DNA from: Akkermansiaceae bacterium
GTDB taxonomy: Bacteria > Verrucomicrobiota > Verrucomicrobiia > Verrucomicrobiales > Akkermansiaceae
DNA length: 38,082 nt
NCBI GenBank assembly: GCA_029252325.1
Contig: JAQXBQ010000084.1
Location: 1-38,082, forward strand
Direction of reading: 5' to 3'
The position numbers and the translations under genes are program-made. The notes under the pieces are model-generated. The model was not told where the DNA came from and searched no databases. It saw only the letters and a list, made by a program, of their open reading frames with translations. Of the stretch, positions 1-38,082 are shown one piece after another. Position 1 is the first letter of the stretch, and every line of letters begins with the position of its first letter.

Positions 1-1
1 T

Positions 2-109
2 GTAGCTGCGCGGGCGGGATACGCATCTCACGAGTATATGATCCGGGCCTTCAAAAAAGAGACTGGGAAAACACCGCTTAAGTACCGCAGATGGGTGCGT
101 GCCAGGTGA
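2..109 (+). CDS. AraC/XylS-family transcriptional regulator, C-terminal fragment (5' truncated by window edge)
   Basis: Frame 2 reads VAARAGYASHEYMIRAFKKETGKTPLKYRRWVRAR*, matching the last helix-turn-helix of AraC regulators (G[YF]xSxxYxxRxFKxxxGxTPxxYR). Not in the ORF track because it is truncated. Confidence 0.85.
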   Translation, partial: VAARAGYASHEYMIRAFKKETGKTPLKYRRWVRAR

Positions 110-139
110 GCTTGTTAGGCGGGCTTTTTGGCAACAGGT

Positions 140-2413
140 CTAATGCACGCGCATGCGGAATAAGGATGCCGGTCCACCCTGTGTCGTGAGGACTTTCAAA
201 TTGAGAGAAGTGGTGGTGACGGGCTCGGGAAGCTCGATGCTGAGATAGGCGCTGTGATTGCCGCGGATTGCAGCGAGGGTGGCACCTGAAGCGTCGCAGA
301 GGTCTAGGTCCTTGACCATGAAGGGAGAGACTTCCTCTGGGTGGGTCATGAGCACGGATTCCATCGGGTGATCCCAGTCAGGGTCGAGCTCAAGGGTGAT
401 ACGGGAGATGGTGACAGCTTGTTTCCAAGTGAGGCTGAGGCTGGGCTGTTGATCTTGTGGGTCTGAGATCCAGGCGTTAGGCTGGTTGGTAGGGCGGGCG
501 GGGCCGTGGCTGATGTTTTTCGAGCTGAAGCATATAAGTGGAGGCTCGATCTGCAGAGCTAGATTTTTGCCTTTGGGGCGGCGCTCGGGTAGCCAGAACT
601 CGAAGGGCTCAACACCGATGTTTTCCGGAGGAGATTGCTTGTTGGTGGTGGCCACGGCCTTGTTAAAGCTGGCAAAGGTAGCAAGCACGCCTGTGCAGCG
701 TTCTTCACTAAGGCGCAATGAGACATCCGGGTTTTCGGAAAAGGTGAGAAAGTAATAGCCGGTGCGGTCGAGCTCGCTATCGAGTGTGATGCTGAGTTCA
801 CGTTGCCCTGCGGAGAGGTCGTAGTGACTGCTGGTGATGGTATGATCCGGGGTGAAGTTACCGTCTTTTTGGGAGCGCACCAGGGAGACTTCCAGGGTGG
901 TGGCTTGTTCGGCTTGCACTTCCAGGGTGAATTGCGGGCAAGGCCCTGCTTGCAAGGGTAGGAGCATGGCGGCGGAAACACCTAAGGAGCGCCAATCCTC
1001 ACAGGGTGCAAGTTGGCTCAGGGAAAGTGTCGAGCTTGCCGTGATCTTGGCGGTTTTGGCGAGGTCTTCGCTATCACGATCAGGCGTGTGCGGCAGGAAT
1101 TGGCCTTGGCGGTGTAATGCGCTTTGCAATTCTGTTAGTCTTTCACCGCTACTGAGCTCGCGTGGATCGCAGCCGTGTTTTTGACATAGGGCGGCTGCGG
1201 TTCCGATGGCTTGGCCGCCGGAGCCACAAGTTGCCATAACGCGGGTGGAGCCGAAGGCGACGTGGGTGGCACTGATGATGCGCCCGGCGAGGAAGAGGTT
1301 GGTGATGTTTTGGCTGTAGTAACAGCGGTACGGGATGCCGTAGGTGCCCTTCGAGTGCCACTGGGTGCAGCCGGGTTTTTCTGAGTAAACCCCATCGGCA
1401 GGGTGCAGGTCAATCGCCCAGCCACCGTGGGCAACAGTGTCTTCAAAATGGGTTTGGTCAATGACGTCCTGCTGCCTGATCATGTAGTCGCCCTCGAAGC
1501 GACGGCTCTCGCGCTTGCCGGGTATGTGGCCGACCCATTCAAGTGTCATTGTTTCAGCTTCAGGGAACTCCCCCGAGTTTTTGATGTGATCCCAGACACC
1601 GTAGACGACCTTCCAGAGTTCCCATTTGATCTCCTCGGTCTGATGAACGGTGTCGAGCCGGCCGCCGTACTCGATCCACCAGAAGTTACATCCCTGCATG
1701 TTGGTGTTGAATTGGCGGTAGCGCGGGATTTTGGTGATGTCCTTGAGCGCCCAGTCAGGTGCTGTGTAGCTGATGGGTTCTCCAGTGTCCTTGGTGTAGA
1801 AATAGAGCGAATGCCCGAGCAGCTCGCCGTAAGATTGATCGGGAGCGAAGCCTTCGCCGAATTCCTCCTTGGACTCAGCACCCATACGAAAGGCGGCACC
1901 TGCCATGAAGCCGACAATGCCGTCCCCCGAGGCATCGCAGAAGCGGGGCGCGCTCAGGTGGTAGCGGGTCGAGTTCTGCGCGCAAAAGGCGTGGACCACG
2001 GAGATGGTATCCGGTGCTGATTTTTCCAAATCAAAAACGGCGGTATTGAGCAAAAGGGTGAGATTCTGCTCGGCCTTGCATTTTTCCAACAGAATGGTGT
2101 CGAAGATGATCGCGTTGCCTTGGCGGTTACGATAAAGGTTCTCCTCAAGGATCTCGTTCATGATACCACCTTCACGAGCCCAGCGGTTGTTGTTGCCCAT
2201 ATGGGAGGTGGCACCCAGCACCCAGAGGCGCACTTCACTCGACGCATTGCCACCGAGCACGGGCCGGTCTTGCACGAGCACGGTGTTGAGCCCCTGACGA
2301 GCGGCAGCAATGGCAGCACAGGTTCCTGCGAGGCCACCACCTATGATAACGAAGTCTGCATCAAGGGATTCGGTTTTGAGAGGGCGGTTTTCTGCCGCAG
2401 GTTCGATGATCAT
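140..2413 (-). CDS. FAD-dependent oxidoreductase (FAD_oxidored-like) with C-terminal beta-sandwich extension
   Basis: N-terminal Rossmann motif DFVIIGGGLAGTCAAIAAARQGLNTVLVQDRPVLGGNASSEVR; late motif NLFLAGRIISATHVAFGSTRVMATCGSGGQAIGTAA. The C-terminal ~250 aa resemble a discoidin/galactose-binding-like region. Confidence 0.85.
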   Translation of the reverse strand: MIIEPAAENRPLKTESLDADFVIIGGGLAGTCAAIAAARQGLNTVLVQDRPVLGGNASSEVRLWVLGATSHMGNNNRWAREGGIMNEILEENLYRNRQGNAIIFDTILLEKCKAEQNLTLLLNTAVFDLEKSAPDTISVVHAFCAQNSTRYHLSAPRFCDASGDGIVGFMAGAAFRMGAESKEEFGEGFAPDQSYGELLGHSLYFYTKDTGEPISYTAPDWALKDITKIPRYRQFNTNMQGCNFWWIEYGGRLDTVHQTEEIKWELWKVVYGVWDHIKNSGEFPEAETMTLEWVGHIPGKRESRRFEGDYMIRQQDVIDQTHFEDTVAHGGWAIDLHPADGVYSEKPGCTQWHSKGTYGIPYRCYYSQNITNLFLAGRIISATHVAFGSTRVMATCGSGGQAIGTAAALCQKHGCDPRELSSGERLTELQSALHRQGQFLPHTPDRDSEDLAKTAKITASSTLSLSQLAPCEDWRSLGVSAAMLLPLQAGPCPQFTLEVQAEQATTLEVSLVRSQKDGNFTPDHTITSSHYDLSAGQRELSITLDSELDRTGYYFLTFSENPDVSLRLSEERCTGVLATFASFNKAVATTNKQSPPENIGVEPFEFWLPERRPKGKNLALQIEPPLICFSSKNISHGPARPTNQPNAWISDPQDQQPSLSLTWKQAVTISRITLELDPDWDHPMESVLMTHPEEVSPFMVKDLDLCDASGATLAAIRGNHSAYLSIELPEPVTTTSLNLKVLTTQGGPASLFRMRVH

Positions 2414-2440
2414 TATTTTTTTAGTGAGGCAATGGACGGG

Positions 2441-3805
2441 TTACTTGTTACGTAACCACGTCCGTTTGTTAGTCTTGAAGTCTTTAGTGATGGCAAACTG
2501 ATCGTGCTCTTGTCCAAGAACATCGTAGGCCACATAATTGAGGCTGTTGTTCTCTACCGTGATAACCTGAAAAAGTTGAACCAAGTTGGTGCGCTTGTCG
2601 GGCTGATAGCCGTCTTTAGCGTAACGTGCCATCTCCTTGGGGTCGGCAGCATATTGCTTGGGCCCACTGACAGAGGTGACGTAAACCGCCCCGAGATCGC
2701 CTTCCTCTCCTGTATCGGCATCAATGTGGCGCACGTGCCCGCGGGCGTAGCTGTGGTCGTGTCCGTTGAGCACCAGGTCGACACCGTATTTTTCGAGCAG
2801 GGGTCTTAAGTGTTCGCGACCATACTTGAAGTCTCGCTTCGCTACAGGGGAGAAAATGGAGTGGTGGCAGGTGACGATTTTCCATTTTGCAGTGCAGTTT
2901 TTGAGCTGGCGTTCGAGGTAATCGCATTGCTCGCCGAGCTTCCAGTTCGAGTCGAGTACGATGATACGGATGTCTTGGTAGTCGACTGTGTAGGCAGTCT
3001 CGTGGAGTTCCTTGGGTAAGTCGTTTTCGACTGGAAGGGTGAATTGAGGGCGCCATTGGATGGCAAGTTTGCGCTCTCCTCCCAAGCGTTTGTATTCGTG
3101 ATTGCCCGCTGCTGGGATAGAGGTCCATTGGCGGTGGATGAAGCCTCCTGCCTTGAACCACTCCGCCCATTCTTGATCGCGGTGGGCCTGATCAACGAGG
3201 TCACCGGCGTGGATGGCAAAGGCGGCTTCCGGAGCCGTTTGGTAAGCCATACGAATCAGGCGTGACCAATGCGAGAGAATGTTGTTCTGGGCATCGCCAA
3301 AGTAGACGAACTGGGTCTTGCTGTATGCAGCTTTGGCAGTGCGGAAGTGTAGCCACTCGGAAAAATCATTCTTACCGGAACCGACACGATAGGCATAGAG
3401 GGTGTCAGGCTGGAGGTTTTCAAAATTAACACTGTGGTAATGCACGGTAAGTGGAGCATTTTTTGTATCCACGCCCATATCGAAGGGCTCCATTTGTGCT
3501 TTCACAGTGAGCGCTTGTTCGGCAAATTCAGAGTTTACTCCAGCAATAGCTATTTGGGCGACAGCTTGGGGAACGGTGTTGTCCGTGCGCCAGGTGACCG
3601 CTCGACTGGTGGCAGGGTCTCCGAGGAAGGTAAGGATGATGCGGTCGGGATCCTTGCTGGGGATCTCCCATTGATGCATGCCTTTGTGCTCTTCATGGGC
3701 AAATACTGAGGTAGAAGCTGAGCTGAAGGCAAGGAGAAGTAGGAGTGCTGCTGAACGGATTTTTAACATCATAGGGTTACGTTGTAATCTGAGTTTTTTT
3801 TGCAC
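2441..3805 (-). CDS. Purple-acid-phosphatase-like secreted metallophosphoesterase
   Basis: Signal peptide; fibronectin-like N-terminal domain (PDRIILTFLGDPATSRAVTWRTD); motifs FGDAQNN, HAGDLVD, GNHEY, CHHSIFS, NGHDHSY. Confidence 0.85.
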   Translation of the reverse strand: MQKKLRLQRNPMMLKIRSAALLLLLAFSSASTSVFAHEEHKGMHQWEIPSKDPDRIILTFLGDPATSRAVTWRTDNTVPQAVAQIAIAGVNSEFAEQALTVKAQMEPFDMGVDTKNAPLTVHYHSVNFENLQPDTLYAYRVGSGKNDFSEWLHFRTAKAAYSKTQFVYFGDAQNNILSHWSRLIRMAYQTAPEAAFAIHAGDLVDQAHRDQEWAEWFKAGGFIHRQWTSIPAAGNHEYKRLGGERKLAIQWRPQFTLPVENDLPKELHETAYTVDYQDIRIIVLDSNWKLGEQCDYLERQLKNCTAKWKIVTCHHSIFSPVAKRDFKYGREHLRPLLEKYGVDLVLNGHDHSYARGHVRHIDADTGEEGDLGAVYVTSVSGPKQYAADPKEMARYAKDGYQPDKRTNLVQLFQVITVENNSLNYVAYDVLGQEHDQFAITKDFKTNKRTWLRNK

Positions 3806-3820
3806 TAAAGGGTGAGCTTT

Positions 3821-5533
3821 TTAAGCCCTGCCCCGGGTAAAGTAAAAGATGGTGCCGGAGATCAGGCAGAGAATGGCACCGAAGGCGGTTAGAATACCAT
3901 GTGAGCTATCATTGGCGAGGATCAGGCAAAACATCATAGCTCCACATATCGCGAGGCAGACGGCAACGACCTTGGCGGCAATCGGGTTGGATTCTGTCGG
4001 GGCTTGTTCGACGTCTTCTTTGACCTTTGCTTCGAGCGCTTGGAGCTTTTTCCAGCCGTGGTGTTCACCTTTACTGGTGATCTCAAGCAGGGTGAGGATG
4101 GCAACGGGGTAGATGACACCAAGCAAGGTTTTGAGGAAGTTGCCGTTGGTGACCACCCAGCTATTGAGTGCTTCTAAGTGGCTGAGGAAACCATCTGCGC
4201 CAAAGCCGAAGCGAACCAGCAGGCCAAGGCCAAAACCACTGAGGCCGGTGATCCAGACGGCACGTCCACCGATTTTACGGCTGAAGATTCCCCACAGGGC
4301 GGGTGCGAGCAGGGGAACGACCATGAGCTCGGTAATGCTGATGATGAGGTCCTTGACCTGGCCCCATTTTTCAATCTCCAAGGCGATGACCACCAGCAAG
4401 GCCCCTAGCAAGATGGTGAAGAAGCGGCCGGCCTTGAGCAGGGACTTCGGGTTGGTGGCCTTTGCCAGAGGGCGGTAGATGTCGTTGGTGAGAACCCCGG
4501 AGAATACATTGAGCTGTGAGCTGACCATACTCGCCGTGGCTGAGAACATTGCAGCAAGCATCAGGCCGACCATGCCGACGGGAAGTACGGACTTGCAGGC
4601 GAGGATGTAGGCTTGCTCGGCATCGGCACCCGGGTTGGTGATGCGGTAGATCATCGGGGGAAGTAGCCAAAGCAGGGGGCTAAACAGGTAGAGCGCGCCA
4701 AACAGGTAGGTGCTCTTGCGCGCGTCTTTCTGGGTAGGCACACAGAGGTAGCGCTGCACAAAGGCCCACTCCGCTCCGATCATGAAAAAGTGAATCGCCG
4801 CCCAACCGGCGAGGAAGAAGACGGTGTATTTCTCTTCTTTGACCAGATCAAAGAATCCTTCGGGAGCTTGCTCGATAAAACCACTGATACCACCGACCTG
4901 ATGCAGGGCGAGTGGCACCACAAAAAGCACGGCAAGGTTGAGGATGATGAACTGGAGCACGTCGGTCATCAATACGGCCCATAGGCCACCGATCATGGTG
5001 TAGAGTACGACGATGGAGCCGAAGATAAGAATGGCGTAGCGTAAGGACAGGTTGCCTGTTTCTGGGTCACGCAGTGGGTTGCCCTCGCCGAGCGGCATTA
5101 GCGCAACCAGTATTTTGGCAAGCGCGTAGAGGGCTGCCGCTGTGCCAATGACACGCAGCACCATCATCGACCAGGTGTAGAAATGAAGCGCTCCGGTGCC
5201 GAAGCGGATGCGGATGTATTCGGCGGGAGTTTCTACTCCCATGGCCTTCCAGCGGCTGGCGACAAAGTAACCGGCGAGTAAGGCAGCGACCCCATACATC
5301 AGGTTGATCATCACGGCGACCATGCCGACATCGAAAGCGATGCTGCCCCAGACTACAAAGGTGTTCGCCGAGAACATGGTCATGAAGGCGCTGAGCCCGC
5401 TGGTCCACCACGGTGAGGTGCCGCCGGCGCTGAACATGTCCGAGGCGTTCTTAACCAGCTTGCCAAGGAAGACACCGAGGAAGGCGGTGCCTAGCAGGTA
5501 GAAGATGAGGACGATCCAGTCGGTGGTGGGCAT
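3821..5533 (-). CDS. Sodium:solute symporter (SSS family)
   Basis: Multiple hydrophobic helices; SSS-type N-terminus (DWIVLIFYLLGTAFLGVFLGKLVKNASDMFSAGGTSPWWTSGLSAFMTMFSANTFVVW) and GLMLAAMFSATASMVSSQLNVFSGVLTNDIY. Confidence 0.88.
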   Translation of the reverse strand: MPTTDWIVLIFYLLGTAFLGVFLGKLVKNASDMFSAGGTSPWWTSGLSAFMTMFSANTFVVWGSIAFDVGMVAVMINLMYGVAALLAGYFVASRWKAMGVETPAEYIRIRFGTGALHFYTWSMMVLRVIGTAAALYALAKILVALMPLGEGNPLRDPETGNLSLRYAILIFGSIVVLYTMIGGLWAVLMTDVLQFIILNLAVLFVVPLALHQVGGISGFIEQAPEGFFDLVKEEKYTVFFLAGWAAIHFFMIGAEWAFVQRYLCVPTQKDARKSTYLFGALYLFSPLLWLLPPMIYRITNPGADAEQAYILACKSVLPVGMVGLMLAAMFSATASMVSSQLNVFSGVLTNDIYRPLAKATNPKSLLKAGRFFTILLGALLVVIALEIEKWGQVKDLIISITELMVVPLLAPALWGIFSRKIGGRAVWITGLSGFGLGLLVRFGFGADGFLSHLEALNSWVVTNGNFLKTLLGVIYPVAILTLLEITSKGEHHGWKKLQALEAKVKEDVEQAPTESNPIAAKVVAVCLAICGAMMFCLILANDSSHGILTAFGAILCLISGTIFYFTRGRA

Positions 5534-5632
5534 GAAATAAAAAGTTAATTATGTTATGCGTGCATGAGAGGCTACATCCAGATAAATTTTTGGAGCTCTG
5601 TTGATATTCATCTATCCTGTCAGTGCAGCTGA

Positions 5633-8146
5633 CTATTTATATACCAACCAAGCGGTCACTTTGGTGTCTTTGTCGGAAGTGACTCGCAGCCAGTGGGCGG
5701 CGAAGCCTTCGGGGAAAACGTGGGTCAAGGTTTCGCCGGCCTTGAGTTGAAACTGTTGATAAGGGTGGAAGCCGGTCCAGTGGTCGATGTCGACTTCCAC
5801 GGTGATTGTGCAGTCCTGCTCAGCGGTGAGCTCGAGAATTTTTTGATCGTAGCCAGTCATCAGGTAGGGGTCGGATGGCACACCGGCGTTGACTTGGGTA
5901 TCTTTCCAAGGGCCCCCTACACCGACGGGTTTGCCAAAGGCCCAGAGGTCATCAATACCGCCGAACCAGAGTGAGGTCTTGCCGTCGTCTGACTTGTAAA
6001 CATGGGTGGATTCTTGCGCGTCGGCTTTGAGGCCTGCGAGAACCAGTAAGCCATTCCAGGTGGTGAAGTCACTGATCTGTCGGTTATGGGTGCAGACAGG
6101 GCGCATCTTGGTGTAGAGTGCGGGCGCGCCGACGATCCAGAAGGGGACCTCGTAAAAAGTACCGTGAATGTTGGCCATCATGCGCTCGGACTCGACCTCG
6201 CGGTGCATGCGCGGGTGACCGAAGCTAAACGGCTTATCAAATGCCGCAGAACCCTTGGGCAAACGCAACCGGGTATGATTCCCTGGCTTTCCAACAATCG
6301 CTCGGCTTTCCTTACTGACGAGAATCACCGAAGCCTCATCCACGGAAAACTCCGGATGGACGGTCAGTTTTTTCTCCAGTTCCGCGGCCGGCTTGGTGGG
6401 CTCGAATTCAAAACCAAACTTGGTGAAGTCATAAGCTTGCTCGCCATTGAGCACGCGTAGGTGGCGATTCCGTTTGGCGGGGTAGAGCAAAGCACTATGT
6501 GGATTTTTGTCGCCGACTTCGGCGACCGCCTTAAACAGCTCGGCCCCCTCGGATGCATCCCGGTAGGTGTCGTCGCTGAAGTGGAAGGACACGGTGGCCT
6601 TGCAATCCTGATCGGTCTGCACGCGGATCCACTGGGCTTTCAAATCTTCGGGGAAGATGTGGTGGGCGTAGTTATTGACCTCGATGCGTTGATAGTCCTC
6701 AAAGCTGCCATTGCCCTGCCGGTCAATTTGCAAGGTGTAAGTGACGGGTTTATCCGAGGCAAGGTGCACGACACGCCGTGGAAAACCATGAATCAGAAAA
6801 GGGTCGGACGGAACGCCTGCCGCCACTGGGTCCTTCATGTAAATCGAGCCGGCGGCATTGCGCGGCCCCCAATTTTTTAAGTCGTCGATTTGGCCAAACC
6901 ACAGATTAGACTGGGGCTGGCCAGTCAACGGATTGCCCTGAATGCTTGCCTCATCGGTAGCGAGCACGAGCTGGCCGTTCCATTGGCAGAAATCAGGAAC
7001 GTAGCGGATGTGGCTGGCGATTGGCTCAATACCCGCGCATTGGCTGGAGGTGAAATTTTTTGGGAACTTGAAGAACATACCGTGCATGTCCATAAGTAGA
7101 TCCTTTACTCCGATGTCACGGATGCGTGGCCACTCGGTGAACCAGCCGTGCTTGGCATCGTTGTTGAGGCAGCCTTTGGGCAGCAGGAAGGTGGTGAACT
7201 TTCCACTCTCCATGATCTGCAGGCGCAGCGAGCGTTTGTCCCAGCCAATCGCCCAGATGGGATCATCCTTGCCAGCGGCTGTGGGCGCGACACCCTCGGG
7301 GCCGGTGACCTCGGTGTATTGGCGGCGCTCGATAATTTCCCAGGTCTTGCCATCAAAAGTGGCGAGACAGCCCCGGTCCTCAGGCCCCTTGTTCTGCAAA
7401 TCTTGGGAAACCTGCCAGTGCTTGGAGCGGTCTAAATGACCACTGGTCTCGCCGTTGTTGCTGACCACCACCTTGCCTTGTGAGGTGAAACCACCCTTGC
7501 CGTGATAACCCGGGATGGGGTCTTCGAAGAGCTTCTTAAACTCAAGAGTGTGCACGTTGACTTCGTAGAACATGTTCTCCATGTCGTAGAGGTAGATGTA
7601 GTTTTCCGGGTCAGTCAGGTGACGCATGATGGCGGTGACACGGGCGGGCATTTTCCTGGGATCGATGGTGCGTATCTTGCCTGCCTTGTCGATGGCGTGG
7701 TGGGCGATAAAGAGCTGACCGGATTCTGGGTGAATCATTCGCGCCGCGGGAGTGCCGCCGACACTTTCGGCATGGATCGTCATATTCATGTCCTTGTCGA
7801 TCGAGTAGAGCTTGTGATCAGAGCCTCTGGGCATGTGCGGGGCATAGGTCACCATCCACAGCTTGCCGGCCCATGGAATCACTGCCCCGATGCCGCACTC
7901 CTCGTGTCCGGCCTTGAAGAACTTGCCATCCTTACGGCTCTGGGAATAGGTGGTGAGGTGAGGATAGACACCGCTGATTTTGCGGCTGCCAGTGGTCGAG
8001 GTCATCTGCGCCTCTCCCTTGACTGTGTCAAATTCCACACTAGCGGTTCCGCGGTCAGTGCTTTGCTGAGCAAAAGCTAGTCCTGTGGAGATGATGGATA
8101 GGTATAATACTAAGGAGCTAAGTGAGCTAAGTGAGTGAAGATTCAT
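5633..8146 (-). CDS. Secreted protein of unknown function with an internally duplicated module
   Basis: 837-aa ORF with signal peptide. Two homologous halves share WNG.LVLA..., LWFG.IDDL, AGVPSDP[FY]L, [IV]FPE.[LF].A.W[IL]RV. Confidence 0.7.
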   Translation of the reverse strand: MNLHSLSSLSSLVLYLSIISTGLAFAQQSTDRGTASVEFDTVKGEAQMTSTTGSRKISGVYPHLTTYSQSRKDGKFFKAGHEECGIGAVIPWAGKLWMVTYAPHMPRGSDHKLYSIDKDMNMTIHAESVGGTPAARMIHPESGQLFIAHHAIDKAGKIRTIDPRKMPARVTAIMRHLTDPENYIYLYDMENMFYEVNVHTLEFKKLFEDPIPGYHGKGGFTSQGKVVVSNNGETSGHLDRSKHWQVSQDLQNKGPEDRGCLATFDGKTWEIIERRQYTEVTGPEGVAPTAAGKDDPIWAIGWDKRSLRLQIMESGKFTTFLLPKGCLNNDAKHGWFTEWPRIRDIGVKDLLMDMHGMFFKFPKNFTSSQCAGIEPIASHIRYVPDFCQWNGQLVLATDEASIQGNPLTGQPQSNLWFGQIDDLKNWGPRNAAGSIYMKDPVAAGVPSDPFLIHGFPRRVVHLASDKPVTYTLQIDRQGNGSFEDYQRIEVNNYAHHIFPEDLKAQWIRVQTDQDCKATVSFHFSDDTYRDASEGAELFKAVAEVGDKNPHSALLYPAKRNRHLRVLNGEQAYDFTKFGFEFEPTKPAAELEKKLTVHPEFSVDEASVILVSKESRAIVGKPGNHTRLRLPKGSAAFDKPFSFGHPRMHREVESERMMANIHGTFYEVPFWIVGAPALYTKMRPVCTHNRQISDFTTWNGLLVLAGLKADAQESTHVYKSDDGKTSLWFGGIDDLWAFGKPVGVGGPWKDTQVNAGVPSDPYLMTGYDQKILELTAEQDCTITVEVDIDHWTGFHPYQQFQLKAGETLTHVFPEGFAAHWLRVTSDKDTKVTAWLVYK

Positions 8147-8163
8147 GGCGTGATAATGCGTTG

Positions 8164-10371
8164 TTATTGTACTAGGTAGTGATGCTCAGGCAAAATGCTG
8201 AAAGACAGAGCGGCTGTATTCTCATCAATATGACTTGTGATCGTCTTACCTGTGGTGGTGTCAGTAACTTGGGTGTTGTTGCTGTTTTCTACCCATACGA
8301 TTTTGCTGGTCGAGGTGCCATCAGGGTGGTGGACAGTGTGGCTTTTCGGGTTTTTCCCAGCAGGATAGAGATGGACTGTTAGAGAGCTGCTATCAGATGC
8401 ACGGGTTACAAGGATGCCTTTGCCGCCGATGAAGCAGGGGGTCTTGGTCACGGGCATAGGGAAGTCTTTCAGGAGCTTGGGGCCGGTATGTTTGTCACCT
8501 GTATCGTAGTCAAACCAGATGCCCTCGGGGAGGTAGAGATTCATTTTACCAGAACTGTGGTTTTTGAGCAGTGGCGCGCAGAGCAGAGAGTCCCCGATCA
8601 TCCACTGGAAGTTGGGGGCTGCCGTGGCTCGCGCGTCACCGGGGTAGGCGATGCCGAGTGGCGTCATGGTATGCGGGTAGCCGCTGAGGTAGGACTTCAT
8701 GGCGGCGTCGTAGAGGGTTGGAACAATACGGTAGTGGAAGTCGAAGGGTTTTTTGAAGATGGTTTGTTGTTTCTCAGTCCAGTGGGATGAGGACTCACCA
8801 ACAGCCAACCCGGCGGTGAGTGAGAGTAGCCAGGCGTGGCGCACGACAAGCTCTGAGTAGTTCTTCATTTTCTTGAAGCCGACCGTGTCCGAGTAGGCAT
8901 TGGGGGCACCGCAGGCTGCGTTCTGGAGGTAGTTGATAGGAATGCGGCGGCTGAGCTCATTGACGTGGGTATCGTTGATGCGCAGCAGGGTGCCCGGTGA
9001 GGTGAAGCTGCCGCAGCGTGCCATCACAAGAGCGCCATCATCGGCGATGTTGGCAATAGGATGATTAAAAACATCGGTATGGGTAGAGCCGAGGCCCATC
9101 ATGGTGTCCTCCTTGATGCCGTCGACTTGCCATTGCTGATAAAGCTCTGCGTACCACTTGGAGGCTTTGGCGTTATTGCCATCAATCAGGTAGCAAGGGA
9201 CGATGGGGAAACAGTTGGAATGTCTTTTCCAGAGCTGGCCGTCAGGTTTTTTGAGAAAGTAATTTCGGTCGAGTGCTGCCTGGGAAAGGGGGTTTCCGCT
9301 GAAGGTGTCGACCACCATGTTTTGGTCGCGTTCTTTGGTAACGGGTTTGTAGGGCCCGCCGGGAGGCACGAAGTTCGTACGCAGACCGATCATCCACTTG
9401 ACGTCACGCTGGTGGAGCTGCTCCTTGAAGTCCATGGCCCCTGGAAACTTCTTTCCCCATTTGCCAAAGCTCGTCGTCGTGCCCCTATCCTCCCAGAAGC
9501 CGGAGCCACTGACCGCCCAACGGATCGGAAAACCTCTTTCTTGAAATTTGGTAATGGAGTCCAGCATGGTCTTGGCATTTGTCTGCCAACCGAGGGCTGC
9601 CCATGATTCCCAGCCGAGCTCGAACAGGCGGGACTTGGGCTTGATGAGAGGGTAGCCTTTTTGAACAAGTAGCTTCTGGTAGCTGGCGTAGATGTCTTTC
9701 ATGCTGCCAGTGAAGTAGTAGAAGGTGGCAGCGCCGGCGCCAGTGACGGTGGTTTTGAAGCGGCTTTTGCTCAGGGTGATAGAGCGGTTGAGGCCGTCAA
9801 AGGTGACGCTGGCGAAGTTGTTCCGTGGGAAGATGACAAAGGAACTCAGCCAGCGGTATTTGCCGCCATCGTGCTTCAATGAGTAGGTGGTTTCCTCATC
9901 ATTGACGAGGTTGAGGGTCTGGTTCCAGCCTCCGGTATCACCGAGACCATAGGCGACGGGCATGCCGCCGAGCTGGAGGGCTATTTTATGGGGCTTGTTT
10001 GGCGTGGCAGGTTGGTCGGGGCTGATGGTGACCGCTGTGCAACCCATGTCGTGTTTGATAATGAGCTTGGCCCGTTCTCCTTTTTTGGAGACGAGCTGAA
10101 AGGAGTGTTGATCGATTGTGCTGATTACACTCAGTGCAGAGCCGTTCAGGGAGGCTCCTGCCACGTGGTGCGCCGGGGCGAGTGTGCTGCCCTGCTGATC
10201 CAAAAGAGAAAAACGAAGGCCCTCGGCATGAATCTCCATTTGCCTATCTCCCAGTGGGATGGGGGCAAGCTCGGCGGCGGCAATACAGGGCAGGCTCAGC
10301 AGCTGGCAAGCTATGCTGAGCATGAGCATGGATTGCCTGTTTTTAACTGAGAATAGACGAGACATCTGCAC
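8164..10371 (-). CDS. Glycoside hydrolase family 31-like protein, secreted
   Basis: Signal peptide; GH31-like core: WAALGWQTNAKTMLDSITKFQERGFPIRWAV, VDGIKEDTMMG nucleophile region, and the C-terminal APNFQWMIGDSLLCAPLL...YLPEGIWFDYDTG. Confidence 0.82.
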   Translation of the reverse strand: MQMSRLFSVKNRQSMLMLSIACQLLSLPCIAAAELAPIPLGDRQMEIHAEGLRFSLLDQQGSTLAPAHHVAGASLNGSALSVISTIDQHSFQLVSKKGERAKLIIKHDMGCTAVTISPDQPATPNKPHKIALQLGGMPVAYGLGDTGGWNQTLNLVNDEETTYSLKHDGGKYRWLSSFVIFPRNNFASVTFDGLNRSITLSKSRFKTTVTGAGAATFYYFTGSMKDIYASYQKLLVQKGYPLIKPKSRLFELGWESWAALGWQTNAKTMLDSITKFQERGFPIRWAVSGSGFWEDRGTTTSFGKWGKKFPGAMDFKEQLHQRDVKWMIGLRTNFVPPGGPYKPVTKERDQNMVVDTFSGNPLSQAALDRNYFLKKPDGQLWKRHSNCFPIVPCYLIDGNNAKASKWYAELYQQWQVDGIKEDTMMGLGSTHTDVFNHPIANIADDGALVMARCGSFTSPGTLLRINDTHVNELSRRIPINYLQNAACGAPNAYSDTVGFKKMKNYSELVVRHAWLLSLTAGLAVGESSSHWTEKQQTIFKKPFDFHYRIVPTLYDAAMKSYLSGYPHTMTPLGIAYPGDARATAAPNFQWMIGDSLLCAPLLKNHSSGKMNLYLPEGIWFDYDTGDKHTGPKLLKDFPMPVTKTPCFIGGKGILVTRASDSSSLTVHLYPAGKNPKSHTVHHPDGTSTSKIVWVENSNNTQVTDTTTGKTITSHIDENTAALSFSILPEHHYLVQ

Positions 10372-10428
10372 ACCTACATTACGTGCTTAGCCTCAGAGGT
10401 ATATCAGATTTTTACGCCATAAAACAAT

Positions 10429-10452
10429 ACTTTTGCGACAGCTAGCAAAAGT
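10429..10452. other. Perfect 8-bp inverted repeat (acttttgc-N8-gcaaaagt), possible terminator or processing hairpin
   Basis: acttttgc (10429-10436) and gcaaaagt (10445-10452) are exact reverse complements. Lies between the minus-strand genes ending at 10487 and starting at 10371. Confidence 0.5.
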
Positions 10453-10486
10453 CAGGCCTGAGCTAGCGAGGTCTTTAGACCTGGAT

Positions 10487-11497
10487 TTAGAGAAGACCTC
10501 TCGCTTTGAGATTGTTCAGTCGGCGTGCAACATCGACAAGGCCGTCAATGACGACTTCGTTGTAGCTGCGGCCGTCAGTAGTATCAACACCGTGCCCCTT
10601 GACTGCTTCCCTGAGGGTCTCCAAAGCAATGTCATCATGGTGGAAGAGCTCAACAAAGGCATGTTTGAGCTGACCAGTTTTGGCGGCAGCTGTGAGGAGA
10701 GCACCAATCCAGCCGTCATCGGTGGAGAGGCATCCACGGGTGGTCTTTGCGGATGCATGGAATAGACCCATCTCACCGGCGGCTGCCATTTCAGCGATAG
10801 CGGCCTCATTTTCCGGAATGCTCAAGTCGGAGTCACCACAGTGAGCGGCGTCAACCATGAGTCGGAAGAACTTGTTGCCTATGATCTGGTTAGTCCGCTC
10901 GATGACCTTCCATGCCTTGGGGATATTGGTAAATGTCGAAAACTCAATACCGCGGAGAAATTCAAGGTGCCAGTGCTCAATACAGCTGTCCGCAATTTCG
11001 TAATCCTGATAAACGCGTGCGTGAACTTTGGCGAGCTGCTCGACAGCGGCATCGTAATCGGCATCTTCTTTGGCCGGTGAACCACTCATCCACTCTTCAA
11101 AGGATGTCGAGGCCACGTTGGCGATGCCATATTTTTTGGCGGTATTAATGCCATCTCCCAAGAGCTCAACGATCTTGTCTTCGTCAGCAGGGTTCATCGG
11201 ATTAGCTCCACCGACCATCATGATAATATGAATTTCAAGGTCTAGCTCACGTAGGCCTGAGATCATATCATCGGTGTCTGAGGCGACGACACCCGGGAAG
11301 GTGGAAATCTGCACGGCACCGATCTTGACGGGTGATGCCTGACAGAGGTGGGCCATTTCACTCACCACAATGAGCTTGCCATCATCGCCTCTGGGAAGAT
11401 TGCCATCATCGTCGGGAACAAGTCCACCGACGAACTTAATATGAGTAGGAACTACGCCAAGGATGACGTCTGATTTTAAAGTGATAGTGGATGACAT
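10487..11497 (-). CDS. Putative TIM-barrel protein (sugar phosphate isomerase/epimerase-like)
   Basis: 336-aa ORF. Alternating beta/alpha pattern (LEIHIIMMVGGANP, NTAKKYGIANVAS, FFRLMVDAAHCGDSDLSIPE, LKHAFVELFHHDDIALETLREAVKG) is consistent with a xylose-isomerase-like TIM barrel. No decisive motif. Confidence 0.55.
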   Translation of the reverse strand: MSSTITLKSDVILGVVPTHIKFVGGLVPDDDGNLPRGDDGKLIVVSEMAHLCQASPVKIGAVQISTFPGVVASDTDDMISGLRELDLEIHIIMMVGGANPMNPADEDKIVELLGDGINTAKKYGIANVASTSFEEWMSGSPAKEDADYDAAVEQLAKVHARVYQDYEIADSCIEHWHLEFLRGIEFSTFTNIPKAWKVIERTNQIIGNKFFRLMVDAAHCGDSDLSIPENEAAIAEMAAAGEMGLFHASAKTTRGCLSTDDGWIGALLTAAAKTGQLKHAFVELFHHDDIALETLREAVKGHGVDTTDGRSYNEVVIDGLVDVARRLNNLKARGLL

Positions 11498-11611
11498 AAT
11501 TTAGAGTGTTGATGAAGATTAAGATAGGTTGAACCAAGTCGAAACCTTAATGGTTTTGACTAGTAGGTGACATCATTTTTGATGTGGCGTGATGTGGCGT
11601 GTTGTGGGGAT

Positions 11612-13930
11612 TTATGGGCTGTTTGGATTGCCAATTTGGCGAAGTAGCTGGAGGGCTTGCTGGTAGTTTCGGTCTATGCCTAGGCAGTTGCGGCATGCCT
11701 CAAAGGCTTCCATTTTCTGGCCCATGCGCAGATGCACAGTAGCACGGGCGTAGGGTATGGATGGATCACTCGTGTCGAGTTGCTCTGCTCTGTGAAGTGA
11801 TTGAATAGATTCATTGAGTTTGTTTTGGCTAGCAAGCAGTAGCCCTAGATTTTTGTGGGCGCGATGATGGCCAGGAGCCATAGATATGACTTTGCGAAGC
11901 ATTACTTCGGTTTTTTCTGTTTGTCCTAGTTCGGCGTAGGTCAGTGCCTGTAGGTAGAGGTAATGGGGATTTTCGGGGTCAAGCTTGGCAGCAGCTTTAA
12001 GCTGGGTGAGGGCGTCTGCTGGTTTGCCCATTTGGCTGAGTAAGATGGCGTAATACTCGCGGGTAGCAGCAGAAGTTTGGTCGAGGGCGAGTGCTTTTTT
12101 GATCCATTGCTCAGCTTCAACTAGTTTGCCAGCATCTAACTCAAGCTGCATCATGCGCATGGCACCTGTGGGTTGGTCTGCTGTGAATGCGATGGTTTCC
12201 CTGAGCTCTTTGAGGGCTTCTGATCGCTCAGACAGGCGAGTTCGCCAAGCCCAAGATGCAGCCAATCTAACTTCCTTAACTGAGTCCTGAAGCATGGGCT
12301 CTAGCCATGGGCCGTTGCCCGGGCTGAACTCAAGGACTTGGCAAGCGGAGGCGCGGACGAGCGAATCCTCACTGCGAACTGCCTGGCGTGCCAGTTTTTG
12401 AACCCGAGGGTCAGTTGCAAAGCCTTGCATGATCTGAATGAGAGATGCCTGCCAGTAGGGGTTGGGCTCTTGCTTGTATGCGGTGAGCATGGCATCGAGG
12501 CTATTGGGGTTACCATTGTAAACGTTGCTAATGGCTCGGGTGCGAGCCCGTTGCCGTTGGCGTTCTGGGGTGTGGAGTTTATCCCCATACCAGGTATTGG
12601 TCCATTTGATAGCCCAGTCGGTGTCTTTGTCTTCGTGGCATTTGTTGCAAGCGTTGGGGATATTGAGCTCCTTGGTTAGCTGCGGGTCTGGCACGTGGAA
12701 GCCGTGATCCCGTCGGTGGTCACGTCCCATGTAGGTGGTTTGTGACATGTGGCAGTCGACACAGGAATGACCGGAGCCAACATCGTTGTGTTTACCGACA
12801 CCAAAGTGCTTGGTGTGGGAAACTGGATCGATGATGATGGCGCCACTGATGCGCCCGTTCGAGCCACCTGAGTGGCAGGACATACACAGGGCGTTGTTAG
12901 TGAGTGGCAGCTTAAGCTGGTTGCTATGTGGGTCATGGCAGTCAGAGCAACGCACCCCTTTGTGGCCCATATTACTGGTGCGCAGCGACGTCCAGACGTA
13001 GTCTTCGTCGAGGATTTGTCCATCTGCATAGAACAAGTTTGGCTGAACTGGAAGCTGGAGTTGAAAGTGGTCACCAAATTGATCACCTACATGGAAGTTG
13101 TCATCGAATGCGGCACGGCGGCTGTGACAGGTGGCGCAGTTTTCAAAGACCCTGTCAGGGTGGTTTTTTTTCATCTCCTGATGAGCAGGGATATCGATTA
13201 GGCAGCCGGATTTTTCATCAGCGTTTTCCGCGATATTGCCATGGCACTGGGTGCAGCCGACTCCCATTTCCTTCCAGTGGCTATTGTAGGAATCGGTTTT
13301 GAGGTCGTAGTTTTTGCGGTAGTCGGTCATGTGACACCAGGCACATTGGGTGTTCCATGTCATGCCACGCCCGGTCCAGTGCCCCCAGTCTGCTTCACTA
13401 CGCTGATCACCGCCGAAAACATCGAACCATTCTTCTTGGTGAGGATCCCAGGCGGCACTCGGGGTTTGCCAGCGACCACCACTGGCTGCGACGAGATATT
13501 GAATGAGGGGATCAACTCCGATAGCCATGCCGACGCTATGCTCTTTATCGTTCGCGTTGACGCTGAGTTTTTCTTCTTTTTTGGTGAATTTCCATTTTTC
13601 GACACCATGGAATTTCTTGCCGGCGAAGGGTTCGCTATCGAGTGTGAGATCGAGCAGTCGGTTGGCTTGGCCGTGATGTGATGCCTGCCAGTGGTGATGA
13701 ATGTCTTTGTGGCATTCCTGGCATCGTTGGGAGAGGGCATTTTGTCCGGGCTGTTTTGCCAGGCTGGCGTGAAGCTCTGGGTGCGAGTTGTCGCTGCTTT
13801 CAGTCTGCACAGATGATAGATCGGGCTCATCGGTTTGAGCTTGATCATCGCTGGCGTCACGCTTGCTGCAGCCGCATAAACTGAGTGCGAGCAAGCAAGT
13901 GATCAAATATGAGTAGCGGGTTTTTATCAC
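11612..13930 (-). CDS. Octaheme c-type cytochrome lipoprotein with C-terminal HEAT/TPR-like repeats
   Basis: Lipobox ALSLCGC; eight CXXCH motifs (CQECH, CAWCH, CTQCH, CATCH, CSDCH, CMSCH, CVDCH, CNKCH) followed by TPR-like repeats (ALTQLKAAAKLDPENPHYLYLQALTYAELGQTEKTEVMLRKVISMAPGHHRAHKNLGLLLA). Confidence 0.9.
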   Translation of the reverse strand: MIKTRYSYLITCLLALSLCGCSKRDASDDQAQTDEPDLSSVQTESSDNSHPELHASLAKQPGQNALSQRCQECHKDIHHHWQASHHGQANRLLDLTLDSEPFAGKKFHGVEKWKFTKKEEKLSVNANDKEHSVGMAIGVDPLIQYLVAASGGRWQTPSAAWDPHQEEWFDVFGGDQRSEADWGHWTGRGMTWNTQCAWCHMTDYRKNYDLKTDSYNSHWKEMGVGCTQCHGNIAENADEKSGCLIDIPAHQEMKKNHPDRVFENCATCHSRRAAFDDNFHVGDQFGDHFQLQLPVQPNLFYADGQILDEDYVWTSLRTSNMGHKGVRCSDCHDPHSNQLKLPLTNNALCMSCHSGGSNGRISGAIIIDPVSHTKHFGVGKHNDVGSGHSCVDCHMSQTTYMGRDHRRDHGFHVPDPQLTKELNIPNACNKCHEDKDTDWAIKWTNTWYGDKLHTPERQRQRARTRAISNVYNGNPNSLDAMLTAYKQEPNPYWQASLIQIMQGFATDPRVQKLARQAVRSEDSLVRASACQVLEFSPGNGPWLEPMLQDSVKEVRLAASWAWRTRLSERSEALKELRETIAFTADQPTGAMRMMQLELDAGKLVEAEQWIKKALALDQTSAATREYYAILLSQMGKPADALTQLKAAAKLDPENPHYLYLQALTYAELGQTEKTEVMLRKVISMAPGHHRAHKNLGLLLASQNKLNESIQSLHRAEQLDTSDPSIPYARATVHLRMGQKMEAFEACRNCLGIDRNYQQALQLLRQIGNPNSP

Positions 13931-13961
13931 GAGGACAATGACGGCGGGGTGTGTAAGAAAG

Positions 13962-14864
13962 CTAGTGAAATTTCACCTCTTGGAAAAGAATCTGGCTAGC
14001 ATTAAAAAGAGCGTGGATCGAAATAGGCGCCCACAAAGATCCGCTTAGCTCGTAAGCAAGTGCAAGTACGATAGCTAAAAAGATGAGAGGGATGAGTGCG
14101 GTGATATTAAAGTGTACGATGCCAAAAAGCAGGGAGGATAGGAGTGTGGCGAAGAGTCGACCTGAAAAGCGTTTGGTGGTGGTGTAGATGTATCCTCGGA
14201 ACACAATTTCCTCTGCAACGGGAGCAATGAGGATGGCGCTGATTGCGATCATGATACGCACGGCAATGGCATTGGCTTCCTGGTAGGTTTTGACTGTCTC
14301 TTGCAATTTAGCGTCGCTGCCGAATTGTTCTTCCAACCAGCCGCTGTAGCCATGGTATTCAATGAAAAAGAGAAACATGTATGCCAGAATGACACCACCT
14401 GGGGTGATCACCCAGAGGTAGCGAGCATGTTTCCAATCTAAACCTAAAAAATCTCTGATGCGGACGCCTCTCGCCCTGATCATGACGGCAACAAGCATTG
14501 GGGGAACTAGTTGCACGATGATGCCTACAGCAAGGATGATGGGCGTGATATGAACTTGTACGGGATTTCCTTTTTCATCGACCTCTGCTGGGGTCAAGTA
14601 GTCTAATAAAAATACGGCGTAGATGCAGAAGAAGATGGCGAGACCAAGCAGGTCGAAGATGTTGAGGGCGTTGGTGCTGACGAGGCCTTTACGATGTGTG
14701 TTGATACTCGGCTTTTTATGACGAGCATATCGGCTAAGGGGGAAAACCATCGCTAGCATGGCTACACAAAGGAAGTAGCCGTAGATGAAAATCGAATCCG
14801 CGCTTATTGGAATTTCAGGAATGGTAATGTTAAAAGGCATCAAGTGGGCGGCACTATAGTGCAT
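13962..14864 (-). CDS. CPBP-family intramembrane glutamic endopeptidase (CAAX protease-like)
   Basis: Membrane protein with PVAEEIVFRGYIY motif 1 and the GIVHFN and later histidine motifs. Confidence 0.85.
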   Translation of the reverse strand: MHYSAAHLMPFNITIPEIPISADSIFIYGYFLCVAMLAMVFPLSRYARHKKPSINTHRKGLVSTNALNIFDLLGLAIFFCIYAVFLLDYLTPAEVDEKGNPVQVHITPIILAVGIIVQLVPPMLVAVMIRARGVRIRDFLGLDWKHARYLWVITPGGVILAYMFLFFIEYHGYSGWLEEQFGSDAKLQETVKTYQEANAIAVRIMIAISAILIAPVAEEIVFRGYIYTTTKRFSGRLFATLLSSLLFGIVHFNITALIPLIFLAIVLALAYELSGSLWAPISIHALFNASQILFQEVKFH

Positions 14865-14875
14865 GAACTTGAAGT

Positions 14876-15727
14876 TTGAAGTTTGAAATTTCAGAGATTC
14901 AGTGTTGTGATCGGGGCATGCCTAATTCCGGTGCCAATGCCTCTGAAGAGCGTAACCAGACTAGTAACCAAACTAGTAATATGACTGGCAATAAAACCAG
15001 CAGTGAATGGTTGGTTGATGCAGCTTCAGAGCTGATACATGCTTTGAAGCCTTTGAGTTTCGAGGACCCAGTTAGTCATGTCTATTTGCCCACCGAGTAT
15101 GCTTGGGATCGGCACTGCGAGTATTTAACAAGATATGGCGAAGGTCATAAAAAGGTCATCATGCTGGGAATGAATCCGGGGCCATGGGGTATGGCACAAA
15201 CGGGTGTTCCATTTGGGGAGATTCCCTCGGTGCGCGATTGGATGGGCATATCAGGCCCTGTGGATAAGCCTGAAAACGAGCACCCTAAGCGTCCTGTGGA
15301 GGGCTTTGAGTGTAGTAGGTCGGAAGTCAGTGGACGACGCCTGTGGGGTTTGTTTGCCGATAAGTTCCCCAATGCTACTGATTTTTTCCAAGACCACTTT
15401 GTTGCTAATTATTGTCCATTGGTTTGGATGGGTGAGACGGGCAAGAATATTACGCCCGATAAACTGCCAGCTGCAGAGATGGTGCCAGTGGAAAAAGCCT
15501 GTCGGGCGCATCTTGCAGCAGCGATCGGAGCCCTAGAGCCAGAGTGGCTGATAGGTGTTGGTGCCTATGCGGAGAAAAAATTGATCGAAACAGCGAAGGA
15601 ATACTTTCCTGATAAGCAGTTTAAAGTCGGCAAAATTCTACATCCTTCGCCGGCATCGCCGATCGCAAACCGCGGCTGGGAGCCGCAGGCAGAGCGTCAA
15701 CTTCTGGATCTAGGAGTATGGTCCTAG
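14876..15727 (+). CDS. SMUG1-type uracil-DNA glycosylase (family 3)
   Basis: SMUG1 motifs: GMNPGPWGMAQTGVPFGEI and HPSPASPIANRGWEPQAERQL. The ORF-track start is a TTG; an in-frame ATG at 14918 is a plausible alternative. Confidence 0.88.
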   Translation: MKFEISEIQCCDRGMPNSGANASEERNQTSNQTSNMTGNKTSSEWLVDAASELIHALKPLSFEDPVSHVYLPTEYAWDRHCEYLTRYGEGHKKVIMLGMNPGPWGMAQTGVPFGEIPSVRDWMGISGPVDKPENEHPKRPVEGFECSRSEVSGRRLWGLFADKFPNATDFFQDHFVANYCPLVWMGETGKNITPDKLPAAEMVPVEKACRAHLAAAIGALEPEWLIGVGAYAEKKLIETAKEYFPDKQFKVGKILHPSPASPIANRGWEPQAERQLLDLGVWS

Positions 15728-15764
15728 CCAATTCATGCTGAGTCTGTAAGGACGGAGCTTCGTC

Positions 15765-17120
15765 TTAAGATTGCGTTTCCTTAATATAATCACCAACCCA
15801 CTCAATGCCGTAGTGGCCATTGACGAAATCGGGGTGGTTCATGATTTCTTGTTGGAACGGAATCGTAGTCTTGATGCCCTCGATTTTAAATTCTGAGAGC
15901 GCACGTTTCATGCGCTGGATCGCGATATTACGAGTCGATGCGGTGACAATGAGCTTGGCAATCATTGAGTCGTAATGCGGCGGTACGCTGTAGCCAGAGT
16001 AGACGTGGGTATCAATTCGGACACCTTTGCCACCTGGAGTATACCACAGCGTGATGGTGCCGGGGCTTGGCGCGAAGTTGTTGTATGGATCTTCGGCATT
16101 GATGCGGCATTCGATCGAGTGACCGCGCGGGTTGGTATTAAGCACGTGGTGCGAGAGGGGCTCATTAGCCGCAACACGAATTTGCTCTTTGATGAGCTCG
16201 CATCCCATTACCTCCTCGGTGACTGGGTGCTCTACCTGAATCCGAGTGTTCATTTCCATGAAGTAGAAGTTCTCGGCTTTTTCGTCGACGAGGTATTCGA
16301 TGGTTCCGGCATTTTCGTAGCCGATGGCAGTGATGAGCTTTACTGATGCTTCAGCCATTTGCTGGCGAAGTTCCTCAGAGATGAGTGGTGAGGGACATTC
16401 CTCAATGATTTTCTGGTTGCGGCGCTGCATGGAGCAGTCACGCTCACCAAGTTGAACGAAGTTGCCATGGGTGTCACCGATAACTTGAATTTCGATGTGA
16501 TGCGGCTTGAGAACGAGCTTTTCCAAGTAACAATCTCCGTTGCCGAAGCAGGCGATCGCTTCTTGGCTGGCTTGATTATACATCTCGATGAACTCAGCCT
16601 CTTCAAAACAGGGGCGCATGCCACGGCCACCGCCGCCTGCGGTTGCTTTGATCATTACTGGGAAGCCAATATCCTTGGCTAGCTGCAGTCCGTGCTCTGC
16701 AGAATCAAGCATTCCATCTGAGCCGGGGGTCACAGGCACGCCGTTACCGACGGCGGTAGCGCGAGCTGTATTTTTGTCACCCATTTTGCGAATTACGTCC
16801 GCGGAGGGTCCGATGAATTTGATCTGGCAGCTTTCGCAAATTTCAACAAAGCGTGCGTTTTCTGAGAGGAATCCGTATCCAGGGTGAATGGCATCAGCCC
16901 CTGTGATTTCAGCAGCAGCAATGATCCGGTCTGGCTTCAGGTAGCTGTCTTTGCTTGGCCCCGGCCCAATACATACAGCTTCGTCAGCGAGCTGAACATG
17001 CATGGAGTCGACATCGGCCTCTGAGTAGACGGCTACTGATGCAACTCCGAGTTCGCGGCATGCGCGAATGATGCGGAGGGCGATTTCACCACGGTTGGCG
17101 ACAAGAACTTTCTTAAACAT
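15765..17120 (-). CDS. accC: Acetyl-CoA carboxylase biotin carboxylase subunit
   Basis: MFKKVLVANRGEIALRIIRACRELG; ATP-grasp GGGGRGMR; EMNTRIQVEHPVTEE. Confidence 0.97.
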   Translation of the reverse strand: MFKKVLVANRGEIALRIIRACRELGVASVAVYSEADVDSMHVQLADEAVCIGPGPSKDSYLKPDRIIAAAEITGADAIHPGYGFLSENARFVEICESCQIKFIGPSADVIRKMGDKNTARATAVGNGVPVTPGSDGMLDSAEHGLQLAKDIGFPVMIKATAGGGGRGMRPCFEEAEFIEMYNQASQEAIACFGNGDCYLEKLVLKPHHIEIQVIGDTHGNFVQLGERDCSMQRRNQKIIEECPSPLISEELRQQMAEASVKLITAIGYENAGTIEYLVDEKAENFYFMEMNTRIQVEHPVTEEVMGCELIKEQIRVAANEPLSHHVLNTNPRGHSIECRINAEDPYNNFAPSPGTITLWYTPGGKGVRIDTHVYSGYSVPPHYDSMIAKLIVTASTRNIAIQRMKRALSEFKIEGIKTTIPFQQEIMNHPDFVNGHYGIEWVGDYIKETQS

Positions 17121-17167
17121 AGAGAGATGGGAAAGAGGCTGCTATTGGAGCGGGGGGCATGGGCGCC

Positions 17168-17647
17168 TTAGGAGATTTGGAAAAGAGCGTCGCCAAATTG
17201 TACTGGCTCGCCATCTTTGGCAACGATGGCAGTCACAGTGCCAGAGGTTTCCGCCTTGATCTCGTTCATGACCTTCATGGCTTCAATGATGCAGATAGTT
17301 TGACCTTCACTGATGGAATCACCGACTTTGACGAAAGCGGCAGCATCTGGTGAGGAGGCTGAGTAGTAGGTGCCAACCATCGGGGCGGTAATGGCGTTGC
17401 CTGCAGGAGCTGCTGCGGCTGCTTCGCCGCCTGCTGCTGGCGCGGCTACAGGAGCCGATGCGGCTGCGGGCATGGCAGCTTGTGCTACTTGCACGATATC
17501 AGCGCCTTTTTTCATTTTTAGGTCGACTCCTTCTTCCTTGAGATGGAAGTAGCTCAGCTCGTGTTGGTCCATGAGCTCGACGATTTTACGAATTTCCTTA
17601 AGATCCACGTTAGTAATAGTTGATGTTGATGAAGCGAGAGGGAACAT
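17168..17647 (-). CDS. accB: Acetyl-CoA carboxylase biotin carboxyl carrier protein
   Basis: Biotinylation motif CIIEAMKVMNEIKAE; Ala/Pro-rich linker; immediately upstream of accC. Confidence 0.96.
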   Translation of the reverse strand: MFPLASSTSTITNVDLKEIRKIVELMDQHELSYFHLKEEGVDLKMKKGADIVQVAQAAMPAAASAPVAAPAAGGEAAAAAPAGNAITAPMVGTYYSASSPDAAAFVKVGDSISEGQTICIIEAMKVMNEIKAETSGTVTAIVAKDGEPVQFGDALFQIS

Positions 17648-17798
17648 CCCGTGTTGCTTGCTATGGGTGCGATACTAGTTGTCGGGTGTGGTCTGCGTCA
17701 AGCCAATCTACTGTGTGCATGAACTGCCTATTTTAGGCTGAAAATGTCAGTTTACTTTTAAAAGATCGATTTTCTTAATTCGGTTTGATGTCTAGTCC

Positions 17799-17815
17799 AT
17801 AGCCTGTCAGGCTAT
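17799..17815. promoter_or_regulatory. 17-bp palindrome atagcctg-t-caggctat just upstream of the CDS at 17821 (candidate operator or translational hairpin)
   Basis: Perfect 8-bp arms around a central t, ending 5 nt before the ATG at 17821. Confidence 0.45.
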
Positions 17816-17820
17816 CTGCA

Positions 17821-18864
17821 ATGATTTCCCGTAAGAAGATTCATTACGAAGCCACAGGCTGGTTGGGCCAATATCTGTATCACTTTGGACGATATTCAAG
17901 CATTCCGCTGGTTTATGACGATTTGTTGCGTTTCACCGGCTCTATCCCTTATGAGGACCCTAAAGGGCGGGAGACGCTCTGGCTTACGGTGATGTATCCT
18001 CATGAGGTGATGATGGAGCTACGGCCTCAGTTGACGAAAATTTACACTGACTTGAAGGTTGGGGGAGATTCAACTCACCATGAACACCTGACGGTTGACC
18101 GCATTGATTTTGGGGAGTTCGGAAACTCTAGGCCATTTAGAATTCGCATTACGAATCAATATAATGATAACTCAGATTATTTTTATGTGAAGCATGCGGA
18201 TGCATCTCGTATTTATGGCCTGGAGCTTGAACACATTTTATCGCCGAATAGGATTAACTATCTGGCCCGTGGCAATACTCTGATTGAGGAGCATATTGCC
18301 GGTATCCCCGGTGACACATTCATCAATCAGTATTTGCCTAAACCTGAAATTAACAAGGTGCGGGTGGCGAAAGAGTTTGTGAAGTTTAATGAGCGATGCT
18401 TTATCCGTCTGCTTGGTGATATGCGTTCAGTCAACTATGTGTTAGAAATAACACCTGACTTTGAAGCGGTGCAATATCGCGTCAGGCCGATTGACTTCGA
18501 TCAGCAAAGTTATCACGGCAGGGCTAAGACTTACATGGCGTATCATTTTGACAGTAATAAGGTGGTTACCAGAATGAGCTTTCGAGAGATGAACCGCCAG
18601 ACCATTGCTCAATACGCTGAGGAGGAGCGTACTCAAATGGCGCGTCGTGCGCGGGCGGAGCGTGCTAGGCTTCAGGCATTGCTGAGGACGATGGAGAGGG
18701 AGGAGCTTGCTCCGATGGAAAATATTATCCGCCTCAGAAATGGTCTAAATCGTATACATAGCACTGACCGATTCACAGAATGTGAAACGATGGGGGCATT
18801 AACGAAAAAGCATATCGATTTGATGCTTTTTGATTCTGATTTTTCCTATCAGGTAGGTCGTTAG
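17821..18864 (+). CDS. Conserved-looking protein of unknown function (weak kinase-like signature)
   Basis: 347-aa open frame with balanced composition; contains LGDMRSVNYVLEI...VRPIDFDQQS, similar in layout to a catalytic loop plus DFD segment. Confidence 0.65.
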   Translation: MISRKKIHYEATGWLGQYLYHFGRYSSIPLVYDDLLRFTGSIPYEDPKGRETLWLTVMYPHEVMMELRPQLTKIYTDLKVGGDSTHHEHLTVDRIDFGEFGNSRPFRIRITNQYNDNSDYFYVKHADASRIYGLELEHILSPNRINYLARGNTLIEEHIAGIPGDTFINQYLPKPEINKVRVAKEFVKFNERCFIRLLGDMRSVNYVLEITPDFEAVQYRVRPIDFDQQSYHGRAKTYMAYHFDSNKVVTRMSFREMNRQTIAQYAEEERTQMARRARAERARLQALLRTMEREELAPMENIIRLRNGLNRIHSTDRFTECETMGALTKKHIDLMLFDSDFSYQVGR

Positions 18865-18883
18865 TTTTTGTCCATGCTGCCAA

Positions 18884-20011
18884 TTATTTGCAGCGTGACA
18901 GCGTAGCCAGAGCGTAACCAGTACCATAAGCATAATGGTAATTATAGAGTGGATAGTCCCACCAGCAGCCGTTCTTTTCTTGTTTCGAAATGATTAAAGC
19001 TGAGAGCTTTTGTTTCCACTTGGCTTGTTCTGCTTGAGGCAGGAAAGAAATACACTCTGAGGCGTAGTAGTGGCCATAGAAGTAAAAGTAACCCGATACT
19101 GCTGCTGGTGCTTCGTGAGGAATTGGTCGTTTGCGACCATGATCAAGCCAACCCTGACGGTCAAAAAGTCTTTGTAACCACGTGCGAATAACTTCGTTGG
19201 TGACCTCGGCATCACCGAATTTTTTCAGAGCAGCATTGCATGCTTGCGAGCGTCCGAGGGATCCTGCTGGTCTGTTGATTGGCCGACGCGGAGCCCATCT
19301 ATGTCTGAAGGAGTAGGTATATGAAAAATCTGGATTGCGCTGTAGTTGAATTGATTGGACGGCGCGCTTGACGACTACCGAGGGCAGTTCAATTGTCATA
19401 GTGGTGGCGGCGTCATGCATAGCGAGCAATGCCGTGGCTGTTGTGAAGCTCATGATACTACCGGAGGGTTTTGCGGTGACATGCTCAAAGTCATAATAGC
19501 CCCACCCTTTGTTGACGTCTTCGTGGCGTTCTAAGCGTTTGATTTGAATGAGGGCCTGGCGACGATACTCCTCTCTCTTGGCAGGATCATTATGGCAGCG
19601 ATAGAGTGATGCCAAGGCACGAAGGCTGTATGCGTGTGCCCAGATACTGTAGGTTGCTCGAGGGTTTATGTTGCGTACATTGGGAAGCGTTTTCAATAAC
19701 CATGCTTCACCACGTGTGATCGAGGCAAGTGTGACCGCACGCTGATCTCCGGTTTCTAGTAATCCGTGAAGAGCGAGTGAGGAGCTCGCCACCTGAAATG
19801 CTTGATGGGCGTCGGGAACTGGAGCGTAAATGTTTAGCCCTTTGGTAAGGGTTGCATTTCCCCATGAGCCATTCGTGTTTTGGTGCGACACCAAAAAGTC
19901 GACGCCTCTTTTGATGGAGTGATCAATATCAACGTTGCTCTTATGGGCCGCTTGATCTGCACAAGTGGTAGCGGTCGCTAGAATGCCAGTGAGGAGAATG
20001 ATTTTGACCAT
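18884..20011 (-). CDS. Secreted prenyltransferase/squalene-oxidase-repeat-like (alpha/alpha toroid) protein
   Basis: Signal peptide; QW-like repeats: IKRGVDFLVSHQNTNGSWGN, KNGCWWDYPLYNYHYAYGTGYALATLSR, GYFYFYGHYYASEC. Confidence 0.72.
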   Translation of the reverse strand: MVKIILLTGILATATTCADQAAHKSNVDIDHSIKRGVDFLVSHQNTNGSWGNATLTKGLNIYAPVPDAHQAFQVASSSLALHGLLETGDQRAVTLASITRGEAWLLKTLPNVRNINPRATYSIWAHAYSLRALASLYRCHNDPAKREEYRRQALIQIKRLERHEDVNKGWGYYDFEHVTAKPSGSIMSFTTATALLAMHDAATTMTIELPSVVVKRAVQSIQLQRNPDFSYTYSFRHRWAPRRPINRPAGSLGRSQACNAALKKFGDAEVTNEVIRTWLQRLFDRQGWLDHGRKRPIPHEAPAAVSGYFYFYGHYYASECISFLPQAEQAKWKQKLSALIISKQEKNGCWWDYPLYNYHYAYGTGYALATLSRCK

Positions 20012-20044
20012 GGCATTGATAGGCTTATGAGCTTTTTAATGGGG

Positions 20045-21436
20045 TCACTTTACGATGACTTGGCCTTTGTCGAGGCCTTGGGTGATGACAGCTGATTTCT
20101 TGTTGGAGGCTCCTACCACTACTTTACGTGTCGATGATTTACCATCAGCCAGCTTTACCTGAACGCTATGACCACCATCCACGGTTTCCTGAAGATAAGC
20201 AACGGGTACTTGGATAGCTTCTGCGATCACTTGGCTGATGATTTTGACCTCGGCTTTCATGCCCGGAACTACACTCATTCCAGAAGGGAGGGTGGCTGTG
20301 ATAGTTGTAAGATATAGCTTTTTAGTGGAGGGGTAGCTGGCAACATCATTTACCTGTACAGGAAAGCGCTGGTAGGGATTGAGCTTCGTGCTTGCATACC
20401 CTGAGGCGGCTTTGCTTAACCCTGTTAGTTTTTCCTCGCTGGCAAGTGAGTATAGCTGGAGCGGAGTGTTTGTGGGGATAATGGTCATCAGCGTGGTGTG
20501 CGCCTTAAGTTTGTGACCAATACTTAGAATTTTTGTGGAGGCTTCGGTAGTCCACTTTCCATTTTGGATTTCGCCATAATAGACGATGCCATCGATGGGT
20601 GATGTGATCGACATCATCGTTCTGTCTGTTTTTAGCCTAGTAAGTTTGTTTTTGTTGTCCTGCAGATCTTTGGCGGCTTTCTCGGCAGTTTGCTGTTTGA
20701 TCTGAAGCTCTCTGGGTAGCTTTTGTTTTGCTTCGGAGTTGGCGATGCGGGCATCTTTTGCGGCACGCTTCTTGGACTCGAGCTTGCGGGGGATGTCGGT
20801 GTTGAGTGTGTGGTCTGCATTTATACGTGAGGTCTTAAGAGCAAACTGAGCACGATCTACATAGTAACGTGCACGTTTAAGTATCATCTCCTCAGTTTCC
20901 TCGGTTTTGTCATCTTCGCTGTACATTTTGAGGAGTTGCTCGAGCTCCTCTTGTTGTGAGGAGAGGTAAAATTCGGAGCTCAGCACATTGCGTTTAGCCG
21001 TATCAATCTCAAGTGCGTGATGCGTTTTTAAGTAGTGTGCTAGGTTTTCGCTAGCTTCACGCTCAAGACGCTCAAATGTGGAGAGGCTGCGAGGGGTTGT
21101 AATTTTTAGTTGCTCGAGCTGTTGTTGTGTTTGGGCAAGATTGAGTGTTTCCGTAGTGATTGATTTTGCGAGAGTAGCGATTTGTTCATCTATATCACCA
21201 GTATCGCTGCCGATGAGGAGGTCGCCTTTTTTTACCTTATCACCGTGTTTGGCCAGTGAGACAATCGTGTAGTCACCCCACTCTTCTGGGCTAATGTGCA
21301 AGGCCTCGGATTTTGAAGGCAAGAAAACTGCCTGCAGGGGGGTCTCGATATGGAATGCTTCGGCTGTGACAGTATGTTCATCTGCATAAGCACTCTGAAT
21401 GCCGATGAGAGTAATAATGGAGAGTAAGTAGCGCAT
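20045..21436 (-). CDS. HlyD/RND-type periplasmic adaptor (membrane fusion-like) protein
   Basis: Signal peptide; long coiled-coil; barrel-sandwich-like SPIDGIVYYGEIQNGKW; C-terminal VAYLQETVDGGHSVQVKLADGKSSTRKVVVGASNKKSAVITQGLDKGQVIV. Confidence 0.82.
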   Translation of the reverse strand: MRYLLSIITLIGIQSAYADEHTVTAEAFHIETPLQAVFLPSKSEALHISPEEWGDYTIVSLAKHGDKVKKGDLLIGSDTGDIDEQIATLAKSITTETLNLAQTQQQLEQLKITTPRSLSTFERLEREASENLAHYLKTHHALEIDTAKRNVLSSEFYLSSQQEELEQLLKMYSEDDKTEETEEMILKRARYYVDRAQFALKTSRINADHTLNTDIPRKLESKKRAAKDARIANSEAKQKLPRELQIKQQTAEKAAKDLQDNKNKLTRLKTDRTMMSITSPIDGIVYYGEIQNGKWTTEASTKILSIGHKLKAHTTLMTIIPTNTPLQLYSLASEEKLTGLSKAASGYASTKLNPYQRFPVQVNDVASYPSTKKLYLTTITATLPSGMSVVPGMKAEVKIISQVIAEAIQVPVAYLQETVDGGHSVQVKLADGKSSTRKVVVGASNKKSAVITQGLDKGQVIVK

Positions 21437-21499
21437 GATGAAAGCTCAATAAGAAGGGATATATTGGGGGGGCGTGTGTGGTCTGTGAAGCAGATAGTT

Positions 21500-22183
21500 T
21501 TAATACGACTTCTTCCGCGCTAACCATATGGTATGGGTCCGCCGTTTGCTGCCTTTGTGCGCTGCCGCGACGGTATTCTCGCTGACATCAAAGCCAGCTT
21601 TGCGGAGTAATTTGGTGAATGCCTTGTCCGTGCGTGCCGACCATACGGCTAAAATGCCACCACCTTTGAGGGCTTGTTGGATTTCACGCAATCCATTGAG
21701 TGAGTATATGGAATCATTTTTTTTGCCATGGAAGGCAGAAGGTCCATTATCGACATCTAGCAGTATAGCGTGGTATTCGCCGCTAGCTTGTCGGATTAGT
21801 TTTTGAACAGGCTGAATCTTTATAGTGATGCGCTCATCATCAAGTAGTCCTGGGTTGAGGCAGGCGAGGTGAGTTCGATTCCAAGTTTCGATATCAGCGG
21901 TCAATTCTGAAACAATGAATTGAGCTTTCTTGGCGGGTAAGGCTTTTGTTGCTGCCGCGAGGGTGAAGCCCATGCCGAGACCGCCAACGAGTATGCGAGG
22001 CTGATTGACTGGGCGAAATGGTGAGCAGGCAAGCTCTGCTAATGTTTCCTCTGAACCATGCGAAAAAGAGGTCATTAATTGTTCTCCGTGAGAACAAATC
22101 ATAAAGGTGCCGTCGTGTTCGATTAATTCGAGTGGCTCACCCTCGGGGGTTTTGCACTCTGCGAGTTTAAGGTAAGGTTTCAT
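21500..22183 (-). CDS. Spermidine synthase-like (class I SAM-binding fold) protein
   Basis: RILVGGLGMGFTLAAATKALP...FIVSELTADIETWNR...YHAILLDVDNGPSAF...LKGGGILAVWSA. Confidence 0.75.
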   Translation of the reverse strand: MKPYLKLAECKTPEGEPLELIEHDGTFMICSHGEQLMTSFSHGSEETLAELACSPFRPVNQPRILVGGLGMGFTLAAATKALPAKKAQFIVSELTADIETWNRTHLACLNPGLLDDERITIKIQPVQKLIRQASGEYHAILLDVDNGPSAFHGKKNDSIYSLNGLREIQQALKGGGILAVWSARTDKAFTKLLRKAGFDVSENTVAAAHKGSKRRTHTIWLARKKSY

Positions 22184-22314
22184 TATTTATTGGCGAGCTG
22201 GTGTGATCAATGATGCTAAAAGTGATGTATGTCAGAGCTCAGGGAGGCTTAACAATAACCAAATGCTAAAATTAAGCAGTTGAAAATCAACCCTATTTCA
22301 GTCAACGTATTGGC

Positions 22315-22494
22315 ATGAAAAAAATCTGTTCGTCACTTCTATTATTGGTCTCATTGCTCTCTCTGAGCTCATGCAACACATTCATTGGTTTGGGACGTGA
22401 TATCGAAAGACTGGGCGAAGGAATGCAGAACAAGGCAGATGGTAAAACTTGGTCTGGTAATCAGAGTCAGGCCCCAGCAGATTCGCCCTATTAA
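22315..22494 (+). CDS. Entericidin-like small lipoprotein
   Basis: Read by hand: MKKICSSLLLLVSLLSLSSCNTFIGLGRDIERLGEGMQNKADGKTWSGNQSQAPADSPY*. Lipobox LSSC followed by CNTxxGxGRDIxxxGxG as in the EcnA/EcnB family. 59 aa, below the ORF-track cutoff. Confidence 0.82.
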   Translation: MKKICSSLLLLVSLLSLSSCNTFIGLGRDIERLGEGMQNKADGKTWSGNQSQAPADSPY

Positions 22495-22534
22495 ATGCGG
22501 CTTTTTCAGTAAATGTTGGCAGGCTGTAGAGCAA

Positions 22535-24061
22535 CTAGTTGCTTGGGGTGATGCGAGGAATAATTACTGGGAAGGTTGAGTTTGCCCTGCGGATGCGTAG
22601 TTCTGTATCCTGCTTTGCTGCGGAAGCGATCAAGCGCAGTAGGAAGTCGTCGCTGCGATCAACTAAGTTGTTGTTGATGGCCAAGACTTGATCCCCAATC
22701 GCTAACTTGTCGGCTAGCCGACTGGTTGGGCTGATTTTTGATACGATGACATTGCCTGCTCCCCTTGATCGTTCGGCAGGGCTGGTGTCGCGCACATACA
22801 AACCAATGGCCTCAAGAATAGCTTGTGGATCTAGGTTGATGTCGGCTTCTGATCGTTCTTTTTCCAGCTTGATGTCGTCCTTTTTGTAATCAGTGGCTTT
22901 GCCAATGATTGCACGCAAGGAGCTTTTGGCGCCTTGGCGCCAGATCTCGAGTATAACTTCCTCGTTAATGGTGCTGCGCTGAATCAGTCCGATGAGCTGA
23001 CTCATACTTTGAACAGCGGTGCCTTGGTAGCTGATAACGACATCATCGATTTTGAGCCCAGCTTTGGTGGCGGGAGAGTCTGGGGCAAGTCCCATGACGG
23101 AGACTCCTCCTGGGGTTTGATAACCGTAATTTTCACGTGAGTATGGATCCAAATCTCTCAGTGCCATGCCCAAGAATCCACGGCTGGGACGCCCTTTCGC
23201 TAGAATAGATTGCAATGTTTTGAACGCGTCATTGGATGGGATTGCAAACCCAATACCTTGAAAGCCAGGGTTTTTCTTGTCGCTAGAATAAATACGTGAG
23301 TTGATTCCGATGATCTCTCCGCTGACGTTTACCAGTGGCCCACCAGAATTACCTGGATTGATGGGCGCAGATGTTTGCAGGAGGTCGACCTGTATGTCTG
23401 AGATGGGTCGTTTCTTAGCCGAGATTTTTCCATCTGTGACTGATGTGCCTATGCCAAAAGGGTTCCCGATAGCGAATACAGCATGACCAACTTCTATTTT
23501 TGATGAATCTCCAAATTTCAGGGCCTGAAATGGACCACGATTATCTATTTTGAGAACGGCAATGTCCACGGTTTCATCGGTGCCTATGACTGAAGCGCCG
23601 TGAACGGTGCCGTCATGTAAGGTGAGACGAATGCGTGGGTTCCCCTGAATCACGTGGTGGTTGGTAAGGACGTGGCCTTCCTCGGTTACGATGACCCCAG
23701 ACCCTTGACCTTGAAAGGTGCGTGGTTGAATCCACGTGCGCCCATAGAAATCTCGGAATCGCTCTCTCCGTATACCTGAGGTATCGATGCTGACAACTGA
23801 TGGCACAACAGCTTCGACGAGTGCGGCACTCTCTCGATTGATGGCAGAGAGCACTTGTACTTTTTCTGAGGCGATCACAGGCGCTAAGCGGAGAGTGAAT
23901 TCCCCATTTTCCTCGGTATTTCCCACCGTGCCACCAGATAGGATATCGATGATGCTATCTCCATTTTGGATTTTGCGGGTAACAAAAACTGCCAAAAAGG
24001 CGCATACAAAAACAGCTAGCAGGATCAGGAAGCGTCGAAATCCGTTGTTCATCTGGGTCAA
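22535..24061 (-). CDS. HtrA/DegP-like trypsin-type serine protease with two PDZ domains
   Basis: Triad motifs LTNHHVI (H), DETVDIAVLKI (D), PINPGNSGGPL (S); C-terminal PDZ segments GGVSVMGLAPDSPATKAGLKIDDVVISYQG and VIVSKISPTSRLADKLAIGDQVLAINN; N-terminal membrane anchor. Confidence 0.94.
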   Translation of the reverse strand: MTQMNNGFRRFLILLAVFVCAFLAVFVTRKIQNGDSIIDILSGGTVGNTEENGEFTLRLAPVIASEKVQVLSAINRESAALVEAVVPSVVSIDTSGIRRERFRDFYGRTWIQPRTFQGQGSGVIVTEEGHVLTNHHVIQGNPRIRLTLHDGTVHGASVIGTDETVDIAVLKIDNRGPFQALKFGDSSKIEVGHAVFAIGNPFGIGTSVTDGKISAKKRPISDIQVDLLQTSAPINPGNSGGPLVNVSGEIIGINSRIYSSDKKNPGFQGIGFAIPSNDAFKTLQSILAKGRPSRGFLGMALRDLDPYSRENYGYQTPGGVSVMGLAPDSPATKAGLKIDDVVISYQGTAVQSMSQLIGLIQRSTINEEVILEIWRQGAKSSLRAIIGKATDYKKDDIKLEKERSEADINLDPQAILEAIGLYVRDTSPAERSRGAGNVIVSKISPTSRLADKLAIGDQVLAINNNLVDRSDDFLLRLIASAAKQDTELRIRRANSTFPVIIPRITPSN

Positions 24062-24195
24062 TCAGTAAAGGGTTGTATACCACGCTAAGTGCGAAGTAAT
24101 GAAACAATATTCATTGAGACGGTAATGAATGCAATGGGAAAAAGAGCTCGGCTTATTCCTACCTGCTTTCCTCGTATCCACTGTGCCGGATAAAT

Positions 24196-24248
24196 ATCAC
24201 AAACAATTTTCTTGGTTCAGATTGAACCCATTAAGGATTGTTTGTGAT
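24196..24248. other. Nested inverted repeat between the Lon-like gene and the htrA-like gene
   Basis: Outer arms atcacaaacaat (24196-24207) and attgtttgtgat (24237-24248), 12 bp, exact; inner hairpin ggttca-gat-tgaacc (24214-24228), exact. Confidence 0.7.
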
Positions 24249-24254
24249 CTGAGC

Positions 24255-26129
24255 TTAAGAATCTTTGTCGATTTGATCAATTGCCATGAGGCGTTCGATC
24301 AGAGAAACTCCGTTGCGCTGCATTTCCTCCAATAGCTTTTCCGCTTTCTGCTTTGTTGCTTCATTATTGCTGCGTTTCGCAATCCGCTCTTTTAGAGTGG
24401 CTAGTTTATCGAGGTCACTCGTTAGATCGATTGCATCCTCGAATAGCTCTTGATCGTCTCGGTCGACGATGGGTTCCAGCTTGTCGAGCTTTGCTCGCAA
24501 CTCATCGTGGCTTTTTTTCAGACTCTGAATGTTATCTTTGCCTGATGTATTTTTGAGTGCACTATTGAGCTCTTCGGCGAGAGGTTGTAGCACTAAGCGA
24601 AAGGTTGTTGTGTCGAGATGAATAGGTCTGTTACCACTACCCTGTAGCAGAAGCGTCTCGGCTGATAGATGCGATGGGTTGAGCGCAAGGGTTTCTTCTA
24701 GTTTGCTGCGTATGGCATGATCTGCAGCTAGTTGGGCGACGTTTTTGTCTATTCCTAGTTTTTGGATCGCGCTAAAAATTTCACCAGCTTGCTGAAATTG
24801 CTCGTTACTTTTTACAACGGCGGCTTCGAGTGCTTCTTCGATATTTGATACTGACAAAACTTCCCAGTGGGTGAAGAAATCGGGCTCTTTGAATACGAGA
24901 AGCTGCTTCATGATCTCAAGGCTTTGAGTTGAAACGATGAGTCTACCACCATCAGAGCTGTTCCTTAAGGTGCTTAGTGAGCTCCAGAAATTTTCAGGTT
25001 CGATGACCTTACCCTTGTCGTCGATGTCAGCCAAAATGCAGAGACCATCTTTTAACGGTCGATTGGCCAGCGAGGCATTAAGCATTAATGCTAACGGAGC
25101 GGTCAATGAGATTGGTTGTTTTCTGTTGAAGCTTCCATTGGTAAATTTTACTAGCCCCTGAGAGCTCGGAACAATTGAATACTTGTTTGTTAATATTTTT
25201 ATCAGCTTAGAATCCAGTTCTGGATCTTGAGTGTTTGTGTAAGCCAGTTTGATGAACGGTGTATTGTCCTTTTTTGAATCTGATGGTTTGAGGGAGAGGC
25301 TTATACGTGCCAATTGTACGACGATGGGCTCTTCCTCAGCTGTTGTTTCGTCATCAAAGACGTCAATTAGATCACTGTCTTCATTTTTGATATTAATGGG
25401 GAGGAGAATAAATTGTGTTGTGAGGTGAAACTGTGATTTGGCTTTTTGTGACAGGTCCCGTTTCTTGGGTGATGCAAGCGCGGGTTTTTTGACTTGTGTG
25501 CGTGGAGCAGGCTTTGTTGGCAGTGAGACTTGCTTTGGGGCTGTCACTTTTTCAGCAGCTCGGTAAGCAGCGATTGAGGGAAGGATGTCTTTCCAATCGG
25601 CTGTGTCTTCGTCTCCATTGGTTTTTGGCTGCATGGTTTTGCAGGCATCTTTTATCAGGCGTGCCAATTGATTGGCTTGCGCCCCAGCGCGTGGTTGAGA
25701 AAGCAGACTCTGTGTTTCCTGAGCATCATTGAGGCATTGTGTGATCAGGTGTTGAGGTGTGGCAGGTGATACTTTGCCCAAAGATAACGCTTTGCTGATC
25801 TCGTATGGACGTTTGTTTTTGGGATCGAGCTGCATGGCGAGCATGAGCAACCTGGCACTCGCAAGTTGGTTTGCCGGCGAAGCATCGTGCTTTCTTTGGG
25901 CAATAATGGCTAGTGATTTCCCGAGTTGTTGGCTGCGGTGCTGTGGAAGAGGGATCTCCTCGAGTTGAAACAACTCAGTGGTGTGGTCTGGTTCGATATA
26001 GGAAGCCGCCTGAGTAGTGCTAATCAGAGAGGTGTGCACTAGCGCAGCTATCAGTAACACCACTGGAAATGGGCCTGAACAGCAACTTGCTGGTTTAGGC
26101 TGAATAAAACTAATGAATTGGATGAGCAT
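24255..26129 (-). CDS. Secreted protein with degenerate Lon (S16)-like domain
   Basis: Signal-peptide-like N-terminus. Central region LTAPLALMLNASLANRPLKDGLCILADIDDKGKVIEPENFWSSLSTLRN...GGRLIVSTQSLEIMKQLL...EVLSVSNIEEALEAA resembles Lon proteolytic-domain strands (DVAVTGEIDLRGRV...GGxxxKLxxA). Confidence 0.55.
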   Translation of the reverse strand: MLIQFISFIQPKPASCCSGPFPVVLLIAALVHTSLISTTQAASYIEPDHTTELFQLEEIPLPQHRSQQLGKSLAIIAQRKHDASPANQLASARLLMLAMQLDPKNKRPYEISKALSLGKVSPATPQHLITQCLNDAQETQSLLSQPRAGAQANQLARLIKDACKTMQPKTNGDEDTADWKDILPSIAAYRAAEKVTAPKQVSLPTKPAPRTQVKKPALASPKKRDLSQKAKSQFHLTTQFILLPINIKNEDSDLIDVFDDETTAEEEPIVVQLARISLSLKPSDSKKDNTPFIKLAYTNTQDPELDSKLIKILTNKYSIVPSSQGLVKFTNGSFNRKQPISLTAPLALMLNASLANRPLKDGLCILADIDDKGKVIEPENFWSSLSTLRNSSDGGRLIVSTQSLEIMKQLLVFKEPDFFTHWEVLSVSNIEEALEAAVVKSNEQFQQAGEIFSAIQKLGIDKNVAQLAADHAIRSKLEETLALNPSHLSAETLLLQGSGNRPIHLDTTTFRLVLQPLAEELNSALKNTSGKDNIQSLKKSHDELRAKLDKLEPIVDRDDQELFEDAIDLTSDLDKLATLKERIAKRSNNEATKQKAEKLLEEMQRNGVSLIERLMAIDQIDKDS

Positions 26130-26277
26130 AAGGCGGGTAGGAGCGAAACGTCAATATCTACCCTACATAGTCTTTGAACGCTGTATATCAAGGTCGAATC
26201 GCTTATCTGCATGTAATCGTAGTCACAAAGATTATTTTATGCGTGATGTCTTGGCTCGGCTGTGGTTTGGATAGAGC

Positions 26278-27177
26278 ATGTCATTGTCTGCTGCCCCACT
26301 GATTGATTATCTACGTGAGCTTGAGGGGCGTGGGCAGAAGTATGTGAATGTAGACGATGAGGCTCGAAAGATCTTACGGGCCTTTTACATGCGTGCTCGA
26401 GCTGGAACAGGAAGCTCTGTCCAGCAAACTCAAAGTAAGGACGAGGTTGCTCAGGTTGATGTGCCTCCCGCTGTTAAAGTCAGCAACAAGCCAGTTGCCA
26501 ACTTTGCTGATGTTGAGCCGGTGCAAGACAAGCAAGCTGGTGAATTAGTAGCCAGTGGATCTTCCAAAAAAGAGCAAATAGCCTCCCTGAAGCGGCAGGT
26601 TGTAAAGTGGCCAGCGGTATCCGCACTCACGAATTTACGCAAAACAATGGTTTTCTCTGTAGGTAATCCTGACGCTGATATTATGCTAATTGGGGAAGCT
26701 CCAGGATATGATGAAGAGCGTCTTGCGGAGCCTTTTGTCGGCAAAGCAGGCCAAAAGCTAGATGGGATTTTGAAGGCAATGGGTGTAGACAGGAAAAATG
26801 CTTACATCACTAATATTGTGAAATACCGCCCCGCGATGCCAAATCAAACCACAAATAATAGGCAGCCGACGGGCTTGGAGTTGGAGGCTTTCTTGCCCTT
26901 TATCCGCAAAGAAATTGAGGTGGTAGCACCCAAGGTTATCATCGCTTTGGGTGTCACCTCTGCGCAGACCTTGCTGGCAAGCAATGAATCGGTGGCTAGC
27001 TTACGCGGTAAATTTCATCAATTTAACGCTATACCTCTTCGGGTAAGCTTCCACCCCTCTTACATTCTTCAGAATGAGGCGACTTCTGAGAAACGTAAGA
27101 TTTGGGAAGATATGCTGGCGGTCATGGATTTGCTGAAAATGCCGATCAATGAGAAGCAGCGCGGCTTTTTCACCTAG
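26278..27177 (+). CDS. Uracil-DNA glycosylase superfamily protein, family-4-like, lacking all cysteines
   Basis: GEAPGYDEERLAEPFVGKAGQKLDGILKAMG; YITNIVKYRPAMPNQTTNNRQPTGLE; HPSYILQN. No cysteine in the 299-aa translation. Confidence 0.85.
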   Translation: MSLSAAPLIDYLRELEGRGQKYVNVDDEARKILRAFYMRARAGTGSSVQQTQSKDEVAQVDVPPAVKVSNKPVANFADVEPVQDKQAGELVASGSSKKEQIASLKRQVVKWPAVSALTNLRKTMVFSVGNPDADIMLIGEAPGYDEERLAEPFVGKAGQKLDGILKAMGVDRKNAYITNIVKYRPAMPNQTTNNRQPTGLELEAFLPFIRKEIEVVAPKVIIALGVTSAQTLLASNESVASLRGKFHQFNAIPLRVSFHPSYILQNEATSEKRKIWEDMLAVMDLLKMPINEKQRGFFT

Positions 27178-27216
27178 CGGTCTGGAATGCCAGCACGGCC
27201 AATGAGAAATTAATCC

Positions 27217-29316
27217 ATGCTTGCACTGGGGGGCGATATGCAGTCAGTTCACGGCATGCAGACAAGTCATCCGTTTCTCGCTAGCGATTATCATATTCGT
27301 TGGTCAACATTGGCAGCTGATCACGTTGAAGCTGATATTGATAAGGGCCTAGAAGTTGCAGAAGTGAATTTGAAAAAGCTCCGTGAGCTGGATGATTCAG
27401 AACTCAACTATCAAAATACTTTTGAAGCCCTCGAAAACGCCTCGGAAGAACTTGATCGTGCATGGGGTAGGCTCAATCACTTAGATTCTGTGTGCAATGA
27501 CGAAGGCCAGCGTGCGGCACTGAATGCCGCCTTGCCTCGTGTGACTGGTTTCTATGCAGCAATCCCGCTGGATGATGCCATTTGGACGAAACTGAAGGTT
27601 TATGCCGACTCAAAGGCATTGCAAGACCTTGACGCAACAAGGAGGCGTTATGTCGAAGAGACCTGCTCAAGTTTCATCCAATCGGGAGCAAACCTTCCAG
27701 CAGATAAAAAATCGAGGGTTGCTGAGATTCAGTCGCGGCTATCTGAAGTAACTCAAAAGTTTGGTGAAAATGTCTTAGATTCGACCAATGCTTGGGAGCT
27801 TGTTATTGACGATGAATCCCGTCTCGCTGGATTACCCGAGTCTGCTAAGGCTGCGGCAGCTGCCGATGCAGAGGTAAAAGGCAAGAAGGGCATGTGGCGC
27901 TTCACCTTGCAGTATCCCTCGATGGGCCCCGTGATGCAATACGCCGATGATGATGACCTCCGCCGTGAAATCTGGGAGGCGAACTGCACCATTGGGCGTG
28001 ATGGCGACTTTGACAACACTGATCTGATCTGGGAAATTCTCAACCTCAGGCAGGAAAAAGCCGAGCTGCTGGGGTATAAAAACTTTGCCGACCTCACTCT
28101 AGAAAGGCGTATGGCTCGTAATGGTGAGGCGGCGCTGAAATTCACGGAGGATCTACACGACAGGATCGTGGAGTCGTTTGAGCAAGACACCGAGGAGCTG
28201 CAGGCATGGAAAGCGGAGCAGACGGGCATGACTCCGGGACCGATGCAACCATGGGAGCTTGGCTACTGGGCTGAGAAACGGCGCAAGGCGGAATACGATT
28301 ATGACGAAGAGGAGCTAAGGCCTTACTTTCCGCTGCCCAGTGTGATGGAGGGCATGTTTGGCATCGTCAGCAGGCTTTACAACATTCGTATCGAGGAACG
28401 TGAGACCGGTGAAGACATCGAGACCTGGCACCCCGAGTGTTGTTTCTACGATCTCTATGACAATGCTTCCGGTGACTTGCTGGGTTCATTTTATGCCGAC
28501 TGGCATCCACGTGAGAGCAAGCGCGGTGGAGCGTGGATGAATTACTTTGAAACTGGCTTGCCACCGATGGATGGAGCGCCCCGTGAACCGCATCTTGGAC
28601 TTATGGTGGGCAACATGACCAAGCCGATTGGTGATAAACCGGCACTCATGGATCACCGTGAGGTGGAGACTATCTTCCACGAATTCGGCCACCTTCTTCA
28701 CCATCTGTTAGCTGATGTTACGGTGAAGTCACTTTCCGGAACGAATGTTGCTTGGGACTTTGTTGAATTGCCGTCTCAGATTATGGAGAATTTTTGCTGG
28801 GATCGCGAAAGCCTTGATCTTTTTGCCCGTCATTATCAGACAGGAGAACCTATCCCTGAGGCTCTTTATCAGAAAATGGTAGCGGCCAGAAACTATATGA
28901 GCGCGAGCGGTTTTATGCGTCAGTTGGGACTGGGGAAACTAGATCTGGATCTGCATGTGAAGCTCGATGACTACCGTGGTAGGGACCTTGATGAGGTGGA
29001 TCGTGAAATCCTCGCAGACTACAAGGCGCCTTTGGCCACGGACGGGCCGACGATGGCGCGTCGCTTCAGCCACTTGTTCTCCTCGCCGACTGGTTACGCG
29101 GCAGGCTATTACTCCTATAAGTGGGCCGAGGTGCTGGATGCGGATGCGTTCACCCGTTTCCAGAAAGAAGGTATTCTTAACCGAGAGACAGGGCAGGCAT
29201 TTCGTGAGACAATCCTCAGCAAGGGCAACTCGGCACCCGCAGACGAACTCTATGAAGAATTCATGGGGCGTGCCCCTGATCAGACGGCATTGCTAGAGCG
29301 TTCGGGACTGGCATAG
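27217..29316 (+). CDS. prlC: M3-family metallopeptidase (oligopeptidase A-like)
   Basis: Zinc motif FHEFGHLLHH; SPTGYAAGYYSYKWAEVLDADAF. The true start may be the in-frame ATG encoding MQTSHPF at about 27256. Confidence 0.93.
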   Translation: MLALGGDMQSVHGMQTSHPFLASDYHIRWSTLAADHVEADIDKGLEVAEVNLKKLRELDDSELNYQNTFEALENASEELDRAWGRLNHLDSVCNDEGQRAALNAALPRVTGFYAAIPLDDAIWTKLKVYADSKALQDLDATRRRYVEETCSSFIQSGANLPADKKSRVAEIQSRLSEVTQKFGENVLDSTNAWELVIDDESRLAGLPESAKAAAAADAEVKGKKGMWRFTLQYPSMGPVMQYADDDDLRREIWEANCTIGRDGDFDNTDLIWEILNLRQEKAELLGYKNFADLTLERRMARNGEAALKFTEDLHDRIVESFEQDTEELQAWKAEQTGMTPGPMQPWELGYWAEKRRKAEYDYDEEELRPYFPLPSVMEGMFGIVSRLYNIRIEERETGEDIETWHPECCFYDLYDNASGDLLGSFYADWHPRESKRGGAWMNYFETGLPPMDGAPREPHLGLMVGNMTKPIGDKPALMDHREVETIFHEFGHLLHHLLADVTVKSLSGTNVAWDFVELPSQIMENFCWDRESLDLFARHYQTGEPIPEALYQKMVAARNYMSASGFMRQLGLGKLDLDLHVKLDDYRGRDLDEVDREILADYKAPLATDGPTMARRFSHLFSSPTGYAAGYYSYKWAEVLDADAFTRFQKEGILNRETGQAFRETILSKGNSAPADELYEEFMGRAPDQTALLERSGLA

Positions 29317-29322
29317 TGCTCA

Positions 29323-30873
29323 TCAGTCCTCGGTGAGTTTGGAGCCCCACCAGTTTTTGTTGGGCACGTAGTTAGGTATCAAATAACGCGCGTGAATTTT
29401 TTCGAGTTGTGCTTTGTGCTTCTTGGTAAAGGTTTTTTGGTGTTTTTTCTTTGCCACGGGGTTGAATCGCTTGTCTTTTAGCGGAATGAGCGCTCCGGTG
29501 TCCTTGAGCCAGGTGTCGAGCTCCTTGCGCAGACTTTGGGTGAGCTCAGGTTTCTTGGCCGAAAGATCGTTTTGTTCACCGGTGTCGGCACTGAGTTGGT
29601 AGAGTTCGTTGCGTCCGTCTTCGTAATAATAAATGAGCTTCCAGTCGCCCTTACGGATGATGGCGGAGGGCTCACCTCCTTGGTTGCCATAGTGAGGGTA
29701 GTGCCAAAATAGGGAGCGATCGGCGATTTTGTTGCCGTTTAAAAGTGGCACCAAGCTAAGGCCATCAATATGTTGCTTCGGCATCGCGGGCAGGCCTGCC
29801 AGCTCAAGCATAGTGGGAAAGAAGTCAGTGCCAGTTACTGGGATGGCGGAGGTGGATTTGGCCTGAGTCAACCCTGGGACTTTGATGTAGTAGGGCTGTT
29901 TGATGCCACCCTCCCATTGGCGTCCCTTGCCCCCGCGCAGAGGCAGACAGGAGGTTGCATAGGCGTCTCCTGAGGAAACCCCGCCGTTATCCGAGGTGAA
30001 AATCACCACGGTGTTTTCCGCGAGGCCGAGCTCATTGAGGGTTTTGAGCACAATGCCCACGGCATCGTCCATGGATTCCATCATGCCTGCATAGATCGGG
30101 CAATCCTGGACTTGCCTGACGGGTTTGGTGCGATCTATCAAAAAGCGCTCCCCCTGGTGAGGGGTTTGCTGTGCCTTGTCACGGTATTTTTTCCACAGCG
30201 CTGGGGTGGTCTGGATGGGCGCGTGCACCGAGTAAAAGGAGAGGTAAGCGAGGAAGGGTTGGTTTTTATTTGCCTTGATGAAGCTGGCGGTTTCCTCAGC
30301 CAGGCGGATGGGTAAGGACTCGCCTGCGGGGCCGTCGCCGAGTTTAGGGTTGTTATGGGGCGAGAAGAATCCTCCGGGAGGGCTTCCCCTCCAGTGGCCA
30401 CCCTTATTGATCTGAAAGCCATGATCCTCAGGGTGAGAGCCCTTATCACCCAGATGCCATTTGCCAGCAAAAAAGGTTTTGTAGCCGCCGGCGAGCAGTG
30501 CTTCTGGCAGGGTGGTTTCCTCGTGGCCGAGGTGGCGTTTGTATTCCGATGGCAGCACCTTGTCATTACCTTTCCATGCAAGGCCAACTGGCGCCCCGAT
30601 GTAGTCCGTCACTCCGTGGTTCACTGGGTATTTACCCGTCATGATGCTCGCTCTGGAGGGAGAACACACCTGACAGGTGGAGTAGCCCTCAGTGAAGCGC
30701 ATGCCTTCATTGGCGATGCTGTCGATGTGCGGGGTTTCGTGTAGGGTAGATCCCTCCACAGACATATCCATGATGCCGAGGTCGTCAGCGAGGATAAATA
30801 CGAAGTTTGGACTCTTGTTTTGCGCGAGTGCGCAACAAGAAATCGATAACAGAGTAACTATGGTTTTGATCAT
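29323..30873 (-). CDS. Sulfatase (type I, formylglycine-dependent), secreted
   Basis: Signal peptide; metal site NFVFILADDLG; sulfatase signature CSPSRASIMTGKYP; GKWHLG; FTSDNGG. Confidence 0.95.
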   Translation of the reverse strand: MIKTIVTLLSISCCALAQNKSPNFVFILADDLGIMDMSVEGSTLHETPHIDSIANEGMRFTEGYSTCQVCSPSRASIMTGKYPVNHGVTDYIGAPVGLAWKGNDKVLPSEYKRHLGHEETTLPEALLAGGYKTFFAGKWHLGDKGSHPEDHGFQINKGGHWRGSPPGGFFSPHNNPKLGDGPAGESLPIRLAEETASFIKANKNQPFLAYLSFYSVHAPIQTTPALWKKYRDKAQQTPHQGERFLIDRTKPVRQVQDCPIYAGMMESMDDAVGIVLKTLNELGLAENTVVIFTSDNGGVSSGDAYATSCLPLRGGKGRQWEGGIKQPYYIKVPGLTQAKSTSAIPVTGTDFFPTMLELAGLPAMPKQHIDGLSLVPLLNGNKIADRSLFWHYPHYGNQGGEPSAIIRKGDWKLIYYYEDGRNELYQLSADTGEQNDLSAKKPELTQSLRKELDTWLKDTGALIPLKDKRFNPVAKKKHQKTFTKKHKAQLEKIHARYLIPNYVPNKNWWGSKLTED

Positions 30874-30947
30874 GTATGGTAATCATACAATCATTATTGC
30901 ATGCGCCTTGCAAGGCTCAGCCTTATTTCAGTTGCCAAATAAGCTAG

Positions 30948-31376
30948 TCAAATCAAACTTAACAACTTGGTAGCTTTGTCAGCAACAATGGCGTCGCTGC
31001 TATAGCTAAGCTTTTTGAAAAAGCCTGATTGTTTTTTGAGGTTGGAGCGCAATCGCCTGTGCCAGTCTGGTGCGGATTGCTCGTCCGGTAACTGGGCAAA
31101 ATGAGTCATGAGGTCAAGAATCTCTCCCTGTACGCTGAACTCGGATATGCCGAGAATCTCAACGAGAAAGGGAAAGCAGGGCTCTGCTGCTGGGTAGATT
31201 TGGCCGGAGCATAAAGCAACCCAGAGCTCGTGACTCGCCTTCATTGCACGTGGCTCTTTTCGTGATGCTAGATTTTCAAGCATTCTAGGTACTTGCTTCT
31301 TTGCTGCCGGAGAAATTTCGTATTTGTTCCAGCGCACTCGCCTAAGTTTCATCCAGAGTGAGTCTGCCATGTGCAA
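30948..31376 (-). CDS. Small HEAT-repeat-like protein of unknown function
   Basis: 142-aa ORF with helical repeat pattern: RMLENLASRKEPRAMKASHELWVALCSGQIYPAAEPCFPFLVEILGI...EILDLMTHFAQL. Confidence 0.5.
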   Translation of the reverse strand: MHMADSLWMKLRRVRWNKYEISPAAKKQVPRMLENLASRKEPRAMKASHELWVALCSGQIYPAAEPCFPFLVEILGISEFSVQGEILDLMTHFAQLPDEQSAPDWHRRLRSNLKKQSGFFKKLSYSSDAIVADKATKLLSLI

Positions 31377-31466
31377 AGACTGGACCGATTCGACCCGAAT
31401 GAAAGCTATAATACCGGTCGACAGAAAAGAATGTGCGCTAATTGGATATGAATGGCCATGGGCAGC

Positions 31467-34400
31467 CTAAGGCATGGGGATTATTTCTAGATTTTCGATG
31501 GTAGCCTCGGCCTCGATATTTTGAGAGCCACTATCGATATATACACCAGCTTCGAGAGTCTCCGATAAACCAGGAATGGTTACGGTTTTGAGTAATTGGT
31601 AATCTAGGTCATCACTTGAAACCGCTATCGATATTTGATCAGCTGATCTTTCTAAGAGCATCCAAGTATTAGGCAACTCACCAGTTGTATTGATGTCAAA
31701 TTCTTCAACATCGCCATTAATATCTGTTAGCGCGCGCGCGTAGTAATTATGATCAAGTTGGATCCCTAGCTGAACAAATCGAGCATTACCCGGAGATGCC
31801 TCTTCGATAATGATTCCCACTTCAGGCCGTTCACCTCCGCTGACTAATGTTTTTACGTTTGCCAGTAATTGGAAGTTACCTGTTACGGTATTGGTGTCAG
31901 ATAAGTAACCAGAATACGAGCTGGGTTCTAGTGGTTGAGTAACATTGTGTATCAGCGTTACTTCGTTTGGATTGCTGAGTGAGTCGCTGGAGGATGCTGT
32001 GACGAAGTTATCGATACTGAACACCTGCATCACATCATTACCAAACTGAGTAGGGTTGGTTGCGATATCGGCCAGGAGTGCTGGCTGTTTAATGATTTCA
32101 ATGCCTTTGATGGCTGGGTTTTCAATAACATGGGCAAGCTCAATGGTGAGTGACTCGTCACTGACCTCGACCTCGAAGCCCTGCATCACACCGACAAACA
32201 TGGCCCCCGCATCCGTAACGACATCGTAATCATCGAGCACAGTGGAGCCTTCTATGAGAACATCAAAGACACGCTGGCCAGGTGAGCCTGTGCCTGAATA
32301 GGTTTCTGCAAAATAGAGACGCACCTCGTAATTGCCATTACTGACTGGGAAGTTCCACTGCATCTCAGGAGCTGAGGAAGAATCGTAGCGCTCACTTTGG
32401 AAAAGGGCTAAGGGAGTGCTACTCGGAACTGAGGCTGCTGATGTGATGGTGTTATTGACGGAATAAGTGTTATTAGTTTGCGAGCTGTTTACAAAGCTTG
32501 ATGGCGAGCCAGAGGTGTCAGCACTCCAGTTGACCGGCTCCGAGTCAATGGCCGTTAGTGGATTTCCACCTGCGTTTACTCGGTAGAGGACTTGGCTTTC
32601 TTGATTGATAGCCTCAACATTCCAATAAAAAGAAGAGTTGGCACTCTGTTGCGGGTTGCCGTCATCGGTGACGGTAACGGTGACTAGGTATGGGCTGGCC
32701 GTATCAGCGTCACTAGAGATGGTTCCGGAGATGAGCCCCGAAGCAGAGGCAATGGATAAGCCTGAGGGCAAGCCAGTGGCGCTGTAGCTGAGAGTATCAC
32801 CCAGGTCGCCATCAAAAGCCGTTACTTGCAAGCTGATGATGTCCTCAGCCTGATCAGTTTGATCTTCGATCGAAGTAATCACAGGCGGATTGTTTACAGT
32901 GGGTAAGGTATCTACCGTCCATGCGAATGAATCGCTCGCGCTTCCCTGCGGATTGCCATCATCGGTGACAGTAACGGTGACTTGGTATGGACTACTGATA
33001 TCTGCATCATTTGAGATGATGCCTGAGATCACACCCGAAGACGGAGAGATAGCTAAGCCGGATGGCTGTCCCGATATACTGTAAGTTAAGGTGTCGGTTG
33101 CGTTGATATCTGAAGCCATGACTTGAAGGCTAATCATATCACCCGCTGTGTCATTTTGATCATCGATGGAAACGATGACAGGGTCACTGTTGACAGGAGG
33201 CTCAGCAATCACTGTCCAGTTAAACGAGGTGCTGGTACTTTCTTGTGGGTCGCCATCATCGGTGACGGTGATAGTAACCACATAGGGGGTGGTTACATTG
33301 GCGCCATTTGCGATGGTTCCAGAGATGAGTCCTGAGGCAGGGGCAATGGACAAGCCCAAGGGCAAGTCGGCAGCACTATAGTTGAGCATGTCTCCAAGAT
33401 CGATGTCAGTCGCAGCTATCTGAAGGCTAACACTGTCTAATACTGTATTAGCCTGATCTGTGATGGAGGCGATAACCGGAGCGTTGTTCAAGGGCCCTCC
33501 AACGCCGTCGTTAAGGTCAATAATTTCAATGCCTTTGATGGCTGGATTCTGAGTGACATGTAGGAGCTCAATGGTGAGTGACTCATCACTAACCTCTACC
33601 TCGAAGCTCTGCATCACGCCGATGAACATGGCGCCGGCATCTGCCACGACATCGTAATCATCAAGGGCGATAACGTCCTCAATGGCGATATCAAAGATAC
33701 GCTGGCCAGGTGAGCCTGTGCCTGAATAGGTTTCTGCAAAATAGAGACGCACTTCGTAGTTGCCATTGCTTACGGGGAAGTTCCACTGCATCTCAGTAGC
33801 TGAGGAAGAATCGAAGCGCTCACTTTGGAAAAGGGCCAAGGGGGTGCCTAATGGCACAGAAGCACTGGCAGTGATGGCGGTGCCAATAGAGTAGGTGTTG
33901 TTGATTTCAGAGCTATTCAAAAAGGTCGATGGTGAGCCAGAGGTATCGCCACTCCAGTTAACAGGCTCTGCGTCGATGGTAGATAATGGGTTTCCTCCTG
34001 CATTCACTCGGTAAAGGTATCGACTTTCACTGGCGCCGCCATTGACAGGAATAACAAGATCCTCTGAAGAGGCATCGAACTTGACATAAATATCTCCTGC
34101 AACTTCACCATTATAATCTGGATCAAAAACAACTTGCAAATTGATACTCTTGTTAGGAGGTATGATAATAGGGAAGTTTTGAGAAATATTAATACTGATG
34201 CCAGTGTATTCTGTGGCGACAATGTTATCGACAATGACTGCTTGATCTCCACCAATGTTGCTCAAAATGATATTAGCAGTTTGTTGTTCTGATCCTGCCA
34301 CTGTAGCAAAGTCTATATAAGATGGAGTGGCTGCAAGTATGCCAGCGACTAGCGGATCTGCTGAAGGAGGGAAGGCTCCGTTGACTTGATAAATTTCCTG

Positions 34401-37400
34401 AAAGAAAATTTCATTAGAATCAATTTCAGTTGCACCTGCTGTTTTTGCGCCTGCTGCAATGTATATTACGCCGTTGTCAACGATTGCTTGTGTGGCGTGT
34501 CTGCCCCGATTAAGTGGAGTCAGAGAGCGCCATGAGTTGTCCTGTGGATTGAGCGCTTCTACTTCGTTATGAGCAGACGCTTGTTTGGTTTCGCCGCCAA
34601 TGATTAAAATTTCCCCGTTGTAGGCTGCGGCTATTGTTCCCGAGCGTTTTGTCGGTATGTCATTTGTTAATGTGCTCCAGGTATTAGAGGAGAAGTCAAA
34701 AACATCAACTTGCCCAATGGATGCTCCAAAAAAGTCAGGGGCACTTGAATCTCGGCCACCGGCAACATACATTTTATCATTAACGATAGCTGCTTGAAAG
34801 TGGTCGCGTCCACGCGGTGCGTCGGGAAGCTGTGTCCATGTTCCTGTCGCGGGATCATACTCATCAAACCATTTGACCGCTGACGCATCAGTATTGTGAC
34901 CCCCATTGTTGCCAGCTACGACATAGATTTTCCCGTTGTAAGCAATAGCTCCAGTAGACCCTCTGTTACGACCGCTTGGCAACGATGAGCATGTACTCCA
35001 AGTATCAGATATGGGATTATATATGTAGATATTATTGAGATTGTTTTCGTATGGGTATGATCCAGTCCAGGCGCCAACAATATAGATCAAGCCGTCTAAT
35101 TCAACAGTCTGAAAGTGGTGCATTTCCTCTGGTAGCGGCGCTCCGCTAGACCATATCTTTGTTGTGGGGTCGTATATTTGCACTGAGCGCCCCGTGCCAC
35201 GACCTCCGATGAGATAGTATTTATCACCTGCTTTTACATATCCATTTTCGTGGCAGGCACAACTTGATGGGGCAGGCTCTTCAGGAGGAAGGTCTTCCCA
35301 ATTACCTGGAGCCGATGTGTTTACTGGCATGATATTGATGAAGTCCCATTGGGCCGTGAAATCTCCATCGTCATTGGTTGCTGCGGCGATCACACCGACA
35401 GCCAAAGCCTCTGTGCCTTGAAGTGTGCTCAGTAAGCTACCTGTAAGTTGGACTGGACTACCGAGGTTTATGGTTGTCTCGCCCTCGAGACGATACTGAG
35501 GCTGTGCCGTGCCTAGCGTTGGATCCACCAAGAGGAAGAGACTTAAATTCAAGAGCTCTGTAAGGTCATTTATGTTGGGTGATGGCGTAAGTGTTTCTGC
35601 AACAGCATTGTTCTCATGTGTTAGGGTTAGCTCGGGGCCATTACTTGTAGCGACGACAGTGAATGCCAAATAATTATCCTGATCACCAGTGCCGATATAA
35701 AATCCCATAGACCTTCCGTCTGCGGGTATTGTGCTGCCTAGAACGTTGCCAGGCATGTAGGTATGAACGATGAACGGCCCGGAGGTGGAATTAACATCTA
35801 CGCCGAACTGTAGCGCATTTTCTTGATTGTTTTGAATGCCCAGCGCACTGGACTGCGTAACACCATCGATGGTTAAAACTCCGGCAGTGCCGCCCGCTAT
35901 GAGTAAGTTGTCGTCCATTAGATTTAAATAATCATCAATGCCGTTACTCATTAGTCCAGTAAACCCCAACCCATAAAACCCGGTTCCTGGATCACCATTG
36001 AGCATAGGGTAATCAATGGGAATAGAGGCGGAACGACCGTTAGACTTGTCTCGCGGATATGGATCTTTGCTGTCTATAATGCCGTCATTGTCATCATCAT
36101 CGTCGTATAGGTCTGATATGATATCTTTGTCAAAATCCGAGGGGATGTCTGCGGCCGAGCATGGACTAGTGCCATTATCAATTTCTTCTGCATTCGAATA
36201 GCCATCTTGGTCTTCATCAATGTTGGGGTCGTAGGAGCCAGTGCAAACAAAACTGTCATTGCCATCATAATCTGATGGTTCGAATATGGTAATGTTATTG
36301 CTTCCATATGTAATGACCCAAATGGATCCAGGAAATATTGCAGCGTCTCCTTGAGCGATTACGTCAATGGGTAAGGCTCCAAAATTACTCGCGAATGTTT
36401 CAACATTGGTTGCCTCAGTGCCTGCGGGACTCAATTCGATACGCTCGAGATTGCCACCAAAGCTTGTAACCAATAAATTACCTCGAAGGCTGCCATCGAA
36501 ATTCGATGCCGTGTATTCAGCAATGCCATTAGTCGAAGTGGTAAATGTGGCCAAGGCATTGTCATCTACTCCTGGTTGGAGATAGTCACCCTCTATGGGG
36601 TTCGCCATGCTAGGTGGCACGGGCGGCCAATCAACAGGAAGATCAGCGGCTTGAGTTCGCCATGTTCCTTGAGAGGCATCACCTGAGTCGTTGGTGTATA
36701 AGCCTGCGCCGGTTGGGTTAGCGCGTATGGGAGTTGGGTGGCCACCGTAAAAGCCTTGGCCAGTGATCAAATGTAAGTTGTCTAAATTGTTTACCTTCGG
36801 GTCTCCTCCTGGTCCAGGTCCCGCTGAGCCTGGCTCACCTACCAGGTATTGATTGGTAGCAGAAGAAACGCCGTCTATTGCTGGGCCTTCTCCATCAGGG
36901 TGTCCACCCCAGCCGCCGTTAGGCCCATTATCAACCGTATACATTCTACCTTCGTTGCTGGCCGAGCTTGTTATTAAGAGGTCGTACGCGTTTCGTAAGC
37001 CCGTGGCATATATTTGTACTGGTCCTCCCTCAACTAGTTTGGCCTGGTTCAAGCCGTCGTTGCCTCCCCATGGATCGTTTACATCATTATTACCCGTGTT
37101 ATTGCTACGGGTTGGATCATCTAGCGTAGGCAGGTCATACTTGTAAAAAGCCCCCACGCTTGCATCGAATTTTGTGGGGGTGGAGTCAATTATATCGAGA
37201 TCGATAGAGAGTATAGCACATGAGTATGCATATTCTGTCAAAGAGGCAAAATTCTGCGAAGGTGACCCAGAGTTAGTATTACCCCCGATAACTGTGTAAA
37301 GAGTGTTGGTGGCTTCATCAAGTTGGATGCCATTGATAGAGTGATTTTCTTCTGAGCGAGGGAAGCCACGAATCAAGTCCACTTTATCCCAACTATTCCC

Positions 37401-37877
37401 ATTCCATGTGAGGCGTGAGAGCACTCCAGAATTAGTGTCTAGATTAGTGTCACCATCGGGGCCAGCAATACGAGGATCGCTTGAGCTGACATAAAGAATG
37501 GGATTGAGTTCGGTTCCTGATACAAAAATTCCAGTTACTTGACGCTTACCTAGACTATTATTGATTGTTCCATCATCATCATGGTTGGGTATATTTTTAA
37601 TCAAAAATATAGTTTCGACATTCGTTACTTCGTAATTGTTAGTGCCTTGCCGGCGAATGGTGTAGGCGTAGATCGTGCCGTCCTGTTGCGATACATAGAG
37701 ACGACCATCTGGACCGAATTGTAAAGATGTTGGATTGTTCAGTGCTTCTCCTTGTAATTCACTTGGTGTGAAGTTAATTGCGGCTTGTGAACTGGGCGTA
37801 AAGTAAATGACAATCGTGCAAAATAGAAACGATAGTAAAATATTTTTTAGAGTGCTGGGTGCGTTTGACAGTGTCAT
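31467..37877 (-). CDS. 2136-aa secreted multidomain protein: glucose/sorbosone-dehydrogenase-like beta-propeller, TSP3-like Ca-binding linker, Kelch repeats, two malectin-like modules flanking three Ig-like modules
   Basis: Signal peptide; LQGEALNNPTSLQFGPDGRLYVSQQDGTIYAY; Asp-rich DEDQDGYSNAEEIDNGTSPCS...YDDDDDNDGIIDSKDPYP; Kelch units (YNGKIYVVAGNNGG); malectin-like YRVNAGGNPL...NYEVRLYFAETYSGTGSPGQR[IV]FD; cadherin/He_PIG-like repeats. Confidence 0.88.
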   Translation of the reverse strand: MTLSNAPSTLKNILLSFLFCTIVIYFTPSSQAAINFTPSELQGEALNNPTSLQFGPDGRLYVSQQDGTIYAYTIRRQGTNNYEVTNVETIFLIKNIPNHDDDGTINNSLGKRQVTGIFVSGTELNPILYVSSSDPRIAGPDGDTNLDTNSGVLSRLTWNGNSWDKVDLIRGFPRSEENHSINGIQLDEATNTLYTVIGGNTNSGSPSQNFASLTEYAYSCAILSIDLDIIDSTPTKFDASVGAFYKYDLPTLDDPTRSNNTGNNDVNDPWGGNDGLNQAKLVEGGPVQIYATGLRNAYDLLITSSASNEGRMYTVDNGPNGGWGGHPDGEGPAIDGVSSATNQYLVGEPGSAGPGPGGDPKVNNLDNLHLITGQGFYGGHPTPIRANPTGAGLYTNDSGDASQGTWRTQAADLPVDWPPVPPSMANPIEGDYLQPGVDDNALATFTTSTNGIAEYTASNFDGSLRGNLLVTSFGGNLERIELSPAGTEATNVETFASNFGALPIDVIAQGDAAIFPGSIWVITYGSNNITIFEPSDYDGNDSFVCTGSYDPNIDEDQDGYSNAEEIDNGTSPCSAADIPSDFDKDIISDLYDDDDDNDGIIDSKDPYPRDKSNGRSASIPIDYPMLNGDPGTGFYGLGFTGLMSNGIDDYLNLMDDNLLIAGGTAGVLTIDGVTQSSALGIQNNQENALQFGVDVNSTSGPFIVHTYMPGNVLGSTIPADGRSMGFYIGTGDQDNYLAFTVVATSNGPELTLTHENNAVAETLTPSPNINDLTELLNLSLFLLVDPTLGTAQPQYRLEGETTINLGSPVQLTGSLLSTLQGTEALAVGVIAAATNDDGDFTAQWDFINIMPVNTSAPGNWEDLPPEEPAPSSCACHENGYVKAGDKYYLIGGRGTGRSVQIYDPTTKIWSSGAPLPEEMHHFQTVELDGLIYIVGAWTGSYPYENNLNNIYIYNPISDTWSTCSSLPSGRNRGSTGAIAYNGKIYVVAGNNGGHNTDASAVKWFDEYDPATGTWTQLPDAPRGRDHFQAAIVNDKMYVAGGRDSSAPDFFGASIGQVDVFDFSSNTWSTLTNDIPTKRSGTIAAAYNGEILIIGGETKQASAHNEVEALNPQDNSWRSLTPLNRGRHATQAIVDNGVIYIAAGAKTAGATEIDSNEIFFQEIYQVNGAFPPSADPLVAGILAATPSYIDFATVAGSEQQTANIILSNIGGDQAVIVDNIVATEYTGISINISQNFPIIIPPNKSINLQVVFDPDYNGEVAGDIYVKFDASSEDLVIPVNGGASESRYLYRVNAGGNPLSTIDAEPVNWSGDTSGSPSTFLNSSEINNTYSIGTAITASASVPLGTPLALFQSERFDSSSATEMQWNFPVSNGNYEVRLYFAETYSGTGSPGQRIFDIAIEDVIALDDYDVVADAGAMFIGVMQSFEVEVSDESLTIELLHVTQNPAIKGIEIIDLNDGVGGPLNNAPVIASITDQANTVLDSVSLQIAATDIDLGDMLNYSAADLPLGLSIAPASGLISGTIANGANVTTPYVVTITVTDDGDPQESTSTSFNWTVIAEPPVNSDPVIVSIDDQNDTAGDMISLQVMASDINATDTLTYSISGQPSGLAISPSSGVISGIISNDADISSPYQVTVTVTDDGNPQGSASDSFAWTVDTLPTVNNPPVITSIEDQTDQAEDIISLQVTAFDGDLGDTLSYSATGLPSGLSIASASGLISGTISSDADTASPYLVTVTVTDDGNPQQSANSSFYWNVEAINQESQVLYRVNAGGNPLTAIDSEPVNWSADTSGSPSSFVNSSQTNNTYSVNNTITSAASVPSSTPLALFQSERYDSSSAPEMQWNFPVSNGNYEVRLYFAETYSGTGSPGQRVFDVLIEGSTVLDDYDVVTDAGAMFVGVMQGFEVEVSDESLTIELAHVIENPAIKGIEIIKQPALLADIATNPTQFGNDVMQVFSIDNFVTASSSDSLSNPNEVTLIHNVTQPLEPSSYSGYLSDTNTVTGNFQLLANVKTLVSGGERPEVGIIIEEASPGNARFVQLGIQLDHNYYARALTDINGDVEEFDINTTGELPNTWMLLERSADQISIAVSSDDLDYQLLKTVTIPGLSETLEAGVYIDSGSQNIEAEATIENLEIIPMP
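32094..32589 (-). repeat. Malectin-module repeat, copy B (C-terminal copy)
   Basis: Aligns without length change to 33522-34017 at a constant offset of 1428 bp, including a 54-bp identical block (32271-32324). Confidence 0.88.
32600..33490 (-). repeat. Three tandem Ig/cadherin-like modules (approximate limits)
   Basis: Protein units NAPVIASITDQ..., NSDPVIVSIDDQ..., NNPPVITSIEDQ..., each with SGLISGTI/SGVISGII and PY.VT[IV]TVTDDG[DN]PQ.S. Confidence 0.88.
33522..34017 (-). repeat. Malectin-module repeat, copy A (N-terminal copy)
   Basis: Counterpart of 32094-32589; identical block at 33699-33752. Confidence 0.88.
34430..35270 (-). repeat. Kelch-like repeat array (about five units, approximate limits)
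   Basis: Repeated pattern GDKYYLIGGRG..., DGLIYIVGAWTG..., NGKIYVVAGNNGG..., NDKMYVAGGRD..., NGEILIIGGETK..., NGVIYIAAGAK with W-containing turns (IWSSGAPLP, TWSTCSSLP, TWTQLPDAP). Confidence 0.8.
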
Positions 37878-38082
37878 GAGAGGACAAGGAACTTATTAGT
37901 TGAGTCTATATTTAATCGGAGCGCTAACAGGGGAAAGAGGTTTTTTAAACCGCTGGTTAGTCGATGCTTATAATCAACAGATGCTGGCTTATGGAAATGG
38001 TGCTCTGTTGTTGATTTTTTGGGGCTTTCACCCTTGAAACTGCAGTGTTTTTTTTCTGAATGTCAGTATTACTTAAGTAGTC

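Follow-up and report, generated by a model that had tools for sequence, protein, structure and literature searches.

In canonical family-4 uracil-DNA glycosylases (UDGs), a [4Fe-4S] cluster ties an N-terminal segment to the loop that runs from the third cysteine ligand to the fourth. The role of such clusters in DNA glycosylases, i.e., in structure, DNA recognition, or redox signaling through DNA, has long been disputed. Mutational work on the Thermus thermophilus enzyme UDGa assigned the pocket to E41, G42, E47, F54, N80, and H155, and coordination of the water to N89 (PMC5387724). When ligand cysteines of the Pyrococcus and Archaeoglobus family-4 UDGs were changed to serine, activity went down by only about 40%, and the cluster was judged to stabilize the protein, above all the loop anchored by two of the cysteines (PMC5295032). 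The loss of ligands with retention of catalytic residues, in a family defined by its iron–sulfur cluster, offers a natural experiment on the purpose of that cluster. Here, we analyze such a case, encoded in a 38,082-nucleotide stretch of an Akkermansiaceae genome (hereafter, the window).

Gene, family assignment, and predicted fold

The gene encodes a protein of 299 aa without any cysteine, as the earlier note had stated and translation confirmed, and the motifs quoted there match the sequence exactly. Its features are as follows (C1 to C4 denote the four canonical cysteine positions, placed by alignment):

26272–26274, + strand: in-frame TAG one codon 5′ of the UDG ATG, bounding the N-terminus
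26278–27177, + strand: coding sequence of the cysteine-free family-4 UDG (ATG start, 299 aa plus stop, 0 Cys)
26293–26400, + strand: predicted conserved N-terminal helix pair, residues 6–41 (LIDYLRELEGRGQ...DDEARKILRAFY; DSSP helices 6–17 and 27–41)
26404–26562, + strand: weakly conserved low-complexity linker, residues 43–95 (pLDDT 56–74 over most of it)
26608–26619, + strand: former CxxC ligand sites, now W111 (C1, 26608–26610) and V114 (C2, 26617–26619)
26692–26715, + strand: motif 1, GEAPGYDE, with E140, A141, and E146 (Thermus E41, G42, and E47)
26812–26826, + strand: N179 (Thermus N80, uracil-binding), then IVK, then Y183 (C3, 26824–26826), the former third ligand of KCRP
26857–26862, + strand: N194-R195 of the motif 3 loop; N194 corresponds to Thermus N89, the catalytic-water Asn
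26890–26892, + strand: former fourth ligand site (C4), now F205
27052–27060, + strand: motif 2, HPS; H259 corresponds to Thermus H155
27091–27171, + strand: conserved C-terminal tail, KRKxWEDMLxVM...PINEKQRGFF, class-wide

Since the TAG lies one codon upstream of the ATG, and orthologues have in common with the window protein both the start point and an L-x-x-Y-L-x-x-L motif, a hidden frameshift or upstream start that would restore a cysteine-bearing N-terminus can be ruled out. The low-complexity N-terminal extension of ~100 aa described earlier holds for approximately residues 43–95, while residues 6–41 form the conserved predicted helix pair instead. The C-terminal tail is also present in siblings with all four cysteines (C-C-C-C, ligand states being written from C1 to C4) and thus predates the cysteine loss.

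Profile comparison with the UDG families, one of the checks proposed at the outset, placed the protein in family 4. It matched the Pfam UDG model with 112.9 bits and the NCBIfam family-4 model TIGR00758 with 156.8 bits (cut-off 125.3), while reaching 127.3 bits against a cut-off of 189.95 for the UdgX model TIGR03914; it also scored below the cut-off of the archaeal type-4 equivalog model (NCBIfam). Among solved structures, the best sequence matches were family-4 UDGs (Thermus 1ui0, E 5e-34), compared to E 0.049 for the family-5 structure 2d3y, i.e., family 5 (UDGb) has the superfamily fold in common but is a far weaker sequence match, and membership in it was not supported. AlphaFold predicted a confident family-4 fold (mean pLDDT 89.6, about 97–99 over most of the core), and a fold search gave as its top matches the family-4 UDGs from Thermus, Thermotoga, and Sulfolobus (1ui1, E 2.5e-19, TM 0.87 by target length). 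UdgX is close to the window protein in fold and sequence, but UdgX identity was rejected on the failed cut-off, a GEAPG rather than GEQPG motif, and the absence of the KRRIH loop, which the earlier note had rightly found missing; the covalent (cross-linking) His of UdgX is likewise lacking. With Thermus UDGa (1ui0/1ui1) the protein shares the fold, motifs 1–3, seven functional positions, and HMM membership; it differs from it by the absence of [4Fe-4S] ligands, by an NQTT insert, placed between RP and NNR, that lengthens the loop, and by the added N-terminal helices and QRGFF tail. With W111, V114, Y183, and F205 in place of the four cysteines of family 4, the protein is, judged by its sequence, a cluster-free variant homologous to family 4 rather than a canonical member.

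Active site and predicted activity

The residues that define the family-4 motifs, i.e., E140, A141, E146, F153, N179, N194, and H259, are all present and match the seven functional residues of Thermus UDGa (7/7), and most orthologues likewise retain every pocket and catalytic residue. All canonical class members (45/45) have alanine at the position of Thermus G42, which is normal for the class. This full agreement with active family-4 enzymes (PMC5387724) speaks against the earlier proposal that the window protein is an altered-function member. Across four close lineage pairs, dN/dS was about 0.03–0.09 (dN about 0.006–0.028 versus dS 0.15–0.52), and the lineage is under purifying selection.

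Taken together, the intact active site, the purifying selection, the AlphaFold and fold-search matches, the ~40% activity loss of cysteine mutants elsewhere, and the lack of any family-1 Ung (TIGR00628) match in the source genome and 57 relatives suggest that the window protein is most likely an active family-4 UDG working without an iron–sulfur cluster (probability about 0.72), both the activity and the absence of the cluster being predicted from sequence, a structural model, and analogy. In such an enzyme, uracil would be flipped into the pocket of E140, A141, E146, F153, and N179, the leaving uracil would be stabilized by H259, and the attacking water would be positioned by N194, as in Thermus UDGa. 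The tie otherwise provided by the cluster would be replaced by hydrophobic and aromatic packing, most likely the role of the residues that now occupy the ligand sites (W111, V114, Y183, and F205). R184 and R195 of the C3–C4 loop are invariant.

A different outcome, which we consider unlikely, is that the fold has been kept and uracil excision abandoned, the protein now binding DNA or partner proteins, or acting on another base, while uracil is repaired by SMUG1. The gene for the latter is present, as the sole other UDG-superfamily gene found in the genome:

14876–15727, + strand: SMUG1 (family 3; E 3.3e-74 to Geobacter SMUG1)

SMUG1 could carry the uracil-repair load and relax the need for family-4 activity. 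Abandonment of excision would also fit the altered pockets of several paralogues, with active-site residues lost in Akkermansia paralogues (L105, L108, L110, L111) and in L031 and L129, and two ORFs (L125:231-1034, + strand; L126:218-985, + strand) in which the catalytic motifs are gone and no Pfam UDG match was obtained, although both the N-terminal helix pair and the C-terminal tail persist. Because of these losses, catalysis is not essential everywhere. One group (G017, G029) has no recognizable UDG left. However, substrate shifts in the UDG superfamily are usually accompanied by motif changes, and in the window protein, as in most orthologues, a complete set of pocket and catalytic residues would be unlikely to last under purifying selection without catalysis.

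The Akkermansia-type genus g3 (L105, L108, L110, L111; f and g codes are family and genus labels internal to this analysis) carries a second cysteine-poor paralogue with an altered pocket, e.g., Asp for the motif 1 Glu and His for the pocket Asn. Both L125 and L126 are small genomes (about 1.5 Mb) from the same family; for L126, DNA polymerase III psi came up as a sub-threshold match (E 0.086), which we regard as a lead only.

The QRGFF tail is class-wide, absent in the other classes sampled, and modeled by AlphaFold as a short helix with high confidence. We tentatively consider that the order-level lineage may have swapped the cluster for an aromatic-hydrophobic plug, and that its N-terminal helices and QRGFF tail may also carry a conserved non-catalytic role, perhaps attachment to the replication clamp, that would have outlived catalysis in some members. 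Separately, the tail (27148–27171) resembles the bacterial clamp-binding pentapeptide, for which the consensus is QL(S/D)LF (PMC9690074).

Distribution and history of the ligand loss

Of 58 genomes from the order (source genome included), 54 contain a match to the window protein. We tabulated the four ligand positions across the class, sampling many of its families, and in further classes of the same phylum. In the order of the window, C3 was lost in all 56 sampled proteins, to F or Y and rarely to another residue, and the N-terminal CxxC pair was lost in nearly all of them; C4 was frequently retained in the order, the window protein and those closest to it being among the members without it. 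Outside the order, C-C-C-C was read in 45/45 class siblings belonging to other families and in all proteins sampled from further classes (21/21). Some of these class members (L034, L041, and others) are close homologues that share the C-terminal tail and have a loop insert of the same kind, yet retain all four cysteines, unlike the window protein. A neighboring group of families was mostly in an intermediate state, C-C-W-C or D-C-W-C, and Tyr occupied C3 in two small families (f101, f104). In a separate collection of 80 named loci from Akkermansia muciniphila, Haloferula, Luteolibacter, Roseibacillus, Rubritalea, Persicirhabdus, and Prosthecobacter, no locus had more than two of the four ligand cysteines. 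From these alignments, ligand loss is clade-wide and includes the gut microbe Akkermansia.

Close relatives thus do not keep the four cysteines, and a local degenerate copy was ruled out by the uniformity of the cysteine-loss state through genus and order. The earlier suggestion of a distinct cluster-free lineage is supported: the ligand loss is old and extends through the clade, and the lineage is under purifying selection. No published account of a cysteine-free family-4 UDG, or of an already characterized cluster-free group in this family, was found in the open-access literature.

It is quite improbable that the gene is degenerating and on its way out, with the cysteine loss a mark of decay: the stepwise erosion of ligands, the degenerate paralogues, and the lack of a recognizable UDG in G017 and G029 could be read in this way, but the low dN/dS, the intact active site, the presence of the gene in 54 of 58 genomes, and a state uniform across many genera contradict it. 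We also give very little credence to a cluster or other metal still held via non-cysteine ligands or a dimer interface. Ligand residues can vary in the superfamily, as illustrated by UdgX-like relatives with His at the third position (C-C-H-C), but none of the W, V, Y, and F found at the four sites is a usual cluster ligand, and the protein has no cysteine to offer.

On trees built without the cysteine columns, C3-lost proteins clustered, and the C3 state required two changes within the phylum on the core tree. Constraining all verrucomicrobial losses to one clade was not rejected (p-AU 0.53). Since the large verrucomicrobial C3-lost clade was weakly supported in the careful tree (58/72), more than one loss may have occurred within the phylum; one suffices, and a single verrucomicrobial loss followed by stepwise erosion is compatible with the tree. 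Joining the alphaproteobacterial forms with the verrucomicrobial losses was rejected (p-AU 0.017), which excludes a single loss for all cysteine-poor forms and implies at least two independent losses, in the phylum Verrucomicrobiota and in Alphaproteobacteria. In the aligned sequences, both losses turned the third cysteine aromatic, and the most likely order of events is C3 to an aromatic residue first, then the N-terminal pair, then C4.

The survey outside the phylum was small and covered plasmids, phages, and viral contigs. Alphaproteobacterial family-4 UDGs (L313, L319, L320, L321) were F-C-W-C or F-C-W-L, and two contigs from a phage collection (L317, L318) were F-C-W-C. In the alphaproteobacterial enzymes (Azospirillum, Tritonibacter), as in the window protein, C1 and C3 are gone, Trp standing at C3; their loss was independent, and unlike the window protein they keep C2 and, in most cases, C4. 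The Azospirillum protein passes as NCBIfam family 4. Most ligand cysteines were also missing, in weaker alignments, from UDGs on viral contigs L260, L273, L276, L282–L284, L289, L292, and L297, many of which lie within long ORFs (about 660 aa or more).

Among homologues in related bacteria, the number of ligand cysteines runs from four through three, two, and one down to none, a natural series including cultured members (Akkermansia muciniphila, Haloferula, Luteolibacter), to which the alphaproteobacterial loss adds an independent case with the third cysteine again aromatic. If the cluster-free forms are efficient enzymes, these organisms would repair uracil with no need for a cluster-dependent redox search, and the series would reveal which changes compensate.

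Neighboring genes and other repair enzymes

The gene adjoining the UDG encodes a peptidase:

27217–29316, + strand: M3-family oligopeptidase, adjacency to the UDG kept in the genus and in some related genera

Beyond this adjacency, no functional link between the UDG and its neighbors was evident, and the context is not one of repair. Three window proteins, including the UDG, had no PADLOC match to an anti-phage system, and a 2136-aa ORF (31467–37877, − strand) had no PADLOC match.

An organism-wide abandonment of iron–sulfur clusters in DNA repair can be dismissed, as we found no evidence supporting it and it is contradicted by MutY, which keeps the cluster motif C-x6-C-x2-C-x5-C in the source genome, and by Nth, which has four cysteines in the source genome and in the tails read from 18 further relatives. 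With four cysteines kept in each of these enzymes, cluster loss is particular to the family-4 UDG. Endonuclease III from the order (L323, L327–L345) has four cysteines of the cluster type, unusually spaced in most copies as C-x4-C-x4-C-x2-C and not C-x6-C-x2-C-x5-C.
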